A stretch of 64,000 nucleotides of DNA from Erythrobacteraceae bacterium. Its GTDB lineage: Bacteria; Pseudomonadota; Alphaproteobacteria; Sphingomonadales; Sphingomonadaceae. The stretch covers positions 1 to 64,000 of the forward strand of contig JAIXPX010000034.1 of the NCBI GenBank assembly GCA_027486035.1, in the 5' to 3' direction. A program made the translations under genes and the position numbers. Below, piece after piece: positions 1 to 64,000 of the stretch. Each line of letters opens with the position of its first letter. Position 1 is the first letter of the stretch. Below the pieces are notes generated by a model that made no database searches, was not told where the DNA came from, and was given only the letters and a program-made list of their open reading frames with translations.

Positions 1-192
1 AAGACCAAGAGCGGTGTGAAGAAGCGCTTCAAGATCACCGCCACCGGCAAGGTCAAGCACGGCGTCGCTGGCAAGCGTCACCGCCTGATCAGCCACAATG
101 CGAAGTATATCCGCACCAACCGCGGCACCTCGGTCCTGTCGGCCAATGATACGCCGACGATCAAGAAGTGGGCGCCCTACGGGCTGGATTGA
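1..192 (+). CDS. rpmI: 50S ribosomal protein L35, 5'-truncated by window edge
   Basis: Frame 1 reads [35 protein letters not shown]...KKWAPYGLD*; followed by rplT. Confidence 0.95.
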
Positions 193-243
193 TGCGAGCG
201 GGGCCACGGCCCTCACGCACCTTAGAAACAAGGATATACTGAT

Positions 244-603
244 ATGGCACGCGTCAAACGGGGTGTTACCACCCGCGCCAAGCACAAGCGGATTCTGGAC
301 CAGGCCAAGGGCTATCGTGGTCGCCGCAAGAACACCATCCGCATCGCCCGTCAGGCGGTCGAGAAGGCGGGCCAGTACGCCTACCGCGACCGCAAGGTGA
401 AGAAGCGGACCTTCCGTGCTCTCTGGATCCAGCGCATCAACGCTGCGGTCCGCATGGAAGGCCTGACCTATTCGCAGTTCATGCATGGCATCAAGCTCGC
501 CGGCATCGAGCTCGACCGCAAGGCGATGGCCGATCTCGCCATGAACGAAGGCGGCGCCTTCAAGGCCGTGATCCAGCAGGCGAAGGCCGCTCTGCCGGCC
601 TGA
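244..603 (+). CDS. rplT: 50S ribosomal protein L20
   Basis: [51 protein letters not shown], canonical L20; downstream of L35. Confidence 0.98.
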
Positions 604-670
604 CGCCGGCGAAGACGACGCTGCCGGCCTCACGCCGGCGGGGGCCTCGGCCTCAGCGCACAGAAACAAG

Positions 671-706
671 GGGCGGGTTCCTTCGCGGGAGCCCGCCCTG
701 AATTTT
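671..706 (+). terminator. Rho-independent terminator-like hairpin after rplT
   Basis: GGGCGGGTTCC-TTCG-CGGGAGCCCGCCC followed by TGAATTTT. Confidence 0.75.
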
Positions 707-742
707 GGCTAGCTTGTAGAAACGCGACGCCTGCGCTTAAGT

Positions 743-1672
743 GTGCCGGTGGGTGAGGGACGTGACAAGCAGACCAGGCGGGAACGGGATCCGGCGCAGG
801 CGCCGCGGCTGACGGCCGAGTTCCGCGAGCCGCCCGAGGCCTTTGCGGGCTGCTTCACCACCTTCTACCACCTGACCCTCGATCTGCCCGAGGGTGCGGG
901 GCCGGTCACCGACTACCTCCAGCCCGAATGGGCCAATATCCGCTTCTTCTGCGGACACCCCCCCGATGCCGAGATCGCCGGGAGCCGCGTGAGCGGCGCG
1001 CGCTTTGTCGCCACCGGGGCAAGCTCGCTGCCCTGCCGCTTCACGCTCGGCCCGACCCAGATGTGGGGCGTGGGCTTCCTGCCGCTTGGCTGGGCGCGGT
1101 TTTTCGGGACCGATGCGAGCCCTCTCACCAACCTCATATGCGACGGGGCGACCCACCCGGTCTTCTCCCGTTTTGCCGGCCTGGCCGAGGCGCTGTGCGA
1201 TCCGGGGGCGAGCATCGAGGAGCAATATGATGCGCTCGTCGCCGGGATGGCCGCAGCGATGCGACCGGGCCGGGACGATGCCCGCATCGCCCGCGTCCAT
1301 GCGGCGCTGGTCAGCGGCGCGGTTGCCTCGGTCGCAGAGCTGGCAGAGACCTGCGCGATGAGCACGCGCACCCTCGAGCGGATCTGCACGCGCCATTTCG
1401 GCTTTGCCCCCAAGCTGCTGTTGCGCCGCCAGCGTTTCATGCGCAGTCTCACCGCCTTCATGCTCCAGCCCGCTGCCCGCTGGACCAAGGCAATGGACGC
1501 CGACTATCATGACCAGGCGCAGTTCACGCGCGAGTTCCGCGAGTTCATGACCATGAACCCGACCGAATATGCCGCGCTCGATCACCCGATCCTCACCTCC
1601 TTCATGGAGGCGCGCGCGCGGATCTGGGGCAGCCCTGCGCAGACTCTCGATCGGCCGCCGCCCTTGCGCTGA
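743..1672 (+). CDS. AraC-family (helix-turn-helix) transcriptional regulator
   Basis: C-terminal SVAELAETCAMSTRTLERICTRHFGFAPKLLLRRQRFMRSL...AQFTREFREFMTMNPTEY resembles AraC HTH; GTG start. Confidence 0.8.
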   Translation: MPVGEGRDKQTRRERDPAQAPRLTAEFREPPEAFAGCFTTFYHLTLDLPEGAGPVTDYLQPEWANIRFFCGHPPDAEIAGSRVSGARFVATGASSLPCRFTLGPTQMWGVGFLPLGWARFFGTDASPLTNLICDGATHPVFSRFAGLAEALCDPGASIEEQYDALVAGMAAAMRPGRDDARIARVHAALVSGAVASVAELAETCAMSTRTLERICTRHFGFAPKLLLRRQRFMRSLTAFMLQPAARWTKAMDADYHDQAQFTREFREFMTMNPTEYAALDHPILTSFMEARARIWGSPAQTLDRPPPLR

Positions 1673-1770
1673 AGCGACGCACCTGTCCGGGGCCCTCTCC
1701 CTTTGCAATGCGCCCCATTTGCCGCTAGCGGGCGGCGGCGCAATTACCCCCGGGCAGAACCGACACGACC

Positions 1771-2871
1771 ATGACCGACATCACATCCCAGACCGAGGCC
1801 GCGCTGGCCGCGATCGCCGCCGCCAGCGATCTTGATGCGCTCGAGGCGGAGCGGCTCGAGACGCTCGGCAAGAAGGGCTGGGTGAGCCTTGCCCTCAAGA
1901 CCCTTGGCGGCATGAGCCCCGAGGAGCGCAACGCGGCCGCCCCCGCAATCCAGTCGGCCCGGGCCAGCATCTCCGAGGCGCTTGATGCCAGGAAGGCCGC
2001 GCTCGAGGCTGCTGCGCTCGAAGAGCAGCTTGCGCGCGAGACCATCGACCTGACGCTGCCCGCGCAAGCCGCGCCCAGGGGCTCGGTGCATCCGGTCTCG
2101 CAGGTCATGGACGAACTGGCGGAAATCTTCGCCGATCTCGGCTTTGCCGTCGCCACGGGCCCCGAGATCGAGGACGACTGGCACAACTTCACCGCGCTCA
2201 ACATGGACGAAACCCACCCCGCGCGGGCGATGCACGACACGTTCTACTTCGCCGACAAGACCACCGACGGGAAGGATGTGCTCTTGCGCACCCACACCTC
2301 GCCAGTGCAGATCCGCGCGATGCTGGATCAGGGCGCGCCGATCCGCATCATTGCGCCGGGCCGCGTCTACCGCTCGGACAGCGACGCCACCCACACGCCG
2401 ATGTTCCATCAGGTCGAAGGTCTGGTGATCGACCGCGACATTCACCTCGGCCACCTCAAGTGGACGCTCGAGACCTTTTTCAAGGCCTTCTTCGAGCGCG
2501 AGGACATCGTACTGCGCCTGCGCCCGAGCTACTTCCCCTTCACCGAACCCAGCGTCGAGGTCGATGTCGGCTATTCGAACGAGGGAGGCCGCCGGGTCGT
2601 CGGCGGGCACGGCGATGCGCCGGGCCATGCGTGGATGGAAATCGGCGGCAGCGGGATGGTCAACGCCCGCGTGCTGGAATTCGCCGGGCTTGATCCTGCC
2701 GCGTGGCAGGGCTTTGCCTTCGGCCTCGGGATCGACCGCATCGCCATGCTCAAATACGGGATGAACGACCTGCGCGCCTTCTTCGACGGCGATGGCCGCT
2801 GGCTGGCGCATTACGGCTTCTCGCCGTTCGATCAGCCGACGCTGTCCGCTGGTGTGGGAGCGCGCGCATGA
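1771..2871 (+). CDS. pheS: Phenylalanyl-tRNA synthetase alpha subunit
   Basis: [53 protein letters not shown]; adjacent pheT. Confidence 0.98.
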
Positions 2872-5279
2872 AGTTCTCGCTGACCTGGCTCAAGGATTAC
2901 CTTGAAACGACCGCCACCGTGGCAGAAATCTGCGACGGGCTGAACGCCATCGGCCTTGAAGTCGAGGGTGTCGAAGACCCGGCTGACAAACTGGCGGGCT
3001 TCCGCATCGCCCACGTGCTGACCGCCGCGCGCCATCCCGATGCCGACAAGCTGCAGGTGCTGACGGTCGACACCGGAGACGGCCAGCCGCTGCAAGTCGT
3101 GTGCGGCGCGCCCAATGCCCGCGCCGGCATGAAGGGCGTGCTCGGCCTGCCCGGTGCGACCGTCCCCGCCAACGGCATGGTGCTGAGGAAGAGCGCGATC
3201 CGCGGCGTCGAGAGCAACGGGATGATGTGCTCGACCCGCGAGCTGGAGCTGGGCGATGATCACGACGGGATTATCGAACTGCCCGAGGATGCGCCGGTCG
3301 GCACGGCCTTTGCCGATTATCACGGTGCCGATCCGGTGATCGAGGTGGCGGTGACGCCGAACCGTCCGGATTGCATGGGGGTCTATGGCATCGCCCGCGA
3401 TCTGGCAGCCAAGGGGCTGGGGACGCTGAAGCCGATCGCCATTCCCGCTTTCGCGGCGAGCGGCGCGTGCCCGGTCGAAATCCGCACCGATGACGCCGAG
3501 GGCTGCCCCGCCTTCTATGGCCGCGTGGTGACGGGGGTGAAGAACGGCCCCTCGCCCGATTGGCTTCAGGCGCGGCTGAAGAGCGCAGGCCAACGCCCGA
3601 TCTCGCTGCTGGTGGACCTCACCAACTACCTGATGCTCGGCTACGGGCGTCCGGCGCACGCCTATGACCTCGCCAAGCTTTCCGGCGCGGTGGTCGCCCG
3701 CCGCGCCAAGGCTGGCGAGGAGGTGCTGGCGCTTAACGAGAAGACCTATACGCTCGATGCCGAGATGATGGTGATCGCCGACGACAAGGGCGTCCACGAC
3801 ATTGCCGGGATCATGGGCGGCGAGCATTCGGGGGTTTCGGACGAGACGACCGACGTGCTGCTCGAAATCGCCTATTTCGACCCCGCCCGCATCGGCGCGA
3901 CCGGGCGCAAGCTGGGCCTGTCCTCCGACGCCCGCACGCGGTTCGAGCGCGGGGTGGACCCGGAGTTCCTCGATCAGGGCCTCGATCTGCTGACCGGGCT
4001 GATCGTGGAGCTGGCAGGCGGCACGCCGAGCGAGGCCGTTCGCGCCGGTTCGCCGCCGAGCGCCGCCAAGGTCGTCGCCTTCGATCCGGGCCTGACGCTC
4101 CGTCTCGGCGGGGTGGAGGTGCCCGAGGCCGAACAGAAGCGCATCCTCGAAAGCCTCGGCTTCACCCTGGACGCCGATTGGCCAAAGAACCCTGACGTCA
4201 CCTGCCCGCTGCGCCGTCACGACATCGAAGGCCCGGCCGATCTGGTCGAGGAGGTCGTGCGCATCCACGGGCTCGAGAAGGTTGCGAGTGTCGCGCTTCC
4301 CCGCGTGGAAGGCGTCGCCCGTCCGACCGCCACGGCCCAGCAAAAGCTGGAACGGGGCCTGCGCCGCGCTGCCGCTGCCAGCGGGCTCAACGAGGCAGTG
4401 ACCTGGAGTTTCCTGCCGACATGGGCAGCCGAGCACTTTGCCTCGGACCAGCCCCTCTGGGTGCTCGCCAACCCGATCAGCGAGGATCTCAAGGCGATGC
4501 GTCCCTCGCTGCTTCCGGGCTTGCTGATGGCGGCCAAGCGCAACGCCGATCGCGGCGCGGCGGCATCACGCCTGTTCGAGATCGGGCGGCGCTATTTCCG
4601 TGGGCCTAACGGCCTCAGCGACGAGAAGCCGACGCTCGGCATCGTGCTGGCGGGCGAGAAGACCCCGCGCGGCTGGCAGAGCGGCAAGGCCAAGAGCTTC
4701 GACGCCTATGACGCCAAGGCGCTGGCGCTCCAATTGCTCGAAGCGGCGGGCGCTCCGGTCGGCAATCTGATGGTGATGGGCGAGGCGGGCGCACAGTTCC
4801 ACCCCGGCCAGTCGGCGACGCTCAGGCTTGGCCCCAAGGTGGTGCTGGCGCGCTTCGGGATGGTGCATCCTTCGACGCTCAAGGCCTTCGACGCCGACGG
4901 GCCGATTGCCGCGGTCGAGCTGTTCCTCGACGCGATCCCGGCCCGGAAAAACCTGACTCAGGGCGCGGCCTTTGCCCGCCCGGGCTTCACGCCGCCCGCG
5001 CTGCAAGCCGTGACCCGCGACTTCGCCTTCCTCGTCCCCGCTGCCCTCGCGGCGGGCGATCTGGTGCGCGCGGTGCAGGGTGCCGACAAGGCGAGCATCA
5101 CCGCCGTGCGGGTGTTCGACGTCTTCCAGGGCCAGGGCGTGCCCGAGGGCCACAAGTCCATCGCCGTCGAAGTCACGCTCCAGCCGGGCGAGGCCAGCTT
5201 CAAGGACGCCGAATTGAAGGCCATAGCCGAGAAGGTGGTCGCGGCGGCGGCCAAGCTCGGCGGGGAGCTGCGCGGATGA
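2868..5279 (+). CDS. pheT: Phenylalanyl-tRNA synthetase beta subunit
   Basis: [43 protein letters not shown] overlap with pheS; the ORF-track start (2703) is upstream of the real start. Confidence 0.97.
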
Positions 5280-6022
5280 CCAAGACCGCTTTCGTCACCG
5301 GCGCCACCGCCGGGATCGGCCTTGCCACCGTCCGCCGCCTCGTCGCCGATGGCTGGCGCTGCGTCGCCACCGGGCGGCGGCAGGAGCGGCTCGACGCGCT
5401 CGTCGCGGAGCTGGGCGCGGACAAGGTGCACCCCGCCTGCTTCGACGTGCGTGATACACAAGCGCTCGATGCTGTTCTCGCAAGCCTGCCCGAGGCCTTC
5501 CGCGACATCGATCTGCTGGTGAACAATGCCGGTCTCGCGCAAGGGCTGTCGGCAGCGCAGAACGCCAATCTCGATGATTGGCAGACCATGATCGACACCA
5601 ATGTCACCGCGATGGTGGTGCTGACCCGCAAGCTCCTGCCCGGTCTGATCGAACGCAAGGGCGCGATCATCGCCATCGGCTCGGTCGCGGGGAGCTACAT
5701 CTATCCGGGCGGCAACGTCTATGCGGGGTCCAAGGCCTTTGTGAACCACTTCACGCTCGCGCTGCGCGCCGACCTCCACGGCACCGGCGTGCGCGTCACC
5801 AGCATCGAGCCGGGCATGGTCGAGACCGAGTTCACCCTCGTGCGCACCGGCAGCCAGGAGGCCAGCGACAAGCTCTACGCGGGCGTCAATCCGATGACGG
5901 GCGAGGACATTGCCGACACCATCGGCTGGATCGCGACCCTGCCGCCGCATCTCAACATCAACCGGATCGAACTGATGCCGGTCAACCAGGACTTCGCGGG
6001 CTTCCGCGTCGCGCGCGACTGA
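5276..6022 (+). CDS. SDR family NAD(P)-dependent oxidoreductase (YdfG-like)
   Basis: TGATAGIG nucleotide motif, NNAG, YAGSKAFV. Confidence 0.88.
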   Translation: MTKTAFVTGATAGIGLATVRRLVADGWRCVATGRRQERLDALVAELGADKVHPACFDVRDTQALDAVLASLPEAFRDIDLLVNNAGLAQGLSAAQNANLDDWQTMIDTNVTAMVVLTRKLLPGLIERKGAIIAIGSVAGSYIYPGGNVYAGSKAFVNHFTLALRADLHGTGVRVTSIEPGMVETEFTLVRTGSQEASDKLYAGVNPMTGEDIADTIGWIATLPPHLNINRIELMPVNQDFAGFRVARD

Positions 6023-6028
6023 TCCCAC

Positions 6029-7549
6029 ATGACGAGCAACCGCCGCACCTTCGCGATCATCTCGCACCCTGACGCGGGCAAGACCACGCTGACCGAGAAG
6101 CTGCTGCTACAGGGCGGCGCGATCCACCTTGCGGGCGAGGTCAAGGCGCGCGGGGCTGCGCGGCGGGCGCGGTCGGACTGGATGAAGATCGAGCAGCAGC
6201 GCGGGATCTCGGTCACATCCTCGGTGATGACGTTCCAGAAAGACGGGATCGTCTTCAACCTGCTCGACACGCCGGGCCACGAGGACTTCTCGGAGGACAC
6301 CTATCGCACGCTGACGGCGGTCGACAGCGCCGTGATGGTGATCGATGCGGCCAAGGGTATCGAGCCGCAGACCCGCAAGCTGTTCGAGGTCTGCCGCTTG
6401 CGCTCCGTGCCGATCATCACCTTCGTCAACAAGGTTGACCGCGAGGGCCGCGATCCCTTCGAAACGCTGGACGAGGTGGCCGACATGCTGGCGCTCGACG
6501 TCAGCCCACAGATGTGGCCGATCGGCATGGGCGGCGAGTTCGAGGGGCTGCTCGATTTCGCCACCGGCACCGTCAGCCGCCCCGAGGGGCCGAGCCGCGA
6601 GTTCCTCGGCACCCGCGACACCGCCGCCATCCCCCAGCGCTTTGCCGACGAGATCGAGCTGGCGCGCGGCGGCTATCCGGAATTCGACATCGACGCCTTC
6701 CGCCACGGCGATCTGACGCCGGTCTATTTCGGATCGGCGCTCAAGAACTTCGGTGTCACCGAATTGATCGACGCCATCGCCCGCTACGCCCCGTCGCCCC
6801 GGCCTCAGCCTGCGGGTGAGGAACAGATCAGCCCGGAGCGCGACGAGGTGACCGGCTTCATCTTCAAGGTGCAGGCCAATATGGACCCCAACCACCGCGA
6901 CCGCATTGCCTTCATGCGGCAGGTCTCGGGCACCTTCAAACGCGGCATGAAGCTGACGCCGAGCGGGCTCGGCAAGCCGATAGCGGTGCACTCGCCGATC
7001 CTGTTCTTCGCGCAGGACCGCGAGCTGGCCGACACGGCGGAAGCGGGCGATATCATCGGCATTCCGAACCATGGGACGCTCAGGGTCGGCGATACCCTGT
7101 CGGAGCGCAATCAGGTGCGCTTCACGGGCCTGCCCAACTTCGCGCCGGAAATCCTGCGCCGCGTGCAGCTGAGGGACCCGACCAAGACCAAGCAGTTGCG
7201 CAAGGCCTTGGACGACCTCTCCGAAGAGGGCGTGATCCAGGTGTTCTACCCCGAGATCGGATCGGCCCACATCGTCGGCGTGGTCGGCCAGTTGCAGCTC
7301 GAGGTTCTGATCAGCCGCCTCGAGGCGGAATACAAGGTCGAAGCCGTGCTCGAACCCTCGCCCTTCGCCACGGCGCGCTGGATCAAGGGGGACGACAAGA
7401 CGCTCGACGAATTCGCCAGCTTCAACCGCGCGAACCTCGCCAAGGACCGTGACGGCGACCTCGTCTTCATGGCCAAGAGCCCGTGGGACGTGAGCTACCA
7501 GGTCGAGAAGAACCCGCAGCTGACCTTCTCGGCCACGAAGGAGCGGTAG
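6029..7549 (+). CDS. prfC: Peptide chain release factor 3
   Basis: FAIISHPDAGKTTLTEKLLLQGGAIHLAGEVKARGAARRARSDWMKIEQQRGISVTSSVM, RF3-type GTPase. Confidence 0.95.
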   Translation: MTSNRRTFAIISHPDAGKTTLTEKLLLQGGAIHLAGEVKARGAARRARSDWMKIEQQRGISVTSSVMTFQKDGIVFNLLDTPGHEDFSEDTYRTLTAVDSAVMVIDAAKGIEPQTRKLFEVCRLRSVPIITFVNKVDREGRDPFETLDEVADMLALDVSPQMWPIGMGGEFEGLLDFATGTVSRPEGPSREFLGTRDTAAIPQRFADEIELARGGYPEFDIDAFRHGDLTPVYFGSALKNFGVTELIDAIARYAPSPRPQPAGEEQISPERDEVTGFIFKVQANMDPNHRDRIAFMRQVSGTFKRGMKLTPSGLGKPIAVHSPILFFAQDRELADTAEAGDIIGIPNHGTLRVGDTLSERNQVRFTGLPNFAPEILRRVQLRDPTKTKQLRKALDDLSEEGVIQVFYPEIGSAHIVGVVGQLQLEVLISRLEAEYKVEAVLEPSPFATARWIKGDDKTLDEFASFNRANLAKDRDGDLVFMAKSPWDVSYQVEKNPQLTFSATKER

Positions 7550-7587
7550 GCTTGCGAGAGGGCGCGCTTCGCGGCATGGCAGGGGCC

Positions 7588-8457
7588 ATGCACACCGCCG
7601 GCCCAACCTCGCAGACCTTCATCTCCCAGCGCCTCCGCCTGAACTATCTCGATTGGGGCGGCAGGGGGAAGCCGCCGCTTGTGTTGGTGCATGGCGGGCG
7701 CGACCACGCCCGCAGCTGGGACTGGACCGCCGAGGCCCTGCGCGAGGATTATCATGTCATCGCCATGGACCACCGCGGGCATGGCGATAGCGACTGGGTC
7801 TCCGACGGGGTCTATTCCGCCGCCGACATGGTCTATGACCTCGCGCAGCTGATCCACCAATTGGGCGTCGGCCCGGTCAGGATGGTGGCGCATTCGATGG
7901 GCGGCAATGTCGCGCTGCGCTATGCCGGCGCCTTCCCCGACATGGTGACGAAGCTCGTCGCGATCGAGGGGCTCGGCCCCTCGCCCGAATGGCGCGATAA
8001 GCAGCGCAGCCAACCTTACCCCGAACGCCTCGCCGAATGGATCGCAAAGAAGCGTCAGGCCGCCGGCCGCACCCCGCGCAAGTACGAGAGCATCGAGGCG
8101 GCCTTCGCGCGGATGATCGAGGAGAATGCCTACCTCACCGAGGAGCAGGCCCGCCACCTCACCGTCCACGGGGTCAACCGCAACGAGGACGGCACCTATA
8201 GCTGGAAATTCGATCCCCACCTCAATGTCTGGCCGGTCGAGGACATCGGCGACGAGTTCATCGAAGCGCTGTGGGGTGCGATCACCTGCCCCACCCTGCT
8301 GCTCTACGGAGCGGATAGCTGGGCCTCGAACCCGGAGAAGGACGGGCGGATCGCGCATTTCACGACCGCAAGCGTGATCGAGTTCGAGAAGGCCGGCCAC
8401 TGGCTGCACCACGACCAGTTCGACCGCTTCATTGCGACCTTGCGCGCGTTTCTCTGA
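7588..8457 (+). CDS. Alpha/beta fold hydrolase
   Basis: LVHGGRDHARSWDW, GHGDSDW, MVAHSMGGNVALRYA; start 7576 or 7588. Confidence 0.88.
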   Translation: MHTAGPTSQTFISQRLRLNYLDWGGRGKPPLVLVHGGRDHARSWDWTAEALREDYHVIAMDHRGHGDSDWVSDGVYSAADMVYDLAQLIHQLGVGPVRMVAHSMGGNVALRYAGAFPDMVTKLVAIEGLGPSPEWRDKQRSQPYPERLAEWIAKKRQAAGRTPRKYESIEAAFARMIEENAYLTEEQARHLTVHGVNRNEDGTYSWKFDPHLNVWPVEDIGDEFIEALWGAITCPTLLLYGADSWASNPEKDGRIAHFTTASVIEFEKAGHWLHHDQFDRFIATLRAFL

Positions 8458-8549
8458 AGGGTACGAAGTCTGCCTTATTTTTGATCACAAGATCAATTTT
8501 TAGGCAGTGGCGCCTGTGGGGCGGCGAAAAATTGCTCCGCTTCCTCTGA

Positions 8550-8969
<420 letters not shown>

Positions 8970-8982
8970 GGGGACCCAATCG

Positions 8983-10401
8983 ATGAAGCGCATTCTCTCC
9001 AATCTTGCGATGGCAGCGACCGGGGCGGCGCTGCTCGCCGCGCCGGCCATGGCCGCACCTGCGGCGACGCCCGCACCCTTTGTGCCCACCGCCGAGATGG
9101 TCGACAAGGGCGACGTTGCCTGGATGATGGTCTCGACCGCCTTCGTCCTGATGATGAGCGTCCCCGCCCTTGCGCTGTTCTACGGCGGCCTAGTGCGCGC
9201 CAAGAACATGCTGAGCGTCCTCATGCAGGTGCTCACCATCGTCTGCGTGGCGGCGCTGGTGTGGTTCGGCTGGGGCTATTCGATGGCCTTCACCTCGACC
9301 GGCACCCCCTTCCCGACGCTGTTCGGCGGGCTCGACAAGGCCTTCCTCAAAGGTGTCAGCGTCACCTCGCTCGCGGCGACCTTCTCGAACGGGGTTTACC
9401 TGCCCGAGCTGGTCTTCGTGATGTTCCAGATGACCTTCGCCTGCATTACCCCGGCGCTGATCGTCGGCGCCTTTGCCGAGCGCGTGAAGTTCACCCCGCT
9501 GATCATCTTTGTGGTCGCGTGGATGACCCTCGCCTACTTCCCGATCGCGCACATGGTCTGGTATTGGGCCGGCCCTGACTTTCTCCACGCCGCGCCGACC
9601 GACATGGGCCTGCTGTGGGGCTGGGGCGCGCTCGACTTCGCCGGCGGCACCGTGGTGCACATCAACGCCGGGATCGCAGGGCTCATCGGCTGCCTCGTGA
9701 TCGGCCCGCGCATCGGTCACGGCAAGGAGCCCATGCCGCCGCACAGCCTGGTCATGACCATGATCGGGGCCAGCCTGCTGTGGATCGGCTGGTTCGGGTT
9801 CAACGCCGGCTCGGCGCTCGAATCCAACGCCTTCGCCGCTCTTGCCTTCATCAACACCTTCGTCGCCACCGCGGCAGCCGGTGTGGCCTGGGCGGTGATC
9901 GAGAAGGTTGCGCACGGCAAGCCTTCGCTGCTCGGCGGCGTGTCGGGTGTGGTGGCCGGTCTGGTCGCGATCACTCCGGCGGCGGGCTTCGCCCATCCTG
10001 GCACCGCGATCATCCTCGGCGCTGTCGCCTCGCTGATCTGCTACTTCTTCGTCACCACGGTGAAGAACAAGCTCAAGTATGACGACACGCTCGACGTGTT
10101 CGGCATCCATGCGGTCGGCGGGATCGTCGGCGCGATCGGCACCGGCATCGTCGCCGACCCGGCGCTCGGTGGTCAGGGCTGGATCGACTACACCGCTCCG
10201 GTGGCCAAGGCGGGCGAGTTCGATCTCGTCGGCCAGGTCATCACCCAGTGCTGGGCGGTCGGCACCACCGTCGCGTGGACCAGCGTCGTCTCGGCGGGGC
10301 TGTTCCTTGCCCTCAAGTACACCATCGGGCTGCGCCCCGACGCCGAAGCCGAAACCAACGGCCTCGACATCACCGAACACGGGGAGCGCGCCTACAACTA
10401 A
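8983..10401 (+). CDS. amtB: Ammonium transporter
   Basis: Signal peptide then ALFYGGLVRAKNMLSVLMQ, FAGGTVVHINAGIAGL, DVFGIHAVGGIVGAIGTGI. Confidence 0.96.
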   Translation: MKRILSNLAMAATGAALLAAPAMAAPAATPAPFVPTAEMVDKGDVAWMMVSTAFVLMMSVPALALFYGGLVRAKNMLSVLMQVLTIVCVAALVWFGWGYSMAFTSTGTPFPTLFGGLDKAFLKGVSVTSLAATFSNGVYLPELVFVMFQMTFACITPALIVGAFAERVKFTPLIIFVVAWMTLAYFPIAHMVWYWAGPDFLHAAPTDMGLLWGWGALDFAGGTVVHINAGIAGLIGCLVIGPRIGHGKEPMPPHSLVMTMIGASLLWIGWFGFNAGSALESNAFAALAFINTFVATAAAGVAWAVIEKVAHGKPSLLGGVSGVVAGLVAITPAAGFAHPGTAIILGAVASLICYFFVTTVKNKLKYDDTLDVFGIHAVGGIVGAIGTGIVADPALGGQGWIDYTAPVAKAGEFDLVGQVITQCWAVGTTVAWTSVVSAGLFLALKYTIGLRPDAEAETNGLDITEHGERAYN

Positions 10402-10408
10402 TCCGGGA

Positions 10409-10452
10409 GCATCGCGCAAAAAGTGGGCACCGGTTTTTGCCCTTCGCGATGC
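10409..10452. repeat. Imperfect palindrome downstream of amtB
   Basis: GCATCGCG CAAAAA gtgggcaccg GTTTTTG ccctt CGCGATGC. Confidence 0.6.
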
Positions 10453-10554
10453 GACCAGCAAAGAAACACCAAGCTTGGCGGGGGGAGGCCTCTCTCTCCC
10501 TCTCCCCTCCCCCCGCCTCACCTTGTTCCTCCTGCGAACGAACAGACTGATTAT

Positions 10555-10588
10555 GGCCGGAGCAGCGAAAGCTCTCCGGCCTTTTTTT
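10555..10588 (+). terminator. Rho-independent terminator
   Basis: GGCCGGAGcagcgaaagctCTCCGGCC followed by a 7-T tract. Confidence 0.9.
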
Positions 10589-10597
10589 GTTTGGTGA

Positions 10598-10613
10598 TGT
10601 TTCACGTGAAACA
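10598..10613. promoter_or_regulatory. parS-like ParB binding site 1
   Basis: Perfect 16-bp palindrome TGTTTCACGTGAAACA, identical to the canonical parS consensus; intergenic between convergent genes. Confidence 0.82.
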
Positions 10614-10640
10614 GTCCCCCAGACCCGCGGCGAGAGGGGG

Positions 10641-10695
10641 CCAGCAGGAGTCTAGAGGGGGTCTGGAGGGGGTCTAGGCAGGGCCTAACCGGCGC
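10641..10695 (+). repeat. 11-bp direct repeat array adjacent to parS 1
   Basis: CCAGCAGGAGT CTAGAGGGGGT CTGGAGGGGGT CTAGGCAGGGC CTAACCGGCGC: five consecutive 11-bp units. Confidence 0.65.
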
Positions 10696-10768
10696 GCGCG
10701 CGGGGATGGAAGGGGCCTGACACGGTCAGGCTCCATCAACGCCCGCGCCCGCCGCGCGAGGGCCGAAA

Positions 10769-12352
10769 CTACTCGGCCGCCATCACGAAGTCGGCGCACC
10801 TTTCGCCGATCATGATGCTCGGCGCGTTGGTGTTGCCGCTGACGATCTTGGGCATCACGCTGGCATCCGCGACCCACAGCCCTTCGAGCCCGTTGAGCTT
10901 GAGCGTGGGGTTGACCACCGCATCCGCATCGCTCCCCATCCGGCAGGTGCCGACGGGGTGGTAGACGGTGTCCGCCCGCGCGCGGATGAGCGCGTCGAGC
11001 GCCGCGTCGTCATTGAGGTCGACGGGGTGACGGTCCTTGGGACCGAAGGCTTGCATCGGCGGCGCCTCGGCGATGCGATGCGAGAGACGCACGCCGGCGC
11101 GCAGCACCGCCATGTCGCGCTCGTCATCGAGGAAGTTGGGGTCGATCACCGGCGCCGCTGCCGCATCCGCACTCCCCAGCCGCACGGTCCCGCGGCTCTC
11201 GGGCCGCAGCACGCAGGCGTGGAGCGAGAAGCCGTGCGCCTTCACCTTCTCGCGCCCGTGATCCTCCAGCACCGCGGGGACAAAGTGCCACTGCACGTCC
11301 GGCGCGGGGCTATCGGGCATGACGGTCCAGAAGCCGCCCGCCTCGGCATAACAGGTCGTCATCACCCCGGTGCGCTTCATTCGGTGCTCGACCATCGCGG
11401 CGGCCATGCGCAGTGTGCCCTTGAGGGTGCTGCCGATCGGCACGTCGCTGTCCGTCTCCCAGCCCGAGACGTAGTCGATGTGGTCCTGGAGGTTCCCACC
11501 CACTGCCGGCCGGTCGAGCACCACATCGATGCCGTGGGCCTTGAGGTGCTCTGCCGGACCGATGCCGGAGAGCATGAGAATCTGGGGGGAGTTGAACGCG
11601 CCTGCCGAAAGAATCACGCCGCGCCGCGCCAGCAGCGTCTCGCGCTTGCCCTTGCGCAGGATCTGGACGCCGGTCACGCGCCCGCCCTCGATCACCAGCT
11701 TCTCGACCAGCGTATCGGTGCGCACCGACACATTGCCCTGGTCGCGGACCGGCTCCACATAGGCGCGCGCCGCCGACCAGCGCTCGCCCTTGTGCTGGGT
11801 CACCTGGTAGAGGCCGAAGCCGTCCTGGCGCTCGCCGTTGAAATCCGTGCTGGTGCGCAGCTGGAGCGCTGCGGCGGCCTCCACGAAAGCGCGGCTTGCG
11901 GGATTGGCGTGCTTCTGGTCCTCGACGAACAGCGGTCCGCCGTGGCCGTGGAAGTCGTCGCCCCCGCGCTCGTTCGCCTCGGCACGCTTGAAGTAGGGAA
12001 GCACGTCATCATAGGCCCAGCCGGCGCACCCCTCGGCTGCCCAGTTGTCGTAATCCCAGCGGTTGCCGCGGATATAGACCATCGCGTTGATCGCCGAGGA
12101 GCCGCCAAGCCCGCGCCCGCGCGGCTGATAGCCGGTGCGGCCATTGAGGCCCTTCTGCGGCACGGTCTCGTAGCGGTAGTTCGACGCCTGCGGAATGAAC
12201 GGCATGAAGCCCGGCGTCTTGACCCAGACGTTGTTGTTATGCCCGCCTGCCTCGATGAGGCACACCCGCCGCGTACCGTCGACCGAAAGGCGGCCGGTTA
12301 CGGCGCTGCCGGCGCTGCCGCCGCCGATGACGATGTAGTCGAAACTTTCCAT
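10769..12352 (-). CDS. GMC family FAD oxidoreductase (choline dehydrogenase-like)
   Basis: FDYIVIGGGSAGSAVTGRLS; GRGLGGSSAINAMVYIRGN; C-terminal TVYHPVGTCRMG. Confidence 0.92.
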   Translation of the reverse strand: MESFDYIVIGGGSAGSAVTGRLSVDGTRRVCLIEAGGHNNNVWVKTPGFMPFIPQASNYRYETVPQKGLNGRTGYQPRGRGLGGSSAINAMVYIRGNRWDYDNWAAEGCAGWAYDDVLPYFKRAEANERGGDDFHGHGGPLFVEDQKHANPASRAFVEAAAALQLRTSTDFNGERQDGFGLYQVTQHKGERWSAARAYVEPVRDQGNVSVRTDTLVEKLVIEGGRVTGVQILRKGKRETLLARRGVILSAGAFNSPQILMLSGIGPAEHLKAHGIDVVLDRPAVGGNLQDHIDYVSGWETDSDVPIGSTLKGTLRMAAAMVEHRMKRTGVMTTCYAEAGGFWTVMPDSPAPDVQWHFVPAVLEDHGREKVKAHGFSLHACVLRPESRGTVRLGSADAAAAPVIDPNFLDDERDMAVLRAGVRLSHRIAEAPPMQAFGPKDRHPVDLNDDAALDALIRARADTVYHPVGTCRMGSDADAVVNPTLKLNGLEGLWVADASVMPKIVSGNTNAPSIMIGERCADFVMAAE

Positions 12353-12376
12353 GATCTCTCCCTTTGGCGGGGGAGA

Positions 12377-13339
12377 CTAGAAAGCTTCGCGGGCCTCTGC
12401 AATCGCGTTTCGATCAGCCACTGAAGTTGCGATTGGTGCAACCTGTGTGCCCCTTCTCGCCTGCCACTTGGCCCGGATCATGTCGGAGGTGAGGCGGCTG
12501 CCATCATGGCTCCAGCCGGGCTCGCGCAGCAGGTAGGAAAGCTTGTGCCGCCACGGCGCGCGGGCGATGTCGGCGAGCATCCCGATCCATTCGTGGAACA
12601 CCGCCCAGAGCAGGTTGAAACTGCCTAGTTGCTTCACGATCCCATAGCGGATCGGCTCGTCATCGACCTCGGGCGTGAAGGTGCCGAACATCCGGTCCCA
12701 GATGATGAATACCCCCGCATAGTTCCGGTCGAGATAGCGCGGATTGGTGGCGTGGTGGACGCGGTGGTGCGAGGGCGTGTTCATCACCGCCTCGAACCAC
12801 GCCGGCATCCGCTTGATCGCCTCGGTGTGGATCCAGAACTGGTAGATGAGATTGAACCCGCCGCAGATCGCGATCATCGCCGGGTGGAAGCCCAGCAGCA
12901 CCAGCGGCACCGCGAACAGGAAGCCGAAGGTCAGCGAACCCGTCCATGTCTGCCTGAGCGCGGTGGAGAGGTTGTAGTGCTGTGAGGAATGGTGGTTCAC
13001 ATGCGCCGCCCACATCCAGCGGATGCGGTGTCCGGCGCGGTGGACCCAGTAATACTTCAGATCGTCGAGCACGAAGCAGACCGGCCAGGCCCACCACAGG
13101 GCCCACCATTGCGGGCCGAAGTCGAACAGGCGGTAGCCATAAGTCTCGATGAACACGGTCACCGCAAACCCGCCCAGTAGCGCGCCTGCCACGGTCGAGC
13201 CGAGGCCGAAGGCGAGGCTGACCAGGGTGTCCTTGGGCTCGTAGGCTTCCGGCGCGCGGAATTTCGCCCAGATCATCTCGGCCAGCACCGCCACGACGAA
13301 CAGCGGCACGGCATATTGGGTGGGGTTGAGATCAGGCAT
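12377..13339 (-). CDS. Sterol desaturase / fatty acid hydroxylase family protein
   Basis: Histidine boxes HRAGH, HVNHHS, HRVHH with transmembrane segments. Confidence 0.88.
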   Translation of the reverse strand: MPDLNPTQYAVPLFVVAVLAEMIWAKFRAPEAYEPKDTLVSLAFGLGSTVAGALLGGFAVTVFIETYGYRLFDFGPQWWALWWAWPVCFVLDDLKYYWVHRAGHRIRWMWAAHVNHHSSQHYNLSTALRQTWTGSLTFGFLFAVPLVLLGFHPAMIAICGGFNLIYQFWIHTEAIKRMPAWFEAVMNTPSHHRVHHATNPRYLDRNYAGVFIIWDRMFGTFTPEVDDEPIRYGIVKQLGSFNLLWAVFHEWIGMLADIARAPWRHKLSYLLREPGWSHDGSRLTSDMIRAKWQARRGTQVAPIATSVADRNAIAEAREAF

Positions 13340-13751
13340 CCTGCGGCCTGTCTACTCGATTGATCGCCACGGCCCAAGCCTGCGCATCGGGCAGATCGAG
13401 AAACACCTTGCCGAACCGCGCTTCGCCGCAGTCGACCTCGAGCCCGGTCGAGCCCTGGTCGCGCCACAGTCGAGCGGCGGCGTCGGGGCCGAGGATGCGC
13501 CCGGCAAAGCGGTTACCGTGGCGCTTGATCACCATGATGCGTCCAGCGGCATCGCGAGCGAGCGCGGCGCGGCCAGCAACATCGCGGCTTTCGGCGACAG
13601 GGGCAAAGCCATCCACCACCTCACCTGCGGCGCGGCGCACGGCTTCCTCGCTGTCGAGCCGCGGGGTGCCGCCCAGCTTCATCCACCACGCCAGCCCCAC
13701 CAGGGCCAGGATCGCGACCAGCGAGCCGGCGGTCTGCAGCAGCAGGTCCAT
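13332..13751 (-). CDS. Hypothetical protein with one N-terminal TM
   Basis: 139-aa ORF starting MDLLLQTAGSLVAILALVGLAWWMKLG; overlaps the downstream gene start. Confidence 0.65.
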   Translation of the reverse strand: MDLLLQTAGSLVAILALVGLAWWMKLGGTPRLDSEEAVRRAAGEVVDGFAPVAESRDVAGRAALARDAAGRIMVIKRHGNRFAGRILGPDAAARLWRDQGSTGLEVDCGEARFGKVFLDLPDAQAWAVAINRVDRPQDA

Positions 13752-13761
13752 CGGCGGCGCC

Positions 13762-14193
13762 TCAGCGCGCCGCGAGCATGTCGATCAGGCTGCGAATCGG
13801 GCTGACGTCGTAGCCCGCTTGTGCGGCGGCGCGTGCAATGGCATCGGGGGTCTCGCCCTGCTTGGCGGCGGCGAGCGCCCACAGCAGGGTCGAACGGGTG
13901 CCCGAGCGGCAATAGGCGAGAATCGGTCCCTCGGCCTGGTCGAGCGCGGCGATCATGGCATCGACCTGCGGCTCGCTGAAGCCGGAATGGCCGACCGGGA
14001 TCGCCACATAATTCAGCCCGGCAGCGGCGGCCGCATCGGCGATTGCGTCGCCCTGCGGGGCCGAGGGCTCCTCGCCATCGGGACGATTATTGACGATCGT
14101 GGTCACCCCGAGCGCGGCGGCGGCCGCGATGTCTGCGAGCGCAAGTTGCGGGCTGACCAGCACATTTTCCGTGATGCGGCGAAATTCGCTCAT
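13762..14193 (-). CDS. TIGR01244/DUF442-type sulfur transferase/phosphatase-like protein
   Basis: VTTIVNNRPDGEEPSAPQG...ILAYCRSGTRSTLLWALA (CxxGxRS signature). Confidence 0.85.
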   Translation of the reverse strand: MSEFRRITENVLVSPQLALADIAAAAALGVTTIVNNRPDGEEPSAPQGDAIADAAAAAGLNYVAIPVGHSGFSEPQVDAMIAALDQAEGPILAYCRSGTRSTLLWALAAAKQGETPDAIARAAAQAGYDVSPIRSLIDMLAAR

Positions 14194-14461
14194 GATCCGA
14201 CCTGTCTTCCCCTCTCGTCCTGAGCTTTCTCATGCCCAAAGGTGCCGCTTCGCACAAGCTCCGGCAGGGACGCGGGGGGAGGGCTCCGCCGTCCTGCCCC
14301 GGGGCTGCCGTTATTTCGTTCGCAAAGCTGGCTTTTGTGCGCTATAGCCCGCGCACGTGCGCTCCGGACATCAGGCTGGCGCGTCTGTGTCCGGTGCGGC
14401 TCACTGTCCACGACACCGGCACAATGGAGGACGGGCAGTGTGGCAAGGTACATACTGATCT

Positions 14462-15241
14462 ATGGGTTACGATAGGGGACGCCGGCGCGGCCGCGACAAG
14501 CGCGACGGTTTCGGCGAAGATGGTTTCGATCCGTTTGGCGGCGGTAATGATGGCTACGCGCCCCCGCGCGATTTCGGCGGCGGTGGTGATCGCTTTGGCG
14601 GTGGCGGCGACCGGTTCGGTGGCGGCGGCGATCGCTACGGCGGCGGCGGCGGCGGCGGCGGCGGTGGTCCCCGTGGCGGCTTCGGCGGCGGCCCGCGTGG
14701 CCCCGGCGGCCCCGGCGGCGGCGGTGGCGGCGGCGGTTTCAGCCGCATGCCCGCGCAGATCGTCGGTACCGGCAAGGGTACGGTGAAGTTCTTCAACACC
14801 CAGAAGGGCTTTGGCTTCATCCAGCAGGAAGGCGGCGGTGAGGACGTGTTCGTCCATATCAGCGCGGTCGAGCGTGCCGGTCTCGAAGGCCTCGCCGAGG
14901 GGCAGGAGCTCCAGTACAATCTGGTCGATCGTGGCGGCAAGGTGTCGGCGCAGGATCTCCAGGTGGTCGGCGACGTGATCGCCGTGGCGGCAAAGCCCGC
15001 TGCGCCGCAGCGCGAGCTGACCGGCGAACGGGCCAAGGGCACGGTCAAGTTCTTCAACGCGATGAAGGGCTTCGGCTTCCTCGTCCGTGATGACGGCCAG
15101 CCCGATGCCTTCGTCCACATCAGCGCGGTCGAGCGTTCGGGGCTGTCGGCTCTCAACGAGGGCGAGCGTTATGAATTCGATCTCGAAGTCGATCGACGCG
15201 GAAAGTATTCCGCCGTCAATCTGGCACCGATCGAAGGCTGA
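14462..15241 (+). CDS. Two-domain cold-shock protein with Gly/Arg-rich N-terminal extension
   Basis: Two CSDs: GTVKFFNTQKGFGFIQQEGGGEDVFVHISAVE and GTVKFFNAMKGFGFLVRDDGQPDAFVHISAVE. Confidence 0.93.
   Translation: MGYDRGRRRGRDKRDGFGEDGFDPFGGGNDGYAPPRDFGGGGDRFGGGGDRFGGGGDRYGGGGGGGGGGPRGGFGGGPRGPGGPGGGGGGGGFSRMPAQIVGTGKGTVKFFNTQKGFGFIQQEGGGEDVFVHISAVERAGLEGLAEGQELQYNLVDRGGKVSAQDLQVVGDVIAVAAKPAAPQRELTGERAKGTVKFFNAMKGFGFLVRDDGQPDAFVHISAVERSGLSALNEGERYEFDLEVDRRGKYSAVNLAPIEG
14573..14635 (+). repeat. In-frame 21-nt tandem repeat (FGGGGDR x3)
   Basis: Translation FGGGGDR-FGGGGDR-FGGGGDR-YGGGG inside the cold-shock CDS. Confidence 0.85.
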
Positions 15242-15306
15242 CCCGGCCTGAACCGCACCCCTCGCGGTTTGACCAAGGGGCAGCGGAAGATTAAACGGTA
15301 AAGCGG

Positions 15307-15333
15307 ATGGCGGCTCTGGTTCAGGGCCGCCAT
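15307..15333 (+). terminator. Possible terminator/hairpin after the cold-shock gene
   Basis: ATGGCGGC-N11-GCCGCCAT followed by TTGCGTTTCTTCT. Confidence 0.5.
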
Positions 15334-15377
15334 TTGCGTTTCTTCTCTCCACCAATCCAGTTTCAGGAAGCAAGCCC

Positions 15378-16577
15378 ATGTCGATACCAGCGCTCATGCC
15401 CGTCTATCCGCGTTGCGGTGTCCGGCCGGTGCGCGGCGAGCATTGTCACCTGATCGGAGAGGACGGCACGCGCTACCTCGACTTCGCGAGCGGCATCGCG
15501 GTGAACCTCCTCGGCCACTCGCACGAGGGGCTGATCTCCGCGATCCAGCAGCAGGCCGCGACGCTGATGCACGTCTCGAACCTTTACGGCAGCCCCCAGG
15601 GCGAGCGCCTGGCGCAGTGGCTGGTCGACACAACCTTCGGCGACACGGTGTTTTTCACCAATTCGGGCGCCGAGGCGGTCGAGGCCGCGATCAAGACCGC
15701 GCGCGCCTATCACCAGAACGCGGGCGATGCAGGCGAGGCGAACCGGTTCGAGATCATCACCTTCCACAACGCCTTCCATGGCCGCACGATGGCAACCATC
15801 AGCGCCTCGAACCAGGAGAAGATGCACCACGGCTTCTCGCCGCTGCTCGCCGGGTTCAAATATGCGCCGTTCGACGATCTGGAAGCGGCCAAGGCGCTGA
15901 TCGGGCCGAACACGGCCGGCATCATGGTCGAACCGATCCAGGGCGAAGGCGGCATCCGGCCCGCCTCGCAGGCATTCATGGAGGGGCTCCGGGCGCTGTG
16001 CGACGAGCACGGGCTGATGCTGATTCTCGATGAAGTGCAATGCGGCGTCGCGCGGACCGGCAAGCTCTATGCCTACGAGCATTACGGGATCGAACCCGAC
16101 ATCCTCGCCACTGCCAAGGGCATCGGCGGCGGCTTCCCGATGGGCGCCTGCATCGCCACCGAGAAGGCTGCGCGCGGCATGACCTTCGGCACCCACGGCT
16201 CGACCTATGGGGGCAACCCGCTGGCCATGGCTGCGGGCACGGCGGTGATGGAAGCCGTGGCCAACGACGCGTTCCTTGCAGCGGTCGCGGAGAAGGGCGA
16301 GCGCCTGCGCGCCCGGCTCGAGCAGTTCATCGGCAACTATCCCGAGCTCTTCGAGCTGGTGCGCGGCAAGGGCCTGATGCTCGGCCTTAAGATGAAGATG
16401 GAGAGCCGGCCCTTCTACGTCCACCTGCGCGACAATCACCAGCTGCTGACGGTGGCGGCGGGCGACAACACGATCCGTATCCTCCCGCCGCTGGTGATCG
16501 GCGATGCCGAGATGGACGAGTTCCTCGACAAGCTCTCGGCCGGCGCGGCGAGCTTCAAGGTGCCCGAGGCAGCATGA
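15378..16577 (+). CDS. argD: Acetylornithine aminotransferase
   Basis: [64 protein letters not shown]; followed by argF. Confidence 0.95.
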
Positions 16578-17527
16578 GCGGGGCGGGGGCAGCGAGCTAT
16601 CGTCACTTCCTCGATCTCGGCGATGCCGGGGGCGATGCCATCGCGGCCATGCTGAACGACGCCCTGGACCGCAAGGCGGCGCGTGCGGGCCTGCCGAAAG
16701 GCGCGCCCGATGCCGATGCGCCGCTCAAGGGCCGCGTGCTGGCGCTGGTGTTCGAGAAGAACTCGACCCGCACCCGCGTCAGCTTCGACATCGCGATGCG
16801 CCAGCTCGGCGGCACGGTGCTGCTGCTCGATTCGGCTTCGAGCCAGCTCGGGCGGGGTGAAACCATCGCCGATACGGCGCGGGTGCTGAGCCGGATGGTC
16901 GACGGCATCATGCTGCGCACCGACGATCATGCCAAGATCGAGGAAATGGCGGCCCACGCGACGGTGCCGGTGATCAATGGCCTGACCGACATGTCGCATC
17001 CCTGTCAGATTGTTGCCGATCTGCTCACCGTGATCGAACACGGCAAGGCGCTGCCCGGACTGGAAGTGGCGTGGTTCGGGGATGGCAACAACGTGCTGCA
17101 CTCGATCCTCGAGGCAGCCGGGCTGTTCAGGTTCAACGTCCGTGTGGCGGTGCCGGAGGGCTACGAGCCCGACCCGGCCTTCGTGGACCTGGCCCGCGCG
17201 GGCGGTGCGCAGGTGACTCTGACCCGGGATGCAGCCGAAGCCGCCCGCGGGGCTGACGTGATCGTCACCGACACGTGGATATCGATGGGGCAGGCGCACG
17301 CCGAGGCGAAGCTCGCGGCGATGGCGCCTTTTCAGGTCAACGCTGCGCTGATGGCGTTGGCCAAGCCCGATGCCGTGTTTCTCCATTGTCTGCCCGCCCA
17401 TGTCGGGGAGGAAGTCAGCGAAGACGTGTTCGAGGGGGCGCAGTCGGTGGTCTTCGACGAGGCCGAGAATCGCATCCACGCACAGAAATCCGTGCTGCTA
17501 TGGGCGTTCGGGGTGCTTCACGGCTGA
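16574..17527 (+). CDS. argF: Ornithine carbamoyltransferase
   Basis: [21 protein letters not shown] (STRTR), [24 protein letters not shown]. Confidence 0.96.
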
Positions 17528-17569
17528 CGATCGGGCGGGGGGCTTTCGCCTGACGCGAATGATCCCCAT

Positions 17570-18478
17570 ATGGCCGGCATGGCTGACACGACCGACCTCA
17601 CCGAGACCTTCTCCGACGTCCTGATGGGCTTCACCCTTCCGGCCCGCAGTGCGCGCGGGCGCATCGTGCGGCTCGAAGGCGTGCTCGAGCAGGTGCTCGC
17701 GGCGCATGATTATCCTGCACCGATCACCCACCTTCTCGGAGAAGCGCTGGTGCTGGTCGCGCTGATGGGCGGGCTGCTCAAGGGCGAGCAGGCGCAAATG
17801 ACCATGCAGGCGCAGACCCAGGGCGGGACCATCAGCCTGCTGGTCTGTGATTACCGCGACGGCGCAGTGCGCGGCTATGCCGATTTCGACGCGGTGCGGC
17901 TGGCGAAGCTGGGCGCGAACCCCTCGCTCGAGGCGCTGTTCGGGGATGGCTATCTCGGCATCACATTCGAGACCGAAGGCCGCCAGCGCTATCAGGGAAT
18001 CGTGCCGCTGGAAGGCGATAGCCTCGCTGCCGCCTGCGAGAGCTATTTCAGCCAATCCGAGCAGATCCCGACACTGATCCGCGTCGCCAGCCGCGCCGGT
18101 GCCGGCGGACGGACGGCGGCGGGCATCCTCATCCAGCACCTGCCTGAAGGCGAGGAGGGGCGCGAGCGGCTGCATGTGCGGATGGATCACCCCGATTGGG
18201 AACATGTCGCCATCCTCGCCGGCACGACCGGGCACGACGAGCTGCTCGACCAGAGCCTGTCGCTCGAAGGCATCGTCTGGCGGCTGTTCCACGAAGAGGA
18301 CGAGGTACGCGTGCAAGCCGGCGCTAGGATATCGCGCGGGTGCCGCTGCAGCACCGCGCATTACGAGGCGGTGATCGCGCGCTTCCCGCCCGAGGAACAG
18401 GCTGAGATGCGTGGGCCCGACGGGGTTATCGCTGTCGACTGCGCTTTCTGCTCGCGCAGTTTCGCTTTGGCGATCTGA
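17570..18478 (+). CDS. hslO: Hsp33 redox-regulated chaperone
   Basis: C-terminal zinc motif CRCSTAHYEAVI...DCAFC and Hsp33 fold sequence; start 17570 or 17579. Confidence 0.92.
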   Translation: MAGMADTTDLTETFSDVLMGFTLPARSARGRIVRLEGVLEQVLAAHDYPAPITHLLGEALVLVALMGGLLKGEQAQMTMQAQTQGGTISLLVCDYRDGAVRGYADFDAVRLAKLGANPSLEALFGDGYLGITFETEGRQRYQGIVPLEGDSLAAACESYFSQSEQIPTLIRVASRAGAGGRTAAGILIQHLPEGEEGRERLHVRMDHPDWEHVAILAGTTGHDELLDQSLSLEGIVWRLFHEEDEVRVQAGARISRGCRCSTAHYEAVIARFPPEEQAEMRGPDGVIAVDCAFCSRSFALAI

Positions 18479-18549
18479 AGGGCATCGACAAATCTGGCGG
18501 ATCGGTCAAAACCACCGATTTATGCAAGAGCCCAGAACGGGATAGTGGC

Positions 18550-18981
18550 ATGAGGAGAGCGATGAGCGATCGAACCGACAGCACACGGCACGCACTCGCG
18601 CTCGGCGGCTTGGTGTCCGTGGCGGCGATCTTTCTCGCGCTGCCGGTGCTCGCTCAGGGGCAGGGCCTGGCGATGCTGGGCACGCTCAGCAAGGGCGAGT
18701 GGACGGTCAAGCAGCGCGGCGGTGCAGCCGACCGCAAGATCTGCCTACGCACGGGCGCCGAGCTGATCCAGCTCATGCACCGCGAGAGCGGATGCAGCCA
18801 GTTCGTGGTGGAGGACGGCGCTGCCCGGGTGACGGTGCAGTACACCTGCCCGGGCAACGGCTATGGCCGCACCAGCATCCGGCGCGAGACTGCCGGGCTG
18901 GTGCAGATCGAAAGCCAAGGCATCCATGGCGGGATGCCCTTCGAGATGACAGCCGAGGCACGCCGTAGCGGATCCTGCTGA
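18550..18981 (+). CDS. Secreted DUF3617-like protein
   Basis: Hydrophobic N-terminus; GEWTVKQRGG...KICLRTGAELIQL...CPGNGYGRTSIRRE pattern. Confidence 0.6.
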   Translation: MRRAMSDRTDSTRHALALGGLVSVAAIFLALPVLAQGQGLAMLGTLSKGEWTVKQRGGAADRKICLRTGAELIQLMHRESGCSQFVVEDGAARVTVQYTCPGNGYGRTSIRRETAGLVQIESQGIHGGMPFEMTAEARRSGSC

Positions 18982-19023
18982 GCGCGCGTTGGCCTTCGCC
19001 CCCTTGCGTGGTAGGGGCGCGCC

Positions 19024-19722
19024 ATGACTGGATCGGAATACAAGGCTGGAAAGCCGCTGGCGGTGGTGCTGTTGTCCGGGGGCCTGGATTCCATGGTGAC
19101 CGCAGCCCTTGCGCAGGAAGCCGGCTTTATCGTCCATGCTCTCAGCGTCGACTACGGGCAGCGCCACAAGCTCGAGCTGCAATCCGCCGCACACATCGCC
19201 GCGCGGCTTGGCCTTGCCAGGCACACCCCGATCGCGCTCGATCTGCGCGCGTTCGGCGGGTCCGCCCTGACCGATGCGATCGAGGTCCCCAAGGGCGGGG
19301 TCGGAGATGACATTCCGGTCACCTACGTGCCGGCGCGCAATCTCGTGTTTCTCGCGTTGACGACTGCCTGCGCCGAGGCGGCGGGCGCGCGCGACGTCTT
19401 TATCGGGGTCAATGCGCTCGACTATTCGGGCTATCCCGATTGCCGGCCGGCGTTCATCGCCAGCTTTGCCGAAACGGCGCGGCTTGGCACCAAGGCCGGG
19501 GTCGAGGGTGCGCCCTTCACGATCCACGCGCCGCTCCAGCACATGACCAAGGCCGATATCGCCCGGGAATGCGCGCGGCTAGGTCTCGATCCGGCGTGGA
19601 GCTGGTCATGCTACGACCCAGCGCCCGAGGGGATCGCCTGCGGCTTGTGCGATTCCTGCCGCTTGCGGAAAAAGGGTTTTGCCGAGGCCGGGATTGTCGA
19701 TAGCACACCCTACAAGGCGTGA
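19024..19722 (+). CDS. queC: 7-cyano-7-deazaguanine synthase
   Basis: VVLLSGGLDSMVTAALA; SVDYGQRHKLEL; C-terminal CGLCDSCRLRKKGF. Confidence 0.96.
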   Translation: MTGSEYKAGKPLAVVLLSGGLDSMVTAALAQEAGFIVHALSVDYGQRHKLELQSAAHIAARLGLARHTPIALDLRAFGGSALTDAIEVPKGGVGDDIPVTYVPARNLVFLALTTACAEAAGARDVFIGVNALDYSGYPDCRPAFIASFAETARLGTKAGVEGAPFTIHAPLQHMTKADIARECARLGLDPAWSWSCYDPAPEGIACGLCDSCRLRKKGFAEAGIVDSTPYKA

Positions 19723-19770
19723 CTGGCCGCGTGCCGGTCTTGAGCAAGCATACGGGATAGGGGATCGATC

Positions 19771-21324
19771 TTGAGCGAGGACACCACGGCGGCGCCGGAT
19801 CGCAGCGAGGCGCCTGCGTCCGCTTACAGCTGGTATGTGCTGGGCGTGCTGGTTGTGGTCTACATCCTCAACTTCATCGACCGCCAAATTCTCGCGATCC
19901 TTGCGGTCGACATCAAGCGCGACCTGGGTCTGAATGACCAGCAGCTCGGATTTCTGGGGGGTGCCGCCTTTGCGGTGTTCTACGCGTTGTTCGGCGTGCC
20001 GCTTGGGCGGCTGGCGGATCGCTGGCACCGGGTACGGCTGCTGACCATCGGCCTTGTGCTGTGGTCGACGATGACTGCCCTGTCGGGCTTCACGCGCAAT
20101 TTCCTCACCCTGTCGCTCGCGCGGATGGGCGTGGGGGTGGGCGAGGCGACAGCCAGCCCGACCGCCTATTCGCTGATCTCGGACTATTTCCCCTCGCGCC
20201 AGCGCGCGACCGCCTTGGCGATCTATTCCTCGGGGCTGTACATCGGCGGGGGGGTGTCGCTGTTGATCGGGGCCAAGATCTCGAAGATCTGGGACGCGGC
20301 CTATCCCGGCGGCGGGATCGGCGGTCTGGTCGGGTGGCAGGCTGCCTTCGTCGCGGTGGGATTGCCGGGAGTCCTGCTCGCCATTTGGGTGGCATCCCTG
20401 CGAGAGCCAGCGCGTCAGCCCGATGCAGCGAGCGGCGAGCGCCATCCGCTGATCGATTTCTTCATCGACCTGTCGACGCTGCTGCCGCCGCTCACCTTTG
20501 TCCACGCGATGCGGCGCGGGGTGCAGGCAGCACTCGTCAATCTGGCGATGGCGGCGGCCATGACCGGCTTTGCATTGACGATGATCGAGCTGACAGGAAA
20601 CGTCCCGCAATGGTCGGCGATCGCGTTCGGCTACTATGCCGTGTTCTCCTGGGCCTCGACCTTGCGGCAACAGGACCCTGCGACGTTCCGGCTGATCTGG
20701 GGAACACCCGCCTTCATCTGCACCGCACTGGGATATGGGTTGGTGTCGCTCGGAGCCTATGCGCTCGCACTTTGGTCGGCACCTTATGCCGAGACGGTTC
20801 TGAAGCTGCCGAAGGACGAACTGGCCTTCGTGCTTGGCGGCTGCGGCGCGGCGTCCGGCTTCCTCGGGGTGATCCTCGGCGGGCACATGTCGGATTGGCT
20901 GCGGCAGCGCAATCCCTCGGGCCGCATCCTCGTGGTAATGTTCGGCATTCTGGCACCGATCATTCCGATCTGGGTCGGCTTCACGACAGAGAGCGCGCTC
21001 CTGTTCTATGTGATGAATTTTCTCGCCGGGATGTTCGCAGCGACTGCGCTTGGCGCGGCGGCAGCGACGACGCAAGACCTGGTTCTGCCGCGCATGCGAG
21101 GAACGGCGACCGCCTCGTTCTTCCTTGCCACCACCCTCGTGGGCCTGGGACTTGGGCCCTATATGGTCGGCGCGATTTCCGATCTGAGCGGAAGTCTGCG
21201 GACGGGCGTATTGTCGCTTATCGGCGTGGCGCCGATCTCGCTCGCCTTGCTGATCTACGCCTATCGCGCCCTCCCCCAAGCGGAAGCGACCATTGCCGAG
21301 CGGGCACGCGCGGCCGGGGAGTGA
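19771..21324 (+). CDS. MFS transporter (spinster-like)
   Basis: VLGVLVVVYILNFIDRQILAILAVDIKRDLGLNDQQLG; GVPLGRLADRWHR; RMGVGVGEATASPTAYSLISDYFP. Confidence 0.9.
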   Translation: MSEDTTAAPDRSEAPASAYSWYVLGVLVVVYILNFIDRQILAILAVDIKRDLGLNDQQLGFLGGAAFAVFYALFGVPLGRLADRWHRVRLLTIGLVLWSTMTALSGFTRNFLTLSLARMGVGVGEATASPTAYSLISDYFPSRQRATALAIYSSGLYIGGGVSLLIGAKISKIWDAAYPGGGIGGLVGWQAAFVAVGLPGVLLAIWVASLREPARQPDAASGERHPLIDFFIDLSTLLPPLTFVHAMRRGVQAALVNLAMAAAMTGFALTMIELTGNVPQWSAIAFGYYAVFSWASTLRQQDPATFRLIWGTPAFICTALGYGLVSLGAYALALWSAPYAETVLKLPKDELAFVLGGCGAASGFLGVILGGHMSDWLRQRNPSGRILVVMFGILAPIIPIWVGFTTESALLFYVMNFLAGMFAATALGAAAATTQDLVLPRMRGTATASFFLATTLVGLGLGPYMVGAISDLSGSLRTGVLSLIGVAPISLALLIYAYRALPQAEATIAERARAAGE

Positions 21325-21437
21325 CGCGGCAAGCCTGCCCGAGCGGGGGCTGTCGGCGCGCTGGAGCCGGGTTCCGGTATCGAGGCGGAGGCGCTGCGGT
21401 TCTATCCGGCTGACACCAGATGTCCGATGACAACGAA

Positions 21438-21475
21438 AAAGGGGGGCTGGATTGCTCCAGCCCCCCTTTCTTTTT
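21438..21475. terminator. Bidirectional terminator between convergent MFS and OmpA genes
   Basis: AAAGGGGGGCTGG-attgct-CCAGCCCCCCTTTCTTTTT. Confidence 0.9.
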
Positions 21476-21495
21476 CTGTGCTTGGTCGGCCGAGC

Positions 21496-22647
21496 TTACA
21501 TGCCCGAACCCGGGCCGTAGGTCACTTCGACGCGACGGTTCTGAGCTTCGCGGACGCCGTCTGCAGTCGGGACCCGCGGCGAGCCCTCACCGAACGACTG
21601 GGTGGTCATCCGAGCCTCGGGGATACCGCGGCCGCCGAGGTAACCACGAACCGTATCGGCACGACGCTGCGCCAGGCCGAGGTTGTACTTCGGGGTGCCT
21701 GCGCGGTCGGTGTGACCGGCCAGCATGACCTTGGCGGTGCCGCAGTTGGCATAGGCGCTTGCGGCGCTGTCGAGAATGCGCGCGGCTTCAGGGGTGATGT
21801 CCGACTTGTCGAAGTCGAAGAACACGATGTACGGACCGGTGTTGCACGGCACGACCGGCGGAGCCGGCGGGGCCGGAGGCGGCGGCGGCGGAGCCACAGG
21901 AGCCGGTGCGGGAGCCGGTGCCACGGCGACCGCTTCAGGCGCCGGAGCCGGCTTGGCGCCACCGAAGTTGTAGGTCAGCGTCCCGAGCAGCGAGTGGCTG
22001 GTCATGTTGGTGTCGAGAGGGCGACCGATCGGATCGACAATGCCGACTTCCGGCATGTTGAAGTAGCGATACTTCAGGCCCACGTCCCACTTGCTGCTGA
22101 GCGGGGCGCGAATGCCCGCGAGAAGCTGCCAGGCGAAGCCGGTGTCCGCATCGTTCCAGATGCCGGGCGTGTTGGCGCTGACGCTGCCAATCATGTCGAC
22201 GCGTGCGATGCCGACACCGCCGCCGAAGAAGCCCTGCAAGCCATCATCGGCCCCGAAGTCGAACAGGGCATTGGCCATGAAGCTGAGCGCGTTCAGGTCG
22301 CCTGTCGCCGGGCGGGTGTCGGTGAAGCGGGTGAAGGTGCCCCCAGCGACCGGGCTGAGTGCAAGACCGACGTTGCCGGCGCTGACTTCCTTGAGCTTGG
22401 CGGTGCGATAGCCGACTTCGGCCTCGAGCCGGAAGGAACCGAAGTCATGGCCAACGATACCGGCCATGTCGTACCCGAGGCGATAGTTGGACTTGGCATT
22501 ATCGGCTACGCCGTTCACGTCGATCTGCTGATCTTCGATGAGCATGATGCCGCTGTTGCCTTCGATGTACCACTGATCGTCGCGGGCCATCGCAGGCGTG
22601 GCCAGCGCGGTCGAGGCCATCGCCATTCCAATGACGAGATTGCGCAT
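21496..22647 (-). CDS. OmpA family outer-membrane protein (beta-barrel plus peptidoglycan-binding domain)
   Basis: Signal peptide MRNLVIGMAMASTALATPAMA; Pro-rich linker; YIVFFDFDKSDITPEAARIL...GHTDRAGTPKYNLGLAQRRADTVRGYL. Confidence 0.93.
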   Translation of the reverse strand: MRNLVIGMAMASTALATPAMARDDQWYIEGNSGIMLIEDQQIDVNGVADNAKSNYRLGYDMAGIVGHDFGSFRLEAEVGYRTAKLKEVSAGNVGLALSPVAGGTFTRFTDTRPATGDLNALSFMANALFDFGADDGLQGFFGGGVGIARVDMIGSVSANTPGIWNDADTGFAWQLLAGIRAPLSSKWDVGLKYRYFNMPEVGIVDPIGRPLDTNMTSHSLLGTLTYNFGGAKPAPAPEAVAVAPAPAPAPVAPPPPPPAPPAPPVVPCNTGPYIVFFDFDKSDITPEAARILDSAASAYANCGTAKVMLAGHTDRAGTPKYNLGLAQRRADTVRGYLGGRGIPEARMTTQSFGEGSPRVPTADGVREAQNRRVEVTYGPGSGM

Positions 22648-22797
22648 ATCCAGAAATCCCCTTTTTGGTGTAAGCTGACGCATAATCCTTCTTTATCTTC
22701 TACCTGTAGCCGAGGCAAGTCGCCAAAGGCGGCCGCGTGTTGCAGGAATGTCTCAATTCCTTGTGGGCGGTATTTGCCCGATGCGCGTTCGATGCGT

Positions 22798-23199
22798 CTA
22801 GCCCGTCAGAATTCCGAGAGCCTTCAGGGCAGCAATGAGGGCGCTTATGGCGGTCCGGGCTTCCGCATCGACGATCGTGCCGCCCGACGGCAAGGGAGGG
22901 GCCAGAGCTACTTTCCAGCCCGACCGGAAAACCATCACTGCTTCGGCAGCCTGATCGAACAATGCCGTCCCCTGGACAGGCTCGATGAAGTGCCAGTCGC
23001 CGGCGATGCGCACCGCAACGCGATCCTCGCGCCCCGTCCAGGCCCCTGACGCGGGTGCCTTGATCCGGTAGCTCTCGCCGTCAGCCGCTGCGGCGGGAGG
23101 TGCGGATTGAGATGCCTTGACCGTGCGCATCTGGAGCGCGTCGAGCAGGCAGAGGGACTGGTTGACGAAGAACTCCTTCTGCGCCTGTCCCGCTAGCGT
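22798..23199 (-). pseudogene. DUF2793 phage/GTA protein lacking its native N-terminus
   Basis: Reading from the junction: LAGQAQKEFFVNQSLCLLDALQ...SYRIKAPASGAWTGREDRVAVRIAGDWHFIEPVQG...DAEARTAISALIAALKALGI; resembles the GQAQKE-type DUF2793 family. Confidence 0.75.
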
Positions 23200-23653
23200 G
23201 GCTGTGCTGCGGTCCGCGCAGTGCCTCGGGCTCGGCGGCGGAAAACAGCTGCGCCTGCGCTCCGCTGGGAAAGCGGATGCGGTGGAGCGAGGGCTCGTAG
23301 ACCAGCTTGCGGTCGGGACCGTAAACCGCCAGCAGCCCGCTGTCTCCCTCCACCATCACGGCGCGCGCTTCGGCTAGCGAGGCCGAGACCAGCGCGATGC
23401 GGGCATCGGGATTGGTATCGGCGATCATCCGCACCCATTCGGCGCCCGCACGGGTCTTGCCGAAGCCGCGTCCGGCCATGATCATCCAGATGCGCCAATT
23501 GCCCGGCGGAGGAAGCTGTTCATCGCGCGCGGCAAATTCCCAGAGGTAATCGAAACCGTTCCGTTCGGTCTGGTCCAGTTTCTTGCTGAGTGCGCGCCGG
23601 AACTGGTCGCCATCCTCGGATTCTTCCGTGAGGTCGTCATAGGGGCGGCTCAT
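23081..23653 (-). pseudogene. GTA/phage large terminase, truncated N-terminal ATPase half with out-of-frame tail
   Basis: GRGFGKTRAGAEWVRMIADTNPDARIALVSASLAEARAVMVEGDSGLL...LFSAAEPEALRGPQHSH then divergence into a non-terminase frame. Confidence 0.85.
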
Positions 23654-24111
23654 GCCGGCTTGCTTTCGGCTGCCGCCTTCTGGCGTGCCATGCGCCGCCG
23701 GATGTCTTCGATCTTGCGGTCGATCGATGCCCGCACTTCGGCAGCGCTCACATCGCGGACCTGGCCTGCGCCGCGCGTCTGGGTCTCGCGCTGGGTGGCG
23801 AGCAGGCGGATGGCGTTGGCGAAGTCGAACCTGTCGCCGTTTGCCGTCATCAGATCGCCCTCGCGCAGGCGGCGGATGACCTCGAGTTCGAGGTTGATAT
23901 AGCCGTCGGCCATGGCGGCCTGCCAGGCGCGTGCGAAGTCCGGTTCGGCGCGGCGGGCATGGTGGGCGCGGGCGGGCGTGACGCAGGCGGCATCGGCGGC
24001 GAGGGCGACGTTGGACGTCACGACGAGTGTTTCGAGGAAGCGTTTGCGCCAGTGGCGCCCCGGGGTGGTGGTATCGCTGCGCGAGGATCGGGCAGGCACG
24101 GGATCGGCCAT
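23650..24111 (-). CDS. GTA gp1-like (small terminase position) protein
   Basis: MADPVPARS...RKRFLETLVVTSNVALAADAACVTPARAHHARRAEPDFARAWQAAMADGYINLELEVIRRLREGD; directly upstream of the terminase remnant. Confidence 0.7.
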   Translation of the reverse strand: MADPVPARSSRSDTTTPGRHWRKRFLETLVVTSNVALAADAACVTPARAHHARRAEPDFARAWQAAMADGYINLELEVIRRLREGDLMTANGDRFDFANAIRLLATQRETQTRGAGQVRDVSAAEVRASIDRKIEDIRRRMARQKAAAESKPA

Positions 24112-24141
24112 CGGCACCTCTCCATGTGGCGGACGCAAGAA

Positions 24142-24171
24142 AGGCGGCGCTCCGTTTCCGGAGGGCCGCCT
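24142..24171 (-). terminator. Leader hairpin (attenuator-like) ahead of the GTA remnant
   Basis: On minus: AGGCGGCCCTCCGGAAACGGAGCGCCGCCT then TTCTT. Confidence 0.5.
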
Positions 24172-24203
24172 GGGGGCGAATCGCAATTTCTCGATGATGC
24201 CCT

Positions 24204-24252
24204 CTGATAACCAGAGAGCGTCACGATGTCAAGAAAAATAACCGATCCGGTT
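24204..24252 (-). promoter_or_regulatory. Putative sigma-70-type promoter with adjacent inverted repeat
   Basis: Minus strand: AACCGGATCGGTT inverted repeat then TTGACA-17 nt-TATCAG. Confidence 0.45.
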
Positions 24253-24282
24253 AATTGACGCTCCGGTCGGTGCGGGGAGGGC

Positions 24283-25509
24283 TCAGATGATTCCGATCGC
24301 CTTGCCTGCGCGTTCAAACATGCCGAGAATGGTCTGGACCTGTTCGGCAGAATGCTCCGCGCACAGCGAGCAGCGCAGCAAGGTCATGCCCGCCGGGGTC
24401 GCCGGGGGACGGGCGAGGTTGACGTAGAGACCCTCCTTGAGCAGCGCCTCCCACATCATCGCGCCGCGTTCGAGATCGGGCATGATCACGGCGATGATCG
24501 CGCTCTGCGGCGTCTCGGTGCCGAGCTTGAAGCCGAGATCGATGAGCCCCTTGTGCAGCGTGCGGCTGTTCTCCCACAGGTGCGCGCGCTTGTTGCCGCC
24601 ATGCATCAGCTTGCGGATCGAGGTGGCCGAGCTCGCCATCACGCTCGGTGGAAGGGCGGCCGTGAAGACATAGGGACGGCACACCAGGCGCATCACCTCG
24701 AACTTCGGGTGGTTCGAGACGCAGAAGCCCCCGACAGTGCCGACGCTTTTCGAGAAGGTGCCGATGATGAAATCGACGTCATCAAGAACGCCCTGCTCCT
24801 CGGCGACGCCGCGGCCGTGTTCGCCGATGAAGCCCATCGAGTGCGCTTCGTCGACCAGCACCATCGCGCCGTTTTCCTTGGCGATGCGGACCATCTCCTT
24901 GAGCGGGGCGACATCGCCCATCATCGAATAGACGCCTTCGAGCACCACCAGCTTGCCCGCGCCTTCCGGGATACGCTTCAGGCGCTTTTCCAGCGCCTCG
25001 ATGTCGTTGTGCTTGAAGGGCACGACCTCGGCCTTGCCCATCGCGCAGCCATCATAGATCGAGGCATGGCTGTCGATGTCGAGGATGATGTAGTCACCCT
25101 TGCCCGCCAGCGTCGAGATGATCCCGAGGTTCGCCTGGTAGCCGGTGGAGAAGACCATCGCGTGGTCCATCCCGTAGAATTCGCGCAGCGCCGCCTCGAC
25201 GTCGCGGTGGTCGCGGAAGGTGCCGTTCAACACGCGGCTGCCGGTGGTGCCGGCGCCGAAGCTCTCCATCGCCTCCTTGCCCGCCGCGATCACGTCCGGG
25301 TCGAAGGTCATCCCCATGTAGTTGTAGGTGCCCAGCAGGATCGTGTCGCGCCCGTTGCAGATCGCGCGGGTGGGCGAGAGCACCTGCTCCATCACGAGGT
25401 TGAACGGATCCTCGACACCTGCGGCAAGCAGCTGCTCGCGGGTCTGGATGATCGGATCGAACTTCGACAGAAGGTCGACGGGCTGGGCAGTGGTCAGGGT
25501 TTCGCTCAT
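24283..25509 (-). CDS. spt: Serine palmitoyltransferase (alpha-oxoamine synthase)
   Basis: DTILLGTYNYMGMTFDPDVIAAGKEAMESFG; FIIGTFSKSVGTVGGF; close to the sphingomonad SPT sequence as recalled. Confidence 0.92.
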   Translation of the reverse strand: MSETLTTAQPVDLLSKFDPIIQTREQLLAAGVEDPFNLVMEQVLSPTRAICNGRDTILLGTYNYMGMTFDPDVIAAGKEAMESFGAGTTGSRVLNGTFRDHRDVEAALREFYGMDHAMVFSTGYQANLGIISTLAGKGDYIILDIDSHASIYDGCAMGKAEVVPFKHNDIEALEKRLKRIPEGAGKLVVLEGVYSMMGDVAPLKEMVRIAKENGAMVLVDEAHSMGFIGEHGRGVAEEQGVLDDVDFIIGTFSKSVGTVGGFCVSNHPKFEVMRLVCRPYVFTAALPPSVMASSATSIRKLMHGGNKRAHLWENSRTLHKGLIDLGFKLGTETPQSAIIAVIMPDLERGAMMWEALLKEGLYVNLARPPATPAGMTLLRCSLCAEHSAEQVQTILGMFERAGKAIGII

Positions 25510-25521
25510 GGGAGGCCCTTA

Positions 25522-25764
25522 TCAGCTATCCTGCAGCTTGTGGACTGCCGCGACAAGCTGGCCCCAGTTTTCGATCTCGGCCTGCTGGTTCATCGAGATG
25601 ATGACGTCGAAGGCGTCCTCGATCTCGGCGACGAAATCCATCACGGTGAGGCTGTCGAATTCGAGATCGCCGGCAAAGGTGGTCGCGTCCTCGATGGCGA
25701 TTCCCTTCTTGTTGAAGGGTTCGACGAGAGCGCGGATACGGTTATCGACGTCTGCGGGGGTCAT
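25522..25764 (-). CDS. Acyl carrier protein, sphingolipid-associated
   Basis: DLEFDSLTVMDFVAEIEDAFDV (DSL phosphopantetheine site); just upstream of spt. Confidence 0.9.
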   Translation of the reverse strand: MTPADVDNRIRALVEPFNKKGIAIEDATTFAGDLEFDSLTVMDFVAEIEDAFDVIISMNQQAEIENWGQLVAAVHKLQDS

Positions 25765-25886
25765 GGGCAGGGTGCCTTCGTGCGGATCGGTTGTCGGGCG
25801 GGCGCTTGCCCGGTATTACGTTTGCAAAGCGGCGGATGATGCAGCTTGTCAAGCTTTGGCCGCGTGCCGCGCGATCCGGGGGGGTT

Positions 25887-26474
25887 ATGGGGGATAAGGG
25901 GATGCAGCCGAAAGCGGGGATCGATCCGGCCGGAGCCGCGCCCTCCATGCCATCGCCCTCGGGCTATTCGAACCACGCGATCCACCTCGTGCGCACCAGC
26001 CAGCAGCTCAACCTGATGCTGAGCCAGATGGCCGACGCCAAGGCCTCGATCCTGATGGGGGCGACCTTCCTCGTCTTCACCATCGCGGTGGGCCAGGCGA
26101 GGAACGGCTCGCTGCCGATCTCGCTCGGGGTGCTGGCGCTGTTTGCCTTCGTTTCGGCGATGTGCGCGGTCTTTGCCGTGCTGCCCTCGATCAGCAGCCC
26201 GACCTCGGCCCGGCTCAACGACGGCAAGCCCAACAAGCTGTTCTTCGGCTACTTCACCCATATGGACGAGGACGCATGGACCGACAGCATCCTCGCCGAA
26301 CTGCACGCCGACGAGACGGTGTTCCGCACCATGCTGCACGACATCTACCAGAACGGGCAGGTGCTCCAGCGCAAGAAGTACCGCTACCTCGCCTATGCCT
26401 ACAAGACCTTCATGGCGGGGCTGACGATCACCGCGATCACCTTCGCCATCGAATATGCCGCGAGCTTCGGCTGA
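25887..26474 (+). CDS. Pycsar-effector-like (DUF5706/PycTM) membrane protein
   Basis: AIHLVRTSQQLNLMLSQMADAKASILMGATFLVFTIAVG...two N-terminal TMs, C-terminal TM; start 25887 or 25902. Confidence 0.7.
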   Translation: MGDKGMQPKAGIDPAGAAPSMPSPSGYSNHAIHLVRTSQQLNLMLSQMADAKASILMGATFLVFTIAVGQARNGSLPISLGVLALFAFVSAMCAVFAVLPSISSPTSARLNDGKPNKLFFGYFTHMDEDAWTDSILAELHADETVFRTMLHDIYQNGQVLQRKKYRYLAYAYKTFMAGLTITAITFAIEYAASFG

Positions 26475-26476
26475 GG

Positions 26477-26839
26477 TCACACCAGCGCGTTCACCGCGTT
26501 CATGAAGGGGCCGATCGAGACCGGCTTGGAGAGATAGCCCTCGGCGCCGGCGGCGCGGATGCGTTCCTCGTCGCCCTTGGCCGCGAAGGCCGTCACCGCC
26601 AGCACCGGGATGCGCGCCAGCCGGCGGTCGCGCTTGGCCGCCTCGATCAGGTCGACGCCCGAAATGCCGCCCAGCTGGATGTCCATGATAATGAGATCGG
26701 GCGAGACCGCGCGCGCCGTGTCGAGCACCATGTGGCCCTCGGCCACCGGTTCGACCTCGAAGCCGTTCGCCTTGAGCACATCGCAGAACAATTTCCTGTT
26801 GAGGTCATTGTCCTCGACAACCATGATCCGCTTTGTCAC
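26477..26839 (-). CDS. divK: Single-domain response regulator, DivK-like
   Basis: KRIMVVEDNDLNRKLFCDVLKANGFEV...DLIIMDIQLGGISGVDLI...IPVLAVTAFAAKGDEERIRAAGAEGYLSKPVS, Caulobacter DivK pattern. Confidence 0.85.
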   Translation of the reverse strand: MTKRIMVVEDNDLNRKLFCDVLKANGFEVEPVAEGHMVLDTARAVSPDLIIMDIQLGGISGVDLIEAAKRDRRLARIPVLAVTAFAAKGDEERIRAAGAEGYLSKPVSIGPFMNAVNALV

Positions 26840-27170
26840 TGAACGCCCCGTTTATCTCCCGCTAACCAACTATACCCTCGCGAAGGACAGGACAATCCCG
26901 CATCACCCCGCATCCGAGCCGACGCAGCCGCAGGTTCTGGCGCTGGCGGCGCTCGGCTGGGTGCTGGAGAGCGAGGAGCGTGCGGCGCGCTATCTTGAAC
27001 TTACCGGCCTTGATCCCGAATCTCTGCGCGCCGGACTGGGCGATCCGGCGATCCTCGCTTCCCCCCTCGAATTTCTCGCCAACCACGAACCCGATCTGAT
27101 CCGCGCCGCCGAGGCACTGGCTGTCACGCCCGAGGAACTGGTCGCCGCCAAGGACGCTTTGCAATCATGA
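26823..27170 (+). CDS. DUF3572 family protein (start uncertain)
   Basis: QVLALAALGWVLESEERAARYLELTGLDPESLRAGLGDPAILASPLEFLANHEPDLIRAAEALAVTPEELVAA. Confidence 0.7.
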   Translation: MIRFVTERPVYLPLTNYTLAKDRTIPHHPASEPTQPQVLALAALGWVLESEERAARYLELTGLDPESLRAGLGDPAILASPLEFLANHEPDLIRAAEALAVTPEELVAAKDALQS

Positions 27171-27787
27171 CCCGCCCCCTGATCATTTCCGACTGCGACG
27201 AAGTGCTACTGCACATGGTCGCGCCCTTCAAGGACTGGCTGGAGGCCTCGCAGGGCGTGAGCTTCAACCTCGAGGGCCATAATTTCGCCGAGGCGCTGCG
27301 CTGGCAGGCGAGCGGCGAATTGCTGGCCCCGCCCGATATCTGGAAGATGCTGCGCAGCTTCTTCGACAACGAGATGGACTCGCAGATGCCCATCGCCGGC
27401 GCTGTCGAGGGGATCAACACCCTGGCCGAGAAGGCCGACGTGGTGATCCTCACGAACCTTGTCGATAATCACCGCGATGCGCGGGCCGAGCAGCTCGCCA
27501 AGGTCGGCATCAACGCCCGGGTCTTCACCAACCAGGGCCCCAAGGGCCCGGCGCTGAAGGCGATCATCGAGGAATACGCGCCCACACGTGCGCTGTTCAT
27601 TGACGATCTGGCCCAGCACCATGCGTCCGTGGCCGAAATCACCCCGGACGTGACCCGGCTTCACCTGTGCGGCGAGCCGATGATCGCCCATGCCATTGAT
27701 TGCGCCCACAAGGCGGGCCACGCCCATTCGCGGATCGACCGCTGGGACGAGGCGCTGCCCTGGCTGCTCGAACGACTGGAGGACTGA
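27167..27787 (+). CDS. HAD family hydrolase
   Basis: LIISDCDEVLLHMVAPFKDWL; VVILTNLVDNHRDAR; ALFIDDLAQHH. Confidence 0.85.
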   Translation: MTRPLIISDCDEVLLHMVAPFKDWLEASQGVSFNLEGHNFAEALRWQASGELLAPPDIWKMLRSFFDNEMDSQMPIAGAVEGINTLAEKADVVILTNLVDNHRDARAEQLAKVGINARVFTNQGPKGPALKAIIEEYAPTRALFIDDLAQHHASVAEITPDVTRLHLCGEPMIAHAIDCAHKAGHAHSRIDRWDEALPWLLERLED

Positions 27788-27790
27788 CCC

Positions 27791-28246
27791 ATGAGCTACA
27801 CTGCCAAACTCGCCGAACTCGGCATCACCCTGCCCAAGGCTGCCGCGCCGGTCGCCAGCTATGTGCCGGTGGTGGTGAGCGGCGGCATGGCCTTTGTCTC
27901 GGGACAGCTTCCCTTCGTGGATGGCGCAGTCGTGACCGGGCGGCTGGGCGATGATGTCAGCGTCGAGGACGGCAAGGCCGCCGCGCGCGCCTGCGGGCTG
28001 ATGATCGTGGCCCAGCTTCAGGCCGCCGGATTGCTCGATCAGGTCGAGCGGGTGGTGAAGCTCGGCGCCTTCATCAACTGCACCGCCGATTTCATCCAGC
28101 AGCCCGAAGTCGCCAATGGCGCATCGGACCTGATGGAGCAGATCTTCGGCGGTGCCGGCCAGCACGCCCGCGCTGCCGTGGGCGTCCCCGCCCTGCCGCG
28201 CGGCGCAGCGGTCGAGGTCGATGCGGTGGTCGCATTGCGAGCATGA
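27791..28246 (+). CDS. RidA family protein
   Basis: KLAELGITLPKAAAPVASYVPVVVSGGMAFVSGQLPF...AAVGVPALPRGAAVEVDAVVAL. Confidence 0.88.
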   Translation: MSYTAKLAELGITLPKAAAPVASYVPVVVSGGMAFVSGQLPFVDGAVVTGRLGDDVSVEDGKAAARACGLMIVAQLQAAGLLDQVERVVKLGAFINCTADFIQQPEVANGASDLMEQIFGGAGQHARAAVGVPALPRGAAVEVDAVVALRA

Positions 28247-28971
28247 CCGCAAGGCCCGCTCCGGACTGGCTGACCGGGTGGGAGTTTGCCCACCGCGGTC
28301 TGCATGGACCGGGGGGGGCGGAGAACTCGCTCGCCGCCGCCGAAGGCGCGATCGCGCGCGGCATGGGGATCGAGTGCGATATCCAGATGTCCGCCGACGG
28401 GGTGCCGATCGTGTTCCACGATTGGGAGCTGTCGCGCCTCACCTCCGTCGAGGGCATGGTCGGCGCGCAGACAGCCGCCGCGCTCGAGGCGCTGCACCTG
28501 CTCGGAACGGATCAGCACCCATCGCGGCTGGTGGATTTCCTCGTGGTGATTGCCGGGCAGGTGCCGCTGCTGGTCGAGATCAAGTCGCTGCCGGACTATG
28601 ATGTGACGCCCTCGTGCAAGGCTGTGGCCAGCGCAATCGCCGACTACGAAGGTGCTGTTGCGGTTATGAGTTTCGATCCACGTGTGCCAGAATGGTTCGC
28701 TCACAACGCGCCTGATGGGATACGAGGGCTGGTCGGCACCGACACCCACGAGAACGGCTTTCAGGGCGTGTGGCGCAAGCCAGACGTCCTGTCGCAAGCG
28801 CAGCCCGATTTCCTCGCCATCGACGTGCGCGATCTCCACCGGCCCGAGGCGGCAGCGTGGCGCGCCGCAGGCCATCCGCTGCTGACATGGACGGTCCGCT
28901 CGCCCGACACGCGGGCGAGCGGCCTTGCCCTTGCCGATGCGCTGATCGCGGAAGGGGAGGGGCTGGCGTGA
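28243..28971 (+). CDS. Glycerophosphodiester phosphodiesterase family protein
   Basis: EFAHRGLHGPGGAENSLAAAEGAIARGMGIECDIQMSADGVPIVFHDWELSRLT. Confidence 0.92.
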   Translation: MTARPAPDWLTGWEFAHRGLHGPGGAENSLAAAEGAIARGMGIECDIQMSADGVPIVFHDWELSRLTSVEGMVGAQTAAALEALHLLGTDQHPSRLVDFLVVIAGQVPLLVEIKSLPDYDVTPSCKAVASAIADYEGAVAVMSFDPRVPEWFAHNAPDGIRGLVGTDTHENGFQGVWRKPDVLSQAQPDFLAIDVRDLHRPEAAAWRAAGHPLLTWTVRSPDTRASGLALADALIAEGEGLA

Positions 28972-30116
28972 GCGACGCCCCGGACGAAGGTGGCCTCACC
29001 GTCCGCATTGCAAGCTCGGTCGGCACCTTCGATGCGGCCGAATGGAACGCGCTCGGCGGGAATGACAATCCCTTCGTCAGCCACGAATTCCTCACCGCGA
29101 TGGAGGATTCGGGGTCGGTCGGCCCCGGCACCGGCTGGGAGCCTGCGCCCATCGTCATCACCGGCGCGGACGGCAGACTGCTGGCGGCGATGCCCGCCTA
29201 TGCCAAGGGGCACAGCCAGGGCGAATATGTCTTCGACCATGCCTGGGCCGACGCCTGGCACCGCGCGGGCGGGCGCTACTACCCCAAGCTCCAGATCGCC
29301 GCGCCCTTCACGCCTGCGACCGGCCCGCGGCTGCTGCTCAGCGACGCGAGCTTCGCCCCGCACCTCCTCAAGGGCGCCGAGGCGGTTTGCCTGCAGAACA
29401 CGCTTTCCAGCGCCCATGCGACCTTCATCGACCCCGCCCAGCTTCCGCTGTTCGAACAGGCAGGCTGGATGCCGCGCGCCGACATCCAGTTCCACTGGTT
29501 CAACCGCGACTACGGCAGCTTCGAGGATTTCCTCGGGGCGCTCTCGTCGCGGAAACGCAAGGACCTGCGCAAGGAACGCGCGGCCGCGACCGAGGGGCTG
29601 ACGATCCGTCACCTCACCGGCAGCGACATCCGCGAGGAGCACTGGGACGCTTTCTGGGTGTTCTATCAGGACACTGGCGCGAGGAAGTGGGGGAGCCCCT
29701 ATCTGACCCGCGAGGCCTTCAGCCTGCTTGGGCAGAGGATGGGGGAGCGGATCGTGCTGATCCTCGCCTATGACGGCGAGGACGCCATCGCCGGGGCGCT
29801 GAACTTCGCCGGAAGGGATGCGCTCTACGGGCGCTACTGGGGCTGCACCCGCGAGGTGCGCTTCCTCCATTTCGAGCTGTGCTACTATCAGGCGATCGAC
29901 ATTGCGATCGCGCGCGGCCTCGCGCGGGTCGAGGCGGGCGCGCAGGGCGGGCACAAGCTCGCCCGTGGTTACGTGCCGGTGCAGACCTGGTCGGCGCACT
30001 GGATTGCCGATCCCGGCTTCCGCAGCGCTGTTGCCGATTTCCTCGAACGCGAACGCGCCGGGGTGGCGAGCGACCAGCTCTATCTCGGCAGCCGCACGCC
30101 CTTCAAGAAGGGTTAG
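28968..30116 (+). CDS. FemAB-like/DUF482 GNAT-type acyltransferase
   Basis: NPFVSHEFLTAMEDSGSV; QFHWFNRDYGSFEDFLGALSSRKRKDLRKER; GTG start overlapping the GDPD stop. Confidence 0.85.
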   Translation: MSDAPDEGGLTVRIASSVGTFDAAEWNALGGNDNPFVSHEFLTAMEDSGSVGPGTGWEPAPIVITGADGRLLAAMPAYAKGHSQGEYVFDHAWADAWHRAGGRYYPKLQIAAPFTPATGPRLLLSDASFAPHLLKGAEAVCLQNTLSSAHATFIDPAQLPLFEQAGWMPRADIQFHWFNRDYGSFEDFLGALSSRKRKDLRKERAAATEGLTIRHLTGSDIREEHWDAFWVFYQDTGARKWGSPYLTREAFSLLGQRMGERIVLILAYDGEDAIAGALNFAGRDALYGRYWGCTREVRFLHFELCYYQAIDIAIARGLARVEAGAQGGHKLARGYVPVQTWSAHWIADPGFRSAVADFLERERAGVASDQLYLGSRTPFKKG

Positions 30117-30442
30117 GCGGCGCGCAGCGTGCCTTCGGCAAGCCACTGGCGCGCGCGGCGCTGGGCTTCGGCGATTTCGCGGGCGGTCATCTCGTCGGCG
30201 ATGCTGGCCCGGCAATCGGCGGCTTCCTCGTGGCCGCGCGCGGCGGCGAGGTTGAACCACTTGTGCGCTTCGATGAGGTCGCAGGGCGCGCCGTTGCTAC
30301 CCATCGAGAAAGCCACCCCCAGGTCGAAGCAGGCCCCCGCCTGACCCCTGCCAGCCTCGGCCAGCCAGGCTCCAAGCACGCCTTCGCGGCGTGTTTCATG
30401 TGAAACATTGGCAGAAGCCGTGGCGATCGCGATGACGGTCAT
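30113..30442 (-). CDS. Sel1-repeat protein
   Basis: ACFDLGVAFSMGSNGAPCDLIEAHKWFNLAAARGHEEAADCRASIADEMTAREIAEAQRRARQWL. Confidence 0.8.
   Translation of the reverse strand: MTVIAIATASANVSHETRREGVLGAWLAEAGRGQAGACFDLGVAFSMGSNGAPCDLIEAHKWFNLAAARGHEEAADCRASIADEMTAREIAEAQRRARQWLAEGTLRAA
30392..30407. promoter_or_regulatory. parS-like variant (one mismatch), inside the Sel1 CDS
   Basis: TGTTTCATGTGAAACA vs TGTTTCACGTGAAACA. Confidence 0.4.
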
Positions 30443-30719
30443 GATGCAGTCCCCTCAGTCACCCGGCCACCGCCCCCGGCGGTCTCCGGTTCTGCGAGAA
30501 TTGCGGCCTTCATGGTCAAGAAATGATTAACGCAATCCGCGCCTGCGACCCTCGCGCTTTAGCCCCAGCCCATTTCCCAAACCCGCTTGTGCGCCTCAGG
30601 CCCCTTGCCTATAGGGCGCCCAGTGCTTTCCGCTTGCTGGGACCAAGTGAGCCAATGAAAAAATTCAGGGCGTCAGGACGCGATGGTCTTCCCAGCGGCT
30701 CACGGGACGAGAGAGCTTG

Positions 30720-31178
30720 ATGCCAACCACAGCGTCTGACGACATCGATATCCTCGAGAAAGCCAAGCGGCTGCTCGCGCCGGACTACGTCCCGGGCGAG
30801 GACGAGGAATACATGAACGAGCGCCAGCAGGCCTATTTCCGGATGCTGCTGATCGAATGGAAGCGCTCGATCCATTCCGCCGCGGGGCAGACGCTGCAAT
30901 CGCTTCAGGACGGGCCGATCCGCGAGGCCGATCTCACCGACCGCGCCTCGAGCGAGACCGACTGGGGCATCGAACTGCGCACCCGCGACCGGCAGCGCAA
31001 GCTCGTCTCCAAGATCGATGCGGCGCTGCGACGCATCGATTCGGGCGAGTACGGCTATTGCGAGGTCACGGGCGATCCGATCGGCCTGAGACGCCTCATT
31101 GCCCGTCCGGTGGCGACCATGACCGTCGAGGCGCAGGAAGCGCACGAGCGCCGCGAGAAGGTGTCGCGGGACGACTGA
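30720..31178 (+). CDS. dksA: DksA-like transcription factor (alphaproteobacterial type)
   Basis: IDAALRRIDSGEYGYCEVTGDPIGLRRLIARPVATMTVEAQEAHERREK. Confidence 0.88.
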   Translation: MPTTASDDIDILEKAKRLLAPDYVPGEDEEYMNERQQAYFRMLLIEWKRSIHSAAGQTLQSLQDGPIREADLTDRASSETDWGIELRTRDRQRKLVSKIDAALRRIDSGEYGYCEVTGDPIGLRRLIARPVATMTVEAQEAHERREKVSRDD

Positions 31179-31353
31179 TCGAAACCGGACCACAATGTGC
31201 CGGGCTGGCACAGGTCTGAAGCCCCGGTGCCTACCGGAACGCCTTATTTACCAGTCGTTTATCCAAATCTGGTTAGAGTACGCGCCGGTTTTCGCACCGG
31301 CTGCCCTCGTAGTGCGCGCGCCGGGTCTGTCAATGCAGGGAGGCGATCGGCGC

Positions 31354-31737
31354 ATGACGGAAGCAGATGCACGCAGCGCTCCGCGTGACAGCCTGTTCAT
31401 GCTCGCCGATCTGCGTGTCGAGCAGAGCGCCGAGGCCCGCCGGGTGCGTGTCCGGAACCTGTCCGACGCCGGCATGATGGGCGAAGGACAGATACGCATA
31501 CAGCGAGGAAATCGTGTTGCCGTGGAGTTGCGCAGCGTCGGTACCGTCTATGGCACGGTCGCGTGGGTGCAGGACGACCGTTTTGGCGTGGCATTCGATC
31601 ACGACATCGATTCGCAGAAGGCGCGTCGTCCGCTTCAGGTGCCTGACGATCCTGTTGCAGCCATCGTGGGCCGCTCTTGGCTGCACCGTGCCTCCATGGA
31701 GCCGCCGCCGCCGGAGGGCCCTGTCCGGAAAATCTGA
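31354..31737 (+). CDS. Single-domain PilZ (c-di-GMP binding) protein
   Basis: RSAPR (RxxxR) and NLSDAGMMG (NxSxxG) motifs. Confidence 0.78.
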   Translation: MTEADARSAPRDSLFMLADLRVEQSAEARRVRVRNLSDAGMMGEGQIRIQRGNRVAVELRSVGTVYGTVAWVQDDRFGVAFDHDIDSQKARRPLQVPDDPVAAIVGRSWLHRASMEPPPPEGPVRKI

Positions 31738-31817
31738 AGACGTTGTGCCCAACAGTCCACCTTCTCCGGCACCCCGGAAGCTGACCTGCGCTCCCTGACC
31801 TGCTAGGCCCGAACGCG

Positions 31818-33281
31818 ATGCGAATCTGGCTGACCCTGCTTGGCGTTCTGACACTTTCATCCTGCAGCCCCTCGGGCGGAGGGGGCCCGGTCGAGGTCGC
31901 CATTATCGGTACGCCAGATAGTCTCTCCCAACGCGGTGCACGGCTCGCGCCACCGGCCCAGCATGTCCTGGCCGCGACAACCGAAGGCCTGGTCGCCCTC
32001 GACGAGGCCGGGCAGGTCGTGCCCGCCATCGCCGAGCGCTGGATCGTCACAGACGACGGATTGAGCTACATCTTCCGCCTGCGAGACAATGGCTTGCCCG
32101 GTGGCGGCGAGATCACAGCCACCGACGTGCGCCAGCAGCTCCGCGATGCGATCGTCCGGGTGCGCGGAACCTCGCTCGGGCTCGACCTCGCGGTGCTGCG
32201 CGATATCCGCGCGATGACTGGCCGCGTGATCGAGGTGCGTCTCGATGCCCCCATGCCCGATTTCCTGCGGCTCCTTGCCCAGCCCGAGCTCGGCCTTGTC
32301 AAGAATGGCAAGGGCGGCGGACCGATGACCATCGCGCGCAGCAACGACAGGACAGGCGCGATTCTGACGGCGCTGCCGCCCGAAAGTCGCGGCCTGCCTG
32401 CGCGCAAGGACTGGGAGGAACTGGCTCGGCCCGTGGCTGTGCGAGCGCTTCCCACCCGAGAAGCTGTCGATGCCTTTTCGCGCGGCGATGTGGATCTGGT
32501 GCTCGGCGGCAGCCTCGTCGATTTCCCGCAAGCGGAGGCGGGACCGCTTTCACGGGGGACGATCCAGGTCGATCCGGCGCTCGGCTTGCTCGGGCTGGTT
32601 GTGCGCCGCGAAACCGATCTGCTGGCAGATCCCGGCCGCCGCGAGGCTCTCTCGATGGCAATCGACCGTGCTGCGCTGATCCAGAGCTTCAGCATCAGCG
32701 GCTGGCGCGAAAGCAGCTGGATCGTCCCGCCTGACGCCTTCGTGGACCCTCGATACGGAACTGACCGGTGGAACGGAGCCTCGTTGGAGGACCGCCGCGA
32801 GGTGGCCGCCAAACGGATCCGCGCCTGGTCCCGATCAGGGCGGGAAGCGCTTGTGCGCGTTTCCCTTCCGGACGGGCCGGGGAGCGATCTGCTGCTCGCC
32901 CGCCTGGCGGAGGACTGGGGCCAGATCGGGGTCGGCGTGAGGCGGGCACGACGCGGCGAGGGGGCCGATCTCGAGCTGCGCGACACGCTGGCCCGCTATG
33001 GCTCGCCGCGCTGGTACCTCAACCAGTTCCATTGCAGCCTCGGCCAAGGGCTTTGCTCGCCCAAGGCCGACGCTCTGGTGCGCCTCTCGCTGACCGAACG
33101 CGATCCTGCGGTGCGCGAGCGCCTGCTGGCCGAGGCCCACTCCGCACTGGTCCAGCGCGAGGTCTACATCCCGCTTGGCGCACCGGTACGCTGGTCGCTG
33201 GTGCGCGGGTCGCTTCGCAACTACCTCGCCAATGCCTGGGGGCTGCACCCCTTGTTCCCGCTTTCGCAGCCCACCACATGA
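31818..33281 (+). CDS. ABC transporter family-5 substrate-binding lipoprotein
   Basis: Lipobox LTLSSC; AATTEGLVALDEAGQVVPAIAERWIVTDDGLSYIFRLRDN; no adjacent permease/ATPase. Confidence 0.82.
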   Translation: MRIWLTLLGVLTLSSCSPSGGGGPVEVAIIGTPDSLSQRGARLAPPAQHVLAATTEGLVALDEAGQVVPAIAERWIVTDDGLSYIFRLRDNGLPGGGEITATDVRQQLRDAIVRVRGTSLGLDLAVLRDIRAMTGRVIEVRLDAPMPDFLRLLAQPELGLVKNGKGGGPMTIARSNDRTGAILTALPPESRGLPARKDWEELARPVAVRALPTREAVDAFSRGDVDLVLGGSLVDFPQAEAGPLSRGTIQVDPALGLLGLVVRRETDLLADPGRREALSMAIDRAALIQSFSISGWRESSWIVPPDAFVDPRYGTDRWNGASLEDRREVAAKRIRAWSRSGREALVRVSLPDGPGSDLLLARLAEDWGQIGVGVRRARRGEGADLELRDTLARYGSPRWYLNQFHCSLGQGLCSPKADALVRLSLTERDPAVRERLLAEAHSALVQREVYIPLGAPVRWSLVRGSLRNYLANAWGLHPLFPLSQPTT

Positions 33282-33709
33282 GGCGCATGGACACGACCGA
33301 CCAACGCCGCGCCCGGCCCATGGGCTTCGCCGTTCAGACCGGCACCGACCCCGCCTCGGTGCGCGCGCGGGTCGTCGCGATGGAGCGCCTGCTCGAGCGC
33401 AGTCTGACCATTCCCGGCATCGACGTGTCTGTCGGTCTCGACGCGCTGGTTGGCCTTGTGCCGGTGCTGGGCGAGGTGCTGACCGCCGCAATGGGCACCT
33501 ACATCGTCTGGGAGGCCCGCAACCTCGGCCTGCCGAAATGGAAGCTCGCGCGGATGGGGGCGAATGTGCTGTTCGACACCGCGATCGGCGCGATCCCCGT
33601 GATCGGCGATGCTGCGGACCTGCTGTTCCGCTCGAACAGCAAGAACCTGCGCATCCTCCTGAACCATATCGACAAGCACCACCCGCAGGCCCGGGTGATC
33701 GAGGGCTAG
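33278..33709 (+). CDS. DUF4112 family protein
   Basis: LDALVGLVPVLGEVLTAAMGTYIVWEARNLGLPKWKLARMGANVLFDTAIGAIPVIGDAADLLFRSNSKNLRIL. Confidence 0.88.
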   Translation: MRRMDTTDQRRARPMGFAVQTGTDPASVRARVVAMERLLERSLTIPGIDVSVGLDALVGLVPVLGEVLTAAMGTYIVWEARNLGLPKWKLARMGANVLFDTAIGAIPVIGDAADLLFRSNSKNLRILLNHIDKHHPQARVIEG

Positions 33710-33745
33710 TTCCCTTGTCCCTCGCGCCGCGCTAGGGGCAAGAGC

Positions 33746-34537
33746 ATGACCGCCGACGTCACCTACGCCAGCTATCTTGATCTCGGCCGCATCCTCGCGG
33801 CCCAGCATCCCGCCTCCGAGACGCATGACGAGATGCTGTTCATCATCGTCCATCAGGCGAGCGAGCTGTGGCTCAAGCTATGCCTCCATGAACTGACCGC
33901 CGCGCGCGCATGCATCGAGGCTGACGACCTGCGTCCCGCCTTCAAGATGCTGGCGCGGGTAGCGCGGGCGCAGCAGCAGTTGATCCAGAGCTGGGACGTG
34001 CTTTCGACCATGACCCCGCATGACTACTCGGCCATCCGCCCGCACCTCGGCCCCTCGAGCGGGTTCCAGTCGGCGCAGTACCGGATGATGGAATTCATGC
34101 TCGGCGGGCGCGACGGGAAGCACGTCCGGCTCCACAAGTCGAACGCCGACTGGGCCGAGCGGCTCGAGGCCGAAGCGTCCCGCGCCAGCCTCTACGACGC
34201 GGCGATCCGCCTCCTGGCGCGTCGGGGCTTTGCCATCGACGAAGGCGTGATGGCGCGCGATCTGGCTGCGGCCTATGCGCCAGACCCGAGCGTCGAGGCC
34301 GCGTGGGCGGCGATCTATCGTGATCCGCAGAGCCACTGGGACCTCTACGAGCTCGCCGAGAAGCTGGTCGATCTCGAATACCACTTCCAGCGCTGGCGCT
34401 TTGGTCATCTGAAGACGGTCGAGCGCATCATCGGCTTCAAGCGCGGCACTGGCGGGACGGCCGGAGTGCCCTATCTGGAAGGCGTGCTGAAGCAGACGTT
34501 CTTCCCCGAGCTCCTCAGCGTCAGGACCGCCATATGA
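33746..34537 (+). CDS. kynA: Tryptophan 2,3-dioxygenase
   Basis: TYASYLDLGRILAAQHPASETHDEMLFIIVHQASELWLKL; GSSGFQSAQYRMMEF. Confidence 0.95.
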   Translation: MTADVTYASYLDLGRILAAQHPASETHDEMLFIIVHQASELWLKLCLHELTAARACIEADDLRPAFKMLARVARAQQQLIQSWDVLSTMTPHDYSAIRPHLGPSSGFQSAQYRMMEFMLGGRDGKHVRLHKSNADWAERLEAEASRASLYDAAIRLLARRGFAIDEGVMARDLAAAYAPDPSVEAAWAAIYRDPQSHWDLYELAEKLVDLEYHFQRWRFGHLKTVERIIGFKRGTGGTAGVPYLEGVLKQTFFPELLSVRTAI

Positions 34538-35757
34538 CCCCCGAACAGCGCGGCGCCGAATTCGATGCGGCCGATCCGCTCGCCGGATACCGCGAGCGGT
34601 TCATCCTGCCCGAAAACGTCATCTACCTCGACGGCAATTCGTTGGGAGCGCTGCCCAAGGACACGCCCGAAACCGTGCAACGGGTGGTCGAAGACCAGTG
34701 GGGAGAGGGTCTGATCCGTTCCTGGAACAGCGCGGGCTGGTTCGACATGGCGAGCCGCATCGGCGGCAAGATCGCGCCCCTGATCGGTGCGGCCCCGCAC
34801 GAAGTGATCGTCTGCGATTCGACCAGCGTGAACCTGTTCAAGCTGATCGCCGCTGCGCTCAAGATGCGCCCGGGCCGCAAGGTGGTGCTCTCCGAACCCG
34901 GCAACTTCCCGACCGACCTCTACATGATCGCCGGGCTCGAGGCGCAGGGCCTCGCCACCCGGCGGCTGGCACCGCGCGAGACGCTTGCCGAGGCGCTCGA
35001 CGGGGACGTCGCGCTGCTGCTGCTCACGCATGTCCACTACAAGACCGGTGCGATGCACGACATGGTGGCGCTGACCCGTGCGGCGCACGCCGCCGGCGCC
35101 CTGGTGCTGTGGGATCTATCGCATTCGACGGGCGCGATGCCGGTCGACCTCGATGGAGCGGGCGCGGACTTTGCGGTCGGCTGCGGTTACAAGTACCTGT
35201 GCGGCGGGCCGGGCGCACCGGCCTTTGCCTATGTCGCCGAGCGGCATCAGGCAGCGTTGCAACAGCCGCTGACCGGCTGGTTCGGCCACGCCGCGCCCTT
35301 TGCCTTCTCCGACGACTACGCTGGCGCGCCGGGGATCGCGCGGATGCAATGCGGCACGCCCCCCGTCCTCGGCCTCGCGGCGCTCGAGGTGGGGGTCGAT
35401 CTGATCGCCGAGATCGGCGTCGGACGGCTCTACGAAAAGTCGCAGGCGCTCTCTGGCTTTTTCCTCGATTGTCTGAAGGCGCACAAGGTCGACCTCGAAC
35501 TGGTCAGCCCGCCGCGCAGCGACCAGCGCGGGAGCCAGCTCTGCTTCCGCGCGCCCCACGCCCATGCGATCTGCCAGGCGCTGATCGCAAGGGGCGTGAT
35601 CGGCGACTTCCGCGATCCCGACGTGCTGCGATTGGGCTTCGCGCCCGCCTATCTGAGCTTCGCCGACATGGCCGCCGCCGCCCGCCACCTCGCCGAGGTG
35701 CTGGCGAGCGGCGAATGGCAGCGCGCGGAGTTCAATCAGCGCGCTGCGGTGACCTAG
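34534..35757 (+). CDS. kynU: Kynureninase
   Basis: VIYLDGNSLGALPKDTPE; LVLWDLSHSTGAMPVDL; FAVGCGYKYLCGGPGAPAF. Confidence 0.95.
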   Translation: MTPEQRGAEFDAADPLAGYRERFILPENVIYLDGNSLGALPKDTPETVQRVVEDQWGEGLIRSWNSAGWFDMASRIGGKIAPLIGAAPHEVIVCDSTSVNLFKLIAAALKMRPGRKVVLSEPGNFPTDLYMIAGLEAQGLATRRLAPRETLAEALDGDVALLLLTHVHYKTGAMHDMVALTRAAHAAGALVLWDLSHSTGAMPVDLDGAGADFAVGCGYKYLCGGPGAPAFAYVAERHQAALQQPLTGWFGHAAPFAFSDDYAGAPGIARMQCGTPPVLGLAALEVGVDLIAEIGVGRLYEKSQALSGFFLDCLKAHKVDLELVSPPRSDQRGSQLCFRAPHAHAICQALIARGVIGDFRDPDVLRLGFAPAYLSFADMAAAARHLAEVLASGEWQRAEFNQRAAVT

Positions 35758-35846
35758 CCGACCGCGCTATCGGTCCGCAGGGCCGCAAGCGCACGCGCGC
35801 GAGCCGCAGGTGCCCCGGAGCGAAGCGTAGGGAATAGCGCCGAGGA

Positions 35847-35868
35847 CGAAGGCGCGGATGCGCCTTCG
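35847..35868. terminator. Hairpin between convergent kynU and SDR
   Basis: CGAAGGCGC-ggat-GCGCCTTCG; no strong T tract. Confidence 0.4.
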
Positions 35869-35871
35869 CAA

Positions 35872-36771
35872 TCAAACAGTCCGCTCAGCCTTGTCCTTCT
35901 CGTTCGTCCCCTTGATCATCGCCCGCATCTGCTCCCATTCGGCATCGCCGAGCGCGCTGAGCATCGGATAGAACGTCCCGCCATTGGCCTGGAAGCCCGC
36001 GCCGTCGATGGCGATGGTCTGGCCGTTCACGTACTCCGCGCCCGGCCCCATCAGGAACACCGCGAGGTTGGCGAGTTCGTGCATCTCGCCCGCGCGGCCC
36101 ATGGGATTGAGGCTGTTGCCCGAATTGCCGCCCGCGCCGCCCGGATGCAGCCGCGCGCTCATTCCCTTGGTCGGGAAGAGCCCCGGCGCGATGGCGTTGA
36201 ACCTCAGGCCATAGCGGCCCCACTCGGTCGCAAGGCTCTGGGTCATGGCGTTGATCGCGGGCTTGGACATGGCGGAAGGCACCACGAAGGCGCTGCCCGA
36301 CCACACCCAGGTGGTGAGGATCGACAGGAAGCTCGCCTTCTTCTTCTCCGCGATCAGCCGCTTGCCGATGTCGAGCGTCACGTAGAAGGTGCCGCGCATG
36401 ACGATGTCGGCGATGGCGTTGAAGCCGTTCACGGACAGGTCCTCGGTGCGGCTGATGAAGTTGCCGGCCGCGTTGTTGACGACGCCGGTGAGCGCGCCGC
36501 CATCGGCCCAGATCGCATCGACCATCGCGTGAATGGCGTCGGCATCCCGGATATCGCAGGCATGGCCCACGATCTTGCCGCCATGCAGTTTCGTCAGCTC
36601 TTCGGCGGTCTCGTCGAGCTTGTTCTGCCGCCGACCGCAGATGTAGACGGTCGCGCCGAGCTTCAGGAAGGCCTCGGCCATTTCGCGCCCGAGCCCGGTG
36701 CCGCCGCCGGTCACCAGAATGCGCTCGCCCGTCATCAGGCCTTCGCGGAACATCAGCTTTGAAACGTCCAT
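35872..36771 (-). CDS. SDR family oxidoreductase (2,4-dienoyl-CoA reductase-like)
   Basis: MDVSKLMFREGLMTGERILVTGGGTGLGREMAEAFLKLG; NNAAGNF; the upstream ORF extension is repeat-derived. Confidence 0.88.
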   Translation of the reverse strand: MDVSKLMFREGLMTGERILVTGGGTGLGREMAEAFLKLGATVYICGRRQNKLDETAEELTKLHGGKIVGHACDIRDADAIHAMVDAIWADGGALTGVVNNAAGNFISRTEDLSVNGFNAIADIVMRGTFYVTLDIGKRLIAEKKKASFLSILTTWVWSGSAFVVPSAMSKPAINAMTQSLATEWGRYGLRFNAIAPGLFPTKGMSARLHPGGAGGNSGNSLNPMGRAGEMHELANLAVFLMGPGAEYVNGQTIAIDGAGFQANGGTFYPMLSALGDAEWEQMRAMIKGTNEKDKAERTV

Positions 36772-36791
36772 TGTGCTTCCCTCAAGTTGGT

Positions 36792-36875
36792 CGTCATTGC
36801 GAGCGGAGCGAAGCAATCCAGAGTGGTTCGTATGGCGCTCTGGATCGCGGCGCCGCTGCGCGGCTCGCGATGACG
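36792..36875. repeat. CGTCATTGCGAG-family palindromic repeat, copy 1
   Basis: cgtcattgcgagcggagcgaagcaatccagag...ctctggatcgcggcgccgctgcgcggctcgcgatgacg. Confidence 0.85.
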
Positions 36876-36884
36876 GTTAGTCTG

Positions 36885-38093
36885 TCAAAGCCCCAGTACG
36901 GTTTTGGCAATGATGTTCTTCTGCACCTCGTCCGAGCCACCGAAGATCGTGGAGGCACGGTTGTTGAGGTACTTGCCCATCGCGGTCTGGGCATATTCGC
37001 TGCCGACGGGTTCGGGGGCCTCGTTGCCGTAAAGCGGGCGCTCGAGCGGCAATTGCAGCGCGTCGGGACCCAGCAGTTCGAGGCGGAGCACATCGACCTT
37101 CTGGCCAAGGTTCGACCCCAGCAGCTTGACCAGCGAGGTCTGCGGCCCGGGCGCGCGGCCCTTGGCGAGCTCGGCGAGGATGCGCAGTTCGGTCACTTCC
37201 AGCGCCTCGGCTTCGAGGCGAACGCGGGCAAGCCGGTCGCGGAAGCGCGGGTCATGCGCAATCGCGCCGTTGACGCCCGAGGGCTGGCTCTGGGCGAGAT
37301 TTTCGAGCCGGTCGATGCTCTGGAGCAGGCGGGGGGCATAGCACGACCCGCCGCGCTCGTTTTCGAGCAGGAACTTGGCGATGGTCCAGCCCTGGCCCTC
37401 CGCGCCGATGCGGTTCTCTTGCCGTGTTCTGGCGTCGGTGAAGAACACCGCATTGACCTCGTGATCGCCGGACATCGAGTGGATCGGGGTCACCTCGACA
37501 CCCGGCTGATCCATCGGGACGAGCACGAAGCTGATCCCCTGCTGCTTCTTGACCGTGGCATCGGTGCGCACGAGCGCGAAGATCCAGTCGGCGTGGTGCG
37601 CGTGGGTTGTCCAGATCTTGGAGCCGTTGATGACATATTCGTCGCCATCAAGCCGTGCCGTGGTCTTGAGGCTGGCGAGGTCGGAGCCCGAGCCGGGTTC
37701 CGAATAGCCCTGGCACCAGTAATCGTCGCCCGACAGGATCCCGGGCAGGAAGCGGGCCTTCTGTTCGGGCGTGCCGAATTCGCAGATTACCGGGCCGACG
37801 AGGCGCAGACCGAGGATCGCGAGCGCAGGGGCACCGGCGAGGGCGCATTCCTTCTCGAAGATGAACTTCTGCGTCGGGGTCCAGCCGGTGCCGCCGTCCT
37901 CCTTGGGCCAGTGCGGAGCGACCCAGCCCTGACGGTAAAGGATGCGGTGCCACTCCATGCCGATATCGGGCTCGACAAACACTCCGGGCGTGCGGCGTGC
38001 GCCATCGCGCAGCCGCTCGGGCAGGTTGTCCTTGAGGAAGGCGCGGACTTCCTCGCGGAAGGCGATGTCCTCAGGGGAGAAGTCCATATCCAT
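36885..38093 (-). CDS. Acyl-CoA dehydrogenase
   Basis: MDFSPEDIAFREEVRAFLKDNLP; CQGYSEPGSGSDLASLKTTA; IFGGSDEVQKNIIAKTVLGL. Confidence 0.93.
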   Translation of the reverse strand: MDMDFSPEDIAFREEVRAFLKDNLPERLRDGARRTPGVFVEPDIGMEWHRILYRQGWVAPHWPKEDGGTGWTPTQKFIFEKECALAGAPALAILGLRLVGPVICEFGTPEQKARFLPGILSGDDYWCQGYSEPGSGSDLASLKTTARLDGDEYVINGSKIWTTHAHHADWIFALVRTDATVKKQQGISFVLVPMDQPGVEVTPIHSMSGDHEVNAVFFTDARTRQENRIGAEGQGWTIAKFLLENERGGSCYAPRLLQSIDRLENLAQSQPSGVNGAIAHDPRFRDRLARVRLEAEALEVTELRILAELAKGRAPGPQTSLVKLLGSNLGQKVDVLRLELLGPDALQLPLERPLYGNEAPEPVGSEYAQTAMGKYLNNRASTIFGGSDEVQKNIIAKTVLGL

Positions 38094-38121
38094 TGCATTC
38101 GGTCCCGTAAGAATTCGTCGA

Positions 38122-38877
38122 TCAGGCACCGTCTCTCATGGCCCAGCGGATCGTGCGCCGCAGCAGGTCATAATAGACGTCATAATTCCAGGCGCACATT
38201 TCCTTGTGCGGGTAGAAATCGGCCATGCCGGGAAGGTCGTAGTGCCCGCGACAATGGCCCAGAGCGTTATATACGATCCGACCCTCCCCAATATCCCTCG
38301 TATAAACGATAGGAACCGTGGTCCTGGGCCACTGGCTCTGGGTGAATCCGGTCGCCTCGCCCTCGAAGGTGGTTTGCATCAGGGTTTCGATGGGGGCCGT
38401 GGTCTTTGACAGGTAAAGCTCGTCCACCACCTCGAAATCCTCGATCCCCCGGGTCAGCTCGTGGTCCTTGTTGACCACCTCGACCGGAAACTTGTCGATC
38501 GGCGGATGAGCGACGAATTGCGTGCCGAGCATTTCCATCACGTCGGGCCGCGCGTCCGGCGCGTCCACCAGCCCCTCGGCGGTGAAGACGAGGATCGAGT
38601 TGGTGCCGTGGAGCGCCATCCACTTGCCGCCCTTATCGAGCCACGCCTTGAGCTGCTGCGCCTGCTCCGGAGTCGGCATCAGGTCGCAGGTGTAGGTGAT
38701 GAGGAAGCGGCACTGGTCGAGCCGCTCCAGGCCCGAATAGTCCGCCGCCACAGTGGTTCGGATATGCGGGTGCTCGGCCAGCAGCTTGAGGATCTCGAGC
38801 CGGGGGTAGTCGATATCGTGATACTTGCCCGCGGCGATGAAATGCGCGTCGATGCGGGTGGCGGGTTGTTCGGCCAT
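38122..38877 (-). CDS. ThuA domain protein (paralogue 1)
   Basis: ITYTCDLMPTPEQAQQLKAWLDKGGKWMALHGTNS; GRIVYNALGHCRGHYD. Confidence 0.85.
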   Translation of the reverse strand: MAEQPATRIDAHFIAAGKYHDIDYPRLEILKLLAEHPHIRTTVAADYSGLERLDQCRFLITYTCDLMPTPEQAQQLKAWLDKGGKWMALHGTNSILVFTAEGLVDAPDARPDVMEMLGTQFVAHPPIDKFPVEVVNKDHELTRGIEDFEVVDELYLSKTTAPIETLMQTTFEGEATGFTQSQWPRTTVPIVYTRDIGEGRIVYNALGHCRGHYDLPGMADFYPHKEMCAWNYDVYYDLLRRTIRWAMRDGA

Positions 38878-38883
38878 AGTGAA

Positions 38884-39651
38884 TTAGCTCCTGATCGACC
38901 CGCCGCCATCAACAGTAAGATCGCAGCCCGTTGTGAAGCTCGCCTCGTCGCTGGCGAGAAAGACGACGGCGCGCGCCACTTCCTCGGGCTCGCCGATGCG
39001 GTTCATCGGGTGGGTCGCGGCGAAATTGGTCTCGATGTTCTCCGGCGTGTCGGCACCCGAGAACTTGTAGCGGTTGTACATCGGCGTGCGGATCGCGCCG
39101 GGGTGGACCATGTTGGCCCGGATCGGCAGGCCCCGCTCGGCAAGGTCGAGCGCCACGGATTGCGTGAGGCCCCTCAGGCCTGTCTTGGAAGCGGAGTAAG
39201 CCGCCACGAATGACGCAGGACGCAGCGCGATCATCGAGCCGATGTTGACGATCGCGCAGGGCTCGCCGCTCGCCTCCATCGCCGGGATCGCGGCGCGCAT
39301 CCCGTAGAAGGGGCCGTGGAGATTGATGTCGATGGTGCGCTCCCAGACGTCGAGCGCGCCCTCGGGGACGTTGCCGGGTTCGGAAATGCCGGCGATGTTG
39401 CACAGCACGGTGAGCTTGCCGAAGCGTGCGCGGGTGGCGGCGACAGCGGCTTCCCACTGCGCAAGCTCTCGCACGTCTAATGCCGTTGCGGCCGCGCGCT
39501 CACCCAGTTCGGCGGCGAGCTCCTGCGCCTTTTCGAGCTGCACATCGCCCAGCATCACGCTGCCGCCCTCGGCCACGATCAGCCGTGCGACCGCTGCGCC
39601 GATCCCCTCCGCGCCGCCCGAGACAAGCGCGACCTTGCCCTCCATCCGCAT
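38884..39651 (-). CDS. SDR family oxidoreductase
   Basis: VALVSGGAEGIGAAVARLI; NIAGISEPGN; YSASKTGLRGLT; GCDLTVDGGGSIRS. Confidence 0.9.
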   Translation of the reverse strand: MRMEGKVALVSGGAEGIGAAVARLIVAEGGSVMLGDVQLEKAQELAAELGERAAATALDVRELAQWEAAVAATRARFGKLTVLCNIAGISEPGNVPEGALDVWERTIDINLHGPFYGMRAAIPAMEASGEPCAIVNIGSMIALRPASFVAAYSASKTGLRGLTQSVALDLAERGLPIRANMVHPGAIRTPMYNRYKFSGADTPENIETNFAATHPMNRIGEPEEVARAVVFLASDEASFTTGCDLTVDGGGSIRS

Positions 39652-39653
39652 GG

Positions 39654-40805
39654 CTATTCGCGCTCCAGAATCGCGACGCCCGAAAGGCCCGGGGCGCCAT
39701 AGACGTGGGAGTAGCCGAACCTCGGCTTGCCGGGCACCTGCCGCTCACCGGCGCGCTGGCGCAATTGGGTGACGTTCTCGTAGACCTGCCTCAGGCCCGA
39801 GGCGCCGATCGGCTCCCCGCAGGCGAGGCAGCCGCCGTCGGTGTTGACGGGGAGCTTGCCGCCGATCTCGGTCCAGCCGTTCGCCAGCCACTCCTCCTGC
39901 TCGCCGTCCTTGCAGAAGCCGTTTTCGGCCATGTGCATGATCTCCGCGCCGCTTTCGGTGTCCTGAAGCTGGGCGACGGAGATGTCCTCCGGCCCGATGC
40001 CGGCCTTTTCGAACGCAGCCTGCGAAGCGAGCACGGTCGGCTTGCCGCCCTCCTCGATGCTGATCCCGGCCTGGAACACCTCGAAGGAGTTGGGCGGACG
40101 GGTCTTCACCGCCACGGCGCGGATCTTCACACCGTCCGCACCCAGTTCCTTCATCTTCTTTTCGGACGCAAGGATCAGCGCCACCGCGCCCTCGGCGGGT
40201 GAGCAGAACATGTATTTGGTCAGCGGATCATTGATCATCGGCGCGTTCATGATCGTGTCGAGATCGACCGGGCTGCGCCGCCAGGCGTGGGGCGTGATCG
40301 TGCCGTTGCGGAAGGCCTTCTCGGCCACCCGCCCGAGCGTCGTGCGGCTGATCCCGTGCAATTGCATATAGCGCTGGATCTTTAGGGCGAAGAACTGCGT
40401 CGTCAGCATCATGCCGGTCTGGCCGTACCATTCGGGGAGGCCATAATCGGAAGGCTTGGCGTTGAACGCGCCGCGCGGGTGCTTGTCGAAGCCCACGGCA
40501 AGCGCGAGGTCGTACATCCCGCTGGCGATCGCCTGCTGCGAGGCGGCGAGCGCGCTGCCGCCGGTGGCGCAGCCATTGGCGACGTTGGTGAAGGGGAGGC
40601 TGGTCAGCCCCAGCTCGTTGACCATGATGTCGGCATTGCCCGCCGCCGCCGAGCCGCCATAGGCGCACTCGATGTCGGGCCATTCAAGCCCCGCATCGGT
40701 CAGTGCCTCGCGCACGGCATAGACGCCCTGTTCCCGGCCCGAGCGGCTGTCGGTGCGGCCGAAGGGATGGATGCCTGCGCCGATGATATAGACGTTCTCG
40801 CTCAT
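39654..40805 (-). CDS. Thiolase-fold lipid-transfer protein / acetyl-CoA acetyltransferase
   Basis: VYIIGAGIHPFGR; NVANGCATGGSALAASQQAI; GGCLACGEPIGASGLRQVYE. Confidence 0.9.
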   Translation of the reverse strand: MSENVYIIGAGIHPFGRTDSRSGREQGVYAVREALTDAGLEWPDIECAYGGSAAAGNADIMVNELGLTSLPFTNVANGCATGGSALAASQQAIASGMYDLALAVGFDKHPRGAFNAKPSDYGLPEWYGQTGMMLTTQFFALKIQRYMQLHGISRTTLGRVAEKAFRNGTITPHAWRRSPVDLDTIMNAPMINDPLTKYMFCSPAEGAVALILASEKKMKELGADGVKIRAVAVKTRPPNSFEVFQAGISIEEGGKPTVLASQAAFEKAGIGPEDISVAQLQDTESGAEIMHMAENGFCKDGEQEEWLANGWTEIGGKLPVNTDGGCLACGEPIGASGLRQVYENVTQLRQRAGERQVPGKPRFGYSHVYGAPGLSGVAILERE

Positions 40806-41227
40806 GCGGCCTCACTCCTAGCTTGGGCGACGGGACGGAAGGCGAAGGTGTCGTAGCGCGCATTGAACGGCACGATGCAGAAATCGAGCTCCATGCCGAG
40901 GTGGAGGTCCTCGAGGCGCGCATCGACGATCCGGCTCTCGACGATCACCTCGCCGGGCAATTCGACATAGCCGAGCAGAAAGGGCACGAAATCGGGCGGG
41001 CCTTCGCCGGGACCGGAGCCGGGGCCTTCATAGGGCTCCTTCGGCAGGAAGCCTTGGCTTGTCCACGACCACAGCTTGCCCCGGCGCGAAAGCTTGCAGG
41101 GCTCCACGCCCTCCGCAGCATCACCCACCGGCATCGGAAAGACGATCTGGCCCGAAGGCAGGCGTCCGCCGATCAGGTGCGGCTGCGCCCCGTCGCTCCA
41201 CAGGTTCGGGTCGATCTTTTCGCCCAT
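40802..41227 (-). CDS. DUF35/OB-fold partner protein of thiolase
   Basis: CKLSRRGKLWSWTSQGFLPKEPYEGPG...FVPFLLGYVELPGEVIVESRIVDARLEDLHLGMELDF; 4-bp overlap with thiolase. Confidence 0.8.
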   Translation of the reverse strand: MGEKIDPNLWSDGAQPHLIGGRLPSGQIVFPMPVGDAAEGVEPCKLSRRGKLWSWTSQGFLPKEPYEGPGSGPGEGPPDFVPFLLGYVELPGEVIVESRIVDARLEDLHLGMELDFCIVPFNARYDTFAFRPVAQARSEAA

Positions 41228-41254
41228 GTCTCAGTTCCCTCCAGCCCGCGCGCG

Positions 41255-42337
41255 TCAGGCCGCGAGCGCATATTCCGCAAGCACGGTGTCGACGTCGCCG
41301 AACAGGCGGGCGAGCACCATCACGCGCTTCATCGCATGGCCGATGGCGAGCTCGTCGGTGATCCCCATGCCCCCGTGCATCTGCACCGCCTCGCGGGCGA
41401 TGGCGTCGGCATTCTCGGCGATGAAGGCCTTTGCTCCGGCGGCGGCGCGCTGCCACTTCGCCGTGTCGGCCCGGTCGGTGAGTGCGGCCCGGTAGAGCAT
41501 CGAGCGGGCCTGCTCCTCCCTGGCGTAGGCATCGACGAGACGATGCTGGAGCGCCTGGAAGCTGCCGATCGCCACGCCGAACTGCTCGCGTTCCTTCACA
41601 TAGGCGAGCGTATCATCGAGCAGCCGCTGCCCGAGTCCGACCATTTCGGCGGCGGCATAGAGGCGGATTCCGGCGGCGACCGTCTCGAGGTCTGCCGGGC
41701 CGAGCGAAAGCTTCGCGGATGCGGGCGTGCGGGTGAGCTTGATCTCGCCCGCGATGCTGCCATCGGCCAGGCGATAGGCGCGCACTTCGAGGCCGGGCGC
41801 TCCACGCGGCACCAGGAAGCAGGCCGTGTCCCCGCCGCGATCGGCGGTGACGATGAACAGGTCGGCAAGCAGCGCGCCCATCACCATGGTCTTTTCGCCC
41901 GTGAGAGCGAAGCCTTCCCCGGAGGCTTCCGCCTTCATGCCCTTGGCCTTGAGGCTGTAGCGCTGGCCGCGCTCGGTCCAGGCGAGGGTGGCGATGGTGG
42001 TGCCGGAGAGCACGCCTTCGAGCGCCTCGGCAGCACCGCCGCGCTCCAGCAGCAGCGCGGGCAGGATGCCATGTTCGAGCAGCGGATCGGGCGCATTGGC
42101 CTTGCCGATGGCTTCGCACACCAGCGCCAGATCGAGCGCCGAGCCGCCCATGCCGCCCGCATCCTCGCCTGCGGCAAGCGCGATCAGGCCCATCTCCGCG
42201 AGGCTCTGCCAGCGCTCCCGATCATAGCCGGTGGGCGACAGGCGCAAGCGACGCCGTGCCTCGACATCGATCGGCGCGGCGAAGCGCTCGACCGAGGTCA
42301 CGAACATCTGCTGTTCTTCGGAAAGGTCGAAATTCAT
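41255..42337 (-). CDS. Acyl-CoA dehydrogenase (shorter, FadE heteromer-like)
   Basis: MNFDLSEEQQMFVTSVERF; VQMHGGMGITDELAIGHAMKR. Confidence 0.9.
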   Translation of the reverse strand: MNFDLSEEQQMFVTSVERFAAPIDVEARRRLRLSPTGYDRERWQSLAEMGLIALAAGEDAGGMGGSALDLALVCEAIGKANAPDPLLEHGILPALLLERGGAAEALEGVLSGTTIATLAWTERGQRYSLKAKGMKAEASGEGFALTGEKTMVMGALLADLFIVTADRGGDTACFLVPRGAPGLEVRAYRLADGSIAGEIKLTRTPASAKLSLGPADLETVAAGIRLYAAAEMVGLGQRLLDDTLAYVKEREQFGVAIGSFQALQHRLVDAYAREEQARSMLYRAALTDRADTAKWQRAAAGAKAFIAENADAIAREAVQMHGGMGITDELAIGHAMKRVMVLARLFGDVDTVLAEYALAA

Positions 42338-42342
42338 GGGTC

Positions 42343-43587
42343 TCAGGCTTTCCGGGTGAACGTGATCGGCAGGTGCGTAACGCCGCGCAGAAGGATGTTG
42401 GGGAGGATGCGGATTTCGTTCTCGTCCGCCACCGCGAAGTTATCGAGCCGTTCGAGCAGCTCGTCGAAAGCGACCAGCATCTCCTTGCGGGAAAGCATGT
42501 TGCCCACGCACATGTGCGGCCCCTTGCCGAAGGAGAGGTGCGTGCGGGCGTTGGTGCGCTCGATGTCGAACCTGTCCGGGTCGGGGAACTTCTTGGGGTC
42601 GCGGTTGGCCGCGGCATAGCGCAATTGGACCACGGCGCCCGCCGGGATTGCCATGCCGCCGAGCTCGGTGTCGGCCTTGACGATCCGCCACATCCCCGCA
42701 GTCGGGGTCTCGTAGCGCAGCGCCTCCTCGACGAGGTTGCCGAGCAGCTTGGGATCGCGGCCACCGGCGGCCGCCTTGGCCTTGGCCATCTGGTCGGGGT
42801 TGCGGATCAATTGGAGGAGCCCGCCCGCGAGCGTCGAGGTCGTGGTCTCGTTACCCGCCACCATGAACTGCTGCATCAGAGACATGATCTCGGGGTCCGA
42901 AAGCGGCGTCTCGCCCTCGACCCGCGCCTCGACGAGATCGGTGAGGAGGTCATTGCCCCCGTTGGCCTTGCGGTCGTCGATCAGGCCCTTGATGTAGTGC
43001 TGGAACTCCACGAGGCTGCGGGCGCATTCGAGCTTGCGCTGGTGATCGACCATCTGGCTGAAGCGGTCGACCGCCGCGTCCGACCACGCCTTCACCCGCT
43101 TGGGGTCATCCTCCAGCCCGATCTGCCCGGCGATCATCGCCACCGGTAGCGGCACGCCGAATTCCTCGACGAACTCGCATTCTCCCTTGTCCGCGAAGGC
43201 CTCGATCAGCTCGATCGACTTGGCCCGCATATCTGCCTCGATCGCGTTCACGCGCGGGGCCGAAAAGGCGAGGTTGACGAGTTTGCGGTTGCGGGTGTGG
43301 ACGGGGTGGTCGGCGGTCAGGAGGGTGGGGAGATCGGGCCAACCCTCGGCGAGGATCGCCTGGATCTCCTCGTCGGCCTCGCGGCCCATCAACGCTGTGA
43401 AATCATTCGAGAAGATCTCGGGCTTGGCTGCCGCGTCGCTGCACAGGTCGTAGGAATAGACGACCCAGGTGTTCATGCCTTCGAGATGCTCGATCGCGAT
43501 ACCGGCATCGTGCACCGCCCGGTAATGGTCGAACGGATCGATCAGCGTTTCTGGCGCGAACACATTGCCTTGGGGCTTGTTCATTGG
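42343..43587 (-). CDS. Cytochrome P450 (1)
   Basis: AGNETTT I-helix; heme motif FGKGPHMCVG. Confidence 0.95.
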   Translation of the reverse strand, partial: PMNKPQGNVFAPETLIDPFDHYRAVHDAGIAIEHLEGMNTWVVYSYDLCSDAAAKPEIFSNDFTALMGREADEEIQAILAEGWPDLPTLLTADHPVHTRNRKLVNLAFSAPRVNAIEADMRAKSIELIEAFADKGECEFVEEFGVPLPVAMIAGQIGLEDDPKRVKAWSDAAVDRFSQMVDHQRKLECARSLVEFQHYIKGLIDDRKANGGNDLLTDLVEARVEGETPLSDPEIMSLMQQFMVAGNETTTSTLAGGLLQLIRNPDQMAKAKAAAGGRDPKLLGNLVEEALRYETPTAGMWRIVKADTELGGMAIPAGAVVQLRYAAANRDPKKFPDPDRFDIERTNARTHLSFGKGPHMCVGNMLSRKEMLVAFDELLERLDNFAVADENEIRILPNILLRGVTHLPITFTRKA

Positions 43588-43685
43588 TGGCGGCTCCGGA
43601 CCCTTGGACACTACGGACGAAGCCTAAACAAACCGCTGCCCCGGTTGCGATGCGCTAATGTGTTAGGATCGTGCAGCCTGACCGC

Positions 43686-44060
43686 TCAGCCCGCGAATTC
43701 CCTTTGGAATTCAAGCATGTCGAAATAGTCGCGCCAGCCGGTGATGCGGCCGTCCGCGCCAACATCGAAGGTGCCCATCACACGGATCGCGGCGCGGCGG
43801 CCGTCCTTGAAGTGGAAGATGTCGGTGCGCTCGGTGAGGACGGTGTTGCCGTTCGCCGCGATGGCATGGGTCTGCCAGTCGCAGCGCGCGACATTGGCGA
43901 GGAAGCCCTCGACCATCGCGCGCATCGCCGTGGCGCCGTGGATCGGCTCCATCGGCACGTTGTGATAGACGATGTCCTCGGCGCACAGCGCCAGCATCGC
44001 GTCGATATCGCAGGCATTCCAATGGCTGATGAAGGCTTCGACGGTGGCTTGCGGGGTCAT
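43686..44060 (-). CDS. NTF2-like / limonene-epoxide-hydrolase-like protein
   Basis: MTPQATVEAFISHWNACDIDAMLALCAEDIVYHNVPMEPIHGATAMRAMVEGF. Confidence 0.85.
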   Translation of the reverse strand: MTPQATVEAFISHWNACDIDAMLALCAEDIVYHNVPMEPIHGATAMRAMVEGFLANVARCDWQTHAIAANGNTVLTERTDIFHFKDGRRAAIRVMGTFDVGADGRITGWRDYFDMLEFQREFAG

Positions 44061-44821
44061 GCGGTTCCTCCCGAGGTGTATGCGAGCGCTTGGGCGAGAA
44101 TCTGGCGCACGTGAGGGTTGGCGTAGGTCGCGGGGCCGTCGCCGAATTGCAGGTAGACGAGCGGCGCGGGGCAGGTGCGGCTCTCCCAGGCGACGCAATC
44201 GCTGCCTCGCGGGTGATCCCACCCTTGGTTGCTGAACATCGCGCCTGCCACCGCTTGCGCGGCGGAGTAGAAATTGGCAGCCGTGAAGGCGAAGCCCTCG
44301 GCGCGCACCAGCGGGGTGAGGGCGCTCTCGTCAATGGGGCAGAGGTAGAGCTCGTCGGTGACGGGAAAGCTGGCAGGCAGGCCGCGCGTCACCGGGTGAT
44401 CGGCAAGGATGTGCGCCTGGTAGGCGACATCGTGGCGGTAGCCCGAGTCCGGACCATGCGCCCCCGGCTGGTAATGGAACTGCCCGCCGAGCCATGCGTG
44501 CCACTCCGGCCATTCCGCCCACCCCGCGAGCGCATGATGCATCGCCGCAGCGCCCCTGCCGCTGGCGAAGCGGGCCGCGATGGACTCGCGCAAAGCGGGC
44601 GAGGGCGGGCGCGTCGTCACCTTCCCGTCGCCGAAGCTGTAGCCCGCCATATCGTAGAACAGCAGCGCATCGGCAGCGCGGATGGCATCCGCCGCGTCCG
44701 CCTCGCCGCCCTCGGGGTGGACGAGGTGCGTGATCGCCCAATCCCCCAGCGCGCCGAGCAGCGCGTCGAACGGCCCGGCCTCGTAGGGGTGCCCTCCCGA
44801 CAGGACCAGCAGGGAGCGCAT
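44057..44821 (-). CDS. ThuA domain protein (paralogue 2)
   Basis: LLVLSGGHPYEAGPFDALL; AAMHHALAGWAEWPEWHAWLGGQFHYQPG; SNQGWDHPRGSDCVAWESRTCPAPLVYLQFGDGPATYANPHVRQIL. Confidence 0.8.
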   Translation of the reverse strand: MRSLLVLSGGHPYEAGPFDALLGALGDWAITHLVHPEGGEADAADAIRAADALLFYDMAGYSFGDGKVTTRPPSPALRESIAARFASGRGAAAMHHALAGWAEWPEWHAWLGGQFHYQPGAHGPDSGYRHDVAYQAHILADHPVTRGLPASFPVTDELYLCPIDESALTPLVRAEGFAFTAANFYSAAQAVAGAMFSNQGWDHPRGSDCVAWESRTCPAPLVYLQFGDGPATYANPHVRQILAQALAYTSGGTA

Positions 44822-45831
44822 CAGGCTATCTTGAGGATCATCTTGCCGTCATTCGTCCCCGCGAACAGCCGCATGAAGCTGTCGAAGGCATTCTCCAGCC
44901 CCTCGTCGATATGCTCGTCGATGGTGAGTTTGCCCTGTGCCGCCCAGATGCCCATCTGCGCCGCGCCCTCGGCAAAGCGGGGGACGTAGTCGGCCACCAG
45001 CAGACCCCTGATGTGGGCGCGCTTGACGATCAGCTGCCACAGGTTGCGGATGCCGCGCGGCTCGGTGTTGTACTCGCTGATGAGCCCGCACAACCCGACG
45101 CGCGAGTGCAGGTTCAGGTTCATCAGCCCCGCATCGAGGATAATCCCGCCGACATTCTCGAAGATCACGTCCACCCCCTCGGGGCAGGCTGCGGCGATGG
45201 CGGCGGTGAGCGCGGCTTCATCCTTGCCGCGGTAGTCGATGGCAGCGTCGAAGCCGTATTTCTCCGTGAGCCGCGCGCACTTCGCGGGGCCGCCCGCGAT
45301 GCCGACCGCGCGGCAGCCGTGGATCTTGGCAAGCTGGCCGACAAGGCTTCCGACCGCGCCGGCCGCGCCGGTCACCAGCACGGTCTCGCCTGGCTTGGGC
45401 TCGCACACCTCGAGGAAGCCGAAATAGGCCGTCATCCCCACCGCGCCGAAGATCGAGAGGTAGTTGGTGACGCTCGGCACGAGGCCGGGATCGATCGGCT
45501 GGGTGAAGCCGCCGGCGACGCCGATCGAGTAGTCCTCGAGCGCGTTCAACCCCATCACCCACTGGCCGGGCGCGAACCCCTCGGCGCGGCTTTCCTCGAC
45601 TACGCCGATGGTGCTCGCCCGCACCGGATCGCCGAGCGGGATCGGCGGCATGTAGTTGCCCTCGGCATCCATCCAGCCGCGCATGGCCGGATCGAGCGAG
45701 GCGTAGTGGTTGCGGATCAGGAATTGCCCCTCTTCCAGCGCGGGGGTCGGCTCGGTGACGAGTTCGAAGTCGTCCTGCACTGGGGTGCCGTTCGGGCGGC
45801 GCTGCAGAAGGAAGCGGCGGTTGGTGGGCAT
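44821..45831 (-). CDS. NADP-dependent oxidoreductase, prostaglandin/curcumin reductase-like (1)
   Basis: ETVLVTGAAGAVGSLVGQLAKIHGCRAVGIAGGPAKC; NVGGIILDAGLMNL. Confidence 0.92.
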   Translation of the reverse strand: MPTNRRFLLQRRPNGTPVQDDFELVTEPTPALEEGQFLIRNHYASLDPAMRGWMDAEGNYMPPIPLGDPVRASTIGVVEESRAEGFAPGQWVMGLNALEDYSIGVAGGFTQPIDPGLVPSVTNYLSIFGAVGMTAYFGFLEVCEPKPGETVLVTGAAGAVGSLVGQLAKIHGCRAVGIAGGPAKCARLTEKYGFDAAIDYRGKDEAALTAAIAAACPEGVDVIFENVGGIILDAGLMNLNLHSRVGLCGLISEYNTEPRGIRNLWQLIVKRAHIRGLLVADYVPRFAEGAAQMGIWAAQGKLTIDEHIDEGLENAFDSFMRLFAGTNDGKMILKIA

Positions 45832-45856
45832 ATCTGTCTTTCGTTTCGAGAGGGGG

Positions 45857-47998
45857 TCAGGCCGGTTCGAGCTTCACCGGGATGGCGCTCTGGAGCGACT
45901 GGCCGGTGATCGGGTCGTAATCGACCACCTCGCTGACAAGGCGGTTGGTCGAGGAGCCGCGTTCCCGGACGTCGTCCTTCCCCGCATCGGCATCGCCATA
46001 GGCATGCGCCATCGAGACGATCCCGCGCCGCACCTTGTCGCTCGCCTTGACGACCCCGTGGATCGTCGCATGGGGCGAGGTGATCGCGACCAGCCCGCCT
46101 TCCTCCAGCCCCAGCGCCGCGATGTCATCCGGGTGGATATAGGCGGGGTTGGTGGTGGTTTTGGCCTGCAATTTCTTGAGCGGATGGCCGATCGAGTTGA
46201 ACCGCGTCTTCGAGCGCCGCGAGATCAGGCGGAAGTCGAAGCCCGCTCTGTTCGCCGGATTGGCGGCATAGCGCAGGATCTGCGACGGCATCGCGCCCAC
46301 AGCAAGATCGAAGCGGTGGAACGCGCCCTCGTCGACCGGCTCCACCACGGGGTGCTTCTCGGGATAGATCACCGCCGCGCCGCCGTTCGCCTGGCAGTCC
46401 GCGCGCACCTGGCTGGGCGGCACAAGGCAGCCCGTGACCGCCAGATCAAGGAATTCCTGCTTCGTCGGCTTGCGATCCATCGGCAGTGGCCCGCCGGCGA
46501 GGTTCATCTGGATCCCGAGGTGGTGCGCGAGCGTCCAGAACATTTCGTATTCGTCGATGCAGTCTCCCGGCGGTGCGACCACGGCCTCGGTGTAGCGGGC
46601 ATAGGGCTCCTCGTGCCACCATTCGGAGAGGCTGGTGATGTCCTCGCGCTCGAGGCATTGCGAGGGCGCGAGCACCACGTCGGCGCGCTTGGCGCTGGCG
46701 CTCATCCATGGGTCGATCTGCACGAACAGCTCGAGATCATCGAGGGCGCGGACCATCTTGGCTTGATCGGGGAAGCCCACCACCGGGTTCCCGCCGACCG
46801 AGATCAGCGCACGCACCTGCCCGTCGCCGGGGGTGAGGATCTCGTCGGCGAGCACGTTGCAAGGCATCTCCCAGCCGAGATGCCCCAGCCCGCGGAAGCG
46901 CGATTTCGGCATCCCCTCGGCGCCGAACATCGGCACGGGCGGGCCGACCTGGGCGCGGCGCGCGGTCTGGTACGGGCTGAACACCCCGGGGATCGCGGCT
47001 TTCTCGCCCTCTTGCTTGAAGCGGGCGCAGATCGTGTTGAGGCACACGACCAAATATTCAGTAAGCGTCCCGTTGCCCGCCATTTCGGGGCCGGTGCCGG
47101 TCACCGCGCAGCCCTTGGTCCCGCTCGCAAACATCCGTGCGGCGGCGACGAGCTGGTCCTTGTCGAGCCCGGCACGCTCCGCTGCCACCTCGGGCGGGAA
47201 GGCCTTTACCGCCTCGGCGAGTTCATCGAAGCCGTCGACGTGAGCCGCGACGAAATTGCGGTCGTAGAGCCCTTCGGCGATGATGACGTTGAGCATTCCT
47301 GCCAGCATCGCCGGATCCTCGCCGGGCTTCACGGGCAGGTAGATATCGGCGAGCCGCGCCACGTCGCTTTCGCGCGGATCGGCGACGATCAGCTTGAGCC
47401 CCTTGGCCTTCTGGTCGCGGATGCGGCGCGAGGGGCTGAACGGGGGTACCCCGCCGACGGGCGCATAGTGCGAGACAATCGGGTTGTTGCCGATGAAGAA
47501 GGCGACATCGCTTTCCGAGAAGGTGTTCGGCCCCGCCATCCACTTGCCGTAGCGGGCGGTGGTGAAGACCTTGGCGGGCTGGTCGAGCGTCACCGAGGTG
47601 TAGAAGTTGCGGCTCCCCACCGCATTGGCGAAGCTCAGCGAGGCGGCCATCGCGGCCGAATTCTGGAAGCCCCCCGAACCCATGAACACCGCCACCGAAT
47701 GCGGGCCATGGCGGTCGATGATCCGCCGCAGTTCGCTCGCCACGTGAGCGAGCGCCTCGGGCATGGGGGTGGAGACGAAGGCGCCAGCGGCATTGCGCAC
47801 CAGCGAATGGTGCAGGCGGTTTTCGGAATTGTGGCTGTCAGGCAGTTCCCGGCCCTTCATGCAGGTATAGCCACCATAGGCCGGATCCTGCGGATCCCCG
47901 CGCACCTCGGCAACCTTTCCATCCACCACGTCGACTTCCATCGCGCAGTTGGCATGGCAGAAACGGCAGAAGGTCTTGTGAGTCTGAACACCCATCAT
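45857..47998 (-). CDS. Molybdopterin-dependent oxidoreductase (bis-MGD type)
   Basis: CRFCHANCAMEVDVVDGKVAEVRGD, YTCMKGREL, ALISVGGNPVVGFPD, C-terminal molydopterin-binding region; start 47998 or 47995. Confidence 0.92.
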   Translation of the reverse strand: MMGVQTHKTFCRFCHANCAMEVDVVDGKVAEVRGDPQDPAYGGYTCMKGRELPDSHNSENRLHHSLVRNAAGAFVSTPMPEALAHVASELRRIIDRHGPHSVAVFMGSGGFQNSAAMAASLSFANAVGSRNFYTSVTLDQPAKVFTTARYGKWMAGPNTFSESDVAFFIGNNPIVSHYAPVGGVPPFSPSRRIRDQKAKGLKLIVADPRESDVARLADIYLPVKPGEDPAMLAGMLNVIIAEGLYDRNFVAAHVDGFDELAEAVKAFPPEVAAERAGLDKDQLVAAARMFASGTKGCAVTGTGPEMAGNGTLTEYLVVCLNTICARFKQEGEKAAIPGVFSPYQTARRAQVGPPVPMFGAEGMPKSRFRGLGHLGWEMPCNVLADEILTPGDGQVRALISVGGNPVVGFPDQAKMVRALDDLELFVQIDPWMSASAKRADVVLAPSQCLEREDITSLSEWWHEEPYARYTEAVVAPPGDCIDEYEMFWTLAHHLGIQMNLAGGPLPMDRKPTKQEFLDLAVTGCLVPPSQVRADCQANGGAAVIYPEKHPVVEPVDEGAFHRFDLAVGAMPSQILRYAANPANRAGFDFRLISRRSKTRFNSIGHPLKKLQAKTTTNPAYIHPDDIAALGLEEGGLVAITSPHATIHGVVKASDKVRRGIVSMAHAYGDADAGKDDVRERGSSTNRLVSEVVDYDPITGQSLQSAIPVKLEPA

Positions 47999-48101
47999 GT
48001 CTCTCCCCGACAATATGCGGGAGACTACCACAGGGTGAGGTGCGCTCGACTGACACTTTTGTCCGTGGAGAGGCGGGTTTGGCCCCTCCATTAGCCTTCC
48101 T

Positions 48102-48214
48102 CGTCACCCTGAACCTGTTTCAGGGTCTATCGCTCCCCACGCACCGGCGGAAAGGGCCGCAGGATGGATGCTGGAAGCGAAGCTGTGCTTGCACAAAAAA
48201 GTTCAGCATGACGA
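48102..48214. repeat. CGTCACCCTGAAC-family palindromic repeat
   Basis: cgtcaccctgaacctgtttcagggtctatcg...aggatggatgctgg...gttcagcatgacga; complementary ends. Confidence 0.75.
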
Positions 48215-48237
48215 GAATTCAGATCGGAGAGCAAGAT

Positions 48238-49242
48238 ATGCCCACCACCACCCGCCAATGGCTTCTCAACGGACACCCGCGCAGCCGCCAGATCGACATC
48301 GAGAATGACTTCAGGCTCGTCACCACCGAGCTCCCCGATCCCGGCCCGGGCGAGATGCTCTTGAAGCTGCATTATCTCGGCTTCGATCCGGCGCAGAAGG
48401 GCTGGATGGAGAACATCGCCGACTACGTTGCCCCCATGAACATCGGCGATGTGATGCGCGGCAGCGGGATCGGCGAGGTCGTGGCGTCGAACGGCGGGCG
48501 CTTCGCCGTGGGCGACCTGCTGTTCGGCACCACCGGCTGGACCGAATACCTCGTCACTGATGGCAAGGAGCTGACCAAGGTCGATACCGAGCTCTCGCCC
48601 ACGGCTGTGCTCTCGGTGCTGGGGACCACCGGCCTCACGGCCTATTGCGGGCTGTTCAAGGTTGGTAAGCCCGTGGCGGGCGATACGGTTCTGGTTTCCG
48701 GCGCGGCCGGCGCGACCGGGAGCATTGTCGGCCAGCTCGCCAAGATCGCCGGGTGCCGCGTGATCGGCATCGCGGGCGGACAGGACAAGTGCGACTGGCT
48801 GGTGCGCGAGGCGGGTTATGACGCCGCGATCGACTACAAGGCGGGCAATGTGAAGCAGCAGATCCGTGAGCTTGCCCCGCGCGGCGTGGACGTGATCTAC
48901 GACAACGTGGGCGGCAAGATCCTCAACGACATGCTCGCCTGCATCGCTACGGGCGCTCGTGTGGTGATCTGCGGCGGGATCAGCCGCTACGAGACCGGCA
49001 CGCTGCCTGCCGGCCCGGAGAACTACTTCAACCTCGTGTTCCGCCGCGGCACTATGGCGGGCTTCATCGTGCTCGACTGGGCAAGCGAATTCCCCGGCAT
49101 CCGCAAGCGGCTCGAGGGTTTCGTCAAGGATGGTAGCCTGAAATATCAGGAAGACATCCAGCACGGCTTCGAGAACGCCCCGCAGACCTTGCAGCGCCTG
49201 TTCGGCGGGCTCAACCGCGGCAAGCAGATGCTGAAGCTTTAG
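48238..49242 (+). CDS. NADP-dependent oxidoreductase, prostaglandin/curcumin reductase-like (2)
   Basis: TVLVSGAAGATGSIVGQLAKIAGCRVIGIAGGQDKC; NVGGKILNDML. Confidence 0.92.
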   Translation: MPTTTRQWLLNGHPRSRQIDIENDFRLVTTELPDPGPGEMLLKLHYLGFDPAQKGWMENIADYVAPMNIGDVMRGSGIGEVVASNGGRFAVGDLLFGTTGWTEYLVTDGKELTKVDTELSPTAVLSVLGTTGLTAYCGLFKVGKPVAGDTVLVSGAAGATGSIVGQLAKIAGCRVIGIAGGQDKCDWLVREAGYDAAIDYKAGNVKQQIRELAPRGVDVIYDNVGGKILNDMLACIATGARVVICGGISRYETGTLPAGPENYFNLVFRRGTMAGFIVLDWASEFPGIRKRLEGFVKDGSLKYQEDIQHGFENAPQTLQRLFGGLNRGKQMLKL

Positions 49243-49250
49243 ATTTCCCT

Positions 49251-49335
49251 CGTCATTGCGAGCCGCAGGCGAAGCCATCCATGGACTGACGTGCCGGCCA
49301 TGGATTGCCGCGTCGCTTGGCTCCTCGCAATGACG
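49251..49335. repeat. CGTCATTGCGAG-family palindromic repeat, copy 2
   Basis: cgtcattgcgagccgcaggcgaagccatccatgg...ccatggattgccgcgtcgcttggctcctcgcaatgacga. Confidence 0.85.
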
Positions 49336-49338
49336 AAG

Positions 49339-49845
49339 TTACGGTAGATCCTCTGGAAAATTCACGTTCATCAGCGGTGCGGGCAGATCAACCCGCCGCG
49401 CGCCGATATGGTCTGCGAAGCGGTAGAGCGACCGGCCGCCGCCGGCGATGAAGGCCTCAAGCGCGGGGCCTGCCTCGACGGGCCACAGCCCCACCACAGG
49501 CTGGCTTTCGACGATGGCCGCGCCCTCACCGGCCAGCATCCGGACAAGGTCATGCGGCAGGTTGGGCACATCCACTCCGGCGGACAGCACGCCCGCAAAC
49601 CCCCGCTCTCCCGCATGACGCAGTGCCGCCGCCAGCCCGCCGAGCGGGCCAAGCCCCGGCCCGGGCCAATCGGGAAGGCAGGCAAAGCCGGGCTCCTCGC
49701 GCCCGCAGACCACCACAGCCTTGCACTGGGCCGCAAGCGCGGCGGCAACGCGGTCGATCAGCCTTGCGCCATCGTAGAGCGCCTGCGCCTTGTCGCTACC
49801 GAACCGCCGTGCCTGTCCGCCGGCGAGGATCGCGCCCAGAATCAA
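49339..49845 (-). CDS. mobA: Molybdenum cofactor guanylyltransferase
   Basis: LILGAILAGGQARRFGSDKAQALYDGARLIDRVAAAL; PLGGLAAAL; C-terminal MNVNFPEDL; TTG start. Confidence 0.9.
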   Translation of the reverse strand: MILGAILAGGQARRFGSDKAQALYDGARLIDRVAAALAAQCKAVVVCGREEPGFACLPDWPGPGLGPLGGLAAALRHAGERGFAGVLSAGVDVPNLPHDLVRMLAGEGAAIVESQPVVGLWPVEAGPALEAFIAGGGRSLYRFADHIGARRVDLPAPLMNVNFPEDLP

Positions 49846-49853
49846 GGGGCCGC

Positions 49854-50195
49854 TTAGTCGAAGGCTTCGGTGGCGACGCCCTGGTCGTTGTAGACCGGGC
49901 CTTCGGCATCGACCCGGTACTTGCGGCTGACCGCTGCCGTGATCCCGAACTGGCCGATATGGTCGCGCATCCCCGTGTAGGCCGGGTCGCGGAAATGGGC
50001 GGCGAGATCCTCCTCGCTTTCCCACTCCTCGAAGACGTTGACCCGCGCGGGGTTCATCGAGCAGGCGCTCCAGTCGTAGTGGATGCAGCCCTTCTCCGCC
50101 AGCGCCGCCTCGATATGCGGGCGGGCGCGGCGCAGAGCCTCCTCGCGCTGGGCCGGATCGAGGTCGATCTGGGCGGAAATCACGATCTTTGCCAC
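49854..50195 (-). CDS. Antibiotic biosynthesis monooxygenase (ABM) family protein
   Basis: MAKIVISAQIDLDPAQREEALRRARPHIEAALAEKGCIHYDWSACSMNPARVNVFEEWESEEDLAAHF. Confidence 0.9.
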   Translation of the reverse strand: MAKIVISAQIDLDPAQREEALRRARPHIEAALAEKGCIHYDWSACSMNPARVNVFEEWESEEDLAAHFRDPAYTGMRDHIGQFGITAAVSRKYRVDAEGPVYNDQGVATEAFD

Positions 50196-50223
50196 TTTTT
50201 TCTCCTGCGGTTCAGACCGCCCG

Positions 50224-50288
50224 CTCTGCCTCCCCGCCCGGCCACCACAGCATAGTGGTACACGTGGTGGCCGGGTGGGGAGGCAGAG
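50224..50288. repeat. Long inverted repeat, 25-bp arms (24/25), 15-nt loop
   Basis: CTCTGCCTCCCCGCCCGGCCACCAC-agcatagtggtacac-GTGGTGGCCGGGTGGGGAGGCAGAG. Confidence 0.92.
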
Positions 50289-50324
50289 AGGACGATGTGC
50301 GGTTCGCGTCAGCGAAGCCGAAAG

Positions 50325-50729
50325 CTAAATGCCGAATTCGGCGATGATCCTGAACTTGCGGCTGGTGAACAGCCAGCGGCCATCGATTTTGGCCAGCTCG
50401 TCCTCGTAGAGCCCGCCGACATGGCGCGCCTTGCCCTCCTTGGGCTTGAGGATCTCCTGCGTCTGGACACGGGCCCTGGCGGTGTTTCCGGTGACCTCGA
50501 TCATGCAGGGCACGCAGTGGAAGCTCACCGCCTCGAGGCCGCTCATCGCCCCGTTCCAGAAGGCGACGATCGCCTCCTTGCCCTTGGTCTGGTGACCCAT
50601 CAGGTCCCAGTCCGCATCGTCCGCCCAGACGGTCGCCCAGGTTGCGGCGTCGATCCGCACCACGCCATCGGCATAGGTGCCGTTCAGTTCCTGGATCGCC
50701 ACGCGATCCTCGAGGGGTCCGGTAAACAT
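50325..50729 (-). CDS. NTF2-like / SnoaL-like protein
   Basis: EDRVAIQELNGTYADGVVRIDAATWATVWADDADWDLMG...SFHCVPCMIEVTGNTARARVQTQE. Confidence 0.85.
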   Translation of the reverse strand: MFTGPLEDRVAIQELNGTYADGVVRIDAATWATVWADDADWDLMGHQTKGKEAIVAFWNGAMSGLEAVSFHCVPCMIEVTGNTARARVQTQEILKPKEGKARHVGGLYEDELAKIDGRWLFTSRKFRIIAEFGI

Positions 50730-50854
50730 CTCGCTCTCTCCCTTGTCGGGACCAGCTATCGGGCGCGAGGGGGCGCAGCGACAATGCCCACTTTTGGCAA
50801 GGGTCCGAGGATGCCGCGGCGTGTTACTCCGCCGCCCGAGAGAGGAGACTCGTG

Positions 50855-51664
50855 ATGGGACAATTGCAGGGCAAGACCGCGGTCATTCTGGGGGCGGCAT
50901 CGGAAGGCAACATGGGCCAGACCATCGCCCGCCTGTTCGCGCAGGAAGGCGCGAAGGTCATGGTCGCAGGCCGCAAGGAAGCGCCGCTCGCTGCGTTAGC
51001 TGCTGAATTAAAAGGCGAATATGCGCTGTGTGATATCGCCAAGAAGCCCGAGGTCAACGCCATGGCCGACAAGGCGGTGGCCGCTTTCGGGCGGGTCGAT
51101 ATCGCCATCAACACCACCGGCTGGGGCCTGCTCGCCAGCCTCGAGGAGATCACCGACGAACAGCTCGACCAGATCGTCGATCTCCAGTTCAAGGGGGTGC
51201 ACCACTTCCTGCAGGCCTTCGTGCGGGTCATGAGCGCGCAGGCACCCACTGGCGGATCGCTGATCTCGCTGTCCTCGGCGACGACCAAGGCGATCATCAC
51301 CAACCACGCCGCCTATATCGGCACCAAGCGCGGCTCCGAGGCGCTGATCGAGTGTGTTGCCAATGATTACGGGCACTTGGGAATCAAGGCTAACACCGTC
51401 TCGCCCGCTTTTACCGATAGCCCCATGACCCACGAGAGCTTTCAGGTGCCCGGGCTCACCGATGCCTTCCTGCCGCGCTACCCGATGGGCCGGCTCAACA
51501 CGGTCGACGATGTCGCCCATGCCTGCCTCTGGCTCAGCACCGACCAGGCCTATGTGACGGGGGCGAATATCCAGCCCAATGGCGGCCTCATCATGCGCGG
51601 CAATCCGCAGGCCCATGATGTTGCCGCAGCGGTCGGGGCGGCGATGGCGAAGTTACAGCAGTAA
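50855..51664 (+). CDS. SDR family oxidoreductase
   Basis: KTAVILGAASEGNMGQTIARLFAQEGAKVMVAGRKE; AYIGTKRGSEALIECVA. Confidence 0.88.
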   Translation: MGQLQGKTAVILGAASEGNMGQTIARLFAQEGAKVMVAGRKEAPLAALAAELKGEYALCDIAKKPEVNAMADKAVAAFGRVDIAINTTGWGLLASLEEITDEQLDQIVDLQFKGVHHFLQAFVRVMSAQAPTGGSLISLSSATTKAIITNHAAYIGTKRGSEALIECVANDYGHLGIKANTVSPAFTDSPMTHESFQVPGLTDAFLPRYPMGRLNTVDDVAHACLWLSTDQAYVTGANIQPNGGLIMRGNPQAHDVAAAVGAAMAKLQQ

Positions 51665-51680
51665 AACCGGCGGGCGGCAT

Positions 51681-51696
51681 TGTTTCACGTGAAACA
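51681..51696. promoter_or_regulatory. parS-like ParB binding site 2
   Basis: Perfect palindrome TGTTTCACGTGAAACA in a convergent intergenic gap. Confidence 0.82.
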
Positions 51697-51713
51697 CTGC
51701 CGCCGATGCCCCG

Positions 51714-51788
51714 CTGGAACCAGCCTGGAGCGCGCCTGAACGCGTCTGGAGGGGGCCTGGAGGGGGTCTGGAACGCGCTGGAGCCGCG
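51714..51788 (+). repeat. About 11-bp direct repeat array adjacent to parS 2
   Basis: CTGGAACCAGC CTGGAGCGCGC CTGAACGCGT CTGGAGGGGGC CTGGAGGGGGT CTGGAACGCG CTGGAGCCGCG. Confidence 0.75.
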
Positions 51789-51799
51789 CTGCTGCCCGC

Positions 51800-52576
51800 C
51801 TAGTACTGCGCCGTCCCGCCATCGACGCTGATCTGCTGGCCGGTGATCCCGCCGCCCGCCTCGCTGGCGAGCAGCACCGCCACGGCGGCCACTTCCTCGA
51901 CCGTGTTCGGCCGCTTGATCGCGGCTTCCTGCGCGAAGAGGTCGATCATCTCCTCGAACTCGAGCCCCATCGCCTTGGCGGTGGCGGGTCCGTTGTTCCT
52001 GATGATGTCGGTGATGACGATGCCCGGGCAGATCGCGTTGACCGTCACGCCCGCCGCACCCACTTCGCGTGCGAGGCTCTTGGTCATCCCGTTCACCGCG
52101 TGCTTGGCGGCGCTGTAAGCGGTCAGCACCGGCTTGCCGTGCTTGCCCTCCATCGAGGAGATGTTGATGATCCGCCCGAAGCCCTTCTCCAGCATGGTCG
52201 GCAGCGCCCGGCGCGAGGCCCAGAAGGTCGAATAGACGTTCCACTTCATCGCCTCGTCGAAGGCGTGGTCGGAAAGGTTGACGAGCGGCTGCAGATCGCC
52301 CGCGCCGCCCGCATTGTTGACCAGAATGTCGAGCGTCCCGAAATGCGCCGCCACCTTGTCGACGAAGCCCTCGAGATCGGACTGGCTCATGACATCGCCT
52401 GCGACGAACAGCGCGTTTGCGCCCGCCCCCAGCTCCGCGAGCACCTTGGCGCCCTTTTCGGCATTGCGCGCGAAGAGCGCGACCCTGGCGCCCTCGGCCA
52501 GAAACGCCTCGGCGATGCCGCGCCCCATGCCTGCCGTGCCCCCGGTGATCGCGGCGACCTTTCCTGCCAGTTTCAT
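51800..52576 (-). CDS. SDR family oxidoreductase
   Basis: MKLAGKVAAITGGTAGMGRGIAEAFLAEGARVALFARN; NNAGGAGDL; YSAAKHAVNGMTKSLAREVG. Confidence 0.92.
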   Translation of the reverse strand: MKLAGKVAAITGGTAGMGRGIAEAFLAEGARVALFARNAEKGAKVLAELGAGANALFVAGDVMSQSDLEGFVDKVAAHFGTLDILVNNAGGAGDLQPLVNLSDHAFDEAMKWNVYSTFWASRRALPTMLEKGFGRIINISSMEGKHGKPVLTAYSAAKHAVNGMTKSLAREVGAAGVTVNAICPGIVITDIIRNNGPATAKAMGLEFEEMIDLFAQEAAIKRPNTVEEVAAVAVLLASEAGGGITGQQISVDGGTAQY

Positions 52577-52589
52577 GTGTTTTCCTCTC

Positions 52590-52630
52590 GTCATTGCGAG
52601 GAGCCGCAGGCGACGCGGCTCGCAATGACG
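52590..52630. repeat. CGTCATTGCGAG-family repeat, copy 3 (short form)
   Basis: cgtcattgcgaggagccgcaggcgacgcggctcgcaatgacg. Confidence 0.8.
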
Positions 52631-52714
52631 GGTTAAAGAGCATCGCGAACACAAACGCACCTTGCCAAAATGACGGGTTGCCGCGCGGCCCTTCCGGGGC
52701 GTCTAACCACGGGC

Positions 52715-54346
52715 ATGAGCGAAGTGGACGTCATCATTCTCGGGACAGGGGCGGCCGGCATGGCCGCCGCGCTGGCGGCGCACGATGCGGGCGCATCGGT
52801 CGCGCTGGTCGAGCGGTGGGACCGTATCGGCGGCACCTCGGCAATCTCGGGCGGCGTGATCTGGGTGGCGGACAATCCCCGGATGCGCGCGGCCGGTATG
52901 AGCGATTCCCGCGAGGACGCGCTCGCCTATTTCCGCAGCCTGGACCACGGTGATCTCGTCCCCGAAACGCTCGAAGCCTTCGTCGACCGCGGGCCGGAGG
53001 CGCTGGCCTTTCTGGAAGACGCCGGCGCGCTCGCCGTCTCGGTGCTGCCGGGCTATCCCGACTATTACACCGACCGCCCGGGCGCGAAGCCGCAAGGTAG
53101 CCGCGCGCTCGACCATGATCTGTTCGATCTGACGACGCTCGGCGAATGGGCGACGAAAATCTATGCGATCGAGGAACCCAAGCCGCTGATGCTGCGCGAG
53201 ACGCCGCTGGGTGGCGCGAGCGCGATGCCGCCCATGGAGGTGCTGGGCCAGCGCATGGCGGCGCGGCAATGCGGCTTCGGGCAGGCGATGGTCGCGCGGC
53301 TCTTGAAGGCCTGCCTGACGCGCGGGATCGAGCCCATCCTCGGGGTGGAGACGAAGCGGCTGGTCAGGGACGGCGAGCGCATCACCGGCATCGAGGGCAC
53401 GAAGGACGGCGCGCCCTTCGCGCTGGCCGCGCGGCGCGGGGTGATCATCACCACCGGCGGCTTCGAATGGGACGCGGAGGCACGCCAGACCTTCCTGCGC
53501 GGCCCCGTCACCGCGCCCGCCAGCCCGCCCACCGGCACGGGCGGCGGATTGAAGCTGGCGATGGCGGCAGGCGCGAAGCTCGGCAACATGACGAGCGCCT
53601 GGTGGGCGCCCACGTTGGTGACGCCGGACGCGCCCTGGGCCAGCGGCGAGCCACGCGCGCAGATCATTCTGATCGAGCGCACCGTGCCCCATTCGATCAT
53701 GGTCAACCGCTCGGGCCAGCGCTTCTGCAACGAGGCGGCGAATTACTCGGCGCTGGGCGGGGTGTTCCACCAGTTCGACCCGGCGACCTACGATTACGCC
53801 AACCTGCCCGCCTGGCTCATCTTCGACGCGCAATATGCCGCGCGCTATCCGCTCGGCACGCGACAGCCGGGCCAGCCGATGCCTGACTGGGTGGCGCGGG
53901 CCGATACGCTGGAAGGGCTGGCCGGGGAGATCGGCCTTGAGGCAGACGCGCTGGTGGAGACCGTGGCCCGCTTCAACGTCCATGCCGATGAAGGCCGCGA
54001 TCCGGAATTCGGGCGCGGCAACAGCGCCTATGACCACTTCTACGGCGACCGCTCACGGGCCAAAGAAAAGGGGGGCGCGGCGGTAACGCTCGGGGCGATC
54101 CGGGAAGCGCCGTTCTACGCGGTCGAGATCAGCTCGGGACTGCTCGGCACCAATGGCGGGCCGAGGACGGACGGGCAGGCGCGCATTCTGGGCCATGACG
54201 GGGCGCCGATCCCCGGATTGCTGGGCGCGGGCAATGCCATCGCCTGTCCCACCGGCGGGATCTACGCGGGCGCGGGCGGCACACTCGGCCCGGCGCTGAC
54301 CTTCGGCTATATTGCCGGGCGGACTGCGGCTTTGGCGAACGCCTAA
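52715..54346 (+). CDS. FAD-dependent oxidoreductase, 3-ketosteroid dehydrogenase/fumarate reductase flavoprotein-like
   Basis: VDVIILGTGAAGMAAALAAHDAGASVALVERWDRIGGTSAISGGVIWV; C-terminal GIYAGAGGTLGPALTFGYIAGRTAA. Confidence 0.9.
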   Translation: MSEVDVIILGTGAAGMAAALAAHDAGASVALVERWDRIGGTSAISGGVIWVADNPRMRAAGMSDSREDALAYFRSLDHGDLVPETLEAFVDRGPEALAFLEDAGALAVSVLPGYPDYYTDRPGAKPQGSRALDHDLFDLTTLGEWATKIYAIEEPKPLMLRETPLGGASAMPPMEVLGQRMAARQCGFGQAMVARLLKACLTRGIEPILGVETKRLVRDGERITGIEGTKDGAPFALAARRGVIITTGGFEWDAEARQTFLRGPVTAPASPPTGTGGGLKLAMAAGAKLGNMTSAWWAPTLVTPDAPWASGEPRAQIILIERTVPHSIMVNRSGQRFCNEAANYSALGGVFHQFDPATYDYANLPAWLIFDAQYAARYPLGTRQPGQPMPDWVARADTLEGLAGEIGLEADALVETVARFNVHADEGRDPEFGRGNSAYDHFYGDRSRAKEKGGAAVTLGAIREAPFYAVEISSGLLGTNGGPRTDGQARILGHDGAPIPGLLGAGNAIACPTGGIYAGAGGTLGPALTFGYIAGRTAALANA

Positions 54347-55677
54347 CCTTCCCCCACCCACCGATCAATCGTATCGTGGAAGAACCGCACCCGCGCTTCC
54401 TGCCCCGCCAGATGCCCGCCCTTGTAGCCCCGTGAGCGCAGGCCTTTTTGCTGCTCGCTCCAGATCCTCACGTCCTGATCGATGCCGGGGCCGCAGGAAA
54501 GCTCGCCCACCACGCCGCGCTGGTGCGGCACCGGAACCGTGCGATCGACCTCCTGTCCCATCGAATAGGCGTAGTAGCGATCGACGCCCTCGGGGAACCA
54601 GGTGAAGTACCACATGTCGAAATAGCAGCGCTCGGGATCGGTCGGGTGCGGATCGGCGCGCAGCCAGATGCAGCCGTCGGGCTTCAGGCTGAAGGAGATG
54701 TTGGGGAAGATCGTGTAGTGGAAGTGATCGGTCAGCTGGGCATCGTGGAAATGCGCGAAGTCGTAGCCCTTCTGCGCCCCCTTCTCGCGCTTGGCCTGCT
54801 GGAGCGCCTCGCGGGTGCGCAGCGGATCATCGCGGAAGTCTTCCGGATCGAGCCCCCAATAGGTCAGCTCGCGGCTCATCATCTCGAGCACCGTATCGGT
54901 GTGTCCGCGCAAGCTGCGTGCCGGGCGTGATCCGGGCATGAACATGCGCGCATGGCCGTGCGGCGCGTAGAGATCGAACTGGCACTCCTTGTAGCTCTGC
55001 TCCATCACGAAGCGCGTCTGCGGGTGGACGAAAGGCAGGTGGTAGCTTTCGTTGAAATTGTCCTGCACGCACTTCCAGTTCCAGTCGCCTTCCAGCGTGA
55101 CCCAGTGGGTGCGGTGCATCTGCTCCATGCGGTAGCCCGCGATCTGGTGCGCCACCGGGCCGAGGTGGTCGGCGAGCGGGGTGGCGGCGGGATCGAGATT
55201 GACCCAGACGAAGCTCGCAAAGACCTCGCACTTCACCTCTTCCAGCCGCACCTTGCCGCAAGGGTTGCCGCCGGCGAAATCCTCGGGGCAGGGGACGAAG
55301 TTGAGCTCGCCCTCCTGGGAGAAGCGCCAGCCGTGATAGGAACAGGCAAGGCGCTTGGAGTGGCCCTCCTCCTCCATCACGAGGCGTTTTCCGCGATGCG
55401 GGCAGACATTGTAGAAGGCGCGGATCTGCCCGTCCTCGCCATGGGTGACGAGGATGGATTCGCGCCCGATGTCATAGGTGAAGAAGTCGCCGGGCTTGGC
55501 GACCTGGCTCGCGAGGCCCCCGATCAGCCAGGCCTTGCTCCAGATCCCGTCCCACTCGCGGTCCATGAACTCGCGCGACCAGTAGCGGCTGCCGTCGATC
55601 GGCCTGTTCGAAAGCCGTGGCATCGGCTGCGGCGTGACATCGATCCGCTGCGGCGCGGGCCTGAGCAGGGTCGCCAT
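54343..55677 (-). CDS. Rieske-type aromatic ring-hydroxylating oxygenase alpha subunit
   Basis: CPHRGKRLVMEEEGHSKRLACSYHGW Rieske motif; FNESYHLPFVHPQTR. Confidence 0.93.
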   Translation of the reverse strand: MATLLRPAPQRIDVTPQPMPRLSNRPIDGSRYWSREFMDREWDGIWSKAWLIGGLASQVAKPGDFFTYDIGRESILVTHGEDGQIRAFYNVCPHRGKRLVMEEEGHSKRLACSYHGWRFSQEGELNFVPCPEDFAGGNPCGKVRLEEVKCEVFASFVWVNLDPAATPLADHLGPVAHQIAGYRMEQMHRTHWVTLEGDWNWKCVQDNFNESYHLPFVHPQTRFVMEQSYKECQFDLYAPHGHARMFMPGSRPARSLRGHTDTVLEMMSRELTYWGLDPEDFRDDPLRTREALQQAKREKGAQKGYDFAHFHDAQLTDHFHYTIFPNISFSLKPDGCIWLRADPHPTDPERCYFDMWYFTWFPEGVDRYYAYSMGQEVDRTVPVPHQRGVVGELSCGPGIDQDVRIWSEQQKGLRSRGYKGGHLAGQEARVRFFHDTIDRWVGEG

Positions 55678-55678
55678 C

Positions 55679-56944
55679 TCAGCGCTTCTTCGCCTCGAAC
55701 TCGATATTCAGCTGCTTCAAGGACCGCAGCAGGAAGTGCGGGTGGTAGCTGAAGTCGTTCTGCCCTTCGGCGAACCCCATGTCCTCGAAGCGGTCGACCA
55801 CGGCCTGGAAGCCCCAGGTCAGCTCCCGCCGTGCCAGCGGCGCGCCGAGGCAGTGGTGCGTGCCCGACCCGAAGGCCATGTGCGCCCCCGCCTTGGGCCT
55901 CTCGAGATCGAGCTTCTCGGGGCATTCGAAGAAGCGCTCGTCGCGGTTCGCCGCCCCGTAGCGGACATTGACGACCGAGCCCGCCGGGATCGTCACGCCG
56001 TCCAGTTCCACATCCTTGTGGGTGAAGCGCATCAGGCTCTGCACCGGGCTTTCCAGCCTGAGCACCTCCTCGACGAAATTGCGCATATACTTGTCGGGAT
56101 CGGCCTTGAGCTTGGCCCACACGTCCTTGTTCTCGATCAGCAGCTTCATCCCCGCTGCGAGCGCGTTGGTGGTCGTCTCCGAGCCGCCGACGAAGGTGTC
56201 GGCCATCATCTCGGCGTGGAGTTCCTCGTCGGTGAGGGGCCGACCCCAGCCTCCGATCACGGTGTTGACCAGCACCGAAATCAGCGAGCCATCCGGCTCC
56301 TTGCGCAAGCGTTCGAAGATCGGCTGGAAATAGTGCTGCGCCTCGATCTCGCGGTCGACCATCTCGAGGTGCTTGTCCTCGGGCAGCATCAGCGAAATGC
56401 GGTGGAAGAAGGCGTCGGTCCAGCCCTTGATGCGCCACATGTCCTCGCGCTTGGCGCCCATCTGCTCGCCGATGATGAACAGCGGCAGCGGCACGCAGAA
56501 CTGGCGCACCCAGTCGCATTTTCCGTCGTCGAGGAATTCGTCGATCAGCTCGTAGGCGAGGGTTTCGACGCGCGGGTCGATGTCCTTGATGCGGCTCGGC
56601 TTGAAGGCCTCGTTGAACATCGCGCGCATCTGCTTGTGGTTGGGATCGTCGCGTGCGGCGAGCGTCGGGCCGGGAAGCCAGCCCTTTTCCCTGAACCGCG
56701 CCGCGACCTTGCGCCCGCGTTCGGCATCGGTCGGGCTGGCGCGCATCAGCTCGTTCGCGGCGGTGGAGGGGAAGCGCTGCGGGTCCATCAGCACCTCGCG
56801 CACGTGATCGTAGCGGCTGACGACGTAGATCTGGGTGCCGGGGATGTTGTAGACCGGCGCCTCGTCGCGCAGCGTCTTGTACGCCTCATAGGGGCACTGC
56901 TGGAGTTCGGGATCGAAGAGGTTGATCTGGGGCTGCGAGTTCAT
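55679..56944 (-). CDS. Cytochrome P450 (2)
   Basis: FVGGSETTTNAL; heme motif FGSGTHHCLGAPLAR. Confidence 0.95.
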   Translation of the reverse strand: MNSQPQINLFDPELQQCPYEAYKTLRDEAPVYNIPGTQIYVVSRYDHVREVLMDPQRFPSTAANELMRASPTDAERGRKVAARFREKGWLPGPTLAARDDPNHKQMRAMFNEAFKPSRIKDIDPRVETLAYELIDEFLDDGKCDWVRQFCVPLPLFIIGEQMGAKREDMWRIKGWTDAFFHRISLMLPEDKHLEMVDREIEAQHYFQPIFERLRKEPDGSLISVLVNTVIGGWGRPLTDEELHAEMMADTFVGGSETTTNALAAGMKLLIENKDVWAKLKADPDKYMRNFVEEVLRLESPVQSLMRFTHKDVELDGVTIPAGSVVNVRYGAANRDERFFECPEKLDLERPKAGAHMAFGSGTHHCLGAPLARRELTWGFQAVVDRFEDMGFAEGQNDFSYHPHFLLRSLKQLNIEFEAKKR

Positions 56945-57531
56945 CAGCGCACCTCGATTGTGTCTGCGCCCCACGGGGCGATGGTCTCGGCGGTGCGGAA
57001 CGCCTCGGGCAGTTCCTCGACCATGTGGTATGTCGCCGCCAGCCGGCCGAAGCCCACGAAGAAGGCGACTGTCATGCCCAGCTCGACGATCTGGGCTTCG
57101 CTGAAGTGCTGGCGCAGGTCGGCATAGACCGCATCATTGATGGCGAGGTGGTCGGTCGCCATCAGCTCGCCATATCGGATCGCCGCCTTCTCCGCCGCCG
57201 AGAGGTTCTCCGCCTCCTGTGGGCGCTCCAGCGAACACACCAGGCCTTCCGTGACGCCGTCGGCCACCGCATCGGAATAGCGGATCGCCATGCAGGAGCG
57301 GCACTGGTTGAAGAAGGCGACGCGCAGCCGCACCAGTTCCACCAGCCGTTCGGGCAGGGAGCGATTGCGTTTCAGCGCCCCGCCGAAGCCCATCAGGCCC
57401 AGGGCCTGTTCGGGGCAATGCGCGAAGTAGCGCGTCAGGCCCTGTTCCAGATCGGTCAGATTGTCCGGCTGGATCGCCGCGACGAGGCGCGCGTCCCACT
57501 GGTCCGGCGCCAGCTTGGCAATTCGGCTCAC
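56944..57531 (-). CDS. Carboxymuconolactone decarboxylase/AhpD family protein
   Basis: ERLVELVRLRVAFFNQCRSCMAIRYSDAVADG (CxxC). Confidence 0.88.
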   Translation of the reverse strand: MSRIAKLAPDQWDARLVAAIQPDNLTDLEQGLTRYFAHCPEQALGLMGFGGALKRNRSLPERLVELVRLRVAFFNQCRSCMAIRYSDAVADGVTEGLVCSLERPQEAENLSAAEKAAIRYGELMATDHLAINDAVYADLRQHFSEAQIVELGMTVAFFVGFGRLAATYHMVEELPEAFRTAETIAPWGADTIEVR

Positions 57532-57608
57532 GTCTCTCTCCCCGTCGGCCTCTTAAAAAAGGCCATTTCCGTAAGGTCGAGGCTGCGGGACAAGCGCTGC
57601 ATCAGCAA

Positions 57609-58964
57609 TTGGCGGATTCGCTAAGCGAGACGCTGCCGCAGGGGAGAGGCGGATTGCAGGCGAAACACCCGCGCAGCCTGGCAGAGGTCGACCTGTTCGC
57701 TCCGGGCGCGCAGGAACACTGGTACGCAGCCTACGCGATCCTCCATGCCGAGGCCCCGGTGCAGCGCCTCGCAGGGGAGGGGCTGACCCTGGGCAGCGAT
57801 GCTTTCGTCCTTACGAAATATGACGACGTGCGCCGCGTGGTGATGGACTGGGAACGCTTTCCCCCCACGCTCTCTCTGCTGGTCGCGCATATCCAGCAAT
57901 CGGGCGAGATGCCGAGCCACATTCCCGATATCGACGCGATGGTCGCGAGCATCGTCTCGCTGCGCCCGACGCCCGATCTGTGGCGCGCGCACAGGAAGGA
58001 GCTGACCGATCCGTGGGTCGGGCCGGGCTGCACGCGGCACGCGGGGATGATCACGGGGCACGTGGACGCTCTGATCGCCGGGATGCTGGCGAAGGCGCGC
58101 GCCGGGGAGCCGGTCGATTTCGTCGCCGATTTCGCCCGCCCCCTGCCGCAGCGGGTGATGGCGAGCGTGCTGGGCTTTCCGCTCGAGGACATCCCCCGGC
58201 TCGAACAATGGGGCAATGCGCAGGTCATGTCCTACGTGATCGGGACGAGCCACAAGAACATCCTCACCCCCGAACAGTCGGCCGAGAAGTTCCGGCTGCT
58301 GGCGGGGATGAAGGAATATGTCGCCGAGAAAACCCGTGAAAAGCGCGCCAACCCGCAGGACGACATGGTGAGCTTCCTCACCCAGGTCGAATATCAGGCG
58401 CTCGGGCGCAAGCTCACCGACGACGAGATCAATGGCGTGGTCTACGCCATGGTCATCGGCGGGCTCGAGACGACGCAATATGCCCTCGCCGAACAGGCGC
58501 AATTGCTGTGCGAGCGACCGGGGATGTTCGCGACCCTGCGCGGCGACCGCGCGTTGATCCGCACCTTCATCGAGGAGGGGATGCGGCTGCGCTCGCCGAC
58601 GCAGGGCCTCTCGACCCGCATCTGCGCCCGGGACGAGGTGTTCCAGGGCGTCCACGTCCCCGCTGGCTCGATGCTCCATCTCAGATGGGCCGCCGCCAAT
58701 ATCGACGCCGACGAGTTCGAAGACCCGCTCGACCTCAAACTCGACCGCAAGGCTGCCACCCGCCACCTCGCCTTCAGCCAGGGGCCGCGCTCCTGCCCGG
58801 GATCGAACATCTCGCGGCTCGAACAGATGATCGCGTGGGATAGGCTCGCCGACGCTTTCGCCGACCTCGCCTACGCATCGGGCAACGACTTCCGCCACCA
58901 GGGCGGGATCATGCTCGGCATCCACCGGCTGCTGCTCAACCTCACACCCATGGAGACGCCCTGA
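57609..58964 (+). CDS. Cytochrome P450 (3)
   Basis: VIGGLETTQYALAEQ; heme motif FSQGPRSCPGSNISRLE. Confidence 0.92.
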   Translation: MADSLSETLPQGRGGLQAKHPRSLAEVDLFAPGAQEHWYAAYAILHAEAPVQRLAGEGLTLGSDAFVLTKYDDVRRVVMDWERFPPTLSLLVAHIQQSGEMPSHIPDIDAMVASIVSLRPTPDLWRAHRKELTDPWVGPGCTRHAGMITGHVDALIAGMLAKARAGEPVDFVADFARPLPQRVMASVLGFPLEDIPRLEQWGNAQVMSYVIGTSHKNILTPEQSAEKFRLLAGMKEYVAEKTREKRANPQDDMVSFLTQVEYQALGRKLTDDEINGVVYAMVIGGLETTQYALAEQAQLLCERPGMFATLRGDRALIRTFIEEGMRLRSPTQGLSTRICARDEVFQGVHVPAGSMLHLRWAAANIDADEFEDPLDLKLDRKAATRHLAFSQGPRSCPGSNISRLEQMIAWDRLADAFADLAYASGNDFRHQGGIMLGIHRLLLNLTPMETP

Positions 58965-59365
58965 TGGCCACGCTGCTCGCCCATATCCAGATCAAGCCCG
59001 GCAAGGAGGCCAAGTGGGAGGCGATCATGCACGACATGATCAAACAGACCTTCGGCACCGAGGAGGGCGTGATCCGCTATGAATACTGGAAGGGGCAGGA
59101 GCCGCTGTCCTACTACTGCCTGCTCTCCTTCAGGGACAAGTGGGCCTTCTACCACCACCAGATGAGCGATCACCACGAGGGCCACGACTTCGCCGACGTG
59201 CTGGCGGGCATCAAGCTCGAATATGTCGGCCCGGTCGCGGGCGCGGGTGGCGGACTACCGCCGACCGAGGATCCGCCGCTGCCCCCCGATGCGAGCGAGG
59301 CCATGAAGACCGCCCAGGAGCGTTTCCCGCTCTCGATCCCCGCCTGGTGGAGCGAGCGGGCATGA
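58964..59365 (+). CDS. ABM-family protein
   Basis: MATLLAHIQIKPGKEAKWEAIMHDMIKQTFGTEEGVIRYEYWKGQEP; overlaps the P450 stop. Confidence 0.85.
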   Translation: MATLLAHIQIKPGKEAKWEAIMHDMIKQTFGTEEGVIRYEYWKGQEPLSYYCLLSFRDKWAFYHHQMSDHHEGHDFADVLAGIKLEYVGPVAGAGGGLPPTEDPPLPPDASEAMKTAQERFPLSIPAWWSERA

Positions 59366-59892
59366 GCCCCGAACCCGCAAGCATGGCGCAACTCCAGCAG
59401 CTGCTCGACCGGCAGGCGATCACCGATGTGCTGCAACGCTATTCGCGCACGCTCGACTGGCTCGACGACGAGGGGCAGGCCGGCTGCTTCTGGCCCGATG
59501 CGCAGATCGATTACGGCTTCTTCACCGGCAGCGCGGCGGATTTCCTCCCCGTGGTGATGCAGATCGAACGTGCCAGCCAGCGGCGCTGGCATTTCCTGAG
59601 CACGCCCTCGATCGCATTCCAGGCGGCCGACCGGGCGAGCGTCGAATGCTACGGATTTGCCACGGGCATCCGCCAGCAGGACGATGGCACGTGGTCGGGC
59701 GGGCTCTATGGCGGCCGCTATCTCGACGAATTCGCCAGAAGGGACGGCGAATGGCGGATCGCGCGCCGCCGATACATCATGGACTGGAAGCTGCCGCTGG
59801 ACGATCAGCCCGGGAACGAGCCCAACCCCGATTTTCCCCTGCCGGTGCTCCAGATCATCGCCAGCGGCCACCCGGATTACCGGGCGATGTGA
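59362..59892 (+). CDS. NTF2-like / SnoaL-like protein
   Basis: LLDRQAITDVLQRYSRTLDWLDDEGQAGCFWPDAQIDYGFFTG; 4-bp overlap with the upstream gene. Confidence 0.85.
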   Translation: MSPEPASMAQLQQLLDRQAITDVLQRYSRTLDWLDDEGQAGCFWPDAQIDYGFFTGSAADFLPVVMQIERASQRRWHFLSTPSIAFQAADRASVECYGFATGIRQQDDGTWSGGLYGGRYLDEFARRDGEWRIARRRYIMDWKLPLDDQPGNEPNPDFPLPVLQIIASGHPDYRAM

Positions 59893-59900
59893 CCCTTGCC

Positions 59901-59982
59901 CGTCATTGCGAGCGCAGCGAAGCAATCCAGAGCGTCACGCGCCCCGCTCTGGATTGCCGCGGCCTTCGGCCTCGCACTGACG
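59901..59982. repeat. CGTCATTGCGAG-family palindromic repeat, copy 4
   Basis: cgtcattgcgagcgcagcgaagcaatccagagc...gctctggattgccgcggccttcggcctcgcactgacga. Confidence 0.85.
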
Positions 59983-59986
59983 AGAA

Positions 59987-60367
59987 TTATTCCCCCGCCG
60001 GGTCCATGTAGTCGCGGTAATAGGTGAGCTTTCCGCCCTCGACCTTGTAGAGGCCGCATCCGCCGCGCGAGGGGCCGCCCTCGACGTGCATCGTCCAGCG
60101 CGCCCACACCGCATGATCGTCGCCGCAGATCTCGTCGACGGTGAACCTGATCTTCCGCTCCCCCATTTCCTCGACCATCTTGGTCATGAAGCCGAGGATC
60201 GCCTCGCGGCCGCGGTACTCGCCCCAGATCGGGTCTTCGAGAAAGGCGTCCTCGGCGAAAAGGGGCGCGAGTTTGGTGTAGTCGCCTGCGTCCTGGATGC
60301 GCCAGAATTCCTCGATCACGCGCTGTGCTTCGCCGGGCATTGCTCTCTCCCTCGATGTTTCCTGCAA
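59987..60367 (-). CDS. NTF2-like nuclear transport factor 2 family protein
   Basis: AQRVIEEFWRIQDAGDYTKLAPLFAEDAFLEDPIWGEYRGREAILGFMTKM. Confidence 0.87.
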   Translation of the reverse strand: MQETSRERAMPGEAQRVIEEFWRIQDAGDYTKLAPLFAEDAFLEDPIWGEYRGREAILGFMTKMVEEMGERKIRFTVDEICGDDHAVWARWTMHVEGGPSRGGCGLYKVEGGKLTYYRDYMDPAGE

Positions 60368-60460
60368 TCTGCCATGGCCCGTGCGTCGCCAACCCCTGTG
60401 AAAATGGCGAGGGCGGGCAAGGGAGCCGGGACTGGTATTCTCCCGCCAAAGGAGACCTCC

Positions 60461-60994
60461 ATGTCGACCAGCCCGCGCCTATCCTCCGCCATTCCCGGAG
60501 AGCCGCCGCATTTCGGCTCGGTGCTCGCCCACCAGCCCGCAATCGCACAGAGCTTCTTCGCGCTCTATGGCCGGTTCTGGGGTTCGGACGTGCTCGCGGC
60601 GCGGATCAAGGAGGTCGCGCGGATGCGCAACGCCCGCGTCACCGAATGCGGGTTCTGCCGCAATGTCCGCTTCGACAAGGCGGTGGCGCAGGGCCTCGGC
60701 GAGGAAGTGGTGGACGACATCACCGACGGCTACGAGACCTCGCCCAAGCTGACCGACACCGAGAAGGCGGCGCTCAAGTTCACCGATGCGCTGATCCACG
60801 ATCCCGAACTGCTCACCGGCGATGCGCGCGCGGCGCTGCAGCGGCACCTCACCCCCGCGCAGATCGCCGAACTCGGCCTCGGCGTGACGCTGTTCCTTGC
60901 GCTCGCCAAGGCGCTGATCACGATGGGGCTGGAGCCCGAGACGATGGACCGCACCGTGCTGCCCACGCCCGCTGTGCTGGAGCCGGCAGAATGA
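60461..60994 (+). CDS. Carboxymuconolactone decarboxylase/AhpD family protein
   Basis: IKEVARMRNARVTECGFCRNVRFDKAVAQG (CxxC); DTEKAALKFTDALI. Confidence 0.88.
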   Translation: MSTSPRLSSAIPGEPPHFGSVLAHQPAIAQSFFALYGRFWGSDVLAARIKEVARMRNARVTECGFCRNVRFDKAVAQGLGEEVVDDITDGYETSPKLTDTEKAALKFTDALIHDPELLTGDARAALQRHLTPAQIAELGLGVTLFLALAKALITMGLEPETMDRTVLPTPAVLEPAE

Positions 60995-61356
60995 GCGCCG
61001 TCTGCGCCGCCCTCACCGCTGATCCGGTGCTGGCCAGCCACTATGCCGACTTTCGGGACAAGACCGAGGCCGCGCTCGATCCGGCGCTGGTGGCTCTGGT
61101 CCGGCAGGCCGTGGCGGCCGCGCACGGGATGGGGACTGCACCTGACGAGGCCGGCCTTGACGCTGGCACCCGCACGGCCATCGCCTATGCGCGGCGCATG
61201 CCTTTCGAGCATACCGCGATCACCGATGCCGAGGCTGCGGCGGTCGTCGCCCATCTCGGCGAGGCGGGCTTCGTCGCCTTCTCGGTCCTCGCCGCGCTCG
61301 CCGATGCCGAATGCCGCGCGGCGCTGGTCGATCTGCCGGAGCTGGCGCGCGCCTGA
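60991..61356 (+). CDS. CMD-like paralogue without CxxC
   Basis: MSAVCAALTADPVLASHYADFRDKTEAALDPALVALVRQAVAAAHGMGT; 4-bp overlap with the upstream CMD gene. Confidence 0.6.
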   Translation: MSAVCAALTADPVLASHYADFRDKTEAALDPALVALVRQAVAAAHGMGTAPDEAGLDAGTRTAIAYARRMPFEHTAITDAEAAAVVAHLGEAGFVAFSVLAALADAECRAALVDLPELARA

Positions 61357-61422
61357 CAGCTTGTCGCAGCGGCGGCTTTGCGCCAGACGGGAGGCGACCC
61401 GCTTTCCGGATCGGAGACCTCC

Positions 61423-62196
61423 ATGCGCATCTTCGCCAGCGCGCTTCTTGTCGCCAGTTCTCTCGCGCTTGCCGGCTGCATCGGTGGCGGCGGGCCGCCC
61501 AAGCCGACCAAGCGTCAGGCCGCGATGATCGATCACGTGCTCGCCCGCGCGCCGGGGGCCGCGCAGCCGAGCACTATCGTCGCCGCCGAGCTCGCCTTCA
61601 GCCGCGCCGCCCGCGAGCGCGGGCAGTGGACCGCCTTCCGCGAATTCGCGGCACCCAATGCGAAAATCCACGGCGCGGCCGGGCCGTTCGAGGCCGGGCC
61701 GTGGCTGCTCGCCCAGATCGATCCCGAGGAGGCGGTGCAATGGGCGCCGCGCGTGGTGGTGATGAGCTGCGACGGGGCGCTGGCGGTCAGCAAGGGCCGG
61801 TTCCGCAATCCCGAGGGCACGGTCGGCAATTTCGTCACCGTATGGGAGCGGCAGGCCGACGGTGCATACCGCTATGTCTTCGATGTCGGCGGCGACGACA
61901 ACCCGCAGCCCCCGCCCAGGGCACGGGCCGAGGAGGGCGACATCATCGTGACCGCCCTCGAAGTCGTCCAGGGCCTCATTGCCTCCTGTCCGCGCCCCGG
62001 CGCTCCGGTCCCGCCCCCGCCCTCTGTGGCGGTCGGCGAGGAGGGCAAGGCAGGCGCCGTCCTGTCGCGCGACGGCACGCTGCGCTGGCGCTGGACCCAC
62101 GGTGCGGACGGCACGCGGTCCATCGCGGCGGACTATTTCCTCGATGGCCGCTGGGTCACCGCCATCGAACAAAGCCTTGCCCCGGCCAGCAAATGA
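61423..62196 (+). CDS. Putative lipoprotein of unknown function
   Basis: MRIFASALLVASSLALAGCIGGGG lipobox (LALAGC). Confidence 0.75.
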   Translation: MRIFASALLVASSLALAGCIGGGGPPKPTKRQAAMIDHVLARAPGAAQPSTIVAAELAFSRAARERGQWTAFREFAAPNAKIHGAAGPFEAGPWLLAQIDPEEAVQWAPRVVVMSCDGALAVSKGRFRNPEGTVGNFVTVWERQADGAYRYVFDVGGDDNPQPPPRARAEEGDIIVTALEVVQGLIASCPRPGAPVPPPPSVAVGEEGKAGAVLSRDGTLRWRWTHGADGTRSIAADYFLDGRWVTAIEQSLAPASK

Positions 62197-62214
62197 TGTG
62201 AGGGGCTGGGCGCA

Positions 62215-62844
62215 ATGGTTGTGACCGAGCTTTTCCTCTCAGCCTTTGTCACCCTGTTCGTGGTGATCGACCCGCCGGGATGCGCGCCGATCTATGCCGG
62301 GCTGACCAAGGGCGCTTCGGCGGCGCAGGCGCGCAGCATGGCGCTGCGCGCGACGCTGATCGCGGCCGCGATCCTGCTGGTCTTCGCGCTTTTCGGGCAG
62401 GAACTGCTCGGCGCGCTGCATATCGAGCTCAATTCCTTCCGCATCGCCGGAGGGCTGATGCTGTTCTTTATCGCCTTCGACATGGTCTTCGAGAAGCGCA
62501 CCCAGCGCCGCGAGAGCCGCGCCGAGAAGATCGCGCAGACGCCCGAGATCGAGGACGTCTCGGTCTTCCCCATGGCGATGCCGATGCTCGCCGGCCCGGG
62601 CGCGATCGCGGCGGTGATGCTGCTGATGAACGAGGCCGAAGGCTGGGGCGAGATGACCGAGGTTCTGGCCGCGCTCGTCGCGGTGCTGGCGATCACGGCG
62701 GCGGCACTGGTCGCCGCCGGGCCGCTCATCCGCCTGCTCGGCGACAAGGTCGAGGCGGTCATCACCCGGCTGCTCGGCGTGCTGCTGGCCGCGCTTGCGG
62801 CGCAATATGTGATCGACGGGCTGAAGGGCAGCTTCGGCATCTAG
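62215..62844 (+). CDS. MarC family integral membrane protein
   Basis: FVTLFVVIDPPGCAPIYAGLTKG...FPMAMPMLAGPGAIAAVMLL. Confidence 0.92.
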   Translation: MVVTELFLSAFVTLFVVIDPPGCAPIYAGLTKGASAAQARSMALRATLIAAAILLVFALFGQELLGALHIELNSFRIAGGLMLFFIAFDMVFEKRTQRRESRAEKIAQTPEIEDVSVFPMAMPMLAGPGAIAAVMLLMNEAEGWGEMTEVLAALVAVLAITAAALVAAGPLIRLLGDKVEAVITRLLGVLLAALAAQYVIDGLKGSFGI

Positions 62845-62899
62845 CCCGCCGCGCCGCCTCGCACTAAGACCGGCGCGACCACACAGACAGGAAAGATCG

Positions 62900-63949
62900 A
62901 TGTTCAAGCATTTCGGCGGCTCGCTGCTGTTCACTCTCGCGGGCCTCGCGATCGGCGCGTGGTATGGCTGGGAGCTGACCGGCACCCTCGACGGAATGCT
63001 CGGCATCGTGTGGATCTGCGCCGTCCTCGCGGTGCTCGAAGTCTCGCTGTCCTTCGATAATGCCGCGGTCAACGCCTCGATCCTCAAGGATATGGACCCG
63101 GTCTGGCAGCGGCGCTTTCTGACCTGGGGGATCGCCATCGCCGTGTTCGGGATGCGGATCGTCTTTCCGCTGGTGATCGTGATGGTCGCTGCCAGCCTCG
63201 GCCCGGTCGAGGCGATGCGCCTCGCGCTCAACGAGCCGGCTGAATACCAGCGCATCGTCTCGGGCGCCCATGTCGGCCTGATGGCCTTCGGCGGGGCCTT
63301 CCTCGGCATGGTCGGGCTCAAGTATTTCTTCGATTCCGACAAGGACGTGAACTGGATCGACGCGATCGAGCGGCCGCTCGCCAAGGTTGCCAATATCGAG
63401 GCGATCGCCATCGGCCTCGTGCTCGCGGGCACCTGGGCGGTGTCGAGCGTGCTGCCGGAGGAAGAGGCGCTGACCTTCCTGATTGCCGCCATCGCGGGCC
63501 TGCTCACCTATCTTGGCGTCGAGATCGTCAACCACCTGCTCGAACCGCCCACGCCCAGCGCAGGCGATGTCGCCAAGGCGGGCTTCGGCGCCTTCCTCTA
63601 CCTCGAGGTGCTCGATGCAAGCTTCAGTTTCGACGGGGTGATCGGCGCCTTCGCGCTCACCAACAACCTCATCATCATCGCCATCGGCCTCGGCATCGGC
63701 GCGATGTTCGTTCGCTCGATGACGATCTTCCTCGTCAACAAGGGCACGATGAGCGAATACCGCTATCTCGAGCACGGGGCCTTCTACGCGATCATCGCGC
63801 TGGCGGTGATCATGTACCTCAACACCTTCGTGCACATCCCCGAGGTGATCACCGGGGTGATCGGCGCGGTGCTGATCGGGCTCGCCTTCTGGTCCTCGGT
63901 GAGGTGGAACCGGGCCAACCCGGAGCAGCCCGAGGATGCGCTCCGCTAG
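62900..63949 (+). CDS. DUF475 family integral membrane protein
   Basis: VLEVSLSFDNAAVNASILKDMDPVWQRRFLTWGIAIAVFGMRIVFPL. Confidence 0.88.
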   Translation: MFKHFGGSLLFTLAGLAIGAWYGWELTGTLDGMLGIVWICAVLAVLEVSLSFDNAAVNASILKDMDPVWQRRFLTWGIAIAVFGMRIVFPLVIVMVAASLGPVEAMRLALNEPAEYQRIVSGAHVGLMAFGGAFLGMVGLKYFFDSDKDVNWIDAIERPLAKVANIEAIAIGLVLAGTWAVSSVLPEEEALTFLIAAIAGLLTYLGVEIVNHLLEPPTPSAGDVAKAGFGAFLYLEVLDASFSFDGVIGAFALTNNLIIIAIGLGIGAMFVRSMTIFLVNKGTMSEYRYLEHGAFYAIIALAVIMYLNTFVHIPEVITGVIGAVLIGLAFWSSVRWNRANPEQPEDALR

Positions 63950-64000
63950 GCCCAGTCGCCCAGCAGGGGGGAGAATTCGTCCACCCGGATCGCCTGCCAC
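63946..64000 (-). CDS. C-terminal end of a minus-strand gene cut by window edge
   Basis: Minus frame reads WQAIRVDEFSPLLGDWA*; too short to identify. Confidence 0.3.
   Translation of the reverse strand, partial: WQAIRVDEFSPLLGDWA

Follow-up and report, generated by a model that had tools for sequence, protein, structure and literature searches.

The window analysed here is the whole stretch of 64,000 nucleotides from an Erythrobacteraceae bacterium. Locus 1, at 10598-10695 of the window, lies in the gap between two convergent genes and consists of a perfect parS palindrome followed on one side by an array of 11-bp units. The features of the locus and its neighbours are the following.

8983..10401, + strand: ammonium transporter gene (amtB; PF00909, E 2.7e-109), 3' end toward the palindrome side of locus 1
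10598..10613, no strand: perfect parS palindrome TGTTTCACGTGAAACA (locus 1; exact match), identical to the parS beside gidAB/parAB in the same genome
10614..10640, + strand: stretch next to the palindrome, holding two degenerate units in phase (CAGA at 10620, CGAG at 10631) and fitting grid positions +6 and +17
10641..10695, + strand: five clear 11-bp units, CCAGCAGGAGT/CTAGAGGGGGT/CTGGAGGGGGT/CTAGGCAGGGC/CTAACCGGCGC (sequence, unit-matrix fit and model match)
10769..12352, - strand: GMC oxidoreductase gene (PF00732, PF05199), 3' end toward the array side of locus 1

The palindrome, the five units and the convergent neighbours had been described in a sequence-only reading of this DNA, and on these points our analysis agrees with it: the parS match at 10598-10613 is exact, all five units could be placed exactly within 10641-10695 (10641-10651, 10652-10662, 10663-10673, 10674-10684 and 10685-10695), and both gene assignments are backed by Pfam. 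The G-rich spacer that it had placed after the palindrome is present as a stretch of DNA, but it is not an empty spacer, as it holds the two degenerate in-phase units. Locus 1 thus has seven in-register units after the palindrome, five clear and two degenerate; the fit of the unit matrix described below likewise gives 7 units, the first at offset 4. Taken alone, the array of locus 1 is no more than modestly repetitive: Tandem Repeats Finder by itself reports a weak array (10650-10677, score 49), similar to the chance arrays of the window, and the strength and meaning of the array come from comparison with other sites. A search of 10380-10790 for structured RNA gave no Rfam match up to E 0.1, a sigma-70 promoter scan found nothing, and a terminator scan found two terminator-like sites, near chance level and neither of them inside the element.

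The window contains three parS-like sites with at most 3 mismatches, where 0.05 would be expected from shuffling. The other two sites, with their arrays, are listed here.

30321..30391, - strand: weak array of locus 3, inside an ORF (model match 30321-30408, - strand, 46.9 bits)
30392..30407, no strand: parS-like palindrome TGTTTCATGTGAAACA with one mismatch (locus 3; pattern scan)
51681..51696, no strand: perfect parS palindrome (locus 2; exact match)
51714..51788, + strand: array of locus 2, seven CTGGA/CTGAA units (repeat analysis; clearer than the locus 1 array)

Locus 2 is flanked by convergent SDR genes (50855-51664, + strand, and 51800-52576, - strand). Its units follow each other in steps of 11, 11, 10, 11, 11 and 10 bp, i.e. 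at +17, 28, 39, 49, 60, 71 and 81, and this alternation keeps the array on a 10.75-bp grid. The palindrome of locus 3 falls inside a short ORF (30113-30442, - strand) with a sub-threshold match to Sel1 repeats. In the orthologue of locus 3 in a same-genus relative (G103, see below) the exact palindrome is kept and the array scores under the threshold.

The comparison was based mainly on the window's own genome (G000; 2.55 Mb in 52 contigs, approximately 90% complete) and on the complete 3.09 Mb chromosome of G103. G000 contains 40 exact copies of TGTTTCACGTGAAACA, distributed over many contigs, and no copy of the reversed control sequence. Most of these copies are flanked on one side by an array of CTGGAnGGGGT-type units, roughly 100 bases long; counting exact and near-exact palindromes together, approximately 35-42 carry such a one-sided array. 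In G103 there are 52 copies of TGTTTCACGTGAAACA, 39 of them with an array. With an 11-bp unit matrix learned by expectation-maximisation, an array was found at 74 of the 95 sites of the two genomes and, at the same threshold, in 1 of 190 shuffled flanks. The sequence-only reading had proposed to test whether 11-mers of this type are enriched beside parS in relatives, and the outcome was decisively positive (74/95 sites overall, 39/52 in G103). A model trained on nothing but the sequences of 42 elements from G000 and G103 gave 66.7 bits (10597-10685, E 3.4e-18) for locus 1, which belongs to the training set, and 56.1 bits (51680-51770) for locus 2.

Among the sites without an array are those of the gidAB/parAB parS cluster and a small number of conserved sites farther away. 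They differ from the array sites also in their immediate flanks: TT flanks were found in 37 of 42 cases at array-less sites and in 7 of 74 cases on the array side of array sites. The split by array and TT flank indicates two classes of parS. None of the genomes examined has arrays at the origin-proximal parS cluster; in G103 this cluster lies at 950-955 kb, and the array elements are 0.03 to 1.52 Mb from the origin. The suggestion of the sequence-only reading that the array is an accessory element of the ParABS centromere is not supported in this wording: the origin cluster, which is the actual centromere, is array-less, and the arrays accompany a dispersed second class of parS located at gene 3' ends. 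The array-less parS sites distant from the origin (L001, L017 and L019; G103 positions 99999, 2037439 and 2048950) are conserved between G000 and G103 and nearly all have TT flanks. We also noticed short arrays with no recognisable palindrome nearby (L057, L059, L068 and L070), which may be decayed elements or arrays acting alone.

When 70 elements were aligned by their palindromes, the C[T/A]RR cores of the units fell at +6, +16.6, +27.3, +38, +49, +59.5, +70.3, +81, +92 and +103; the spectrum of these positions peaks at 10.7-10.8 bp. Estimates of the period range from 10.74 to 10.86 bp; the units are thus not spaced by exactly 11 bp, as had been read from locus 1, but follow a period of about 10.75 bp made up of mixed 10- and 11-bp steps. 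Individual arrays keep a constant phase with respect to the palindrome (R = 0.913, n=55, Rayleigh p ~1e-20), and this holds even for the 19 arrays that start at least 24 bp away from it (p ~1e-6). Two further species show the same phase lock (per-element R 0.935 for 23 elements). Deviations from the grid do not accumulate along the array: the spread of spans of k steps rises from 0.35 to only 0.57 at k = 5, compared with the 1.77 expected of a random walk. Successive steps are negatively correlated (r = -0.37), which can partly be explained by a one-base uncertainty in placing the cores, but the slow growth of the span variance cannot. A fixed phase is what is expected for contacts on one face of the DNA, as the sequence-only reading had proposed for the units, and it is not needed by a signal acting at the level of the transcript.

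The elements have a characteristic genomic context. More than half of the intergenic elements (36 of 66) are found between convergent genes, an arrangement that makes up 14% of the gaps of at least 100 bp in sampled sequence. The gene on the array side ends toward the element in 55 of the 66, and in co-directional gaps the array faces the incoming transcription in 19 of 25 cases. It must be noted that the genes used in this analysis were called by a simple codon-usage script and that orthologous sites of G000 and G103 are not independent, thus the p-values are indicative. The elements are rarely close together: gaps shorter than 15 kb between elements number 2 in G120, a complete genome of the same genus (10.9 expected, p <0.001), 3 in G129 (8.2 expected, p 0.02) and 3 in G103 (6.7 expected, p 0.06). 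We also considered a polarity of the arrays with respect to replication. Among the 39 arrays of G103, 13 of 15 within 0.47 Mb of the origin, and 6 of 24 beyond, point away from it (change-point p = 0.0013, post hoc), but this pattern was not repeated in G129 (p = 0.90) or G120 (p = 0.47), so a genome-wide polarity gives no backing to a directional function.

Comparison of orthologous sites shows what is conserved in the element. Among 22 orthologous pairs of G000 and G103 with an array in both genomes, the array is on the same side in 21. The palindromes of orthologous sites are identical or differ in one base; the array regions are 43% identical in ungapped alignment. These numbers point to a turnover of the array sequence with retention of motif and phase. 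When 85,462 species genomes were scanned for the pattern, matches were confined to Erythrobacter and to metagenome-assembled genomes, most of which are labelled Erythrobacteraceae and two only Sphingomonadales or Alphaproteobacteria. At the level of the genus (61 genomes) approximately 17 have at least 20 model hits and approximately 32 have 0-3; in a sample of 101 genomes from the whole family only the window's own genome has model hits at E 1e-5. As to phage or plasmid carriers of the element, 23 viral contigs match a loose pattern (palindrome near GGGTCTR), none of them with a convincing array. At the loci that we compared, the corresponding junctions are shorter or different in element-free species, and the element appears as extra sequence. 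One example is the enoyl-CoA hydratase gene, which directly adjoins the next gene in at least three element-free species and is separated from it by an element in G103; without the element this junction is operon-tight (L306, L309 and L312, compared with L150). Judged from four loci, the array-bearing clade probably acquired the elements in its common ancestor, with loss elsewhere as a possible alternative.

It is very probable that the dispersed palindromes serve as ParB sites. In both G000 and G103 their sequence is that of the origin parS, and G000 has parA-parB genes with an array-less parS cluster alongside in the same genome. The complete genome of G120 has 57 model hits and not a single copy of TGTTTCACGTGAAACA. 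All 15 dispersed elements that we read in this genome carry TGTTCCACGTGGAACA (one copy with a mismatch), and three TGTTCCACGTGGAACA sites are found at the origin, beside parAB/gidB. G120 thus displays a natural, concerted switch of the ParB-site sequence at origin and dispersed sites, and such a joint change would be predicted for two sets of sites read by a single ParB. In G000 a single chromosomal ParB was detected. A ParB paralogue as a dedicated reader of the elements was considered and rejected: the one further protein with a ParB_N match is a fusion with a DNA methyltransferase. This fusion protein (L049, contig C20 of G000) is probably phage-derived and not a partition protein. The helix-turn-helix of ParB reads VANM(M/H)RL in array-bearing species and VAN(T/L)QRL in element-free species, with IAN in place of VAN in G120, and in a small ParB tree seven array-bearing and four element-free species form two separate groups. 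This change is not counted here as evidence on the elements, as the same two groups are clades of the ParB tree and the difference may reflect plain ancestry.

How could a palindrome and a phased array work together? On the strength of these comparisons we lean towards the view that the elements are dispersed ParB-loading sites, each of which would owe its directionality to a putative protein that binds one flank at every helical turn. In all likelihood the chromosomal ParB binds the palindrome, which would then be a genuine parS. A putative second DNA-binding protein would contact C[T/A]RR-GGG in each helical turn over 4-9 turns, forming a head-to-tail row that shares the register of parS-bound ParB. 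Because the array is present on one side only, it would give the parS a direction, its most likely role being that of a barrier or a latch: ParB clamps, and recruits such as SMC, may be stopped or held on the array side, and the complex may be shielded from transcription arriving from that side. The one-sided array could equally recruit something instead of blocking. The 40-60 dispersed elements on gene boundaries would serve in the organisation of the chromosome arms and not of the origin, which would still be served by the array-less, TT-flanked parS.

The main rival of this model is a Rho-dependent terminator combined with a ParB roadblock, in which the RNA of the array would be rut-like and ParB bound to parS would pause RNA polymerase beyond it. 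Rut sites are C-rich, G-poor stretches of RNA with spaced YC dinucleotides, and the transcript of the array-side gene would have this character: it is C-rich and G-poor, has YC dinucleotides approximately every 11 nt, and its repeat would read CTCCAGACCCC. The orientation of the genes, which end toward the array in 55/66 cases and in 19/25 co-directional gaps send transcription into it, fits as well. However, an RNA signal needs neither a 10.75-bp phase relative to a palindrome up to 90 bp away nor a spacing corrected for drift. The enoyl-CoA hydratase junction is operon-like in at least three element-free species, so the element is not a simple replacement of a terminator there, and locus 3 of the window is inside an ORF. 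The terminator model explains the strand bias and the location at 3' ends but not the helical phase, and we consider it unlikely.

Hardly better placed is the possibility that the array is a DNA-shape element, whose phased pyrimidine-purine steps and G tracts bend or wrap the DNA around a general protein such as gyrase or HU next to parS, in a manner that involves no sequence-specific recognition. It would account for the conserved pyrimidine-purine step (TG, TA or CA) that alternates with G tracts once per turn, and for the drift of the letters between species. The roll modulation at 10.75 bp, calculated with mean roll values, is coherent but small, and the array is strand-asymmetric and one-sided, unlike the wrapping of gyrase, which involves both sides of the cleavage site.

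We find it slightly less probable still that a mobile repeat (MITE or REP-like) carried parS, spread in the ancestor of the clade and left the array as a functionless remnant. The copy number (approximately 40-70 per genome), the clade-restricted distribution and the appearance of the element as extra sequence relative to element-free species at the loci compared are what such a repeat would produce. Yet what the copies have in common is limited to the palindrome and a degenerate phased motif and does not extend to spacers or ends; they have no common sequence or hairpin as REP, BIME or MITE copies do, and neither near-identical copies nor a linked transposase was seen among the copies that we read. 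Palindrome, side and phase were kept although the arrays diverged to 43% identity, and a mobile origin in the past, possible in itself, leaves the present constraint unexplained. That these are ordinary parS sites in G-rich intergenic DNA with arrays arisen by chance, as might be thought for a G+C-rich genome with many short chance repeats, has practically no probability left: it is ruled out by the phase statistics, 1/190 shuffled flanks against 74/95 sites exceed the array threshold, and arrays are missing at the origin parS and in the 23 viral contigs.

A broader proposal can be put forward tentatively: in this Erythrobacter clade the 40-60 parS sites on gene boundaries might constitute a whole-chromosome addressing system, each site being licensed or insulated by a one-sided, phase-locked protein filament, so that ParB, and perhaps SMC, could act along the arms and the harm of ectopic parS would be avoided. 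The model predicts a protein that reads the DNA once per helical turn beside ParB.

It is instructive to compare the elements with known systems. ParB-parS itself is known; for the array component we found no known equivalent, and no description of such arrays in the literature searched, which included few subscription papers. The Noc sites of Firmicutes are, like the elements described here, dispersed parS-like palindromes outside the origin, but Noc, a paralogue of ParB, recognises a site sequence of its own, whereas here the site is parS and a second ParB was not found. The type II plasmid partition system ParR/parC uses tandem short direct repeats approximately one turn apart, which are coated by a small protein. 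The row of direct repeats separated by about one helical turn is common to the two systems; parC, however, has no parS palindrome, and here the array occurs approximately 40 times in a chromosome. The ParB of Pseudomonas aeruginosa binds many dispersed half-parS sites, perhaps organising topology (PMC7022226); these are 7 bp long and array-less, in contrast to the full 16-bp palindromes with a conserved adjoining array found here. A precedent for a partner that holds a clamp is KorB-KorA of plasmid RK2, in which a ParB-family clamp is locked or held by a second DNA-bound protein (PMC11790492). That a sliding clamp of the ParB type is halted or retained by a partner on nearby DNA is the notion common to this system and our model, but KorB-KorA is a plasmid promoter silencer, and the elements lie mostly in convergent-gene gaps and have a multi-unit array of putative partner sites in fixed phase.

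With chromosomal ParABS, the best studied bacterial centromere, the elements share the 16-bp palindrome, and a normal parA-parB locus with an array-less cluster is present here too. Known parS sites cluster near the origin and number no more than 20-23, and an additional parS is tolerated only up to approximately 600 kb from it (PMC7333895). The array elements do not show this proximity to the origin: approximately 40-50 copies of the palindrome are spread over the chromosome, and the majority have a phased array on one side and no TT flanks. The occurrence of 40-60 chromosome-wide parS sites in one lineage is a natural break of the origin-clustering rule, which the array may make tolerable, and the elements offer a sequence-defined route to directional ParB clamps or SMC loading.
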